Shown piece after piece: positions 1 through 64,000 of a DNA stretch of 64,000 nucleotides (positions within the stretch are counted from its first letter, which is position 1; each line of letters starts with the position of its first letter). Both the position numbers and the translations under genes were made by a program. The notes beneath the pieces are model-generated. The model saw only the letters and a program-made list of their open reading frames with translations, did not search any database and was not told where the DNA came from. Source of the DNA: Liolophura sinensis (lineage: Eukaryota; Mollusca; Polyplacophora; Chitonida; Chitonidae); the NCBI RefSeq assembly GCF_032854445.1, contig NC_088297.1, positions 10,254,163 to 10,318,162 on the forward strand, written 5' to 3'.

Positions 1-41
1 AATCATGACAATGCTTTTTGACAAGCAATCAAAGACCTCAC

Positions 42-3000
42 CTTTCCAGTCTGAGATGCTGACGTCTGAGCCATCCCTCACTGCCCACCCCCCTCCAGAG
101 CCTCCATACATGTCACCACTCTGCCTCACCGCTGAGTCCAAGGATTGCTGAACAAACAGATTGTTATATCAACTGTTTACTTTATTCTTCAAGGATGCTC
201 TTGTTATACGACTCCTTTCCCAACATATCAAAAATTTACATATCCATCTATTTGATTGGGGTTTATTTATATATTTATTTGATTGGTGTTTTACGCTGCA
301 CTCAAGAATATTTCACTTAGCCCGGGGGAAACCCACGACCGTCCGCAGGTTGTTGGAAGACCTTCCCACGTACGGCTGGAGAGAAAGCCAGCATGAGCTG
401 AACTTGAACTCATAGCAACCACATTGGTGAGAGGCTGCTGCATCATTACGCTGGGCTAGCGCGCTGACCAATTGAGCCACAGAGGCCCTCTATAGCAATA
501 ACAATAAACCTATAGAGCGTATCAATTTACTGCTTGTTTATAGAGCTACTTCAGTGTCAGGACCTGCATGTCCTAAAAGCACAGTAAAATTATAAGAATC
601 AAGATAGTCTAGGTTAGTTTAGGAATTGAATTACTTCCTAAACTCTAAATTTGCATTGTATTCGAACCACTGTTGTTGATTTCGGAGTATAATATACAGG
701 AACAAAAGTTTTCTGTTGCTTCAAATTTTGCCTGGTGTGATGTGATTTTTTTTTTTTTTTTGTGATGTTTCGGTGCGTGTGTACTTCATATATCTTTTAT
801 AAGCACACACACACATCGATAATTGTGAAGTAATAAAGGAAAAAACATTAGTTCATTGGACCGTCTTGTTATAGGTTGGAAGGGGTTTTACGAGTTTCCC
901 ACTATGTGTGAATACCAAGGGCTACAATGCTGTGTGGTTTTTTTTTTTTTAATACCCTCTTAAGACCTGGATGGGTGACATGCAAAATTGCTATCAAGCT
1001 TTAATTGGTTTTCTGTTTTGTGCAATTTTGGGTCAAACTGATGATTTATTTATTTATTTATTTGATTGGTGTTTTACGCCGTACTCAAGAATATTTCACT
1101 TATATGACGGCGGCCAGCATTATGGTGGGTGGAAACCGGGCAGAGCCCGGGGGAAACCCACAACCATCCGCAGGTTGCTGGCAGACCTTCCCACGTACGG
1201 CTGGAGAGGAAGCCAGCATGAGCTGGACTTGACAAACTGATGATACCTGATGTGTTAGTAATAATACCTGTAATTTATTAAATGCAAACTTCACCTGCAC
1301 TTCTGGTCTGTACTGTGTTGAAAAGAGTTCATTGCTCTCCATGGATTGGCCAGTGTAGAGGTCAGCTGACCTGAGGGGTGCTGTGGCAGCCAATCGTTTG
1401 TCCCAAGGTGAGCTTCGGCCAAAGTCTTCAGATCTGAAATTAAATGACAGCAGAGCTAAAGTCTTTAGTTCAATGCAAAACAAGACTATAATACAGTAAC
1501 TGTATTTTGCTTGAAGTTCGGCTTTTTTCAAGCGACACATTTTTTGGTGTTTTTTTTGGGAAGTTTGACAAATCAGAATAACATGTAAAGTATCTCTGTA
1601 ATGCCTTTCTGCGCTTCTGACTGCAGTCTATAACCGACCAAATGTTTAGGTGAAGAACACTACATATTCACAAAGGCATCGTATTGAAAAACAGACACAT
1701 GTATATGATTATTATGTCACAAAACATGCTATATCACTATATCACAAAACAAGCTAAAACTGCAGTCACTCATTCGCTAGGCTACACAAGACGTGCTTCG
1801 TGGGTCGTGGGTTCAATCCCAGGCATGGCCAGGGAATTTTGAAATTCCCCTTAATTCGTTGTTGTTAAGATCTGGGTGGCAGTAAGCGGTCGATAGTGCT
1901 CTTTTGTGTATTCTTAATACATTTATTTATTTATTTGATTGGTGTTTTATGCAGTACTCAAGAATATTTCACTTATACGACGACAGCCAGCATTATGGTG
2001 GGAGGAAACCGGGCAGAGCCCAGTGGAAACCCACAACCATCCGCATGTTGCTGCCAGACCTCTTTAACACATGGACTTCACTGACCACCAATATAATGTA
2101 TGTTACATTAACATGTTACCAAAGGTTGGTGGTTTACTGGTTTCCACCAACCATGAGATTGTGTCAGTGAAATACTCAAGAGCATTGAGTTACACATTAA
2201 TCATACCCAGGGGTAACAGCTTAGGCACCCATTCTGAAACGCACAGCCAGAAGTTTCACTATATTAATACATGAAAATACACCATAAAAACATGAAACTT
2301 TAGTGCTTGGGATCCCAAACTTCTGACTCCCAAACCCTTTTGATGAGTTCAAAAATGCCTTGGATAACTCCCTGAAAACATTCAGGAATCATGCCTCAAC
2401 AGGTACATATCAAACATTGTACCTCAACAGGTACATATAAACATTGTACCTCAACAGGTACATATAAACATTGTACCTCAACACGTACATATAAGCATTG
2501 TACCTCAACACGAACATATCAACATTGTACCTCAACAGGTACATATAAACATTGTACCTCAACAGGTACATATAAACATTGTACCTCAACAGGTACATAT
2601 AAACATTGTACCTCAACACGTACATATCAACATTGTACCTCAACAGGTACATATCAACATTGTACCTCAATAAGGTACATATAAACATTGTACCTCAACA
2701 GGTACATATAAACATTGTACCTCAACACGTACATATCAACATTGTACCTCAACACGTACATATCAACATTGTACCTCAACAGGTACATATAAACATTGTA
2801 CCTCAACAGGTACATATAAGCATTGTATCTCAACAGGTACATATTAACACTGTACCTCAACACGTACATATCAAGATTGTACCTCAACAGGTACATATAA
2901 ACATTGTACCTCAACAGGTACATATAAACATTGTACCTCAACACGTACATATCAACATTGTACCTCAACAAGGTACATATAAACATTGTACCTCAACAGG

Positions 3001-6000
3001 TACATATAAGCATTGTACCTCAACACGTACATATCAACATTGTACCCCAACACGTACATATAAGCATTGTACCTAAACACGTTCATATAAACACTGTACT
3101 GCAACATGTTCATATCAACATTGTACCTCAACAGGTACATATAAACATTGTACCTCAACAGGTACATATAAACATTGTACCTCAACAGGTACATATTAAC
3201 ACTGTACTGCAACACGTACATATCAAGACTGTACCTCAAAACGTACATATCAACATTGTATCTCAACAGGTACATATCAAACATTGTACCTCAAAACGTA
3301 CATATAAACATTGTACCTCAACATGTACATATCAACATTGTACCTAACACGTACATATATACAACCCTACAGATATAAGGCCCCAGTCAAGAGGCAGCTG
3401 CCATTTGCACCCGATGCCAACTGGCAAATGTTTTACGTGACAGGCTGTATTTTCTACAGTCTGGCAAAAGAGCATTTTTGCTTGTACGTTAATTTACCCA
3501 ACACAGTAACATCATCAAAAAGATCAGATGTATTTTTATGAGTATTTAGCAAACTGTCTATATTTCAAATTGTGGGAGACACAACACAATATATTAGTGA
3601 CAACATTTTGAACTAAATAACATTACTGTTGGGTATAAAATAGTGGATCTGGTGACAACAAAAAAATTCCCCCCAAAAAAAAAGAATGGGATCAAGGAGC
3701 AGAAAAGTTAATCAGAGTTGGATTCTACCTCACTGGTCAAGAACAAGTAATTTGCATAGCGACACTCTAACAATCAATATCTCTCTGCCAGCAAAAGCAC
3801 TAGGACAAAAAAACAAAAAAAAAACAAAAAGAGAAGAACAACTATGGAATGACTTGTTACATGGGAGATCATGACTGATGCAAGATGTACTGAAAAATCA
3901 AGAGGAGATGTACGCATAATCTGCAAAGATTCCGCTGGCAAAATTAGGCTTCAATCATTCTGATGTTAATAAGATTTTCCAACAAGGTTTTGGGTAGTTT
4001 TTACAGTCCTTAAATTTGCACAATTCAAGGGTTGATCACACTCACCTGTAGGGTGCTGCCATAGTAACAGCCTTGTGTGGAGAGCTAAGAGGGGGTCTGG
4101 GTAAAGGGGGCTCCCCTGGAAATATAAGACATCAATATACAACATGTACAATACAGAATGGAAATGAGAACACAATGCCCTCATGATTCAAAATGGATGA
4201 TTTCACGAGACAGCGGTACATGTACTCACAAACACTAATCCTTCAATTACACATGAACTTCAGTGCTTTTCCAAAAAATTGTTTTCAGCATATTTCTCTG
4301 GTTATTATGAAAAAATTGTGAAAGTTTTTTTTTTTTCTGGGGGCCCGGGTAGGGGGGGGAATTCATTTAGTGAATTCAACAAATATTTTTTAAAAGGGGA
4401 GTTTCGGACTGCAACTAATTTTGTCGTTAAAGATGTTTAAAAAACAAAGTCCTTCTGTTAACCGGTACAAGAGGACTTTTTTTTACCTTTAGCGGTAGAA
4501 GAATTCGATATTCGAACTCAGAATTCCCCTATTATCCAACATTTCAGATTAAATACCTTTGCAGTTTTTCTCTAAGGAGGACTATTGAAAATTGAAGTAT
4601 GGCAGCCATTATCAAAAGGACAAGAAAAAAACCATTTCCACATGTACACATAATTATGTTTGAAATTGCTGTACAGAATTATTCATGAAAAATATAAAAT
4701 ACAAAGTTTACATTTAGTAGATCATTAAACATTTGTTTGTCTTACCATCAGAGTCTTCTGTGTTCCATATGGGGTGGCGCTAAACAGAAAACAGGAATAG
4801 TAAACTTCAAAGAAACTGCTGATAAAGAAATGTAAACTTAAGCTCAATTTATTTCAATATTACTAGTAGCTCATTCAATCTCAATATTTTGACTAAAAAA
4901 ATTATGTCATTACGTGTACTTGAATAGGTGAAATGTGTCAAATGAGGCACTTTAGAGTTGATGTATTGTTTTGACTGACTGTTGTTGTTGATCCAATTAC
5001 TTTGTTTGACAGCTTGGCTGGGGGTTTGAGAAGAGAATACATATTTGATTTATTTATTTATTTATTTGATTGGTGTTTTACATCGTACTCAAGAATATTT
5101 CACTTATACGACGACGGCCAGCATCATGGTGGGAGGAAACCAGGCAGAGCCTGGCAGAAACCCACGACCATCCGCAGGTTGTTGGAAGACCTTTCCACAT
5201 ACGGCCGGAAAGGAGAAGAGAATATGCTAATATCTTACAGGTCCGGTAACCTGGGAAACGCTCTCAAATTCTTCATCACTTTCAGGGGTGTAACGGCTTC
5301 CTGTCAGAAGAAAACAAAGTTTATCAAAATGTATTAGATGAGTTATTTGCTGGATGAACGGTATAAAATGCTCATTATTATATAAGACTGTTATATACTT
5401 TAATTCATCAAGTTTTTCAACTACTGATGTGACCAATATTTTGAAACATTCTGAGAGACCTACGGGATGTAAATTAATCTACACAGTTATATGAAGCTGG
5501 CATCTGTGGGGACAAAAACAAATGACAAACAGTCTCATTTTCATAATAATTGTGCGAATAAATTCCACTGAACAAAACCGCTTTTGAAAAGGTTAAAGAT
5601 TTATAGTAATCAGAGGTATTCACTTGAATAACCACTGAAACAATCAAAAAAAGACAAAAAAGTATCTACATTTTGACCTTAATATATGTGTATAAACACA
5701 TCTATTTGTCATCTTCAAATAGTTAAACATACAGCTTTGTCTTTCAAAATCAGAGCCAAAAACATTTCATTGCTTACATATTTATTTACCACTTAGTTAA
5801 CTACATCTGACAGCAACCTGCGGACGGTTGTGTGTTTCCCCCGGGCTCTGCCCAGTTTCCTCCCACCATAATGCTGGCTGCCATCGCATAAGCAAAATAG
5901 TCTTGAGTACGGAGTAAAACACCAATCAAAAAAATAAATAAATAATTGACAAGTGAAAGTCTTAGGAGCAAAGTGACGGTACAACTAGACTCAATAACAT

Positions 6001-9000
6001 TGATTCTGTTTAATAAATAAAATGCTTCCTTTGTAAAACAAAATTACAAACACACACTGAGAAGGTGTGGAAGAGAGTAACACTGAAAGTACATCTGAAC
6101 CATGGCAATGACAAATGACTGCCAGTACAACTTACCAATCAGAGAGCCATCTCTGTCAGAGTCATCAAAATCTGGGAGGTCACCATAGCGTATACCTGGA
6201 GCAGGTAAAACAGGTTTATTAGATTTATTTGATTGGTGTTTTACGCCATACTCAAGGGCATTTTTCTTATATGATGATAACCAGCAGTATGGTGGGAGGA
6301 AACCAGGCAGTGCCCAGAGGGAACCCACAACCATCCACAGGTCGCTGCCAGACCTTCTCATGTGCAACTAGAGAGGACGCCAGCATGACAGGTGAAACAG
6401 ACAAAAACTGTCAAGCATGACAAAGCACATGCTAACACCTGAACCATACACAATATTTTCATCAGTCATCATATTTTGAATTATTACAGAAGGGTTATGT
6501 TGATGGATATGACAACAGATAGAACTATACACGTCATTATTTGTTGGTCTGGTATGTCTCAGTAAAATAAGTGATGCTAAATAAAATGGTACATGTCAAT
6601 TTTATCCAGAAAGTTCCTCAAATCAAAAAATAATTTATTTATCTCTGTACAATCTACAAAAAGGTCTTTGGAAAGAAATAATAAGACGAGAAATTTCTAC
6701 AGAAAAGTAAAATTTACTACACATCTGCAATCACTAGTATCATTTGTTGTTGGCGTGATAAACACAGGAATTTCATGTCCAAGCTGGGGGACCTCCGTGT
6801 CTCAGTTGGTTAGCGCGCTAGCGCAGCGTAATGACCCAGCAGCCTCTCACCAATGCGGTCACTGTGAGTTCAAGTCCAGCTCATGCTGGCTTCCTCTCCG
6901 GCCGTAAGTGGGAAGGTCTGTCAGCAACCTGCGGATGGTCGTGGGTTTACCCCGGGCTCTGCTCGGTTTCCTCCCACCATAATGCTGGCTGTCGTCGTAT
7001 AAGTGAAATATTCTTGAGTACGGTGTAAACCACCAATCAAATAAATAAATAAATCATGTCCAAGATCAATGTTGGGATAAACAGTTATCTCCCCTTCTAT
7101 GGGAACTCCAGATATCTTGATGACATGATTATTTACTAAATTTACAGCTCAGCAATTATAGCTAATCAAACAGTGAAGCCTACTATAATGGTCAGCGGGG
7201 GACTCCATGGCCAAAAGGGTTAGCACGCCAGGGTGGCGCAATGACCCAGGAGCCTACCACCAATGTGGTTGCTTGAGAGTTCATGTTCAGCTCATGCTGG
7301 CTTCCTCTATTACCGTATGTGGGAAGGTCTGCCAGCAACGTGCGAATGGCCATGGGTTTCTCTTGGGCTGTGCTCGGTTTTTCTCCTACCATAATACTGG
7401 CCGCCATCGTATAAGTGAAATATTCTTGAGTATGGCGTAAGCCATCAATGAAATAAATAAATATAATGGTCAGTGTGACATGCAGGTACTGTAAATCTTC
7501 GACCTTTTCAACCACTAAAGCACTCTTTTCATTGGAATGTATGCATAATGCATTCAATGATTATCATGGCACTAAAAATGATTCGTTTTTGTCATTTGAC
7601 ATGCAAGCTTCATAAAACTACATTTCTACACCCTAGAGTTCCCTCAAATTGTTTCAAAATATTGAATGTACGAATGATTGAAAAGGCTGAAGATTTAGGG
7701 TATATATACTGACCACCTGCCCAGAATCACACACTGGCTTCACTGCGTCTTGTCTTTGATGCGATGATGAGGACATATTTATTAAGCATGTGAAAGGCCA
7801 TTTCGGAGAGATCACAAATATGATTTTTATAATTTTTTCGAAGTAGTAGTGTAAAGGTACATACCTCTGGCTGGCTCACTTGGCATGGGCCCACTTCCTG
7901 TGTACAGACTGAAACAAAGAAATCACACCTGATAGAGCCATTTGCTTTGTTTCTTTGCATTTCTGTTTTCCGCTTCCAAACAGGGCATACCACAGATTTT
8001 AATAACATCACTCACATTACATTACAAACTTCTGACTGGTAACACATGAAAAAAACAAAGCTGATATTTTGTGATAGGTTTACATTGACCTACACATTAA
8101 GAAATTTTCTCAAAATGCCATGGCATATTTGCTTGACCATTTTCAACTGCTACATTTTTTTAAACACAAAAAATCCATTAAAATTAAATTTCAACAATCT
8201 TCCACCGTAAAAGAAGAATATTCTTGACAATATTTTTTATGAAATTCACAACCGCAGCAGTTCATGCTTACGAGCTAACTGATTTGATTTGATTTTTTTT
8301 GCGGATAAAAAAACAGGCTAACACTAACACATCATTCTACTAACTTAATTTAGAGTGTCATGCAATGGAGCTTGATTGAATATGGACTGACTGAATCCAG
8401 TGTCTCTGCTTAACAAAAACTAAAATGCTATTTCTTAACAATATGCAATGTGAATTAAATGCAGTTCATAGTACATTTATGGCACTAGAAGTAAACTTAC
8501 TTGATATTTAGCTTTACTTCTGGATCTGCTTGTCTCACGGTCTACAAAAGAAAAAAAACATATATTACTATACAGTTACCACAGTCAGTAATTACTAAAA
8601 TATTAAATTTCCTTTGTAATAAACTGAAGAGGGGACCATTTTTCTCATGAATTGTTCACTAATATTACTGTGGTTAGGTTTATGAGTGAAGAAAACAGGA
8701 GCGTCTCTGGGTGAACCACCGACCTTAGCTAGATATCTGACAAACCAGTTAAAATTGTGACTGAAACAGCAAGAGCTGGAGTCAAACACTCTTACAGCTT
8801 TCTCAACAGATCTTACCTTGCTCATAAGATTTTACCTTTCTCGTCAGATCTTACGATGCTGACCTGAAGTTTACCTTGCTAACCAGACCTTAATTTTGCT
8901 GCTCACCACACATCATCTTGCTCACCCGATCTTATCCTGCTCACCCGATCTTACCCTGCTCAACAGATCTTACCCCACTCACCAGATCTTACCTTGCTTA

Positions 9001-12000
9001 ATTTGTACCCTTTGTTAGGAACCTTCTCCACACCTTCTTTTCTCAAAGTCTCAGCATCTTCTGTTGTAAGAAATTCACAGATACATGAACGACTAATATC
9101 ATGGACCACAGACCTACACATTGACATTGTTCTTATTCTAGTGAAAACCTGTGAAAATCTATTAACCTCTAGCTCTGTACTCCAGTCCTTTAATCAGAAC
9201 TGTGTTTTCATCAAGGCTTTTGTGAGCTCTATGTTCACACGCTGTCTGCCATCGGTTCGGAACAGGCAAAGGTGGCTTTCATATGCGAAAACAACACATT
9301 GTCAATCACGTCACTGCCAACAGCGTACAATTCGAGCCCATCGTAACCTCTGGCGACGATGTTCGGCTGTCAACAACTGCCCTCTGAATGGTCGATAGGC
9401 CCTAATTCCGTGAGCCATGAGTCTCCTGGACACGGGTCTGCCTACTGACCCTGTGACCTAAGGCAATGATTGAGGATGACGTCACTGTCAGGAAGCAGTT
9501 CCTCAGGTGTAAGGTGCGCAGGTACCCTTCTTCTCTGGGCCTAGTTACCCTAGGCCTGCCTGTTCTTGGCCTGTCCGATGTCTGCCCTGTCTGTCTGTAA
9601 CGTTGCATCAGAACTGTGTTTTCATCAACGCTTTTGTGAACATAGAGCTGAAGCTTCTTCGGCACCCTCCAACCATCTTATAAACTATTCTGGCATCATA
9701 CAACATTCTCATCTGTCTACTCTCCCCTATTTGTGAATCTGTCCACTCTATCCCATGTACCATATTCTTAACTGTTGCTTACAGGTAGCATTACGCTACA
9801 GAAGTCAGATAACAGTCACTTCCTGGTTTAATGGTTACTTTAATACCTTAAACACAGGAGAGTTATGAGACCAACGTAAAATCACGTAAGTCGTGGAAGA
9901 TGGCTTCCTCTCCGGCCGTAAGTGCGAATGTCTTCCAGCAACCTGCGGATGGTCGTGGGTTTACGCCGGGCTCTGTCCGGTTTCCTCCCACCATAACGCT
10001 GGCCGCCGTCGTATAGGTGAAATATTCTTGAGTAAAAGACCAATCAAATAAATGAATAAATAAATCAACAAAAGATGAACTGTGCAACAGCCACATAAGT
10101 GTCATCGACCTCTTACTGTCACCAAGATGACAACAGTGAGAGCAGAGAAATGTACCCATTCTTTGTTTAATTTCATAAAGTACACGTACATGTTGCCTAA
10201 GTAATGCGCTGTGATTGTTGTGGTTTTCTCATTTGATTTGCTCATTTTCTTTTTGTTACATGTTATTAAGAAACAGCTGTCAACACCTACTGTAAAACTT
10301 TGCCCTTATTTGTTCACTCACCCAACAGTTCAATGGCGTCATCATCTTCGGTCCTGTCACCGTTGTCATAGATACCAGAGTCTGTGGAGCGTCTATCTGC
10401 ATCATTCACTATCTTCTCCAGCTCTTGACGGTGTTTCTCGGCTTGCAGTCGTGGCCCCTTCATGCGAGAACTAAAAACACAAAGAGATAAACAGCTGATA
10501 ATTACACTCGAAGGAATTAAACACACCTTTTTTTATATTTATTTGATAGTTGCATAATACCATACTTAAGAACTTGTCATATTATAAGAGTTCTTGGGGT
10601 AAACCACCCACTTTTTTAAACACGGTTTAATGCATGCTAATCTTGACGCAGCAGTGCTGCCTCACTGAAACATCATGTCAAAGACAAAAGACACCCTATT
10701 CAATCACAGTTTACTCAATGCTGACAGGATGCACTATCTGGTCTCAGTAAACTTCAGACAGATAGTGTGAAATATTTTCTGTGAACTCTGCTTTATCTGA
10801 TGTATTATCATATATTTTTGTAATGCTTTTGGGTCAGTTTTGATTTGATTACAATACAGAAGACTTAAGCATTATATTAAGACAAAGAAATCAAAATTGT
10901 AGCCCACAACACTGTGTAGCCCTACTATACAACGGTTTTAAGTTTTGACTTAAGTGACAAATCTCTTCAAGGAATCATCCCCTAAAATTCAAAAACCATT
11001 CAACTGTAAAATATTATCAAATTTTATCCAAATATAATTTACCTAACAGTTGAATCCGTCTCTTTCTTGATTGTCTCCCCTCTAGGAGCTCTCCTGTGTG
11101 GAGGAGAGATTAGCTCCCCAGCCAAGGGATCCTCAGTTTCTGATCGCTTGGGACCCTGGTAGCCTGAGCTAGTAAATAAGTTTTCTTCACCATCCTGGGG
11201 GAAAGAAAACAGAAATTATGTGATGAACAAAACAACGATGTCAACATTCTTATCTTGTACCAATATGTAGCTTAATTTTACCAGTATAAAACTTAACTTC
11301 AGCAGTGGGCCTACCTGGCCAAGTTCAGGTTGCTTGGCAACTGAAAGCACCAAAACAAATGGAACAGAGACAATGAAGTCTATTCTGTAAGATGGCCGCC
11401 GAGTTGGAGATCATGTGATTGCCCTAGCACAGGCAAAAACAAAATGGCCACCCCTAGCTGATGCGTAGGGCACAGACCCACATTTACCACTTTATCAGTG
11501 CCCAGTACGTCCTGGTGTTACGAAAAAAACCGAAAAAAACCGAAAAAAAAAACCCAAAAAAAAAACACCACACAAGCTCTACAGACCCAGATTATCTGGA
11601 AAGCTAAAAAATATTCAAATCCAACAAATACACTATTCCTGACATTGATTCACAAATGGGCATTTTCCTATGCTGTAACACTACATGTACGAGGACACTT
11701 CTTTTAAGTCACGCCCTCTGTTATGAAGGAGATGACATTGTTTCTAGTTTCAGGGCCGTCTTACAGAATCAGGTATCCATATACGTCCACTTCATTCCCC
11801 TGCCGCAGTAGCTACATGCATCATACGATGAAAGTTCAAAATAATGTGAGGCGGCATGGGGAAATGAGCATATTGGACGATATCATGAGGACCACTTGTA
11901 TCTCTGATAACAATCTAAAATTATACTATGTATAATTATTATTTAGTATAGCATACATGTAAGTAAATTGTGAATATCAAAAAGTGTTTTTTTTTTGACA

Positions 12001-15000
12001 TATTGTATGTCGCAGTAAGGCAGAGTGTCCAGGTTATTTAGGCAATATTTTCACCACCTTGTTTGTGAGAGTAAAGCCGAGTAAAGTTCGTGGACGCAAG
12101 TCATACCACGAGTCCGTGAATGTCAGCAACAGTGACAGGAATTTATTTATTTATTTATTTATTTGATTGGTGTTTTACGCCATACTCAAAAATATTTCAC
12201 TTATACAACGGCGGCCAGCATTATGGTGGGAGGAAACCGAGCAGAGCCCGGGGTTCCCCAGGACCAAACCTTCCCACTTACTGCCGGTGAGGAAGCCAGC
12301 ATGAGCTGGACTTGAACTCACAGTGACAGAAAAATCATCATGAATAAGGGCACTAATCTTTCTATCCACAGAGTAAAACATCGAAATATAACTCACTCCC
12401 AGCCCATAGCTTGCCCAAGCTCTTCTCGAGTTGTCTGGGGCAGGCTTACGTCTTTCCCTACCACGTGCGTGAGATGGCTTACTTCCCTTCACTTCATCAA
12501 AAAGTTCGTCAAAGTTTGAAGCGACAACTTTGGTATCGGGATTCCACTCAGACTTCTGTCTTCTTCCTGAGAGCATTGAGAAAATTAATGTCATTTACTT
12601 TCTTTCTCTTCAATAAATATCAATAGGGGTTAAATATTCAAAAGAAAAAAAAAGCATCTTTTACTTCATAAAAAAGTGTTTAAATATAAAGAACCAATAG
12701 CTTGAAACACAAAATAAAACATGAAAGATAGAAATCAAATTAAACTTGAATTTCTGAATGAAGACACATTTATTATTCATAAGCATAATGAAAAGGAAAA
12801 GTTTTCTTTAAATGCAAAATGTGAAATATGAACATTAACTAGGACAAAGCAAGAAATGTTTGAGAAGAAGCTTACGGAAGATACCGATATATTGAAAAGA
12901 AAGTCTGAATTCCATATGGAACAGTTTGTGAGAATACAGGCAGCTCCTATGTTAAGTACAGTTACTGGTAAGTGGGAATAGAGACAATGTTTATGACAGT
13001 TACTAGGATCATGTGTCAATATAAACAGCCTTTATACCAATAACAGTTTATACGAACATAAACAGCTCCTGTACCAGGAAAATTACTGGTATGTGGGAAT
13101 ATTAAGACAGTAGACTCAGAAAAGTTACTGGTACAAATGTATATGATGGTGTAGGCAGTCCCTACTTTAGGACAGAAAGTCCATATTAAAACATCTGGTT
13201 AAACCCCAAACAGTTTCTGGCAAATGAGGATAGATAGTTACTGGTAAATGAGAATAGGCAACTGTTGCTCCAGTAAATGATATTGGTATCCGTGGTATAT
13301 ACATGTAAGAATAGGCAGCCCCGGCACCAGTAAAAGATGATATTATATCAGAATATAGACAGCCCTTTAGTACACCAGTAAAATACACTGGTGTTATGAG
13401 AATAGCCAGCCCCTGCACCAGTAAGAGATAATGGTATATCGGAATATAGACAGCCCTTTAGTACACCACTAAAATACACTGGTGTTATGAGAATAGCCAG
13501 CCCCGGCACCAGTAAAAGATGATATTATATCAGAATATAGACAGCCTTTTAGTACACCAGTAAAATACACTGGTATTATGAGAATAGCCAGCCCCTGCAC
13601 CAGTAAAAGATAATGGTATATCAGAATATAGACAGCCCTTTGGTAAACCAGTAAAATACACTGGTGTTATGAGAATAGGCAGCGCCTGCACCAGTAAAAG
13701 ATGATATTATATCAGAATATAGACAGCCCTTTAGTACACCAGTAAAATACACTGGTGTTATGAGAATAGCCAGCGCCTGCACCAGTAAAAGATAATGGTA
13801 TATCAGAATATAGACAGCCCTTTGGTAAACCAGTAAAATACACTGGTGTTATGAGAATAGGCAGCGCCTGCACCAGTAAAAGATAATGGTATATCAGAAT
13901 ATAGACAGCCCTTTAGTACACCAGTAAAATACACTGGTGTTATGAGAATAGGCAGCCCCTGCACCAGTAAAAGATAATGGTATATCGGAATATAGACAGC
14001 TCTTTAGTACACCAGTAAAATACACTGGTGTTATGAGAAAAGGCAGCGCCTGCACCAGTAAAATATAATGGTATATCAGAATATAGACAGCCCTTCAGTA
14101 CACCAGTAAAATACACTGGTGTTATGAGAATAGGCAGCGCCTGCACCAGTATAAGATAATGGTATATCGGAATACAGACAGCCCGTTACATGCTGTTAAA
14201 AACGTGGCTTGATGTGAGCTCAGTACAGTCTGAAAACATTCCATAAGCCCTACTTGAAAGAAAATAATACGATGCTTTTATCCAAATAATATTGCTCAAT
14301 ATTACATTAAGACTCGATCTGAACTAACTTAACAGACATCTCAGACCGGTAGTCTACGAGGAAGAGAAAATATCTAACTAAAATTTACTTCACATGACTC
14401 GAGTCTCAAACCAAATGCACACCATACCATCATGACCAGGTCTGGCAGCAACTTGCGGATGGTTGTGGCTTTCCACCATGACCACTACAGACTGAGAGAT
14501 TAGAGAGAATGTTCATGAATACATTACTTAATGTGTTTGTGCTCACAAAGCATCCCATACCCAAGGTAGAAAGAGGATATTGTTTTTTATTTCTTTTATG
14601 AGTTAAGGCTCAAATGCAGGACTATTTTACATGAGGCAAATGACCTAAAATTTCGCCCCCCCCCAAAAAAGCATTTTATTACTTTTTGTGCCGAAACATA
14701 TTTTTCTAGTCAGATATCAGTGTTAACTCAGAATGCCTTTTTAAGATCAACGGATCTCTTTGAGTCAGACAATAATTTGCACCTCTTGTCATGGGCGAAA
14801 TTTTATGTCATTTATCGCATCTGATAGTGGTCCTGCCTTAAAGCAGCAGCCTAACACTCTGCTAACAGCACTGCAGTTCACCTTGGTCTGCCAGAAACCT
14901 GTGGATGGTTGTGGGTTTCCCCCTGACACTGCCCGTTTTTCTCCCACCATAATGCTGGCCGCATAAGTGAAATATTCTTGAGTACGGTGTAAAACACCAA

Positions 15001-18000
15001 TCAAATAAATAAATCAAACCTTTAAACTTTCCCATGATGAAATGTCCCCATACCATGACATGCCAATGTCTGGTTAGGGGAAGCCTTAGAGGACCATGTT
15101 ATTGAAGTCATGATGAATCATTCTAACAGAGTACCATGTTACTGAAGTCGTGATGAATCATTCTAACAGAGTACCATGTTACTGAAGTCGTGATGAATCA
15201 TTCTAACAGAGTACCATGTTACTGAAGTCATGATGAATCATTCTAACAGAGTACCATGTTATTGAAGTCATGATGAATCATTCTAACAGAGTACCATGTT
15301 ACTGAAGTCGTGATGAATCATTCTAACATATGCAAGAATACCCTAATTCTTCAATCTCTTCAACCGCCTCTGCAACCAGTATTTTGAAACATTCTGAGAG
15401 AACTATGGGGTGCAAAGAAATAATTTGCTCTGTTTCATGAAGCTTACATCTTCAATGACACAAACAAATCAGTTTTAGTGTCATTTTTGTAATAATGGTA
15501 TGAATAACTTCCAATGAAAAAAGTGCTTCAGTGGTTGAAAAGATTGAAGATTTACAGTAGTTTAAAGGTGGAGAAAACACAAAAATAACATAAAGTTCAG
15601 ATGAAAGAGTGTGAAACGTTATTCCTAAATGTGGCCTTCAATATTTTTTTTGATTTTTCCTTAAGGAGAAAAGGACACTTGAAAATAATTTTTGTATGGT
15701 AGGTATCTGTGACCACCTTTTGGTATTTATAGTCTTTGTTTAATAATGTCATAAATGAGGATGTAACACAGGTTTAGTATTTTTGCACTAGAATTTGTTC
15801 CTTTCAGCTAACAAATGTATTTAACCTCAATTTGCATCATATTTATATTTTTAACATGTTAATAAATATTATCATAATTTAGGTTAAATGCATACATTTC
15901 CATATAAACAACAAATTTACATTCAATTAAATTTATTAGACGAGCATCACATCCTTATTTACAACATTATTATCCAACAACGATAAATACCAAAAGTTGG
16001 TCCCAAATACCCATCATACAAAAATATTTTTCAAATACCCTTTTCTCTTGAAAAAACAAAATCCAAAAAAATATTAAAGATCATATCTGCAAGTTTTGAC
16101 GCTCTTTCATCTGATTTTGGCATCATTTTTATATTTTCTTTTCCTTAAATGTACAAGTACAAGAAGTCCTGTGTCAAAGCATGCCCATGCTTAGTCCCAA
16201 AACAAATGTAAAACCTGACAAGTTGTGACAGATCATTCATATGCAGAAGGAATTTGATATATGTGTATAGTCCCACAACCATGCCCATGCCTAGTCCCAA
16301 AACAAATGTAAAACCTGACAAGTTGTGACAGATCATTTATATGCAGAAGGAATTTGATATATGTGTATAGTCCCACAACCATGCCCATGCCTAGTCCCAA
16401 AACAAATGTAAAACCTGACAAGTTGTGACAGATCATTCATATGCAGAAGGAATTTGATATATGTGTATAGTCCCACAACCATGCCCATGCCTAGTCCCAA
16501 AACAAATGTAAAACCTGACAAGTTGTGACAGATCATTCATATGCAGAAGGAATTTGATATATGCGGATAGTCCCACAACCATGCCCATGCCTAGTCCCAA
16601 AACAAATGTAAAACCTGACAAGTTGTGACAGATCATTTATATGCAGAAGGAATTTGATATATGTGTATAGTCCCACAAGCATGCCCATGTTTAGTCCCAA
16701 AACAAATGTAAAACCTGATAAGTTGTGACAGATCATTCATATGCAGAAGGAATTTGATATATGTGTATAGTCCCACAACCATGCCCATGCCTAGTCCCAA
16801 AACAAATGTAAAACCTGACAAGTTGTGACAGATCATTCATATGCAGAAGGAATATGATATATGCAGATAGTCCCATAACCATGCCCATGCTTAGTCCCAA
16901 AACAAATGTAAAACCTGACAAGTTGTGACAGATCATTTATATGCAGAAGGAATATGATATATGCAGATAGTCCCATAACCATGCCCATGCCTAGTCTCAA
17001 AACAAATGTAAAACCTGACAAGTTATGACAGATCATTTATATGCAGAAGGAATTTGATATATGCGCATAGTCCCATAACCATGCCCATGCCTAGTCCCAA
17101 AACAAATGTAAAACCTGACAAGTTGTGACAGATCATTTATATGCAGAAGGAATTTGATATATGCGGATAGTCCCACAAGCATGCCCATGCCTAGTCCCAA
17201 AACAAATGTAAAACCTGACAAGTTGTGACAGATCATTCATATGCAGAAGGAATTTGATATATGTGTATAGTCCCACAACCATGCCCATGCCTAGTCCCAA
17301 AACAAATGTAAAACCTGACAAGTTGTGACAGATCATTCATATGCAGAAGGAATTTGATATATGTGTATAGTCCCACAACCATGCCCATGCCTAGTCCCAA
17401 AACAAATGTAAAACCTGACAAGTTGTGACAGATCATTCATATGCAGAAGGAATTTGATATATGTGTATAGTCCCACAACTATGCCCATGCCTAGTCCCAA
17501 AACAAATGTAAAACCTGACAAGTTGTGACAGATCATTCATATGCAGAAGGAATTTGATATATGTGTATAGTCCCACAACCATGCCCATGCCTAGTCCCAA
17601 AACAAATGTAAAACCTGACAAGTTGTGACAGATCATTCATATGCAGAAGGAATTTGATATATGTGTATAGTCCCACAACCATGCCCATGCCTAGTCCCAA
17701 AACAAATGTAAAACCTGACAAGTTGTGACAGATCATTCATATGCAGAAGGAATTTGATATATGTGTATAGTCCCACAACCATGCCCATGCCTAGTCCCAA
17801 AACAAATGTAAAACCTGACAAGTTGTGACAGATCATTCATATGAAGAAGGAATTTGATATATGCGGATAGTCCCACAACCATGCCCATGCCTAGTCCCAA
17901 AACAAATGTAAAACCTGACAAGTTGTGACAGATCATTTATATGCAGAAGGAATTTGATATATGTGTATAGTCCCACAACCATGCCCATGCCTAGTCCCAA

Positions 18001-21000
18001 AACAAATGTAAAACCTGACAAGTTGTGACAGATCATTCATATGCAGAAGGAATTTGATATATGTGTATAGTCCCACAACCATGCCCATGCCTAGTCCCAA
18101 AACAAATGTAAAACCTGACAAGTTGTGACAGATCATTCATATGCAGAAGGAATTTGATATATGCGGATAGTCCCACAACCATGCCCATGCCTAGTCCCAA
18201 AACAAATGTAAAACCTGACAAGTTGTGACAGATCATTCATATGCAGAAGGAATTTGATATATGTGTATAGTCCCACAACCATGCCCATGCCTAGTCCCAA
18301 AACAAATGTAAAACCTGACAAGTTGTGACAGATCATTCATATGCAGAAGGAATTTGATATATGTGTATAGTCCCACAACCATGCCCATGCCTAGTCCCAA
18401 AACAAATGTAAAACCTGACAAGTTGTGACAGATCATTCATATGCAGAAGGAATTTGATATATGTGTATAGTCCCACAACCATGCCCATGCCTAGTCCCAA
18501 AACAAATGTAAAACCTGACAAGTTGTGACAGATCATTTATATGCAGAAGGAATTTGATATATGTGTATAGTCCCACAACCATGTCCATGCCTAGTCCCAA
18601 AAAAAATGTAAAACCTGACAAGTTGTGACAGATCATTCATATGCAGAAGGAATTTGATGTATGTGTATAGTCCCACAACCATGCCCATGCCTAGTCCCAA
18701 AACAAATGTAAAACCTGACAAGTTGTGACAGATCATTCATATGCAGAAGGAATTTGATATATGTGTATAGTCCCACAACCATGCCCATGCCTAGTCCCAA
18801 AACAAATGTAAAACCTGACAAGTTGTGACAGATCATTCATATGCAGAAGGAATTTGATATATGCGGATAGTCCCATAACCATGCCCATGCCTAGTCCCAA
18901 AACAAATGTAAAACCTGACAAGTTGTGAGAGATCATTTATACGCAGAAGGAATTTGATATATGCGGATAGTCCCACAAGCATGCCCATGCCTAGACCAAA
19001 GACAAAGATTAAACCTGGTGAGATGGGCTTTATGCGTAAGAACTCATCAAGAGAAGCTCTCCTTATGGTAGGAGAGAGGGTGGGTCCAAGAGGTGGCCGG
19101 ATGTACGCAGACACTGAAGGAAGAACAGCACACAACAATCAGGACTGACAGTCAGAGAAACAGAACGTTAACATGAACACAGTTTCAATAGCCCTAACAT
19201 GACTTCTCAGAGAGACATGTACTACTTTCATTGCTTTTTGGTTCGAGTTTTATTCCATAGTCAAGGATATTTCACTTACACGACAGAGACCAACAGTGTG
19301 GTGACACGGCCACCATTATTCATTTCGACAAATGCGTTTATTTTATACAAGGCTTGAGAATAGAGTGAGTGCTTGGGGTTTAACGTCGTTCTCAACAATT
19401 TTTCAGTCATATGACGACGACTTGAGAATAGAAAATACCCTGACTGCATGTGTAGTTCAAAAGTTGGGCAAAGGTGAAAATAGATACATAAACTAAAAAT
19501 AGATGATTTCATCTAAATATCTTACTTGTGACAAATTTTATTGCGATATTTGTACTTTTAAGCCCTGGCATTTCATACAATGGACCGGATTCCAAAAAAT
19601 GACTTCAAGGTGTGCTTTTTGAAAGGATGTTGGCATTGGTGTGTAGCTGCTGTGGGAGATTATTTTGAAGAAGTCAATTTTAAATTGGATTAAATGATTT
19701 TCAATAAAACTTTTCATAGGCTGGTTCAGGTATTTCTTTTGAAAACCTCAGATACTGTTATGAATTAATGCTTTTCTGTGGTAACAGTCTCATCCAAATC
19801 ACTTTTCTTGCTCTTTTCTGACTTTTATAAATTTTCTTAAATCAATATTGTTTTTAGCTTAGCCTGTGATAATTGTTTAAAGGGAAACACTGATAAGATG
19901 AAGTGAAGTTCGTGAAGTATAATGAATGAATGAGACATGATTATACATGAAGATCGTAAGATTGTATAAACTAATGATGAGACAATGGTGGACAGGTACA
20001 AAAAAAAAAAAAAAGGCTAGAACGATGAAAATACGAGCACAACCTATAAAACAAACAAAAAAAAACAACAGATGAAAACAAAAAGTGGTCTCTAAACAAT
20101 AAAAATAAGTCACTGTATAACATTGAGAAACGTTGAAAAGTTAACACAGACATACAATTAATGGTACTTACAATAGTCGCCTAAAGTTCACCACGACTGT
20201 ATGTGGGAAGGTCAGGCAGCAACCTGCGGATGGTTGTGGGTTTCCCTCCGGGCTCTGCCCGGTTTCCTCCCACCATAATGCTGGCTGTCGTATAAGTGAA
20301 ATATTCTTGAGTACGGCGCAAAACACCAATCAAATAAATAAATAAACTGAAGTTCACCATTTTTCAAGATATATATTTTGCTTGATTCTGACTGATTCAT
20401 GCACCTGATCATCACAAATATCATTTTCTAAAATTTGTAATAAAATTAATTCCTTATCAGATAAACTTAAATGTTGGCATGAGAAGTATCATCTCACATG
20501 CTTCTGAAAGTGTGTTTTTCCATGCCAAACTTTAACTGAAATACAGTACTCATTACATGTAGGCGTTTGAAAGATTAAATTAGCAAAATAAACCATCAAT
20601 TTCTCTGAGCAGCTTTGTTGTAGTCAAACAATGCAAATTTATTGACTTACTTGTGCATTCAACTCTTTGATATATGCAACTTACATATACGCCTCAATGT
20701 TTTACCTGGTATAGAACCCGTCCTTGGAGGAATTGGTGCAACACGAAAGGTAATATAACATCATTGTGTTGTGAACTGAGCACCGTGCTCTAAGGTGCAA
20801 TTATTTAATCTTGAAAACAACAACAGAAACAACAAAATCCAACAAGTAGGCTTATCTAACCAATTTTCTTGTCTGATTTGCGATATACCACTTACTTATA
20901 TATACCTACCTGGTCTTATTGGATCATCAGATTCTGCGGGTTTCTTAGATTTGGTTCGCTTTGTGTTTGCCATCCAAGGTCGATCATAGGAACGCCCCAC

Positions 21001-24000
21001 TGGGTCTGAGTGAAAAAACAAAACACATTCCACAATGTTCCTGTACATACACGTACTCATTTATCTGACTGGTGTTTTTGCGCCGTACTCAAGAATTATT
21101 TCCTGTATGCAACAGCAGCATTTGCATATATGCAAAATACTAGGAAATGCTCAAGTTTGTACATGCAAAATTCTTGGTTAAAGGAGAAAAAACTTAAATA
21201 TCAAACAAACACCATTGAAAAGAGTATGCATTTACTCACAGGTGCATGCCATAAAAAAATTTTAATATGTACTTCAACTTGATAAATTATAAATAAAGTC
21301 AGCACCAAAATCCGCTGTGGACGACTACATTTTGCCCAAGAACTAGTCCTGAAGTCTTCTGAGTCAGGAGGAGAATTGCTGTTGAAAACTGCCGGAAGTG
21401 CAGTTCGTACATTTCTGGTAGAACTCTTCTTCCCAGAACGTAGTGTACAGTACAGTTTGTTTTCCACCTGACGACCGGGAAACCGGAATGTTGGACGTAG
21501 GTTCCGAGTTTACACAAACAAGCCGGCAGTTTTAAAGACTCTCAATGGCTGAGAGACAATGCACCCCCAGCATAAATTACAGAGTGTTAAAGATGGAGGA
21601 CGAGATGGACTCTGCGATTTACACCAGCTTTGCCATTTTCAGACTGTACGTGTATGGCGAGGAAAAATCGCAAAATTATGCAACAGGCACCACCAGACAG
21701 AAAAACATGTGCCCTTTTCAGCCAATAGTGTCATGTTTTGAAGTTTTCTTCTCCTTTAAAAAAATGCTTCAAATCCTTCTGTAGACTGAAGATTCAGATG
21801 CTTGGTTTTAAACAGTTATCACATAGTTAGATACCCATATACACTTAGGCCTACCATTTCTCCAACCTTAAATTATACACATTTATTTATTTTATTGGCG
21901 TTTTACAATGTACTAATGAATATTTCACTTTTACGACAGTGGCCAGCATTATGGTGGAAGGAAACCGGGCAGAGCCAAAACCATCCGCAAGTTGATGCCA
22001 GGCCTCCCCATGTAGGAGTGGAGAGGACAGTGCTGGCATGCTAACCTCCTCAGCCATGGAGACTCCTGGGTCGTTGCACCGTGCTGGCGTTCTAACCCCA
22101 TGAGCCATGGAGACTCCTGGGTCGTTGCGCCGTGCTGGCGTTCTAACCCCATCAGCCATGGAGACTCCTGGGTCGTTGCGCCGTGCTGGAGTGCTAACCC
22201 CCTCAGCCACGGAGGACCCCTAAATTATACATGTATGACATTAAACCACAATCTGACAATTTGGGATGAACAGTGCACATGCACTCCTGGATCAAGCCAA
22301 CGTGTACAGTTGTGCATTACCTGATTTGGGTTTCCACTTTTACTTGATTGTAATAGATTATGATTTGTCATTTATTAAATGTTCACAAATTGTTTATTGG
22401 CAAGGATTAATGACAGTACTCACCAGGACTGGTGGATGCCCAGCCCGAATTACCACTGCGATTTTTTCTGGACTGCTCGGGACTGGGCGGTGCTCTGGCT
22501 ACACAAAATAAACACCATGGAACTCCATTTTAAACCATATTTGCTTTACTTCTGTTTAGTCCTTGGTAACTGTGATCTCAAAGATCAAATGGAACAGAGA
22601 TTATTATTGCCAACATGGCAGTTTGACATCAAACTCTTTTGTCATTAAAGGTAAAAAAAAGTCCTTTTCTGTCATGTGATTTGTCAAAAATGTTAGATAG
22701 CTTTTGTTGACATAAATTTACTGATCACCTGTAACTCCGTGTTCTGGGCATGCTGTAAGCACAATAGACACCCTTTTTCTTGGGGAACTTCTGAAGTTCG
22801 CAAAGCCTCAGCTCCTAGTTTTCTCCATTGATCGTCTACTCTAAATAACTTCATGTGAATTTTTTTTTCAGATGCCTATGTTATTCTACATGAAATGATA
22901 AATAGTTGCCTAACATTTCTCATAAATTACATGGTAACATAACATTTTTTTCACTTTCAGCAATGAAAGAGTTTGAACTCGACACTTCTCTAGCAGGGCT
23001 ATCCCTGTATACACTGTAACTCCTAACCAAAGTTACAAAGGCTGTTTCAAAATAAAGGGGAGCAACTCAACTATTATTTATTCGTTTGATTGGTGTCTTA
23101 CTTTCTTACTCAATAATTTCTCACTGATAAGCCTGCAGGATAAGTTATGGTGGGAGGAAAGTGAACAGAGCCCAGGGGAAACCCACAACCATCCCCAGGT
23201 CACTGGCAGACCTTCCCACATACAGCCAGAGAGGAAACCAGCATGAGCCAGACTTGAACTCACAGCGACCGCACTGGTGAGAAGCTCCTGGGTCATTGTG
23301 CCAAGCTAGCGTGGTAACCCCCTTGGCCATGGAAGTCTCCGCAACTCAACCAATAAAAATGAGCATTTTACAAAGCTTTCAAAAGTAATTGTAGATTTTG
23401 ATAACCATCTCAATCCTGAGATCATGTGAAAACGTGTTTACAAAACACTTCCCTTTCAAAAACTTTGTTTTTTTTTTCCTGACAGTTAAATTTAACACTT
23501 AACAGAGTAAGCTTAATTTATAATGTAGATTAAAGTCTTAGGAACTTACGCAAGTCTGAAGTACTTCTTCTGAGGTGGCTTAACTTTGCTTCCTGAAAAC
23601 ACATAAATCACAAATAAAAGCCCGGCCCTTTTTTTCAAAAACCTAATAAATGTGATAATAAATGCAATGAAAACGATGCATTTGGCAATGATGCAAATAT
23701 ATACTGGTTTGTACTGCAAACACTGAGCTGTGAAGGAACAAAAACTGATTTTTGAAGCCAATAATTCTTGAGCTGAGGAGCTAATAAAAACTGAGCTGTG
23801 ATGCAAACAAAAACTGAGCAGTAATGCAAATATATAATGGTCTCTAGTGAAAACAAACACTGAGGTGTGATGCGAACAAAAACTGAGCTTGAGGCAAACT
23901 AAAACTGAGCATTGATGCAGACACAAATTGAGCTGCAATGCTAAGGAGGGCATGCTAGTTAACATGTTTCATCGTTTTATTACCTCACAAGGTGTGCACG

Positions 24001-25345
24001 TGGTTACTTTTGAACATGCCACAGATTCAATGGGTTGCACTCTCCATATAGTCTGACTAAGTAATTTTCATGCAGCAAGAGCAGACTTTTTAGCTTACAT
24101 TTTTGAACCAAAAAACTACATACAAATTGTTTATTATCAGATCAATAGAAATAGACTGTAACCTTATAACTTAACTATAACTGTTTAGTTAACGTTTATT
24201 TTGCCTCCACCCTTTAAAGTGTTAATGTGGAGTCTTGATAATTTTGTTTTTATAATGAATGTTTATTGTATGCTTGGTACATTTAGGCCAAGGATGCAAC
24301 AAACCAACAGCAAACTTAAAGCCATGAGGATGTTATCTGATGGGTGATCATTTTTGCAATAAACGCTGCTGTAACAAAATCCACAGCAACTGCATCAGGA
24401 ATGCGTTAATTGGTTTGGGGGGCCATCCTTGGCAGAATAAACTTTCTGCCAGACTGAATGTTAGAAAAATCTCAGACTACATTAAGACTTACGGCTGGAA
24501 CATCTTTGCCTGCTTTTTTACAGAGCACTTTGATGAGGTACAGAAGAGGTTCATCCGGCTGATCATGAATCACTTTGTTCATGAGATCCTGAAATATAAA
24601 GCAAATTAGGAAAACGAATGACTTTTAGCGAGAATGTTACATTCTTCAGGAATTTATGTTATATATATATATTCCTGTAGCTGACCAGTCATGCCAGTGC
24701 CAACGCTGGAACACAATGCAAAGCATGCTTCAAGGATGCAGTATGGCCCCGGCTGAGCCCCTCTACCACAGCGAAATTCATTTGTGATACCAGTATAGTG
24801 GTTCAAATATCAAAATACTCTTAATATACTTACATTTGAATACCCAAAATAAAGTATGTAGCTGTTGACATTCCATGCTCTCAGGTAACAACCCACAGTG
24901 TTGCTATAAACTTTTCTACCAAACTTCAAAACCATACGCATGCCTCACCAAAATATTACTTTAAGATTTTTGACAACAAATGACATTCCATTAGCTCCCT
25001 GCAATATAAGTGATCAAATCACTTAAATGTCTTAAATTAAATCAATAAAAACCAAAATCTTCTTGATCCATCAATTAAGGCACAATATGCGATTTCTCTG
25101 TTGTTTTCGGCGTATCTATGTTAATACATTATGCAAACCAAGATCAGATGTGTAAATTAGGCTATGCCATGCACACTGTTTACGATGCCGATACGACATG
25201 TTTGGCAGAACTAGCTGGATCGTCTGCCACCGTGAGCAGTGATTTTGCGGTTTATTTTTGACAGGGTAACGTGAGGCATACCTCAAAACAAGCGCGTGAT
25301 CTTGTGCTTCTCCATATATTGTTGAATCCGATGCTGACTGGTCAT
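42..25345 (-). CDS. C8orf34: C8orf34-like protein with RIIa-type docking domain, 17 exons, 3' end outside window
   Basis: Exons in order of transcription: 25345-25282, 24588-24493, 23592-23550, 22498-22424, 21005-20910, 19113-19015, 12566-12397, 11194-11043, 10470-10322, 8541-8501, 7908-7865, 6195-6136, 5300-5239, 4779-4746, 4115-4046, 1433-1295, 147-42. Borders are GT-AG and codon phase agrees at every junction except 10322/8541, where a short exon seems to be missing. Residues 1-53 resemble the RIIa dimerisation/docking fold (MEKHKI, then DLMNKVIHDQPDEPLLYLIK). Later blocks match the vertebrate C8orf34 layout as I remember it: RSYDRPW with a basic tail, WNPDTK..NFDELF, EDDDAIELL, EVKLNI and DEEFESVSQVTGP. 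RIIa-like domains typically dimerise and dock anchoring-type helices, often in ciliary proteins; the cellular role of C8orf34 is not established. The rest is Ser/Pro-rich and probably disordered. Exon 1 has a one-base frame break. The gene is divergent from the gene starting near 25.6 kb. Confidence 0.82.
261..488 (-). mobile_element. SINE, near full length with internal deletion
   Basis: Tail at 261-309, head complement (CCAATTGAGCCACAGAGGCC) at the right end. About 45 bases of the middle, normally holding CAGCATTATGGTGGGAGG, are missing after TTTCACTTA. Confidence 0.85.
490..1033. other. Intron sequence without recognisable features
   Basis: AT-rich, with short T runs and a CACACACA stretch near 800. 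No exon or repeat family seen. Confidence 0.6.
1046..1232 (-). mobile_element. SINE, 5'-truncated, with target duplication
   Basis: Lacks the tRNA head. CAAACTGATGAT repeats at 1034-1045 and 1233-1244, so truncation happened at insertion. Confidence 0.88.
1919..2061 (-). mobile_element. SINE, 5'-truncated
   Basis: Tail and middle block only, ending near CTGCCAGACC. Confidence 0.85.
2395..3365. repeat. 27-bp minisatellite, about 35 copies, hairpin-forming
   Basis: Unit ATTGTACCTCAACAGGTACA plus TATAAAC or TATCAAC. GTACCT-CAAC-AGGTAC is a six-pair stem with a four-base loop; a variant class has ACACGTAC. Because 27 is a multiple of three, open frames appear on both strands by design of the unit. 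In an intron of the C8orf34-like gene. Confidence 0.95.
5040..5212 (-). mobile_element. SINE, 5'-truncated, with target duplication
   Basis: GAGAAGAGAATA repeats at 5028-5039 and 5213-5224. The right edge lies 26 bases from the donor side of the exon 5239-5300, so this insertion nearly reached coding sequence. Confidence 0.88.
5395..5607 (+). mobile_element. MITE copy 1
   Basis: Left end TAATTCATCAAGTTTTTCAA and right end TTGAAAAGGTTAAAGATTTA are near inverted repeats; the body includes CAATATTTTGAAACATTCTG. No coding capacity. Confidence 0.6.
5807..5944 (+). mobile_element. SINE, 5'-truncated
   Basis: Begins at CAGCAACCTGCGGACGG and ends in AAATAAATAAATAA. Confidence 0.85.
6217..6388 (-). 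mobile_element. SINE, 5'-truncated, beside an acceptor site
   Basis: Flanks carry CAGGTAAAACAG and CAGGTGAAACAG (11 of 12). Its tail end lies about 20 bases upstream of the acceptor of the exon 6195-6136, next to the pyrimidine tract. Confidence 0.85.
6784..7053 (+). mobile_element. Full-length tRNA-headed SINE (reference copy)
   Basis: Head: TCAGTTGGTTAGCGCGCTAG (A box) and GAGTTCAAGTCCAGC (B box), as in an RNA polymerase III promoter. Middle: a conserved block with AACCTGCGGATGGTCGTGGG and CCCACCATAATGCTGGC. Tail: AAGTGAAATATTCTTGAGTA, a segment near ACCAATCAAA and an (AAAT)n end. The copy is flanked by perfect 11-bp repeats TCATGTCCAAG at 6773-6783 and 7054-7064, so it is a retroposed insertion. 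The design matches mollusc-type SINEs (V-SINE/Meta-like); the exact family name needs a database. Confidence 0.92.
7196..7461 (+). mobile_element. SINE, full length, perfect target duplication
   Basis: Diverged head (CCATGGCCAAAAGGGTTAGC) but complete tail. A 12-bp duplication TATAATGGTCAG lies at 7184-7195 and 7462-7473. Confidence 0.9.
7488..7702 (-). mobile_element. MITE copy 2, inverted
   Basis: Ends TAAATCTTCGACCTTTTCAA and TTGAAAAGGCTGAAGATTTA are good inverted repeats. The body is the complement of the other two copies (CCTCAAATTGTTTCAAAATA). Confidence 0.62.
8815..9000. repeat. Degenerate 19-20 bp repeat
   Basis: About nine copies of CTCACCAGATCTTACCTTG variants, best preserved at 8925-9000. 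Intronic. Confidence 0.75.
9192..9665 (-). pseudogene. Relic of a Tc1/mariner transposase
   Basis: On the minus strand, 9665-9410 encodes a helix-turn-helix region typical of Tc1 transposases (RYRQTGQTSDRPRTGRPRVT followed by REEGYLRTLHLRN). Farther on, 9300-9240 encodes FAYESHLCLFRTDGRQR, resembling the DES/LFRxDGRQR part of the DDE catalytic domain. Stops lie between the two and most of the catalytic core is gone. A roughly 45-bp piece near 9192-9238 repeats the start of the relic (9605-9650) in the same orientation, so the copy has been rearranged. It lies in an intron of the C8orf34-like gene and cannot make transposase. Confidence 0.65.
9899..10066 (+). mobile_element. SINE, 5'-truncated
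   Basis: Begins in the post-B-box block (GGCTTCCTCTCCGGCCG) and ends in AATAAATGAATAAATAAA. Confidence 0.85.
10560..10770 (-). mobile_element. Second SINE-like family copy, inverted and decayed
   Basis: Recognisable pieces are CTGAAACATCATGTCAAAGA, AAAGACACCCTATTCAATCA and a CTGACAGG segment, in the order expected for the complement. Confidence 0.4.
12139..12319 (-). mobile_element. SINE, 5'-truncated, with target duplication
   Basis: ACAGTGACAG repeats at 12129-12138 and 12320-12329. The element lies just downstream of the exon 12566-12397. Confidence 0.87.
12940..14195. repeat. 91-bp minisatellite, about ten good copies
   Basis: The unit contains CCTGCACCAGTAAAAGATAA, ATATAGACAGCCCTTTAGTA and CACCAGTAAAATACACTGGT. 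Two half-units share CACCAGTAAAA. Copies before 13310 are decayed. Intronic. Confidence 0.9.
14884..15014 (+). mobile_element. SINE, 5'-truncated
   Basis: Middle block and tail only, with a small gap before AAGTGAAATATTCTTGAG. A 40-base scrap of the same block stands at 14440-14480. Confidence 0.82.
15085..15330. repeat. 40-bp tandem repeat, six copies
   Basis: Unit GAGTACCATGTTACTGAAGT plus CRTGATGAATCATTCTAACA; very similar copies. Intronic. Confidence 0.93.
15338..15560 (+). mobile_element. MITE copy 3
   Basis: Ends CTAATTCTTCAATCTCTTCA and TTGAAAAGATTGAAGATTTA; body CAGTATTTTGAAACATTCTG. It lies between the 40-bp array and the large palindrome. Confidence 0.62.
15566..16147. mobile_element. 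Roughly 580-bp imperfect palindrome (foldback element)
   Basis: The perfect centre TTAACATGTTAA is at 15851-15862 and arms match outward to both ends: CAGATGAAAGAGTGTGAAAC against the complement of the segment near 16105, GGTATCTGTGACCACC against GGTATTTGGGACCAAC, TTTTGGTATTTAT on both. It has no open frame. A decayed relative of one arm (GGTATTTGGGACCACC) is at about 37960-38100. Confidence 0.7.
16150..19010. repeat. 100-bp satellite, about 28 copies, ending at an exon donor
   Basis: The period is 100 bases from unit to unit, with only a few substitutions per unit, e.g. TGTGTATAG against TGCGGATAG. Unit: GATCATTCATATGCAGAAGG, AATTTGATATATG, TCCCACAACCATGCCCATGC, CTAGTCCCAAAACAAATGTA, AAACCTGACAAGTTGTGACA. 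The last unit at 18950-19014 runs into the donor of the exon 19113-19015. It fills the intron between that exon and 12566. Confidence 0.97.
19114..20183. other. Intron of the C8orf34-like gene, little content
   Basis: Apart from the SINE-like tail at 19355-19430 and a degenerate SINE hint near 19235-19300 (TTCACTTACACGACAG), nothing is recognised. Confidence 0.5.
19355..19430 (-). mobile_element. Tail of the second SINE-like family
   Basis: GAGTGCTTGGGGTTTAACGT and TTTTTCAGTCATATGACGAC are the complement of the tail seen at 26400-26440. Confidence 0.45.
20194..20349 (+). mobile_element. SINE, 5'-truncated, with target duplication
   Basis: AAGTTCACCA repeats at 20184-20193 and 20350-20359. 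Confidence 0.88.
21057..21115 (-). mobile_element. SINE tail fragment, degenerate
   Basis: TTTATCTGACTGGTGTTTTT followed by GCGCCGTACTCAAGAATTAT, then unrelated sequence. Confidence 0.55.
21879..22220 (-). mobile_element. SINE whose tRNA head is tandemly multiplied
   Basis: Normal tail and middle at 21879-22030, then three to four copies of a roughly 58-bp head unit (CATGGAGACTCCTGGGTCGT, CCGTGCTGG, CTAACCCC) to 22215. The whole block is flanked by TAAATTATAC at 21869-21878 and 22221-22230, so it was inserted as one piece or grew inside one insertion. Confidence 0.85.
23072..23340 (-). mobile_element. SINE, full length, diverged, with target duplication
   Basis: GCAACTCAAC repeats at 23062-23071 and 23341-23350; the head complement ends CCTTGGCCATGG. 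Confidence 0.88.
23660..23945. repeat. Imperfect 25-35 bp repeat
   Basis: About eight occurrences of ACTGAGCTGTGATGCAAAC variants with A-rich spacers. Intronic. Confidence 0.65.
24600..25281. other. First intron of the C8orf34-like gene
   Basis: AT-rich, single-copy in appearance, with a short TA run at 24660. No SINE. Some conserved regulatory sequence could be here but none is identifiable. Confidence 0.5.
25282..25345 (-). other. C8orf34: First coding exon of the C8orf34-like gene, with a +1 T frame break
   Basis: From the ATG the exon encodes MTSQHRIQQYMEKHKITRLF, then a four-T run (AAAA at 25285-25288 on the plus strand) throws the frame into TGA three bases before the GTATGC donor. 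With three Ts the exon would end ...LFE and join the next exon (DLMNK...) in phase 0, which is the expected RIIa-like sequence. The donor and the following exon are intact, so a homopolymer-length error or a very recent mutation is likely. Confidence 0.7.
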
Positions 25346-25600
25346 CACTGCAAACCAACTGTCATCACAACCTGCACAAAGACACCCTTTGAAAAACGAA
25401 GTTCAATATTTGCAGCGCGTTAAATTTGTTATCTGTCTTGGCACGTTGTGTTATGCCGGATGTAAACGATGTGCTATACGCCCTCTGTCGGAAAACAACT
25501 AACGAGAGATGATTCTGGGCAAGTCGGTGCTTGTTCTGACGTCATTGTCGCTACAGCGACGTTTGAAAATGGCGGACGAGGCGAAAATAATGTGACAGCG
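25346..25600. promoter_or_regulatory. Shared divergent promoter between the C8orf34-like and membrane-protein genes
   Basis: The two genes are head to head, with the minus-strand ATG at 25345 and the inferred plus-strand first exon near 25560. The interval is CpG-richer than its surroundings, has no TATA box and no SINE, and carries GAAAATGGCGGAC at 25564-25576, a YY1-type core motif often found at start sites. No start site can be fixed without transcript data. Confidence 0.5.
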
Positions 25601-25676
25601 GTTTGGAGCCGATTTTATCTATAGTTTGGCTGCTTGCCAAGAAAATCTGAAGACACAAACAGGAAGTAGGGACAAG
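25560..25676 (+). other. Probable 5' UTR exon of the membrane-protein gene
   Basis: The segment from the AAAATGGCGGAC motif to GACAAG/GTACTA (25676/25677) is GC-richer than its surroundings, lies about 1.6 kb before the ATG exon, and ends in a usable donor. The downstream acceptor TTTTTCAG at 27264 has only 35 bases before the ATG, so an upstream non-coding exon is expected. It contains a nine-codon open frame (ATGGCGGAC... TGA). Confidence 0.45.
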
Positions 25677-26209
25677 GTACTATAGGATCTGAAACATTTT
25701 TGTACCTTCTTCGGTTGCCCACATCCATCAAACGATTAATTTTGCGTGGGTAAGCTCGAAATTTTAATCTATGTTGTCTGAGTGTGAGTATCGTGCATCA
25801 GTGTTGCAGTATAAACATTACCAACAACAACAATGACCCATTTAATAGCACGTACACCATTTCGACTTAGAGCGTTTATAAGTAAAACTGTTTTGGATGT
25901 TTGTTGAGAAATGTTTACACAGCACGGTCGATCACATATCAGCCGTGGAATTTTAAGAGATCATGTGCTGGCCACATGTACCCAACGGTGTATACACTGT
26001 GATAATTTAATTGATGTATTATGTAATTATGTAATGCTGTCATCATTAAGTTACTAGTTCGATTTTTCAGTAGGTCTCAGATAAACATATGGTGTGACCG
26101 TGTGGAGGAAGAACATGTGATGTTCAAGTTGAAGTTGTTTTGTGTCAGATATCATCTATAATGAAATGGTGAAGTTGGTGATGTCATAACAAAAATGGCA
26201 CTTGTTGCT

Positions 26210-26450
26210 CACTGGCATGGTGCACAGCACTGAGAGGTTAGAGAAAGGAAACAGAACTGGTTGGCCCAGTGTCAGCATAATGTGACTCCTGTGGGGTTTC
26301 ATGCCTGGTGTCTTCAGCATGATACTTCAGTGACAACAGCGCTTTGGCATCATCGCCCTGCCACAAGAAGACACTCGTCGTCATCGTATATGACAGAAAA
26401 TTTGCCTATTATGATGTTAAACCCCAAGCATACATACATATACATCTCAT
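26210..26450 (+). mobile_element. Second SINE-like family copy
   Basis: Matches the longest copy from AACTGGTTGGCCCAGTGTCA through CCACAAGAAGACAC and ends with ATGTTAAACCCCAAGCATAC and a short repeat tail. Intron 1 of the membrane-protein gene. Confidence 0.65.
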
Positions 26451-26507
26451 CTGCTGCATACTCAGCTAAACAGCGCATCTAACATTATTGACTTCAGAGT
26501 TAATAGA

Positions 26508-26508
<1 letters not shown>

Positions 26509-26559
<51 letters not shown>

Positions 26560-26570
26560 GTATATATATA
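26509..26570. repeat. (TA)n microsatellite
   Basis: Nearly pure TA with two TGTA interruptions. A second TA run is at 37472-37513. Confidence 0.95.
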
Positions 26571-27299
26571 CTACCTTCATGTCGATTTGTCTGATGCCGT
26601 ACTCATCTTCACTGTTACCTGTAATATAACATCAAATAAGGTGATGTAGTATGATGTAATATGTAAGTATGTATACTTGGGGTTTTACTTCATATGAAGA
26701 GCATTCATTAGGTGTGTGTGCTCACATTTTGATGAAGATGACAATACTAAGCGAGCATATTTATTCATTTTTTTATTTATTTATTTTTTATTTATTATAT
26801 ATATACTACCTCCGTTGGTTTTCAAGGTTGTTTTGCACATCCTCATATTCTCATGGTATAAAACACATATCCACAACAGCAGTGGTGGTTACAAGCGTTA
26901 ATAAACAATTCATACTGTTGATTTTGTGTTTACAGGCAAGTAGTGATAATAGATCTACTGAGAAAACAATGATGAGCTGTGACCAGATTTAAAATGTCAT
27001 ATTTGAGAAAAAATTATAACCTGGTATGTTCAGTGTAATAAATCATCTTTTTTTTTTTTAATTCTAATTTTACATTCTATACCTGTAGTATATGATGGAT
27101 TAAGGAATGTATTTAAATGTAGCATTTTTGTTGACTAAAAGTTGTTCACGATATAACTGTTTGCATGTATATAATGGCACTGCAGTGGTTTGGAATCTAA
27201 TTGTAAATATTTAATGAAATTAAAATTACTACGTTAATTGACACTAGATTTCATATTTTTTCAGCTGACAGTTAAGGTGTAGGCGATCAATTATTCAGG

Positions 27300-28742
27300 A
27301 TGGCAGATGCAAGTGCATCCAAGAAACAAGGTGGGTTGTATTATGCATGAATAAACTTCATTAATTTTGTTGGAGCTTTATGGGAAAAATAATATTTCAA
27401 ATTGAAGATTCTTTAAACAAAGTTCTGTAAATGTTGTAATGTTTGTTATGTAAATAACATCGTGACCGGTGATTAAAACTAAACTGTCCTTAAAATAAAA
27501 GTCTTTTCTGTGGTAAAAATCAATGCTAATGTGTGTATCAGTTTTTGGTTGGCTTTATCATGAAATATTGATAGGTATAACGCAAGGAAATTCATTATTT
27601 TTCTTGGTTTTCTGGTTCTGTTATTGCTGTTCTGTGAAATCATGATAACAATATTATTTAATTATTATTTATTAATTCCTGACATTTTGTGTTTTCTTTT
27701 TTTTTTTTAATGATCAAATCTTCTCACACTTTTTTTAAGCTTACAAATGTTTCTGTTTTAGGGAGACGCCCTGTAAGAGGAGCCTCCCAGGAGAGACTAA
27801 AAAGTCGCAGAAAAATGCCAAGACAAGATCAAGCCCCTTCTGAAGAGGCAGATTTTATCTCCTCAGATACACCATCTGGAATGGAAGTGGGGTCAAACCC
27901 AGGCACAGCCGATATGTCCGCCTCAGAAGCCCCAGATATAGCAAGTCCACAGACAGGCAATATGTCAAGTGTGTCAAAGCGAGGAACATCAGCAGAGATG
28001 GAGAGTTCCAGGCCAGCATCAGCAAGGTCAAGGACAAATGTGAGCGTGTCATCTGTGGATGGAAGGTCAAAATCAAAAGGGAGTGTGTCATCTGTGGATA
28101 GATCACTGCAGGTTTGGAGAGCAATATTTAGCCTAGGTTTATATTAAATCATTGATTCTTTGACGTCATTGAAAGAAAAACACTAAAAAATATAACCCCG
28201 TATGCAGTAGCAAACATCGAGATATGGAAAAAAACATTAAGTTTTTAGCTTAATGATAGTATAATTTGTGAGCAAGCCTTTTTGTTATTCTAAAACCAAG
28301 CAGAAAAGAGCCTTGTCAATAGTATATTTTTAATTTTTCTCAATGTGTCATACATGTGGTATAAGTATTACATGTATTTACTGTAAAATTGTAATCTCAC
28401 TGTATATTTAACCATTGTTCTCAGTTTTTGTAACTTTAAAGAAAATTGCTCTTTATATTTAAGTTCCCCTTGGCAGAAGTCATACCAGTTATACTGCTAA
28501 AAAAAAGAAAATCAAATCTTTCAAAGGTTTTTTGCATTTTTATATAGCATTTCATTCCTTGATGAACACGTACTTTTTCTTCTGATGTGTTGACCTTGAC
28601 CTTGATTGTCCACAGGACAAGTCCGAGCTTAACTTTACTGACTTCACCAAAATGAACCCGAAGGATTATGGGATTGAGTTTAACGAAGAGGAGATGCTTT
28701 ATGGTGAGATACCCTTTGAACCTAACTAAAACTTAGTATGGT

Positions 28743-28773
<31 letters not shown>

Positions 28774-31700
28774 TTTGGAGTTTTATGCTGTACTCAAGAA
28801 TATTTCACTTAAATACGAAGATGGCCAGCATTATGGTGGGAAGAAACTGGACAGAGCCCGGGGAAACCCACAACCATCTGCACGTTGATGACGGACATTT
28901 CCACACATGGACAGAGAGGAAGCCAGCATGAGCTGGACTTGAACTCAGAGCAATGGCATTCTTGAGATCGAGGCTCTAGGGTCAGAGCATCATGCTGGCA
29001 TGCTTTAACCACCTCGGCCATGGAGGCTATAAATATGACAGTAGTTGTGAGCTTCAGTTTTTCGGAGAATGTACCTCAGAAATGTGATGATTAATCACAG
29101 TGGACCAGCTCAGAGTTCATCAGTCTTTCCATCATCTCAAGTCTTATGTACTGACAGCAGGTGAACCAGTACTAACATTTCGCCCAAAAAAATAGCATTT
29201 TAAGAGGCAAATAAATGCCAGAAAAAAAATGTCTCTTGAAGCTGGAGCATTTTCCCAGTGGGACATCATCCTACCTTCCAAACAAACTTCATAGTAGCTT
29301 GCTAAGATGTTACAACTCGTAGAACAAGTATGTAGAGTAGATCATTTTAATGTGTAACTTACATGGTTATTAACCATGTGCTTTACCCCAAGGGTTTTGA
29401 TGACTTGTTTGATATAAACTGGGACACACTAATCCCCAAACATTTATATCTTGACCAGTGCCCATTAATGTGCCATTTCCTTGTTTTAATGATTGTTAAC
29501 TCTTTTGTGATCATATATATTTGAAATATTTGTTCTCAGAACCCCCAGTACGTGATGAAACGTTACCAGATTTACATCGTCTCCTGGAGTCGTTGGAAGA
29601 TGGGGACACAGAACTTGAGGCTCGTCGGGCACCTCCATCACTCTTCACGCGTCCAGAGCACAAGACGACGTACAAGAAAATCTCGGAGCTGAGGACGGAG
29701 ATTGAGCAGGATGAGATCGACCCGTACGTACAGGAATTTGAGGATGGCATTCGCGATGACGTGCTCATGGTCGGCAGCATCCGATTGGAGGATATTCAGG
29801 AGGAGGAGCGTCGACTGCGCGATGAGCATGTGTCATATCAGGAGCAGGAGGCAGAGCTAGCAAGAGTGCGACAACAACGCCTGTTGCTGAGGGAGGAAGA
29901 GACTAAGCAGAGAGTGGCCAAGTTTGTAAAGGAACGTCGCCTGGATATAGCCAGAAGAGAGGTGAGTGCATGCGTTCAGTGCTGTTTAGTTATTAGGCAT
30001 GCTCTCAAGAAATGTGTGTATTTCCAGTTTTTGGCGTTGATCTTGTTTTCGGAATTCTGTTAACTGACTGATTGATTCATTGGTTAATTGATTGTTTAAT
30101 TGGTGTTTAACGCCATGCTCATATAAAGGTGGTCAGGTTTATAGAAGGAAACCAGGTTGCCAGGAGGAAATCATTGATCTTTGTTCTCAGATGTAAACCT
30201 GCACCTGAAACAACAACTGGATTCATATATGCCATATTGTTGAAGTCATATTGCGTCAGTCAAGAAATATTTATAAATCCATTTTTTGTTTGTTTGTTTT
30301 TTGATTGGCTTTCTCAGGGAATTATTTATGTGGTCTCAGTGTTAAACTGAAGCTGTTCAGTGATTTTTTTCTTTTGGGAGGGGGGTGGGGGTGGTTGCAA
30401 AATTTCATTTACATTTTTTTCACATCATAATTAATTTTTAATCTGATATCTTGATTATTAGGAGTTATTGAAGCAGAAAGAGAGACTTTTACTGGAGCAC
30501 CTAAACAAAGCATTTAGCCAGGCACAAGATCAGATGGTTGGGACTTTGGAGGCTAGGAAGGCTGAGGTCAAGGTAAGATATGTGTTCTTTGTGAGGAGGT
30601 GTCACGAACAGGGCTGGAGTGTGGGCGCAATTTCTAAAGGTATGGGGCACTAATAGACTGCTTAAGAACTGTCATGTTTAGAAACCTTGCATATATTTAA
30701 CACTTGACTGATTGAGTGATTGATTGATAAATTTATTAACCATTAATTTCCTATTGATGAGCATATCCAGTACAGAAAGAGGGCCAATGGAGGCGTTAAA
30801 GCTATTGTAAACATGATAATAGAACCAAAATATAGATAGGTACTTTATAAGACATTACTAATTTGTTAGAGAGAAAGAAAGAAAGGTAATAGATGAAGTT
30901 AAACATACTGCACCAGAAGACATACTGCATTTGTGGAAAAAAAGATATGTGGAGATCATTTTATGTGTATGGATGATTGAAGAAAATCTCAATCTGTCGA
31001 GAAAATATTCTTCAAGAGTAGATTTAAATAATGATGTCCATTAAATGGTTTTAATATCACACGGGCCTCTGTGGTTGATGGGACTAGCACACCAGCACGG
31101 CACAAAGACCCAGGAGCCTCCCACCAATGTGGTCGCCGTGATTCCAGCTCATGCTGGCTTCTTCTCTGGCCGTATGTGTGAAGGTCTCTCAGCAGCCTGC
31201 AGATGGTTGTGGGTTTCTGCCGGATTTGTTCCCCCCATAATGCTGGCTGCTGTCGTATTCTTGAGTACAGCATATACAACACCAATCAAATAAATAAATA
31301 AATAAATTTGATACCACAAGGAAGCTTACTCCATTCCTTTGGTGCCTTTACAAACTGTAATGCAGTATTTGAAAAATAACCCCAGAAAGTATTGATAATG
31401 TATTCTTGTTAACATGCTTTAATTCTCACTGCAATATTTTGAGATGCCTTCATGCACAAAAAATCAATATCAACAAATTCACTGTATAAAGTTATAAATA
31501 AACCAATTTTTCACCTTCTGTAGACTTTGTATGGAGATCTGACAGTGTCTGACGGTGTGTATGGAGGAAGTAGGGGGCGCCGCTGGAAGCTGGACTGGGA
31601 TCGTGCACCACAACCTGTTCAGGTCAAGGTCAAATGTCTTAGAGGCGTTAAAGACAAATTACCTGGTAAGGAACAGAAATGATATTCTTGCAGATCTGAG

Positions 31701-34700
31701 ATTGTGTTATATAGGTGATCATTAGGATTTTATTGAAGTTGATTGAATGTTTAAACCAAATTCCAAACACACTTAATTGTCTTATGGTTTCATCAAATAC
31801 ATCAATGTATTCATGATAGGTGGGTTTCAGAAGTCCGTTGCCGAAGGGACCTTTCTAATGGAACCGCATGTGCACAACTTTTTCTGATACTTACTATATC
31901 CAAATTATTAACTTCAAACTTCAAATGTTAGGTTTGTTTGTCATTTGCTAGACATTGGTAGTTTGCTCCCAAGCCTTCTGTCTTTCTCCACCCGTAAAAC
32001 AGAGCTGCAGTATGGAGTATAAGTGACAGTTTTTAGGTATGTTCAGTCAAATTAACACTGGTGTGTGTGACATTGGATTTATCTGTAATCACCCTTAACC
32101 TCCACTTTCTATTCTCAGCTGGACGCTATGTCCTCACCGCCTCGCTTTACAACCGTTTGGGAGGTCATGTGATGCGGTGGTCAAAGTTGAAGGGTCAACT
32201 TTGGTCAGGGGCCACTCTGCCACTTTTCCATGAGGGAAACTTCTCAAACGTTGAGATGAAGGTGAGTTGTACAGAAAACACGACTCTAGCTGTCTAGTAT
32301 CCATGCGTCTAAACAGGCATTCACACACCAGCCCACAACCCAGGTCAATAATCACAAAGCTAATTTCAAACATGACATTCAACACAAACGACCCAAGAAC
32401 TGAGAAAGTATATGATGTGCAAAATTTATGGCTGATTCATGCAAAGCTATCCACAGTTCATGTCTACACTGTACTAAATTGGTCAGTTTTTAAGGAAACG
32501 TTTCATCTGTATGGCTGTAATTATTGAAGAAATCAAAATTAACCAATGTGTGTGTTTGGTCAGTAATTGCTGCCTTCTTGCTGTAATACGGTTTTTATCA
32601 TGCGTGTTTGCATTTGAAACTAGAGTGTACTCCTAAACGCTCATTTGCTCCTGGCTTATGGTAACCTGAAATGGCTAACGGTAACGTGAAATGGCTAATG
32701 GTAACCTGAAATATGAAATGGCTAAAGGTAACATGAAATGGCTAATGGTAACCTGAAATGGCTAATGGTAACCTGAAATATGAAGTGGCTAAAGTTAACA
32801 TGAAATGGCTAATGGTAACCTGAAATGGCTAATGGTAACCTGAAATGGCTAATGATAACGTGAAGTGGCTAATGGTAACATGAAATGGCTAATGGTAATG
32901 TGAAATGGCTAATGGTAACGTGAAATGGCTAATGATAATGTGAAATGGCTAATGGTAACGTGAAATGGCTAATGGTAACGTGAAATGGCTAAAGGTAACA
33001 TGAAATGGCTAATGGTAACCTGAAATGGCTAATGGTAACCTGAAACGTGAAATGGCTGAAGGTAACATGAAATGGCTAATGGTAACTTGAAGCGGCTAAT
33101 GGTAACATGAAATGGCTAATGGTTACCTGAAATGGCTAATGGTTACCTGAAATGGCTAATGGTAACATGAAATGGCTAATTGTTATGTGAAATGGCTAAT
33201 TGTTATGTGAAATGGCTATTGGTAACATGAAATGGCTAATGGTAACTTGAAATGGCTAATGGTAACCTGAAATGGCTTATGGTAACATTGATTGAAATAG
33301 ACCCATTGCAGGAGCTCTATTTTAAGCAAAAGCAATATTCATGCCTTTTGTTAGACGCTCTAATTTTCATCAGGTAATTTTCTGGTGTTTTGAAATAAGT
33401 TCTTGTGTCTTATCCATGTACGTGTTAAACAAAAATTATAAATAACTAAAAACATGTACTTATTCTTAGATTTGTCTGAGATACCTGGCAGACAAGGTTT
33501 ATTCTGGGGGGTTTTTCCGCTCATAAACCTGACTGATGTCACTCATGGAGTTAAACACTAGTAAAAAAATGAATTACCATAGATGACCTAACAATTCTAC
33601 CACAAAGGAGCATGTTTGGAGGCAAATAAATGTCATGAGATATTATTTCTGTTGCTAAAATTCACATTTTCCCAGTTGGATATCATCCTACCTTCCAAAC
33701 ACCTCTCAAAGCACCTTTCTCAAATCAGTAGAACATCCAGAATCTGGAAAAATGAGTAAACGAAAACGAAATTTTAGGTCATTTAGGGTAAATTGAGTTT
33801 ACAAAAACTGTGTCAAGATTTTAATAAGGCATATTGACCTTACGTTTAATTATGTCTGTGTTCCTGCCACCAGGTTGACCAAAATGTGTTTACAGTTCTT
33901 CCCTCCAAACCGTCGCTGCGTCCAGGCATGGCACTGGTCTTTGAACTTTTCCTGCTACGTGGCTCCGTTGTGCAGACAGACCGCGTTGTAGCCTGGGGGG
34001 CGTTCCCCATCTGTGACGGGCAGTTTGAAGTCATCCAGGGAAAGTGAGTACCTGCCGACATTTTAGTTCTTGTCCAGTCTCACTACAAGTAGTCAGATCT
34101 AGTAGGCAGACCCTATGCTGACCAAATTGTCATTAACTACAGGTTTGTGCCAACCTTTATGATTACCCACAAGACACTTTTGTTTGAAACGTTCAAGAAA
34201 AATTTGACAAGACAGAGAAATGGACTGCTAGCTAATTTGATCATAGAAGTTAAATAGCATGGGTGGCAAGTTTTCAGCCCAAAGCAGCACCCAGCTACTT
34301 CTTCACTTGGAGGCGTAACCCTAGCTAAAATCTGTTCCCCATCTTACCATTAATTAAGGTATAATTTAAAGTTTTGGTCAGTCAACTGAGGTAAAAACTG
34401 GTAGATTATGCCCAGCAGCTATGGCTTTACACACATCTACACAAAAAGAATATTAATTAGTAAAGGTACTAATTAATATTATAACATTTGTTCACTTTTT
34501 ATGTCAAATACTAAGTTCTGAAAGTCCTTTTTTTTTTGTTCCATTTCGCTCAGGTACAAATGTGCGTTGTTGCGAGGAGAAGTTGACCCAAACATCCAGA
34601 CATATGAGATGATGGAAAGGCTAATGAATTCTGAGCTGGACCATTGGCTGTGTAACCTGTACTTTGAGATCATCAGGCTTCCCAGGTAATAGGAGTTGTT

Positions 34701-37472
34701 TAAGTAACGAACATCCTCTGGAAAGTTCACAACTGCTAGTCATATTTCTGCCGTAATTTACAAGTAATGAGGGGCCTGCTTGGTTACAATGTGCCAGCAC
34801 GATGCAGTGACCCAGGAGCCTCTCACCAATTAGGTCACTGTGACTTCAAATCCAGCTCATGCTGGCATCCTCTCTGGCCGTACGTGGGAAGGTCTTCCAG
34901 TAATCTGCAGATGATCGTGGGTTTCCCCAGGGCTCTGCCCTGTTTCCTTCCACCATAATGTTGGCTGCTAGCATATAAGTGAAATATTCTTGAGTGCAGC
35001 TTAAAACACCAATCAAATAAATAAATAAATATTAGTAATGGATTGGTTCTTAGACCAGTGTGAACCTGTGCTCAAAATATAATCCAAATCCCTGCATAAA
35101 TTTCAACTTCTGCTCTGCTGTTATCCTCATTGTTCCTGTATTGTTTTTTTTTATTTATATGTATGTATATGTAATGTATTTTTTTTATGTACATATTTCT
35201 TTTTCTGTATTAATTGCACATATCTTATGTATATCTTGGCCAGTTTTCAGATATGTGGAAGGCCAGAAGGAACATATTTGGTATGCAGGTTGTTTCTCTG
35301 TATTAACACTACATATATCAGTTTGTTTTCAGATGTATGGAATGGCAGAAGGAACACATCTGGTGTGCATATTGATTGTTTCTCTGTATAGACAATTAAC
35401 ATATATATCAGTCTTTGTTCAGGTATATGGGAGGCCAAATGGAACACATCTGGTTGTGCAGGTTGTATGATTCTCTGTATAGACAATTAACATATATGTC
35501 AGTCTTTTTTCAGGTACATGGGAGGCCAAATGGAACACATCTGGTTGTGCAGGTTGTATGTTTCTCTGTATGGACAGTTAACATATATGTCAATCTTTTT
35601 TCAGGTATATGGGACGCGAAATGGAACACATCTGGTGTGCAGGTTGTATGATTCTCTGTATAGACAGTTAACATATATGTCAGTCTTTTTGCAGGTATAT
35701 GGAAGGCCAAATGGAACACATCTGGTGTGCAGGTTGTATGTTTCTCTGTATGGACAATTAACATATATGTCAGTCTTTGTTCAGGTATATGGGACGCGAA
35801 ATGGAACACATCTGGTTGTGCAGGCTGTATGTTTCTCTGTATAGACAATTAACATATATGTCAGTCTTTTTTCAGGTATATGGGAGGCCAAATGGAACAC
35901 ATCTGGTTGTGCAGGTTGTATGTTTCTCTGTATAGACAATTAACATATATGTCAGTCTTTTTTCAGGTATATGGGAGGCCAAATGGAACACATCTGGTTG
36001 TGCAGGTTGTATGTTTCTCTGTATGGACAATTAACATATATGTCAGTCTTTTTTCAGGTATATGGGAGGCCAAATGGAACACATCTGGTTGTGCAGGTTG
36101 TATGTTTCTCTGTATGGACAATTAACATATATATCAGTCTTTGTTCAGGTATATGGGAGGCCAAATGGAACACATCTGGTTGTGCAGGTTGTATGATTCT
36201 CTGTATAGACAATTAACATATATGTCAGTCTTTGTTCAGGTATATGGAAGGCCAAATGGAACACATCTGGTTGTGCAGGTTGTATGTTTCTCTGTATGGA
36301 CAATTAACATATATGTCAGTCTTTGTTCAGGTATATGGGACGCGAAATGGAACACATCTGGTTGTGCAGGTTGTATGTTTCTCTGTATAGACAATTAACA
36401 TATATGTCTTTTTTTATGGGAGGCCAGAAGGAACATATCTGGTATGCATGTTGTTTTTCTGTATTATTGGTGCTATGCACAGTATATCTTGGCCTGTTTT
36501 TAGGTATATGGGAGGCCAGAAGGAACATATCTGGTATGCATGTTGTTTTTCTGTATTATTGGTGCCATGCACAGTATATCTTGGTCTGTTTTCAGGTATA
36601 TGGGAGGCCAGAAGGAACATATCTTGTATGCATGTTGTTTTTCTGTATTATTGGTTCCATGCACAGTATATCTTGGTCTGTTTTCAGGTATATGGGAGGC
36701 CAGAAAGAGTATGAAGTAGAGCTTCATTTCTCATCAGCACTGACCAGCTTCCCTGACCGCATCAAGATTGGATGGGAAGAGTATAAAGATGGTGAGAAAC
36801 CAGAGTTAACCGGTTCACAGAGCGGCCTTAGTGCTCCAGGACCCAGTACCAGGTAAGATAATACAATAATTTTAAATTTCAACTTTACAACATTATGATA
36901 ATTTCCCTTTGATCTATAATGCTCTTGTTTTACGGCGCTTGAGGTGTACCATAATTTTTCTAATTTTTGGGATAGATGTCAGCAGTGCTGAAAGCAGACT
37001 TTTACATTTCTTTCCCAGGTTTTCAGAAAAGTAAAGGAAGGAGTATGCTGTTCACTAGATGATCTAACCATACGAGAAAAAAGAAACTAAATACTGCTGC
37101 AAAAATTACTTGTATACAGGCCAAAAAGAGCAGACCAGGCATCCCAAAAATTAGAAGACATAGGGTAGTCAGAGCATTGTAACATGAGTAGGTACTTGCT
37201 ATACTGAAATGTGCTATGTGCTATACTGAAAATTGTTCACAAACTTTAAAAATCTACTGCATTAAATATTTTAGGAAATAAAATTCATAATGATGATTGC
37301 ATGTACATCTATCTGCCTGTGATAAATTGAATTGATTAGCCCTCAAGTGTCATTAAAACAATGATGTCCCCCCACACCAGCGTTACGGTCACCATAATGT
37401 TGTAACGCTAAATCTCAAAACAATGTAAACACTGTTGTATGTTCTAATAATTCCCGGGTCATTGTGTGTGTG

Positions 37473-37516
<44 letters not shown>

Positions 37517-40500
37517 ATAATGCTGGCAGGCAACACATGTGTTGATGTGGCAAACTGTTACACAATAAAGAGACTAGTGAGATGTTCATGTAAATATGTA
37601 GGCCTTTTGGGGCAGAGTACAATTTTCAGTTAATGAATAAAGTATTAAATTAAATTGTAATTATAACCATTATTTATCTCATAGTCCAGGGATTCCAGCA
37701 CCAGTGTATTTAGTGAATCTTTTAAACAAACTCTTAAGCCTGTGTCATTTATTGCAGCAACTCCAGTATTAGTGTGCATAGCAGCTCCTCAGGGACTGCC
37801 CCAGCCAAGTCTGAGGCTTCCACCAGGAAAGTCAAACTCTCAGAGAAGGTATGGAACCTCAGTCTGTGGAGAAAACATTTATAATTTTAAATCATTTTTA
37901 ATTTTAATAATAATTTAATTTTAATAATTTTAAGAGAACACAAAAAAGAAAGAAAATGATATCTTATAAAACTCTGCAAGATCTTAAAGAAGAAAAGAAA
38001 ATATAATTTGGTGTGGGGGTATTTGGGACCACCTGTTGTTACGATGGAAGTACAGTATTGGGATGTATGCATGTCTGATAAATTTATTTTGAGTTTGATG
38101 TTGATCTTACTTTGGGACATTCCAATCATATTGACATTTTTGATATATACTTAAATATTAGGAGCCTCCATGGCTCAGTTGGTTAGCATGCTAGAGCAGC
38201 GTAATGACCCAGGAGCGTCTCACCAATGCAGTTGCTGTGAGTTCAAGTCCAGCTCATACTGGCTTCCTCTCCAGCCACCATGAGCATGGGAAGGTCTGCG
38301 AGCAACCTGGTCATGGGTTTTCACCCAGGCTCTGCCCGGTTTTCCCCCCACCACAATGCCGGCTGCCATCGTATAAGTGAAATATTCTCAAGTGCGACGT
38401 AAAACACCAATCAAATAAATAAATAAATAAATACTTAAATATTTTTGTAATTCAGATACCCACAGTACAAATTTAATTTCATGTGCTCCTTCCTTTTGAA
38501 GGTATGCATCGTTTTTGTGTATTCCCCTCCAAAATGTTTCTCTCCCGACCTGCCAAAAAGGTCAATTATAATAGTCACAAATCTAACCTTTCATAATTGT
38601 TTATCAACTGAAACTGAAATAAAATAAATCAAAAGTCGAACCAGTTTAATGTTTAACAACAAAATGAATGTGCACATGTTGACTGTTCAGGAAATAAAAC
38701 TACAATGGATCTGAAGAAAAGGAAAAAATGTGATTTCAGGGCATCTCCAGCAGTCTGATACCTAGACCTTTGCTTGTTGTCCTGGAATAGTTGACCGGTG
38801 ACCATACCAATTTCACATTGCTTCCTACGCACCTGGGTGGTCACTTGATCAATTTTCTACAGAAGTGGTATGCTGTATTTAGCTGGTAACTGCCCTTTTA
38901 TTAACCCTATGGGCATTTAAGTTGAGAGCATACATGATCTAAAAAGAATTCTTGTCATCATTCTTGTATATGTATGTCAAATTCAAAGTATGTTTGTTTT
39001 ATTATGTTATAATACAGAGGACAGATCCCTTAGGCCAGATAGCCAAAGCCCCAACATTCAACTCTCGACTCTGGCACAAGGACAAGAAACTGAAACTTGA
39101 GGACAGCTCTGAAGAGAGCGATATAGACGAAGAGTACAGCAGGGTGGTTGAGCGGGAGCGTGAGTTCAAACCTGTGTCTGGCACACCTGGCATGTACTAT
39201 AAGGTAAGTGAGGGTAACTTAGAAGACAATGACAGGGAAGAAGAGTACAGCTGAGTGGCTTAGAGAGAGCACGAGTGCAAACCTGTGTCACGCACACCCG
39301 GTGAGTGTGAGTTCAAACCTGTGTCACGCACACCCGGTATGTACCATAAGTTGAGGGAGTTCAAAACTGTGTCACGCATATATTAAAAGTTGAGCAAGGG
39401 TAACTTAAAAGACAGTGACAGGGAAGACAGGTACTGGGCAGTGCTTTAGAGAGAACAGGAGTTCAAATCTGTGTCTGGCACATCCGACATGTAATAAAAG
39501 TTGAACAAGAGTAACTTAGAAGACAGTGACAGAGAAGAAGGCACAACCTAGTGCTTCAGAGAGAGTTGGAGTTCAAACCTGTGTGTGGCACAACTGGCAT
39601 GTATTATATGGTGAGTATGGGAAAGTTAGAAGACAGTGACAGAGGAGAAGGGGTAGTACAACTTAGTACTTCAGAGAAAGCGTGAGTTCAAACCTGTGTG
39701 TGGTACAAGAGGCATGTACTATAAGGTAAGCATGGGTGATTTAGAAGAATGTGTCAGAGAAGAAGGTATAGCCAAGTTTTTCAGAGAAAATGCGATTTCA
39801 ACCCTGTGTGTGGCACACCTGGCACGTACTAATACATGTAAGTCGAGCAAAGATAACTTAGAATAGAGTAACAGGGAAGAAGGGTACAGCCAAGTGCTTC
39901 AGAGAAAATGCAAGTTCAACCCTGTGTCTGGCACACACGGCATGTAGTATAAGGTGAGTAAGGGTAAACCTTTGACCCTTATTGGATCTTATAACACCTG
40001 TATACACCTATTTATTATTACAGCCTTTTGTGGAAAGTGAGGAACATTGTTTTTTGATCTGTCTCTTCTTCCGTTTGTCTGTCCATCTGTCTATTTCCAA
40101 AGGACAACTGCAAGAAATATTAACGTCATAGTAAATTTGAATATCTGTCCAGTCCATGCATAAGTTGTGGATATTTATTGAATACCTTGATTCCGTTTGG
40201 TGATTTGTTTCTGTGTAATTACTGCTTCAAATATTGCCTGAATTCTGATAAAATTTTATGGGCATGTTGACTTTGTGGTGCCATAGATCTAGTTTGAAAG
40301 TGAGCCGCACCCGTACATACGTTTTGGATATTTTGTGATACCGGTGTATAAATTGTCAGGACAGTGCTTATTTTACCTATGACAGAAACACACACCTGTT
40401 TTTATTATCAAAGCCAAGCAGCTTAAGTTATTCAGGAATAAGAATTCCTCTTATCCAAAAAATGTTCAGAATTTAATTCAGAAATGCTAAAAATGACAAA

Positions 40501-43500
40501 ATTATGAGTGTGTGGTATAGTTTCCTCTTTTTCATCCCGGTGTCTGTCTCATCCCTGGTTATTCAGTCTGCTTTGAGGTTTGTATCCCAAGGTTTTGAAA
40601 CTTTTGTTTTTGCCTGTGACAGAAACACCTGTACAGCCCTCAGGATCGGTACTACCGGGACCTGTACTCCATGTTACCCAAGAGCGGCGTCCTTGACAAG
40701 AAAAAGAAAAAACGACCCTTGACCCACGTGGAGGAGCTGGAACAACACTCGCTGTCCGTGCAGTGAGTACTGAGAATTCTTTAGCCCTCGCCTTAGTGAA
40801 ATGCGAGGAATATCATTTCTCTCCATTCCTGAGAGTGGCACTCTTTGGTATCCATGCAGTAACTCCTCCACATAATGTCCGATTAGGATAAAATTCATTG
40901 AATACCACTTTTCTTCCACCAATACGCTGTGCATGTCAGTTTTGCCACACGTGGAGAAGTTAATCATTAACTTGCCAAAGGTCAGTGGTTTATGCCATGC
41001 ACTCCAGTTTCCTCCACCTCAAAAACTGAGTGCCATTGCGTTGTGGAAAATCCTTGAGTATGCCATCAAACAACCATCAAATATCTAAATAAACCGAACC
41101 CTTCATGAGACTTTGTTGTAAAACTGTGTTGACCCCAATAAACATCTTTAGTGAATTGCTGTAGGTAAGTGGCTTACCCTGAGCCCTCTGGTTTCCTCAA
41201 CCTGTATAATTTACTGCCATCGTGCCGCGGCTAAGTCAGTTAGCGCGCTAGCGCGACATAATGACCCAGGAGCCTCTCCCCAATGCAGTCGCTGTGAGTT
41301 CAAGTCCAGTTCATGCTGGCTTCCTCTCCGGTACGTGGGAAGGTCTGACAGCAACGTGAGGATGGGCGTGGTTTCCCCCTGGGCACTCCCCGGTTTCCTC
41401 CCACCACAATGCTGGTCGCCGTCATATAAGTGAAATATTCTTGAGTACGGCGTAAAACACCAATCAAATAAACAAACAAACAAATCGAACACCCATCGTG
41501 TAATGTATGAGTGTGGAATCAAACAACAATCGGCTATCTAAATAAACTGAGCCCTTTACAAGGTTTTGTTGTAAAACCATTTTCTCCTCTAAAATACATA
41601 TATCTGATCATATTCCAGGCCTGCGTTCTCTGGCAAGGGCCGTGTAGCGGAGCCTGGTCGTGAGAAGCTGACATACCTAAGTCGTCAGTTCCTGGCGGAG
41701 ACAGGCCTGTCTCAGTGGAGGAGCAGCGAGTTCTGGGGGATGATTGTCATCTTCACTCTCATCTTCTTCATCAGGATGTACCTTCATTACATCGCTCAGT
41801 GGGGCTTCCTCCATGCCATTGCTATCCCTGTTAACAAGTGAGTCATTAGAAGGCACATAGTTAAAGTTACCTGAAAATCAGCTCTGAAATAAAAAGTTTT
41901 ATTAAAGGAAAAGGTGCATAGTTTTCATTCTGAGGCATGTATATATTTTTTTAAAGTACCCATATATTTTTGGTGTATTTTTGAACAAAATATTGCATTT
42001 TTGGAAATGACATTAATGATGAACTTATTAATAGCCTAAAGGATCTACCTTAGAGGCCCCATGATGGCTCTCCCCCCAAATAAAGTTGTTGTGTCAGCCA
42101 CCACTGTTGAAGTCATGGCTGCACGTTACTTAAGCTATTTTGCCCCAAGACAAAACCTAAGAATTTTTTTTTGTACTGTTAGGACACATCTAAAAATGGA
42201 TGAAAACTGTATTATTTAATTGAATCTTTCAAGAGACATACGTGTTTGTCACCCACTCACAGGGAGTACCCTATTTGTAATTGTAGCAGGTAGTATTTAG
42301 TTTCTTGTTTCTCATAGGGTTAGACTATCTAATGGACAACATACTTATATCTCTACTTATCCAAAAGCTGGGAAAGAAATGCAGTATTCTGCTTTCAGCA
42401 CTACAAATATGTGTCTTAAAAAAAGAAGAAGAATTAGGGTGTGTTAAATACATACATGTATATGGACATGAGATGTGTATCTCACAGGGTTGGGGATGAG
42501 CTGGGCTGAGTAAGGCATATCAAAGTGGACCATACCCACTGTGTACTACCCATTGCGTGAGCTGGAAATAGTGTAACAGCTTTATGTATTTGTTGTCAGT
42601 CAGTACCTACATACCCACTGTGTACTACCCATTGCGTGAGCTGGAAATAGTTGTAACAGCTTTATGTATTTGTTGTCAGTCAGTACCTACATACCCACTG
42701 TGTACTACCCATTGCGTGAGCTGGAAATAGTGTAAACAGCTTTATGTATTTGTTGTCAGTCAGCACCTACATACCCACTGTGTACTACCCATTGCGTGAG
42801 CTGGAAATAGTGTAACAGCTTTATGTATTTGTTGTCAGTCAGTACCTACATACCCACTATGTACTACCCATTGCGTGAGCTGGAATAGTGTAACAGCTTT
42901 ATGTATTTGTTGTCAGTCAGTACCTACATACCCATTGTGTACTACCCATCGTGTGAGCTGGAAATAGTGTAACAGCTTTATGTATTTGTTGTCAGTCAGT
43001 ACCTACATACCCACTGTGTACTACCCATCGTGTGAGCTGGAAATAGTGTAACAGCTTTATGTATTTGTTGTCAGTCAGTACCTACATACCCACTGTGTAC
43101 TACCCATTGCGTGAGCTGGAAATAGTGTAACAGCTTTATGTATTTGTTGTCAGTCAGTATTTAGCTGTGACGAAACCTCAGATTTTTCACATATTTTTTA
43201 ACTTAAGAGAATATAACTTTTGCAGAAAGTTACAGCAGTTGTGAATTTGCCCTTGTTTATTTCATGTATTTGGTTATGAGGGACTCGTAGAAGAAAAGAT
43301 CTTCCACATCTTATTTAGAGTTTATACTGTATTTTTACCCTCAAAAAATAATCCTGTTTCTCTTCCAGCTTTGAGTTCCGCGCATACACTGTCAACCTAA
43401 ACTACCAGAGTTCCCTGTTGTCCACGGGACAGGAAATCGGCCATCGTTTGTTCTCGGACCACTGGCAAACATCGTGGTTCTCTGCTTTCTCGTGATTCTG

Positions 43501-46500
43501 GCTTGGCTGCTGCCCAAGATGTTTGGCTTCTTTCCGGACATTTTCTCAAAGTTTGTTCTGGGCTACGGCATAATGACCTTCTTTGACCCTCTTCTGATTG
43601 TCATTGTGGACTGTTGTATGCAGGTGAGATTGACAACTCACCCACCTCATCCCTACACACAAAGTCTGGCATTTTATTAAGGGCAGTACCGCACGTATAC
43701 ATGGTTAGTTATTGACAACATACGACCGAAAAAATTGACGTCAATAAAATGGCTTCAGGGTCCTACTACTAGGTATATGGCTGGTCCCGTAAATGAAAAC
43801 AAATACTCACAGTACACATGTTTCCAGATATGACGAAATTGCATGAAACAACAGCAGAGTGATGTACCTTTGAATGTGACATCATGGCTTTTTTGTCATA
43901 GCTAAGGATCAGTCTGTCCCTTTCAACATGGATTGGTGTATAGAACTTAGAAACTAACTGAATGAGATTAGATTAGTATATTCCTTTCTGTTGTTTTATC
44001 TGAAATTTGTTGAACAATAACTTACCAAGACATTACATTGGCAAGCAGTATTTTTACCGTGTTACATCAGAAATGAAGTGATTTGAAATTTTTGACCTAA
44101 GTTTAAGATCACTTTTTGAATTATGTCCTTGGGATGGGTTTTGGATGCGAAATATTGCAAAAATGATATATTTCTCCCCATAGTTTTATCTTTATGTTTC
44201 TCTACCATGCTGTAAAGCTGAGACATCATTTTGTATGGGGAATTACGTCATATTATGCATTATGAATTATGTCATATTATGCATTATGAATTATGTCATA
44301 TTATGCATTATGAATTATGTCATATTATGCATTATGAATTATGTCCATATTATGCATTATGAATTATGTCATATTATGCATTATGAATTATGTCATATTA
44401 TGCATTATGAATTATGTCATATTATGCATTATGAATTATGTCATATTATGCATTATGAATTACGTCATATTATGCATTATGAATTATGTCATATTATGCA
44501 TTATGAATTATGTCATATTATGCATTATGAATTACGTCATATTATGCATTATGAATTATGTCATATTATGCATTATGAATTACGTCATATTATGCATTAT
44601 GAATAAAATTAACGCTAAAGTTTTTCTGATGAGAAATTAATCACACCTCACAACGAACTCTTAAGGGACTTATATGAGGGATAAATCAATCAAGGTGTGT
44701 CGTCTGGAAAAATGCTGGTGGATTTGATTTATTTATTTGATCGGTGTTTCACGCCGTACTCAAGAATATTTCACTTATACGACGGCGGTCAGCATTATGG
44801 TGGGAGGAAACCAGGCAGAGCCAGAGGGAAACCCAGGACCATATGAAGGTTGCTGGCAGACCTTCCCACATTCGGCCGGGAGAGGAAGCCAGCATGAGCT
44901 GGACTTCAACACAGAGCAACTGCATTGGTGAGAGGCTTCGGGGTCATTACGATGCGCTAGCCCACTAACCAACTGAGCCACGGAGGCCCCCAAATCCTAG
45001 TTGAAATACAGTACTCAAAGACTGATTATTCTGCTGAATATCTCAGTGACCTTGTTCCTGTCCATTTACCCATTACAGCGTTTACCTCAACCTTGAGGCA
45101 CAGAGGCCGTGGCTGATTTCGCTAAGCTCTGGTGGCACTTTGAGCGGTCGCAGGGCTCTGGTATTTCAGGGGTATTCATCACAGTCTTCCTGTACGTCTT
45201 CACAGCCTTTATGTCCGCTTCTATCCTCTACATGTACTTCCTGCGGTAAGTCTAAAAGTTTTGAATTGAAGGAATTTTATAGAATTTTTATGTTACTAAA
45301 GTAAACAAATTCAAATGTTTGGTCTTCACGGGGAAAAGAATATGAGCTCAGGCCCTTAGGCCATGTTGGCGTAAACGCAACTAACCTGGAGCTCTCCGGT
45401 GTGGACCCAGTGAACAAAATAAAACAGCCCTTTCAGCAATGCTGTAAATAAATATTCAATAACTGAGCGTATTACATGTGGGATATTGTGTACAAACTAT
45501 ATATGATGTGATTTAATTATTTATTGTTGGTTAGCGCGCTAGCGCAGCGTCATAACCCAGGAGTCTCTCACCATGTGGTCGCTCTGAGTTCAAGTCCAGC
45601 TCATGTTGGCCTCCTCTCCGGCTGTACAGCAACCTACGGATGGTTGTGGGTTTCCCCGGGCTCTGCCCGGTTTTCTCTCACCATAATGTTGGGCCACCGT
45701 CGTATAAGTGAAATATTCTTGAGTTATAAATAAATTATTTATTTTTTTAATTATTCATAAATGATGTGTTTTTTTTTTAGTTGATTTTAAAAGCATTTTG
45801 TCCTGATATTATTGTTCATACATGGAAAACCAGGTTCTAACTGCATGTACCTCTGGCAAGAGTATCCACATATGGGATGTTAAACCCTAAAGTCATTCAT
45901 TCATTCATTCATTCATTCATTCATTCATTCATTCATTCATTCATCAAATATTAAGATTGTTAAGAGAAAGGCTTCACTCATGTATACTTATACAGATGGA
46001 AAGAAATGCAATTTCAAAAACACGAAACAAATAGGGACTAAAAACTGTATCGGAAAATAGCTTTATAGTATTTCTTTTTTTCGTCTTTATTGGTTTGGAG
46101 CTCTGGGTCCACAAGAATGATAATCGCAGAGAGAGGACATAGGTATGGTAATAGTGACATACAAAATATCGTACAACAAATGTACAATAAAAAAATGTTG
46201 TACGCCACTTTGTGAAACTGGGCCCTGGTCTTTTGCTATTAACGGCAACAAATGCAAATAATGGTAATAAAATAAGTGATGTGCATACATCTTAGCCCAC
46301 AGGAATTCATTTATTAATGGTATTTAATTGGTATTTTATGCCCTATTCAAGATATTTCACTTACATGTACACCACCTTAGCCACAGGAATTCATTTATTA
46401 ATGTAATTAATTGGGTATTTTATGCTGTATTTAAGATATTTCACTTACATGTACACCACCTTAGCCCACAGGAATTCATTTATTTATTTATTTAATTGGT

Positions 46501-49500
46501 ATTTTATGCCGTATTTAAGATATTTCACTTACATGTACCCCACCTTAGCCCACAGGAATTCATTTATTTATTTATTTGATTGGTATTTTATGCCGTATTT
46601 GAGATATTTCACTTACATGTACACCACCTTAGCCCACAGGAATTCATTTATTAATGTATTTAATTGGTATTTTATGCCCTATTCAAGATATTTCACTTAC
46701 ATGTACACCACCTTAGCCCACAGGAATTCATTTATTAATGTAATTTAATTGGTATTTTATGCCGTATTCAAGATATTTCACTTACATGTACCCCACCTTA
46801 GGCCACAGGAATTCATTTATTAATGTATTTAATTGGTATTTTATGCCGTATTTAAGATATTTCACTTACATGTATGTACACCACCTTAGCCCACAGGAAT
46901 TCATTTATTTATTTATTTGATTGGTATTTTATGCCGTATTTGAGATATTTCACTTACATGTACACCACCTTAGCCCACAGGAATTCATTTATTTATTTAT
47001 TTAATTGGTATTTTATGCCGTATTCAAGATATTTCACTTACATGTACCCCACCTTAGGCCACAGGAATTCATTTATTAATGTATTTAATTGGTATTTTAT
47101 GCCGTATTTAAGATATTTCACTTACATGTACCCCACCTTAGCCCACAGGAATTTATTTATTTATTTGATTGGTATTTTATGCCGTATTTGAGATATTTCA
47201 CTTACATGTACACCACCTTAGCCCACAGGAATTCATTTATTTTTTTATTTCATTTGTATTTAATGCTGTAGTCGAGATATTTCACTTACACTACCATAGC
47301 CCACAGGAATTCATTTTTTTGTGTACTGTACTCAAAATATTTCACTTACACTACGACAGCCAGTATTATGTCGTTAGGAAACCTGAGGCAGAACCCAGGG
47401 GGAAAACTACAACCATGCACTGGTTGTTGTTGTTGACTCAGCTTCCCACAGGGATAGGACTGCGTGGTACAGTCTTTTGAGTTTGGTATATATTCACCAG
47501 CTGCCATATTGGTGTTATATCACATATTTAAATAGTTTGAAGTGCTCTGTACAAACTACAAATTGACTATTTATTTACTGTGTTTTCACCTATCTTTATC
47601 CATTTATTTATTCTTCAAAGTTGTATTATGTCATAGATGTACTTTTAGTTACTTAGGTATATTTAGGCATTAATGTTCTTTTTGTATCTGATGTCGTATT
47701 AAAAATAAAAAAAAAAATAAAATAAAAAAATTCTCCTTCTTTGTGGTTTTACAGTCTCCACAACAATGGCCGTTTGTTTGGACATTTTCTGGCGTCTGCA
47801 TGGAGCCGAGGATCAGTTTTTCATTCCGTATGATCTTGAGGTGTCAAACTATGAGCTAAATTATGTGACAAAGAAAGCAGAGCAGTGGCGGGGCGAGGAA
47901 GGAGAGAGACGAAAGACAGCAGTATATGATTACATCTGGGAGGAGCAAGAGGCATGTGATGCTGGATTTTTACTATGTCATTATCTTGCTGCTGCCATTT
48001 TGCCCCAAAAGTGGTAAAAGTCACATTTTGAGGACAAAAGATCACAGCTCGTTAAATCTGGATTAGAACAGAGTACTGTACATGTTGATTGTCTGATATG
48101 AATTGATAGCATCTGTTTCATCAGCAGGATTTTCAGTGAAAGTCATCAAATTGTGCACAATTACTCTCCAGGCTAGAAAAGGTCGAGCAGTGTTCCCAAG
48201 CTAGGCTAAGATGTGTGCCTTAACTGCCCCTTTTTTTTGTTAGGCAGCTTGCTTGTTGTTAGATAGGCAGAGAAAATTGCCACCAAGCTTGCCCTGTTTT
48301 TGAGTAGGCCTAGTGTATAGTTCACAGATGCACAAGTTTTGTGAAGAGAATTAAACCACAAAACTTTTGCCTATTAAACCAACGAGCATATTACACCAAC
48401 TTTACATGGAAAGGTGATCTGGGTGTGTAAAACTGCCTTTTATCGCACTGTGGTCTGTTTGTTCATGTAAATTGATTCAAAATTGCTAAATATTTCAACG
48501 TAATTGTACATTCTGATCAGGACATAGAGAATGCCTGGAGTCGGAAGGGCCAGGCACCATCACCCACAGACAACCGAGATTTGAAAAGGGAGATAACCAC
48601 CCACGTGTCGATCCACACAGTACACCTGGATGGGTTACGAGAACTGTACCGACACTTCCTGAGGCTGCCAGATGGCGCAATTGTAGAGGTAAATTTACCC
48701 CTAACCGAATCATTGATTTCAATATGACAGGCATGAGATTTTTCCTGTTTTTGGAGGAATTCCTCTTTATTTATTCCAAAAATGCATCAGAAAAATGTTC
48801 AGGATTTACTTCAAAAATGCCAAAAATCTCGAAATTATGAGTATGGTGTATAGCTTCCTCTTTTTCATTCCCTTGTCTGTCTCACCCCTGATATAATACG
48901 AAACATATGACCCCAAAAAACAGAAATTTCAACACCTTTGTTGTGACTTAACCCTTACTGGGTGTGCCCAATTTCAACTCCTAAGGTCCACAATTAAGCA
49001 TTAAAATCTGTTCTCAAATTTAAACTGATTTCAAAACTGACTTTGTGCAAGTGACCTCAATGCATTTATAACAAAGAGTAATTAGTTTGTATTAAAGGAA
49101 GTTAATTCATTTGATACAGTTACTTAATTCTTGTTCTATAAGCTTTGGAAGTTCCATTTTGACCTCATTATCTTTGGTGGACCAAAGAAAATTGTTCATG
49201 ATATATATATAAGCATCAGGTGATGAAGTCATTGTCAAGGAAATGTAAGCGTAAAGAAATATTTAGTTCATGAAACATCGGCAGTAAGTCACATCATGAA
49301 ATACATGATCATAAAGTAGATTTTTTCTAACCACAAACCTGAAAAATTGTTGATTATGGCGGTAACCACCAATCACAATAAGAAAACAGTTCATGTGAAA
49401 AAAAAAGAAGCATCAAATTTCAACATGAATTAAGTCAAGAAATATTTTAATAAAAGAAAGAATCAAAAGTGGCAAGTATGAAAGGAAATAACTCACGAAA

Positions 49501-50967
49501 AGCAAGCATCATGTGGCAACCTAAAGTCGCTTGTACCGAAAGACCTGTGGTATCTGGCATCAGCTGTCTAAGTGACTGCTAGGGAAAGGTTTTACAGTTA
49601 AATCTTATTAGCCTAATTTCCAGAGACTAATAATACCAGGGAAAGCACATAATAGTTCATATGTGGCGTGTTAGCAGGCAAATTTAAGCAGTTCATCTTT
49701 GTGCTTAAATTTAAAACTACATGTGTTTATACAAGCCAGATCTCCAACAAAAACTGCACCTTTTTCCCAGGGTTCACTGACGTAAGCAAACAAGGACGCA
49801 GTTATGAGTTAAAGCTGTTGGGCATGAAATTGTGTCATTAAGATGCATATGATGATTGCAGTGCTTCACAGGAAGCAGAAAGATGCAAGTGAAAACATAG
49901 GTTTGGTTTTCTATTTGTCCTACGGCTATTTCTCTTTCTGCCCCACAGGTGTTTGGAGAGATAAGCATACCTGGAGTAGACAAGAGCATCAAGGCTGCTG
50001 TAGAGAGTGGCTCTAAAGGCCTGGAGAAACTTCTTGCTGTTCAGGTAACAAGATTTAAGCAGTTTTTTAAAAGGTTTCCTACGATATGGTTTAAGTAAAT
50101 GACCTCATAGTTAGCCCATGACTAAGTTGCACGTTTTGCACGATTCTGAAAGGTCTATTCATCTGTTAAAGATTTGGTGGAAGGAAGGGGGCACATTCTG
50201 CAGGAGTTCCAGCCCAAAAGTAATACTCTGGGCTCACTTTTGAGACAAAATTTTAGCTCATTAACCTTAGTTGTAATACACTTTTTGACCCCCATCCTAA
50301 GATGGGAGAGTTTGGGAATGACAGGCATCTTTCCGTCCGTCTGTCCGTATGTCGTGTTAATATGGGGTGCATTTCTCAGTAATCAACTCCTTCTACAGTA
50401 AAGAAGGGAAGTTTTTGAACCTCATGGATTTTGTAGTACACACTTGCAGTATGTAAACTGTATTGTCTATTTGTATTCGTAATCATTTTTTCCAGCAATC
50501 GATATCCCTCATTCCATTTAAAAAAAAAAAAAAAGAAATTATTTTCCATTAGACCAGGGATCTGGATCCTTTGGATGCTTTTTCCTCCATAATTTGATAC
50601 TTAAGCTTTATACATGGGCCGTGTTTTGCGTGTAGTTTTGTATCACTGACTTTTGGCACATATATTTGCACAAGAATTTAGGGATGAATTCTTATGAAAT
50701 GCGTTTCTGTTAGTTGATGCTGATATCAGAAAATGTTGTTTTTATTTATGAGCTTATTTCCTAGTTTCATTCAATGAGTTCATTTGTATTGTTTTCTTTC
50801 TTGGACATTTTGGTTATATTTTCATGTGCTTTGCTTATTGTCTTCAGGGTAAAAAAGACCACCAGAGAAGGATCAAGAGTGCGGTGTCTTCCTCCAGCAT
50901 GTCCAGTAGTAAAGGATCCAGTGATTCCAAGACTGCGTCCACAGCCTCTCTAAAGAAAACCGATTAA
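27300..50967 (+). CDS. Large coiled-coil, C2-like, four-pass membrane protein; possible OFCC1/ojoplano homologue, 20 coding exons
   Basis: Exons: 27265-27330 (ATG 27300), 27762-28111, 28616-28703, 29540-29961, 30462-30572, 31524-31665, 32119-32261, 33874-34043, 34554-34685, 36688-36852, 37758-37848, 39018-39203, 40623-40762, 41619-41837, 43369-43623, 45079-45245, 47755-47951, 48521-48688, 49949-50044, 50848-50967. Phases agree throughout once one-base breaks in exons 15-17 are allowed for, giving about 1,130 residues. Layout: Ser/Lys-rich 1-127; acidic NPKDYGIEFNEEE near 135; charged coiled coil about 200-335; beta-rich C2-like region about 335-585; acidic/basic linker; membrane segments near 763-785, 830-850, 855-880 and 910-935; then a conserved cytosolic tail (LHNNGRL, AEQWRGEEGERRK, YRHFLRLPDGAIVEVFG) ending Ser/Lys-rich. 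No signal peptide is seen. The layout and tail motifs fit my recollection of OFCC1/ojoplano, a membrane protein of epithelial morphogenesis in fish; that identity is tentative, the exon chain is not. Confidence 0.78.
28742..29027 (-). mobile_element. SINE, full length
   Basis: Begins with a long (TTTA)n run and ends with the head complement CACCTCGGCCATGGAGGC. In the intron between exons 28616-28703 and 29540-29961. Confidence 0.87.
29160..29310 (+). repeat. Dispersed intronic repeat, copy A
   Basis: Shares AGGCAAATAAATG, CATTTTCCCAGT and ATCATCCTACCTTCCAAAC with 33575-33720. Family unknown. Confidence 0.55.
31062..31308 (+). mobile_element. SINE, full length, diverged
   Basis: Head GGGCCTCTGTGGTTGATGGG through an AAATAAATAAATAAAT tail; intron of the membrane-protein gene. 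Confidence 0.85.
32640..33290. repeat. 20-bp minisatellite, about 30 copies
   Basis: Unit TGAAATGGCTAATGGTAACC or -ACG/-ACA. Lies in the intron between exons 32119-32261 and 33874-34043. Confidence 0.93.
33575..33720 (+). repeat. Dispersed intronic repeat, copy B
   Basis: Partner of 29160-29310, same order and orientation, about 4.4 kb downstream in the same gene. Confidence 0.55.
34770..35030 (+). mobile_element. SINE, full length
   Basis: Head GGGGCCTGCTTGGTTACAAT, B-box-like GTGACTTCAAATCCAGC, complete tail. Short AGTAATG repeats flank it. Confidence 0.86.
35241..36687 (+). repeat. 91-bp array derived from the acceptor and start of exon 36688-36852
   Basis: Sixteen units precede the real exon. 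Most carry TTTCAG/GTATATGGGAGGCC, the same acceptor and first bases as the genuine exon, followed by AAATGGAACACATCTG/GTTGTG or AGAAGGAACATATCTG/GTATGC. The last three units are closest to the exon. Period 91-92 bases. Confidence 0.93.
38160..38430 (+). mobile_element. SINE, full length, with target duplication
   Basis: Head is close to a functional tRNA-type promoter (GGCTCAGTTGGTTAGCATGC, GAGTTCAAGTCCAGC). ATACTTAAATATT (13 bp) repeats at 38147-38159 and 38431-38443. Confidence 0.92.
39204..39965 (+). repeat. Decayed tandem copies of the end and donor of exon 39018-39203
   Basis: About seven copies of GAGTTCAAACCTGTGTCTGG, CACACCTGGCATGTACTATA, AGGTAAGTGAGGGTAACTTA and GACAGTGACAGGGAAGAAGA follow the exon, with a period near 118 bases in the later copies and many substitutions and stops. 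Confidence 0.85.
40440..40560 (+). repeat. Second dispersed pair, copy A
   Basis: AAAAATGTTCAGAATTTA, AAATTATGAGTGTG, TTCCTCTTTTTCATCCC and GTCTGTCTCA recur in order at 48735-48895. Confidence 0.55.
41225..41492 (+). mobile_element. SINE, full length, with target duplication
   Basis: CCATCGTG repeats at 41217-41224 and 41493-41500. The tail uses AAACAAACAAAC rather than AAATAAAT. Confidence 0.87.
42525..43160. repeat. 79-bp minisatellite, eight copies
   Basis: Unit: CAGTCAGTACCTACATACCC, ACTGTGTACTACCCATTGCG, TGAGCTGGAAATAGTGTAAC, AGCTTTATGTATTTGTTGT. Intron between exons 41619-41837 and 43369-43623; not obviously derived from either. Confidence 0.93.
43369..43623 (+). other. Exon 15 of the membrane-protein gene with an internal frame break
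   Basis: The exon opens in the expected phase as NFEFRAYTVNLNYQSSLLST and closes in another frame as FVLGPLANIVV...LLIVIVDCCMQ, which supplies membrane segments 2 and 3 and meets the GTGAGA donor in phase 0. The switch lies near the GG at 43439-43440. One extra G there would join the two halves. Both splice sites are canonical. Confidence 0.75.
44238..44605. repeat. 24-bp AT-rich tandem repeat, about 15 copies
   Basis: Unit CATATTATGCATTATGAATT plus ATGT or ACGT. Contains the palindrome ATGCAT. Intronic. Confidence 0.95.
44721..44991 (-). mobile_element. SINE, full length
   Basis: Tail from 44721, head complement (CCAACTGAGCCACGGAGGCC) at the right. About 90 bases before the acceptor of the exon 45079-45245. 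Confidence 0.87.
45079..45245 (+). other. Exon 16 of the membrane-protein gene with TGA at codon 6
   Basis: The frame that ends at the GTAAGT donor encodes DFAKLWWHFERSQGSG and the fourth membrane segment (VFITVFLYVFTAFMSAS). Read from the acceptor it meets TGA at codon 6. One fewer T in the TTT at 45081-45083 plus one more G in the GG near 45096 would instead give YLNLEGTEAVADFAKLWWHF, so two compensating run-length differences explain the stop. Confidence 0.65.
45525..45735 (+). mobile_element. SINE with partial head
   Basis: Starts inside the A box (TTGGTTAGCGCGCTAGCGCA) and loses the last tail segment after TTCTTGAGTTATAAATAAA. Confidence 0.82.
45892..45943. repeat. (CATT)n microsatellite after a SINE-like tail
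   Basis: ATGTTAAACCCTAAAGTCAT precedes the run, so it probably marks the 3' end of a copy of the second SINE-like family. Confidence 0.8.
46300..47300. repeat. 84-bp satellite built from the SINE tail, about 12 copies
   Basis: Unit: CAGGAATTCATTTATTTATT, TATTTGATTGGTATTTTATG, CCGTATTTGAGATATTTCAC, TTACATGTACACCACCTTAG, CC. The first 60 bases match the complement of the SINE tail; the last 25 are new. Confidence 0.92.
47325..47445 (-). mobile_element. Degenerate SINE copy beside the SINE-tail satellite
   Basis: Carries tail and middle-block matches (TACTCAAAATATTTCACTTA, CCAGTATTATG, CAACCATGCACTGG). It is the only piece next to the array that extends past the tail. Confidence 0.65.
47755..47951 (+). 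other. Exon 17 of the membrane-protein gene with frame break and probable GC donor
   Basis: The exon begins RLHNNGRL in the phase set by the upstream exon, then continues one base out of frame as LDIFWRLHGAEDQFFIPYDL and on to YDYIWEEQE. One T too many in the TTT runs at 47773-47779 accounts for this. The next exon (DIENAWSRK...) requires the junction at GAG/GCATGT, a GC-AG intron rather than GT-AG, unless that base is also miscalled. Confidence 0.7.
48735..48895 (+). repeat. Second dispersed pair, copy B
   Basis: Partner of 40440-40560. Both begin shortly before or after an exon of the same gene and lack coding potential. Confidence 0.55.
49022..49940. other. Intron without recognisable repeats
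   Basis: Between exons 48521-48688 and 49949-50044 after the dispersed repeat. Looks single-copy and AT-rich. Confidence 0.5.
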
Positions 50968-51157
50968 ACAGGCTTTTTCACAGATTTAACTGTTCTCCAG
51001 TTTTATGCCAAAACTGGTTAGATTAACATCTATATTTCAAAGTTCCTGTTTTTGTTTTGTTCAGAGGACTTCTTATATCATGTTATATAAGCTAGAATGA
51101 CAATAATTGAAATGTGGCTTAATTCACTAAAAAAAAATTCACTAAAAATGCGCCAAA

Positions 51158-51163
51158 AATAAA
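51158..51163 (+). terminator. Candidate polyadenylation signal of the membrane-protein gene
   Basis: AATAAA about 190 bases after the stop at 50967, the first such hexamer downstream. Later candidates exist, so this only marks the shortest plausible 3' UTR. Confidence 0.3.
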
Positions 51164-51767
51164 TTATGAAATTAAATTTTATAGGTTTGAGGTCATGCTT
51201 GTAGGATGAGATAAAATGCAATGATTAGCAGTAAGCAGGCTAACTTGCACATGCTATGTAAGAATCAATATTTCTGTTGTGGATCTGGTGATGTGATACC
51301 TGGCCCTGGAACACTATCTTCTTTGTATACATATACTGTGATCGCTAATGACCAGTATACTGTTAGTTACATGGTTACTCTGCGAGAGGATAAGCAAATA
51401 TATTTGATGGAGAGAGTATTGATTTTTTTTCTAAGATATACATATAGATAAGATATATATACATATACATATAAAATAAGTATATTGTTCAGATATCGTT
51501 CTACTATGTAATGCTTATAGGCCATCTTCACATGTATAAACATATTTTGCTTTTCCAAAGATTTTTTTTTTCTATACTTTTCATATCAAAAACACATATT
51601 TAAACTAAGGCATTGTACTTGCCTTTGCGTTGTTAATGTATATTCAAGTACATGTATATTTTCAAGTATTCATCTTATTTTGTTTTTTTTATAACTTGTT
51701 TTTTATTGATATTTGATAAGGATGATATGTGTAATATATTATTCCGAGTTATGTTTATACACTTTTC

Positions 51768-51995
51768 AGGACAACGCAATGACCTGGGAGCCTCTCACAA
51801 ATGGGGTCGCCGAGAGTTCAAGTCCAGCTCAAGCTGGCTTCCCCTCTGGCCGCATGTGGGAAGGTCTGCCAGCAACCTGTGGATGGATGTGGTTTTCCTC
51901 CGGGCTCTGCCCGGTTTCCTCCCACGGTATTGCTGGCCGTCGTCATATGTGAAATATTCTTGGGTAAAGCGTAAAACACCAATTAAATAGATAAA
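51768..51995 (+). mobile_element. SINE with partial head
   Basis: Begins at CAACGCAATGACC, keeps the B box (GAGTTCAAGTCCAGC) and the whole tail. Confidence 0.84.
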
Positions 51996-52344
51996 CAAGT
52001 AAATGTTAAGTACAAAGGTTGTGTATGTATTACCTACATATCTACATGTTTATTTTAATACCTTTAAAATTCTGACATTTTCTTCGCTGTAGAAGTTTAT
52101 TAACAGTTGACAGTGAATTCTAACTATTGTGTAGTTTAATTGTGTAAGATGTAAATTTATTAGGATATTTTTTTATGTATACTAAGAAAACAAAAAAGCC
52201 GATGTGAATGGAAATTTTTATTTTATGTTCTACATGCATTTTTACAAAAAGTGTATCTTTCATAAGTACACATGTAAGTTCTCAAGATTGCAAATTTAAT
52301 GCTTGTATTATTTTTATACTATAACTCTTGGGGAATATTTATTA

Positions 52345-52605
52345 TATATGACTGTGATAAAGAACACCTGAATGTGATAATTATACACCTGAATGTGATA
52401 ATATATACCTGAATGTGATGATATACACCTGAATGTGATAAAATACACCTAAATGTGATAATATAAGCTGAATGTGGTAATATACACGTCATTGTGATAA
52501 TATACACCTGCGTGTGATAATATGCACCTGAACTGATTGTGATAATACACCCCTGAATGTGATAGTTTACACCCGAATGTGATAATATACATCTGAATGC
52601 AATAT
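52345..52605. repeat. 20-bp minisatellite, about 13 copies
   Basis: Unit ATACACCTGAATGTGATAAT with some decay. Between the membrane-protein and EXD1-like genes. Confidence 0.9.
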
Positions 52606-52869
52606 TATCCCAAACTAGAGCTTTATGATGATCTGAAAAATGTTTCCGTTGTTTTTTAGAATTAAAAATTAATCTACATTCATATAAGTCTTGTGAGAAA
52701 TTGATGGACGAAATTAGATACTAGTATATTAAATTAAATGGTGAGGTATGTACAGTGTGAGTGATGATATGGTACTTATCGCTGTAAAGCCATTTCCTCC
52801 CTGCATGATGTACTGGGGTTTCATCACATCATAAACATGAAGGGTCAACCTATCAACCTTTAAACCTGT

Positions 52870-52983
52870 CATGGGTTTCCACCGGGCTGTGCCCGGTTTC
52901 CTCCCACCATAATGCTGGCCATCGTCGTGTAAATGAAATATTCTTGAGTACTGCGTAAAACACCAATCAAATAAATAAATAAA
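52870..52983 (+). mobile_element. SINE, 5'-truncated
   Basis: Starts at ATGGGTTTCCACCGGGCTG, complete tail. Confidence 0.84.
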
Positions 52984-53035
52984 CATGATAGCCTTTGTGT
53001 TAGTGAATAATGCTTAGTGCATACTTTAATTATTT

Positions 53036-53170
53036 TGGTGGTCCGGGTGTCAGTATAATGTGACTGGGGGGGGGGGGGGGATGTCATGTCTGGCGTCTTC
53101 GCCATGATACTTTAGTGGCGGCAGCACTTTGGTGGCATGGACTAACCCTACCACATGAAGACATCCTCAA
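53036..53170 (+). mobile_element. Second SINE-like family copy, partial
   Basis: GTGTCAGTATAATGTGACTG, a 14-base G run, then GTCATGTCTGGCGTCTTCGC and CCACATGAAGACATCC. Directly precedes the 60-bp satellite. Confidence 0.6.
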
Positions 53171-53204
53171 AGACTGAGGGATAAATACTGGAATCTACTA
53201 CTGG

Positions 53205-55075
53205 AAGTCTATTGTAGAGGTGATTCCTTGTATGTTCAACCGCCTTTTGTCCCAGTGGTTGTCAAGTCCACCTGTATAGGTGATTCTTTATGTGTACAAC
53301 CGGCTGTTGCTCCAGTGGTTGTCAAGTCCACCTGTATAGGTGATTCTTTATGTGTACAACCGGCTGTTGCTCCAGTGGTTGTCAAATCCACCTGTATAGG
53401 TGATTCATTGTGTGTACAACTGGCTGTTGCTCCAGTGGTTGTCAAGTCCACCTGTATAGGTGATTCTTTATGTGTACAACCGGCTGTTGCTCCAGTGGTT
53501 GTCAAGTCCACCTGTATAGATGATTCTTTGTGTGTACAACCACCTTTTGTTCCAGTGGCTGTCAAGTCCACCTGTATAGGTGATTCATTGTGTGTACAAC
53601 CGCCTATTGTTCCAGTGGTTGTCAAGTCCACCTGTATAGGTGATTCATTGTGTGTACAATCGCCTTTTGCTCCAGTGGTTGTCAAGTCCACCTGTATAGG
53701 TGATTCATTGTGTGTACAATCGCCTTTTGCTCCAGTGGTTGTCAAGTCCACCTGTATAGGTGATTCATTGTGTGTACAACCAACTGTTGCTCCAGTGGTT
53801 GTCAAGTCCACCTGTATAGGTGATTCATTGTGTGTGCAACCGCCTTTTGTTCCAGTGGTTGTCAAGTCCACCTGAATAGGTGATTCTTTGTGTGTACAAC
53901 CGCCTGTTGTTCCAGTGGTTGTCAAGTCCACCTGTATAGGTGATTCATTGTGTGTACAACTGCCTGTTGCTCCAGTGGTTGTCAAGTCCACCTGTATAGG
54001 TGATTCTTTGTGTGTACAACCGCCTTTTGCTCCAGTGGTTTTCAAGTCCACCTGTATAGGTGATTCATTGTGTGTACAACCAACTGTTGCTCCAGTGGTT
54101 GTCAAGTCCACCTGTTTAGGTGATTCATTGTGTGTACAATCGCCTGTTGTTCCAGTGGTTGTCAAGCCCACCTGTATAGGTGATTCATTGTGTGTACAAC
54201 CGCCTTATACTCCAGTGGTTTTCAAGTCCACCTGTATAGGTGATTCATTGTGTGTACAACCGGCTGTTGCTCCAGTGGTTGTCAAGCCCACCTGTATAGG
54301 TGATTCATTGTGTGTACAACCGCCTTTTATTCCAGTGGTTGTCAAGTCCACCTGAATAGGTGATTCTTTGTGTGTACAACCGCCTGTTGTTCCAGTGGCT
54401 GTTAAGTCCACCTGTATAGGTGATTCATTGTGTCTACAACCGCCTTTTGTTCCAGTGGTTGTCAAGTCCACCCGTATAGGTGATTCATTGTGTGTACAAC
54501 CGCCTTTCGCTCCAGTGGTTGTCAAGTCCACCTGAATAGGTGATTCTTTGTGTGTACAACCGCCTGTTGTTCCAGTGGCTGTTAAGTCCACCTGTATAGG
54601 TGATTCATTGTGTGTACAACTGGCTGTTGCTCCAGTGGTTGTCAAGTCCACCTGTATAGGTGATTCATTGTGTGTACAACCGTCTTTTGTTCCAGTGGTT
54701 GTCAAGTCCACCTGAATAGGTGATTCTTTGTGTGTACAACCGCCTGTTGCTCCAGTGGTTGTCAAGTCCACCTGTATAGGTGATTCATTGTGTGTACAAC
54801 TGCCTGTTGTTCCAGTGGTTGTCAAGTCCACCTGTATAGGTGATTCATTGTGTGTACAACCGCCTTTTGCTCCAGTGGTTGTCAAGTCCACCTGTATAGG
54901 TGATTCATTATGTGTACAACCGCCTTTTGCTCCAGTGGTTTTCAAGTCCACCTGTATAGGTGATTCATTGTGTGTACAACCAACTGTTGCTTCAGTGGTT
55001 GTTAAGTCCACCTGTGTAGGTGATTCATTGTGTGTACAACCGCCTGTTGCGCCAGTGGTTGCTCCAGTGGCTGCA
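53205..55075. repeat. 60-bp satellite, 31 copies, no length variation
   Basis: Unit: TGATTCATTGTGTGTACAAC, CGCCTTTTGCTCCAGTGGTT, GTCAAGTCCACCTGTATAGG. Every unit is 60 bases over 1.8 kb. The minus-strand frame (HNESPIQVDLTTTGATGGCT) is open over two blocks of about 310 residues broken by one TAA near 54204. No splice sites or promoter mark it as a gene. Confidence 0.97.
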
Positions 55076-55223
55076 TGTAGGAAGGTGTATAGTTTTGGGG
55101 GGGGCATGGAACAAATCAGTCGTCCCTCTTCCTGTCCCAAAATCACCTGCGTCAGTTTTCATGTACAATGTCACACCGTGGCAACCAGCAATACAGATAA
55201 CACTTCAAACTTTTTTCAAACAA

Positions 55224-55229
55224 TTTATT
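55224..55229 (-). terminator. Candidate polyadenylation signal of the EXD1-like gene
   Basis: TTTATT on the plus strand reads AATAAA in the gene's direction, about 570 bases past the stop and just before the 60-bp satellite. The segment 55230-55795 would be the 3' UTR: AT-rich, with a G-rich stretch near 55620, and no other gene. Confidence 0.35.
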
Positions 55230-55795
55230 GAAAAAGCCAAAAAGCTATCAATAGACACCGTATATATATATACGATCAGTAGCTATTATTCACCGGTTAT
55301 ATTTTGTCTCTGTTACAAGTACTGGAGTATAATATATGTAATATAAAGTCATGTTCAAGAAGACGACAATTAACAATGGCAAGAAAAGGCATCCATCTTC
55401 ATTATCTCTTCCTTAGATACACACCACTCGAGTTTTGTTTTTTAAATTCCACACTTTTTGCATAAAGAATATATGATTATTTCTATATATGAGTATGATA
55501 AAACGCATAATTACATTTTAAAAATTAGTATCACAGACTTGACATGAAGATATCTGTTTACAAATCTTGGCAAATGTCCAAATGTTATAGACGCCAAATA
55601 GTTCTACTTGTCTGTGTGTGGGGGAGGGGAAAAGGGGAGGGGGATGTGCGCGTGCGTGCGTGAATGACTGTGTAAATCGTAATTATTTTCGAAAAAAGGT
55701 ATCACAGAGTGTGGATATAGGCTGATAGCTGCTACTACTTAGTGATCACAAAGGCTGAAATTTTGTGGAATTCGCATGTTCTATAGCCGGCATGT

Positions 55796-58700
55796 TTAAT
55801 AGTTGTGCTCTCTGCCATATCGTTGAACAAATGACGCCCATAATTCTTTGCTGAGTCGTTTCAGCTCCGGTGAACACTTAGAACTTTTGGTGGCCAGGAA
55901 TCGGATTTTGTGATAAAGGGATTTGTGAATCTCCACACCTCTGGGATTCTTTCGGTACTTAGTTTTCAGTTCCTGTAGATCTCGCATACAAAACCTTGTA
56001 AACAGCGCCCTTAAGACATCGTTTCTTTCTTTGTCTATCTGTGTCCGCATGATGACCCGGACGTCGCTCTGGCGTATATACTCCAGTGGGGTATCGGCAG
56101 CGTACCTCTGCTTGATTTGTTCCAGTTGCACATCGCCTATCCTCGTCAACAGACGCTTGATCTTGTCGCCCAGTTCAGTCCCCTCGTACAGGTCCTCGTT
56201 GGCTTTCAGTTTACCGAAGACACCTTTGGTCACGTCGTAGGTCAGAGGATCTTCAGCAATCTTTCGCTCCGTGTCCTCCACGAATTTCTCGAAACACTTC
56301 TTCCGGAGTTTTTTGAACCCGGCTGACCATTGGATGATCTGGTCGGTCCGACACAATTCCATAGCATGAACCTCGTTCTCGTCCAGATCCTCGAGATTTC
56401 GGCATTCACCGCGCTGGCACTTTTCGGCTATCTGCTTTAGTACAGTCTCCACGGATTTTTTCAGCCGATCTGACCTTCTCTCCGTCGCGCTAGGATCCGT
56501 CTCTCTTATTATCGCCTCATCCACAGAGCTCAGCAACTTCTTGTACAAGTCGTCGCTCTCGCGCACCAGCCTTCCGAGCAAAGCAAACAAAAATAATACA
56601 CATAAAACTTAACACTTATCTGTTTTGTTTTATTGTTGTATGTCATGTTTTTGAGCATGCACGTGCAAATTAAAATTAGCACATTAAATCTTAGTTAGGT
56701 ATAAAATAAAATTTATTAATCTATTCATTTCCCCGAAATGGTCTGTGTGTTAATGGAAACAGTATCATGTCATTCAGAACTAAATTAATTATAGGTCTTG
56801 GCATTCTGCACGAAGTATAGGCCTTGGTATTCAGCACGAATTATAGGCCCTGGCATTCTGCACGAAGTATAGGCTTGGCATTCAGCACGAAGTATAGGCC
56901 TTGGTATTCAGCATGGAGGAGCCTCCGTGGCTCAGTTGGTTAGCGCGCTCACCAATGCAGTCGCTGTGAGTTCAAGTCCAGCTCAAGCTGGCTTCCTCTC
57001 CGGCCGTACGTGGGAAGGCTTTACAGCAACCTGCGGATGGTCGTGGGTTTCCCCCGGTCTCTGCCTGGTTTCCACCCACCATAATGTTGGGCGCCGTCGT
57101 ATAAGTGAAATATTCTTGAGTACGGCGTAAAATACCAATCAAATAAATAAATAAATAATATTCAGCCCGAAGTATATGCCTTTGCATTCAGCACGAATTA
57201 TAGGCTTTGGCATTCAGTCAAATTATAGGCCTTGGTATTCAGTATGAAGCATAGGCGTAGGTATTCAGCACGAATTATAGGTTTTGGCATTCAGCACGAA
57301 GTATAAGCCTTGGTATTCAACACAAATTATAGGCCTTGTCATTCTGCACGAAGTCTAGGCCTTGGTATTCAACAAAAAGTATAGGCCTAGGTATTCAGCA
57401 CGAAGTATAGGCCTTGGCATTCTGCACGAAGTATAGGCTTTGTCATTCAGCACGAAGTATAGGCCTTGGCTTTGGTATTCAGCACGAAGTATAGGCCTTG
57501 GCATTCAGCACGAATTATAGGCCATGTCATTCTGCACGAAGTCTAGGCCTTGGTATTCAATACAAAGTATAGGCCTTGGCATTCAGCACGAGTTATAGGC
57601 CTTGGTATTCAGCACGAATTATAGGCCTGGGCCTTGGTATTCAGCACGAATAATGGGCCTTGGCATTCAGCACGAGTTATAGGCCTTGGTATTCAACACA
57701 AAGTATAGGCCTTGGCATTCAGCACGAAGTATAGGCCTTGGTATTCAGCCCGAAGTATGGCCTTGTCATTCAGCAGGAAGTTTAGGCCTGAGCACATGGC
57801 CTATGTCCCCAACGTTGGAAAATATGGTCGAATTTAACATGTACTAATTAACCGCTTCGGTGGCCAAACAGTCAGAAGGTCCACCTCGCAGTCGGGAGAC
57901 CTGGGATCAAGCTTGTTGCTGCCTCGCTTGGCGCCCAGCACTGAGAGGCTAGAGCAAGGAAACAGGACTGGTTGGCGAAGTGTCAGTATATAACGTGACT
58001 GTGTGGAGTGTCATGTCTGGTGTCGTCGGCATGACTCTTCAGTATCCGCATCATGTATACTCCTGCCACGAGAAGACATATAGTAGGTTATACATTCACA
58101 CAATCTGATGACTCCTCATCGTTATATGACCAAAAAGCTAAGTACGCCATTAGTATATATGTCCTTCGTTAGTATATATGTTGTATTACAAAAGAAATGT
58201 ATACAAGGATCCCCTATGCTTAGACCTTACTGACCTGGAGAGTTTATCATAGAGAACGAAGAGAACACTGACGTCTGCGGCTGCGTACTGAATCATTTCC
58301 GGTGTCAGAGGTCGAATGGCCCAGTATGCCGCTGTCAACATCCAAGCTTTCTGCAAAGTACACAATAATTACGCTTTAATATGTCACATGTCATATATGA
58401 TATGTCACACACAGGTTCATGTGAAATAGATATAGTTATAGCGCGACATGAATGAGTGATTTAATTTATTAATTTATTTGATTGGTGTTTTACACCCTAC
58501 TCAAGAATATTTCACTTTTATACGACGGCAGCCAGCATTATGGTGGGAGGAAACCGAGCAGAGCCGGGGAGAAACGACACACGACCACCCGCAGGTTTCG
58601 GCAAGACCTTCCCACTCGAGTGATTTAAGGGCTTGCGTTTCAATGGGTAGAACACAAGAGGCTGCGTGCCCAAACCCAGCCATAGCCCAAGCTACATGTA

Positions 58701-60137
58701 GCTGGATACTACGATAATGTAGCGCCCAGAATCGGCCTTACCTATAGCTCCACGCGGACAAGTTAGGTGCTGACTGTTAGTTTTAGTGAAATTGTCCGCG
58801 TGAAGTATGCTGCGCGATGCGTTATTGTATTGTCTGGGTATCGGGGGCTAACACAGTTGTGGACATGTGATTTAAAGGTTCTCTACCCTCACTTTTGGTG
58901 GAGCCCAATCTAATTAAAATCAGACCAAACATGTAGGCCTACAACGCTGTGCTATCTGACACACTTCCTGTACCCGGCGCGTTCCGTGACCTCCGGTGAA
59001 CTGAGATGACGTAAACAACCAGAAGTCAATGACGTCCGCAGCGATCAATCAACATGAAGTTAACATTATTAAAATTGTACATAACACTTCGTTTTTAAGA
59101 CAGTATGTTAGCTCTAGACAATAGTTTTGTCTCAAATTTTGGGTAAAGCTCCAAATTATGCCTAACCTTGACGTCGTCCTTGGACGCTAACGCGGTGGAA
59201 TCTCCGACGTAGGTCTCACAGAGGTCTGCCAACTTTAACTCGGGTGGAAAAAGTTTACCCTTTGACTCTTCTATTTCCAGGTGTGCGATCTATCAAAAGA
59301 ATAAGACGAACTACAAAACATCATCATTCAGCTATTGTTGAAGTTCGTGCTTGCTTGTTGAAAGTCACATACGTCAGCCGGTCTTGTAAAAGGAAACTTT
59401 TGTGTAAAAATCTTTCTACGTAAATGGTGAAAAGAAACTCATGAAACTCTTAAAGTGCTGTACGTGACCATGAGGTCCTTTGCCAATAGCGTGAATGGAG
59501 TCGCGTGTTCGAATCCGATTCGGCTGCGGCTTTAAGTCAGAAGGTGGTTTTCTGCTCCCAAAAATCGGACCGCCTTAATATTAGTGAAAAATTCTTAAGC
59601 ACTGTGATCAGCATCAACGAAAAAAATAAATAAATACATGTAAATTAAATGATTAAAATCGACAGCTCTTACTAACACTGAAGACATGATGGAAATCTAC
59701 GGATCATCGACATTCATCTTAAAATGAAAATGCTTTTTCAGATCTCGAGATCACATGTCTCACTAACGTAAGTCTTACAGACCGACGCGAGATCTCGAAT
59801 AGGGCCGTCGATTGGCCAGACTGTCTTTCATTTTTTGGGGAATACTCGGACGCATGCGTAACAAGGGACCTACCTGTGTGTCAAACACGTTATCGAGGGT
59901 AACTCCGAACTGGGCAGTTAGGGCAGCACTATCGCCTCTACACGAATGGAATATCTACAAAAACAAAACAACAACAACAAAAACAACAACTAGGCCTACA
60001 ACAAAAAAATCAACGAAGAAAACCCCAAAAAACAAACAAAACACAAAAAACAAACAAACAAAAAAAAATGTCACGGCAACAAGAAAGAGTCTTGCCAATA
60101 AAAAATGAAGGAAATGAAACGTATTCCATATACAGAC

Positions 60138-60177
<40 letters not shown>

Positions 60178-61078
60178 GTTTAACATCATGCGTAACATCA
60201 CGTATTACGGCTGTCAAGTTTATGCGTGGAGGGAACCAAAGTCCTCCCGCAGAACTCTTTAATCAGCATTCATCAATAAAATTGTTTCCGGTGTTGATTA
60301 GAATCATGTTGTGCATATTTTACACAAAGAAAATGCATACGTATGAAGTATTATTAGAAATAAAAGTCTGGACAGAATTTTTTTTTTTTAAACTGACAGA
60401 ATGGTTCCATTCTTTTGTGTTTTCTGACATCACAGCCTGCCTCCTCCCCGTGACTCCAGTGACCTCGGCGTTTTCTATACAAAATTTGCTAGTGGTGGCA
60501 GTGATGTATAAAATGAACGTAGAGAGCGGTGCAGGCGTTGTAAGGAGTATGTACCAGGGAATTTCTAGCTGGATTAATACACGAAATATAACAGAGCTGA
60601 CAAAATGCTGAATAGGATAATGCTGAACCAAAAAGGATGAATTCGCTCGTAAATGACTGCGAGAAAGTTGAGGTGGTCAATAAAGTGTTGACGAAAGAGC
60701 GGTTTAGCTAAAAAAAAAAAAAAAAAAAAAAAGGCTAACGAAACTCAGAAAAACTATTTCCTCGTTTAATGTCTTTTGCTCTTGACGGAATTCTAAAAAT
60801 AAAACATGGATTTAGGCCTTGTAACTTACCTTAACCACGTTCTTCGTTTCTAGCAAATCTTTAAGATAGCCTGCCCCGAGGAGGGCCTTGTTGACGTGGA
60901 TGTCAAACAGGTAGACATGCCCGTCCCTGGTGCCCACCTGGAGCAGTGTGAGCGGACCTGTTTTCCCCAAGTTAACGCCCTCAGCGTCCACGGCGATTGC
61001 TGACTCGTTCATCAACTTGGAAATGATCTCCGCGCACATGTCTAATCTTGTAACAACCTCTATATTATTGGCCGCCAT
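55796..61078 (-). CDS. EXD1-like 3'-5' exonuclease domain protein, complete, 5 exons, 447 residues
   Basis: Exons: 61078-60830, 59954-59874, 59289-59167, 58350-58235, 56570-55796; all GT-AG with matching phases (0,0,0,2). Residues about 1-200 form a DEDD-type ribonuclease-fold exonuclease domain. The ExoI motif is AVDAEG (D31, E33), ExoII is FHSCRGDSAAL (D91), and ExoIII is QYAAADV (Y173, D177), so the DEDDy quartet plus tyrosine is present. FGVTLDNVFDTQ and the PLTPEMIQYAAADV stretch are typical of EXD1-like proteins. The last exon adds a 257-residue, charged, helical C-terminal region (KIAEDPLTYDVTKGVFGKLK) that I cannot assign. Vertebrate and silkworm EXD1 act as RNA-binding partners in piRNA biogenesis and are reported to lack nuclease activity; this one looks catalytically competent. 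The start was chosen because AAAAATGGCGGCC opens the only frame joining the domain. A plain RNase D/WRN-like exonuclease is the alternative. Confidence 0.85.
56770..57800. repeat. 27-bp imperfect tandem repeat, interrupted by a SINE
   Basis: Unit GTATAGGCCTTGGCATTCAG plus CACGAA, about 30 copies. The SINE at 56916-57157 splits it. Intron 4 of the EXD1-like gene. Confidence 0.9.
56916..57157 (+). mobile_element. SINE inserted in a tandem array
   Basis: Full head but about 26 bases between A and B boxes are deleted. TATTCAGC occurs at 56905-56912 and 57159-57166. The flanks on both sides are the 27-bp array described separately. Confidence 0.88.
57845..58165 (+). mobile_element. Second SINE-like family, longest copy
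   Basis: A tRNA-like start (GCTTCGGTGGCCAAACAGTC, then GGAGACCTGGGATCAAGC) leads into a block with GGAAACAGGACTGGTTGGC, CAGTATATAACGTGACTG, GTCATGTCTGGTGTCGTCGG and CACGAGAAGACAT. The same block recurs at 26210-26450, 53036-53170 and, inverted and decayed, at 10560-10770. Confidence 0.65.
58465..58617 (-). mobile_element. SINE, 5'-truncated, with target duplication
   Basis: GAGTGATTTAA repeats at 58454-58464 and 58618-58628. In intron 3 of the EXD1-like gene. Confidence 0.88.
59455..59640 (+). mobile_element. Third tRNA-related SINE-like element
   Basis: B-box-like CGTGTTCGAATCCGATTCGG, then a body ending TTAGTGAAAAATTCTTAAGC and an (AAAT)n tail. The tail recalls, but differs from, the main family. 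In intron 2 of the EXD1-like gene. A similar tRNA-like scrap (GTGGGTTCAATCCCAGGC) stands at 1790-1860. Confidence 0.45.
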
Positions 61079-61082
61079 TTTT
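61066..61082 (-). promoter_or_regulatory. TISU/YY1-like start context of the EXD1-like gene
   Basis: On the minus strand the initiator codon lies in CAAAAATGGCGGCC, close to the TISU consensus that combines a YY1 site with a start codon in genes with very short leaders. The upstream 50 bases hold no other ATG. This suggests transcription begins close to 61090-61120. Confidence 0.45.
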
Positions 61083-61099
61083 GATTAAGTCCGGGATTT

Positions 61100-63200
61100 T
61101 TTTTCTGTTCCAACACGTCTGAAGTAAAACAGTTATTGATACATAAAAATTTGAAAAAGGCAACATGAGGTAAAAATTAAGTGTTATGAATTGAATTTTT
61201 CCCGGTGGAATATATATAGCTCAGCACTTCGGGCATTTGTATAGACATAGGCAATGATTTCTTGTTTTTGGTTTTCTGACGCCCTCTTCGTTACCATTTT
61301 CCTATTTGTTACCTTCCCTCTCGTATATAAGTCTGAAAAACTTTACCTTGCTGCATTCACGAAAAGAACACTTTTTCTTCGTAGCAACGGGAACGTGTCG
61401 GTAGAAACACTTTCGCACCGTTTCCTGTCCGGTAGATTTCAGACCAACCCAAAAGAGCGGCTGTCTACTGCGTGCTACTAAAAGACCTAGACTGCCACTC
61501 CACATTTCAACATAGTGTATTTACCTAGCGACTTGACCCGATCGACAGTAAATAGAGATTACACAATTTACGTTAGATAGCGAATATCTCTGTTTCTTGG
61601 TAGTAAAAACGAAAGCGAAAACTGATGATAGCGAATTTCTACGGAGCCGTATATGGGACTTTTTTTTTATGGTTTTCTTTTTTTTAACTGTGCGTTTTTT
61701 TATCTTTTACACTTTTGTTGTTGGAGTTTTTCTTTTTTCTTTAAAGCAGACGGAAAAAAAGACAAATTCCCAGAAAAAGACCTCGGGCCCCGAGATAGTC
61801 AGCAAGTCGGATAACAAGTTGGTTCGTGGTTTCGTCTAAATCGCGATGCCTGCGGCGAAATGATTTGCTGGTTATCTGGGAGCTCGAGATAACTGCCGGG
61901 TCCTTAGATAATCATCCAATGGTAGTGTCACCGCCATGACCCTATTATGTCTAGTAAAAATAAGTGACCTTACATCAGCCGTTGAAGCAACACGTTCCAC
62001 TGAATTGAAGTTACATGTGAAACTGATCAACCCGAGCGCCTGAGTAAGAACAAAGTAAGGTTTGTAAGATACGATCTGATTGAGTCCAACAATTTGCGGT
62101 CAAACCATGGTGGTACATACCTGTTTCTTGATAGTGAAAACGAAAGCAAAACTTACCAGTAGGCCTAATGTTCTCACTGACAATGAGAAATGCACATCGA
62201 ACCTGTCCAACATTCTGTCGGCAACGCCCTATCAATACGCAGCGTTTCATGAAAGTTCGGCGTTCCTAAAGGTAAAATGTGGCACACATTCTTAAACTTG
62301 TTCAAATTGCTGAAGTGATACAGCATGTTCTATGGCGTAAAATGTTATTCGTATCGTATAATGATTGTTTGATAGGATTAAGCTCACTGATCCCGAAAGC
62401 CGGGCTGTAGGCGTGCCTGCCTTCCGCCCGAGCAGGCGTCAGTGATCAGCTTTAACGGCCATACTCACCGCTATAAGATTATTGTAGCGGGATTTTAGGA
62501 AGCAGGATTTAACGTAGCGAAGTGAAATATTCTTGAGTACGGCGTAAAACACCAATCAAATAAATAAATAAATAAATTTAATGCAGCGAAGTTTCATATA
62601 TTCATGTTTTAATGAATTTTCACGGAAGTTTTGTTAAGATCGTTATCTGAGGCCATAAAGGTTAATTTACGAAGTCAGTATTTGCCAGTATAGCCTTTTT
62701 TTTAATGCTCGTAGGAAGTTTTAAACTTACGTTTATCTGTTTCATGAGCGAGTGATGGTGTTGTTGTTGTTGTATTGGCGTTCCTACATATTTGGGATAA
62801 TTATGAGTATTTTTCAGCAATGTAGTGATAATAATGTAGAAATTACAAAATTCATTGTCTTATCTGGAAAACCTTTACCTTCTATTTTTGTTCCTGTTTC
62901 ACACAGAAAAATGACATTTATTGTCCTCAGTTCAACCTGGAAAGCAAAAGTTTGTGCTGCCGCCATTTTTGTACATATATGGTAATTAGGGCGTCTATAG
63001 AACCCGCGATTATAGGCTTTTAGAAATCGGACCAGGATTTTCCCACCACAGTTTGAAAAGGAATTTATCATTTAATACCCTTACGTGGAAATTGGTTATA
63101 CTTTTTTAGTAATATTGATAAAAATATGGACTTTTCAGACATTGGCAATGATATTTTGGCTTTAAAGTAAAGCCATTATTTTAGAGGTCATCTGTGTTTA
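61100..63200. other. Intergenic region right of the EXD1-like gene
   Basis: Holds one SINE tail fragment (62518-62577) and a short direct repeat (CTGTTTCTTGRTAGT followed by AAAACGAAAGC at about 61586 and 62118). A minus-strand AAAAATGGCGGCAGC at about 62954-62968 resembles a YY1/TISU start but no coding exon chain could be followed from it. Confidence 0.5.
62518..62577 (+). mobile_element. SINE tail fragment
   Basis: Only AGTGAAATATTCTTGAGTAC and the following (AAAT)n tail remain. Confidence 0.8.
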
Positions 63201-63226
63201 CAAACTGTCAAAAATTGCCCTTCTGA

Positions 63227-63311
63227 CCAATCAGAGTCTCCTAATTTGGTTCATTGCTCCGCCCACACCATGTGGAAATCTATAAATAGGCTGGTTTTCA
63301 GCTTCTGTAGA
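63227..63311 (+). promoter_or_regulatory. CCAAT, GC-box and TATA core promoter
   Basis: CCAATCAG at 63227-63234, GCTCCGCCC around 63257-63265 and TATAAATAGG at 63281-63290 stand in the usual order and spacing, predicting a start near 63310-63315. It is the only place in the window where all three elements line up. The gene would lie to the right. Confidence 0.4.
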
Positions 63312-63369
63312 TGGCCTTGAAATCTGCCAGGAGTAGACACCAAATTGCTGGTAGGCCTAAGTATTCTCA
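63312..63369 (+). other. Possible first exon of a gene running off the right edge
   Basis: Downstream of the TATA box, an ATG at 63319 opens a frame (MALKSARSRHQIAGRPKYS) that stays open to a canonical GTAAGT donor at 63370. The peptide is not recognised. The next exon is not in the window or is hidden by the tandem array that follows. A non-coding first exon is equally possible. Confidence 0.25.
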
Positions 63370-63544
63370 GTAAGTAGTTATTTTATTAAGAGTGGGAAAA
63401 TTCTTGTACCGTGAATTGGGAACCAGTCCCAGTATTGGGAATAGTGATTTGTGATCCTGTTTGAGAATTCAGAGACAATTGACACTTCGTGGGAACCAGT
63501 CCCAGGAGGCCGGGAATACAGTGTAAAAAATCTGGGAATTTTCC

Positions 63545-64000
63545 CAGTCTTTGTTAGCCTCGTGCGGGTCTAGGGGGCTACTATTTACACATTTACATAG
63601 TTCTGCGTTAGCCACGTGTGGTGCTAAGGGGCTACCGTTTATACATTTACATATTTCTACGTTAGCCACGTCTGGGGCCAGGGGGCTACTGTTTATACAT
63701 TTACATAGTTCTGCGTTAGCCACGTCTGGGGTCAGGGGGCTACTGTTTATACATTTTCGGAGTTCTGCGTTAGCCACGTGTGGGGCCAGGGGGCTACTGT
63801 TTATACATTTACATACTTTAACGTTAGCCACGTGTTGGGCCAGGGGGCTACTGTTACACATTTACATAGTTCTGCGTTAGCCACGTGGGTGTTAGGGGGG
63901 CTACTGTTTATACATTTACACAGTTCTGCGTTAGCCACGTGGGGGGTTAGGGCGGCTACTGTTTATACATTTACACAGTTCTGCGTTAGCCACGTCTGGG
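63545..64000. repeat. 54-bp tandem repeat with recurrent CACGTG, at least eight copies
   Basis: Unit: GTTAGCCACGTGTGGGGCCA, GGGGGCTACTGTTTATACAT, TTACATAGTTCTGC. Several copies hold the palindrome CACGTG, others CACGTC. It continues past the right edge. Confidence 0.93.

Follow-up and report, generated by a model that had tools for sequence, protein, structure and literature searches.

A minisatellite across an intron–exon boundary, probably inert, in a molluscan gene

A tandem array in which an intron–exon boundary has been copied inside an animal gene spans approximately 35197–36705 of the window (the whole 64,000-nucleotide stretch of DNA analysed here) and comprises 16 units plus a decayed unit 0. 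The array is very probably a minisatellite spanning the boundary (a 'mirage'), inert and removed whole with the intron, and micro-exon use of its units is unlikely. As a repeat, the array is far beyond chance. All 16 + strand occurrences of the anchor motif GAACAYATYT in the 64 kb fall within the array (35270–36615); the units are spaced 81–92 bp apart, and Tandem Repeats Finder resolved the array into two blocks, with periods of 91 bp (12.1 copies) and 92 bp (3.2 copies).

The exon model of the host gene was drawn by eye, with open frames and splice signals as guides. The array lies between two modelled + strand exons: an upstream exon (34554–34685, placed by frame and donor score) that carries the open frame YKCALLRGEVDPNIQTYEMMERLMNSELDHWLCNLYFEIIRLPR and ends in CAG GTAATA, and the exon at 36688–36852 (placed by frame and splice signals), whose first 18 nt form the last copy of the repeat. 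Splice sites were scored with matrices that are approximations of frequency tables, and 12 donors and 11 acceptors from 14 modelled exons were scored after exons without a clear site had been dropped. The exon at 36688–36852 has an acceptor scoring 9.45 and a donor, CAG GTAAGA, scoring 11.2, and the donor of the upstream exon (7.04) is the weakest of the 12. Two modelled acceptors scored low (29549, 4.0; 30462, 2.5) and may be misplaced. Among the best candidates scored, the gene and the array were each found once in the assembly (609 Mb, 632 contigs), and the protein of exon 36688–36852 matched one place. The C2-like label given to this region by the initial annotation was not borne out, as no Pfam family matched the joined 251-residue region at E values up to 5; for the gene, no Pfam family scored above the cut-off and no PDB match was credible, the weak matches having E values of 0.099 or more. 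The host gene may resemble OFCC1/ojoplano, which we take as a lead only. The part of PMC3248446 used here leaves this resemblance unsettled.

Further features of the window were observed in passing. One modelled exon contains a 39-bp in-frame duplication (28024–28099), and within another (43369–43623) the protein-like sequence seems to switch frame, so that two exons or a wrong model are possible. On the − strand, a 270-codon open frame at 55796–56608 resembles a coding exon of another gene. The window also contains a 60-bp repeat in about 31 copies (53213–55061) with long open stretches on both strands, which on the + strand would encode the 20-residue repeat CIGDSLCVQPPVAPVVVKST; a 100-bp repeat of 28 copies with 97% matches (16180–19017); and an apparent short interspersed repeat with an AAAT-type tail, present at 34750–35030 and at several other places on both strands.

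Each unit of the boundary array consists of approximately 74 nt of intron and the first 18 nt of the exon, about 92 bp in total. Copy 16 is identical to the real exon over these 18 nt and diverges after GCCAGAA, and the intron sequence preceding the exon is 97.5% identical between copy 16 and the real edge over 81 nt. The initial claim of an upstream tandem multiplication of the acceptor and the beginning of the exon was therefore upheld. A tandem duplication of the whole exon was considered and rejected; the units carry 18 nt from the start of the exon, and similarity fades beyond them. At its left end (all units are on the + strand), the array begins with the decayed unit 0, placed by local alignment at about 35197–35250, which represents the intronic part of a unit and ends in TTTTCAG; its local alignment score against the 92-bp unit was 45, compared with a maximum of 34 across 500 mononucleotide shuffles. 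The array thus starts slightly earlier than the position 35241 first assigned to it. By unit comparison, units 1–2 (35251–35422) are diverged boundary units whose exon-like piece begins with A rather than G. Units 3–13 (35423–36411) form a homogenised block of ~91 bp, recognized by the repeat finder and by pairwise comparison, in which units 3–12 are 91–100% identical. Unit 14 (36412–36503, placed by anchor positions) lies at the joint of the 91-bp and 92-bp blocks and lacks the acceptor AG, so that it offers no entry at that place; units 15–16 (36504–36687) are of the 92-bp type and, by unit comparison, the nearest to the real exon edge. The last copy is the start of the real exon, running to 36705.

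These features agree with those of a mirage: the unit spans the boundary, with the edge of a modelled exon as one of the copies; the centre is homogenised, and units 0–2 and 14–16 have diverged from it; and many copies carry AG and GT signals. A homogenised centre with diverged ends is usual in minisatellites. The sequence suggests the following history. A segment of ~92 bp (~74 nt of intron and 18 nt of exon) would have been duplicated in tandem, and slippage or unequal exchange may then have raised the number of units to sixteen and homogenised those in the middle. All copies except the last would have turned intronic, with the exon edge preserved intact as that last copy. Because the edge stayed intact, the mRNA need not change, and such duplications could therefore be tolerated. 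The intron would most likely be removed from 34685 to 36688, and the array would have no function.

The units nevertheless carry the signals on which a different proposal was built. An acceptor AG is present at the expected position in 15 of the 16 units (CAG in 14, TAG in one), and a GT follows at +30 in all 16 (GTATGC in 4, GTGTGC in 3 and GTTGTG in 9). None of the sixteen 30-nt pieces contains a stop in the phase of the 34685/36688 junction, and each piece would keep the frame. The initial annotation was also right that an acceptor, 30 nt and a GT follow one another in most units, but the exact strings it gave are less widespread (GTATATGGGAGGCC in 7/16, TTTCAG in 8/16). From these signals it had proposed, as one possibility, a tunable set of micro-exons, while correctly marking splicing as inferred. 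According to this reading, some of the pieces are optional, real 30-nt micro-exons of ten residues each that give a length-variable segment. That 15 of the 16 units combine an AG, an open 30-nt piece and a GT, and that no stop has arisen in the pieces, speak for it. The comparison with the real exon, however, suggests that the '30-nt exon' is a composite, its first 18 nt copied from the exon and its last 12 nt intronic, the latter being the start of the next repeat period.

We assessed how often such an arrangement occurs by chance. The + strand has 399 acceptor-like sites beyond the array; a phase-preserving open GT followed 210 of them at a distance of 9–60 nt and 159 of them within 30 nt; on the − strand, where the array was not masked, the counts were 172/379 and 125/379, respectively. 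The array's own acceptor-like sites exceeded this base rate (22 of 23 with an in-phase open GT), although these sites are not independent. About 21% of the window falls within the tandem arrays listed for this test, and in the other arrays 139 of 169 acceptor-like sites had an open GT under a more permissive rule that allowed any phase; by array and strand, the counts ranged from 0/1, 7/20 and 11/21 up to 14/14, 28/28 and 31/31, with 13 of the 19 rows complete. Because the units are copies of one another, the 30-nt phase amounts to one observation, and we did not accept 'sixteen independent phase-preserving units' as an argument. Preservation of the phase is not beyond chance, being shared by descent and set against a base rate of 210/399. 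The GT at +30 would belong to the intronic sequence with which the next repeat period opens, and its phase would be a matter of chance that was fixed once and then copied.

The strength of the signals was uneven. Fifteen array acceptors scored 5.0–9.5, six of them at 8.8–9.5, close to the real acceptor. The donors at +30 scored −0.27 in the nine GTTGTG units, which corresponds to the 53rd percentile among all GTs in the window, and 2.87, 4.61, 6.84 (two units) and 6.98 (three units) in the remainder. None of the 16 reached the weakest of the modelled donors (7.04–12.03, n = 12), although the three at 6.98 (units 2, 5 and 6) nearly did, and the contrast is a favoured one because the modelled donors were picked among consensus-like sites. 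The array acceptors are thus mostly fair and the +30 donors mostly poor.

Nor did the 30-nt pieces display the conservation expected of a coding repeat, a candidate that we rejected. Variable columns numbered 4/30 in the piece and 8/61 in the rest of the unit for units 3–12, and 13/30 and 29/61, respectively, for units 1–16, indicating that coding constraint on the pieces is no greater than that on the spacer. Five of the 14 distinct codon changes in the pieces were synonymous and nine were not; among all single changes of the consensus, 19 are synonymous, 66 are not and five give stops, so that ~22% would be expected to be synonymous (19/85 non-stop changes). The apparent excess of synonymous changes over this expectation is slight and, to that extent, counts against the inert reading.

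In favour of some use of the copies, units 2, 5, 6 and 15 pair acceptors of 5.0–9.1 with donors of 6.8–7.0. In addition, a boundary duplication in potato gave a new intron (PMC4974935), and tandem repeats at human exon–intron boundaries may form novel introns (PMC2812944), as far as the parts of these papers used here describe; the use of a copy is therefore possible in principle. Against micro-exons stand the nine GTTGTG donors, the lack of extra constraint and the high base rate of in-phase GTs, and we consider it very improbable that some of the pieces are real micro-exons. We give a small chance, only slightly better than that, to a variant in which the boundary minisatellite is turning into exons, with units 2, 5, 6 and 15 spliced in at a low level and an individual's unit number setting the count of ten-residue YMGGQxEHIW segments. 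If true, such low-level splicing of the units would be intron and exon birth caught in the act.

The well-preserved acceptors raised the alternative that the copies act as decoys that lower or tune the inclusion of exon 36688–36852. The 15 surviving acceptors are comparable to the real one (5.0–9.5 versus 9.45), the upstream donor is the weakest of those modelled, and a transcript entered at unit 15 or 16 and not spliced again would meet a stop at approximately 36714 or 36719. However, the exon of the real acceptor has a good donor (11.2), whereas the +30 donors of the array acceptors score at most 6.98, and the sections of the amphioxus papers used here report or suggest that splicing is undisturbed by such arrays (PMC3087553, PMC3902484). 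We therefore regard a decoy role as improbable, if the least so of the alternatives.

A third possibility was that the copied AG GT junctions serve as recursive (zero-length) splice sites for stepwise removal of the intron. AG stands immediately before GT at 13 of the 16 units (3–13, 15 and 16) and at the real exon, and scored as donors these junctions reach 5.9 (CAG GTATAT), 6.2 (unit 4) and 3.7 (unit 15). Against this, position +5 is A rather than G, the intron is just 2 kb long, and AG GT is a copy of the exon's own first bases, which together leave recursive splicing with scarcely any probability.

The inert-minisatellite reading was strengthened by boundary arrays elsewhere. Within the same gene, edge-copy comparison revealed a modelled exon (39019–39203, + strand) that is followed by multiple copies of its 3′ edge and donor, forming a second boundary array on the donor side (39204–39967, + strand, from edge matches; copies including the edge, 39129–39967) with units of ~110 bp. 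This edge had eight direct matches and no inverted match. In total, direct edge copies in the flanking 3 kb were found at 2 of the 14 modelled exons, and inverted copies at none. Random placement of the gene's six arrays put two or more of them on exon edges in 42% of trials; targeting to exon edges is therefore not needed. A comparable structure is reportedly found in the human interferon-induced transcript 6-16 (IFI6), in which a minisatellite gives multiple splice donors; it is said to multiply a splice site as the first array does, but on the donor side.

We also searched the genome for myosin-head matches, scoring 65 of 213 first-look candidates and listing 81 matches, of which 70 were used in the edge test and the 11 weakest were left out. 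The edges were those of the profile match plus 60 nt rather than annotated exon ends, and loci on the − strand were turned. Direct edge copies within 1.5 kb were found at 11 of the 70 matches and inverted copies at none. By reading, seven of the 70 were tandem at the edge (L023, L031, L036, L050, L055, L067 and L075), with L036 affected at its acceptor and the other six at the donor; L055 had a single extra copy adjoining the edge, and L075 had 15 direct matches in units of ~31 bp. L029 and L044 had single displaced edge copies. At L065 and L070, the copies matched nearly the whole of a short myosin exon, with neighbours 78–81% alike, and are probably alternative exons. Two muscle-myosin exons best matched PDB entries 3i5f, 1dfk, 1dfl, 1b7t, 1kk7, 1qvi, 2ec6 and 2os8, ahead of Myosin-7 (among the best 60 of 97 matches); we take these chains to be those of squid and scallop, in keeping with a molluscan genome.

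The acceptor-side locus, L036, has the layout of the array studied here. It repeats TTTTCAG together with the exon start, and a phase-preserving GT lies at +24 in 3/3 copies, the real exon included. This exon encodes a highly conserved region of myosin, in which tolerance of a variable insertion would not be expected. The acceptor/GT layout can therefore occur without meaning, which further argues against micro-exons. Because similar arrays are found at several other exons, the array is probably repeat DNA removed with the intron rather than a set of selectable tiny exons. Together with the weak donors, the lack of extra constraint and the commonness of in-phase GTs, this led us to regard the tunable micro-exon set as unsupported.

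The closest known counterparts are the mirages of amphioxus, described in the part of PMC3087553 used here as minisatellite-like duplications of intron–exon boundaries in globin genes and also in Adh3. In the globin gene BflGb6, the repeat joins the 3′ end of an intron to the 5′ part of the following exon, giving many copies with AG/GT signals; homogenisation does not extend to the boundary units, arrays can lie at both edges of an exon, and the copies could serve as cryptic sites (PMC3087553). The present array shares with them the unit of acceptor plus exon start, the AG/GT copies, the diverged ends and the occurrence of both edge types in one gene. It differs from BflGb6, which has 3 and 6 units of 150–160 bp, in having 16 units of 81–92 bp and in belonging to a mollusc; moreover, the amphioxus mirages were supported by RT-PCR and a second haplotype, whereas the array is known from the sequence of one assembly. 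In lancelet PGBD5, tandem repeats of 60 and 108 bp lie on splice sites, and globin, Adh and troponin C are cited as further cases; a gene model had annotated the repeats as an exon, which the authors omitted, noting that it had no EST or mRNA support (PMC3902484, in the part used). Although PGBD5 has 2–7 copies and is another gene in another phylum, its repeats at splice sites are mistakable for an exon, and the present array sets the same trap.

Other systems are more distant, as far as the passages cited describe them. In a potato RdRp gene, an intron was gained by tandem duplication across an intron–exon boundary (PMC4974935); as here, the duplicated stretch runs from an intron into the exon that follows, and the upstream copy supplies the donor. 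In potato, however, a novel intron was observed, with a donor situated in what had been exon, whereas the GT of the present array lies in intron-derived sequence and is unlikely to be used. Human genes in segmental duplications contain internal tandem repeats with units averaging 30 bp, repeated ~4 times (PMC2812944), which likewise include minisatellites at exon–intron boundaries, with cryptic sites and novel introns in some cases; paralogues and transcripts were compared there, whereas our array was read from genomic DNA. Schistosome micro-exon genes contain exons of 3–81 bp among introns of up to 5 kb (PMC10526429); these exons are very short, like the 30-nt pieces, but do not form a homogenised minisatellite at the edge of a single exon. 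Earthworm metallothionein, where minisatellites lie in introns and duplicated exons are missing from the transcripts (PMC12783039), was considered and set aside as not close enough. A keyword search of openly licensed papers turned up none listed as reporting mirages in molluscs, a result with little bearing on the wider literature.

The array is probably inert by itself, and the frequency of boundary arrays in this genome is of more interest than any single one. The edge copies at 7 of 70 myosin matches and 2 of 14 exons of the gene suggest that a molluscan genome is rich in mirage-like structures; in the literature found, such structures are named in amphioxus, and the present array extends their anatomy to a mollusc. 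Each boundary array is a natural test of splice-site choice among near-identical sites, and such arrays might give rise to new introns and can mislead automatic gene models.
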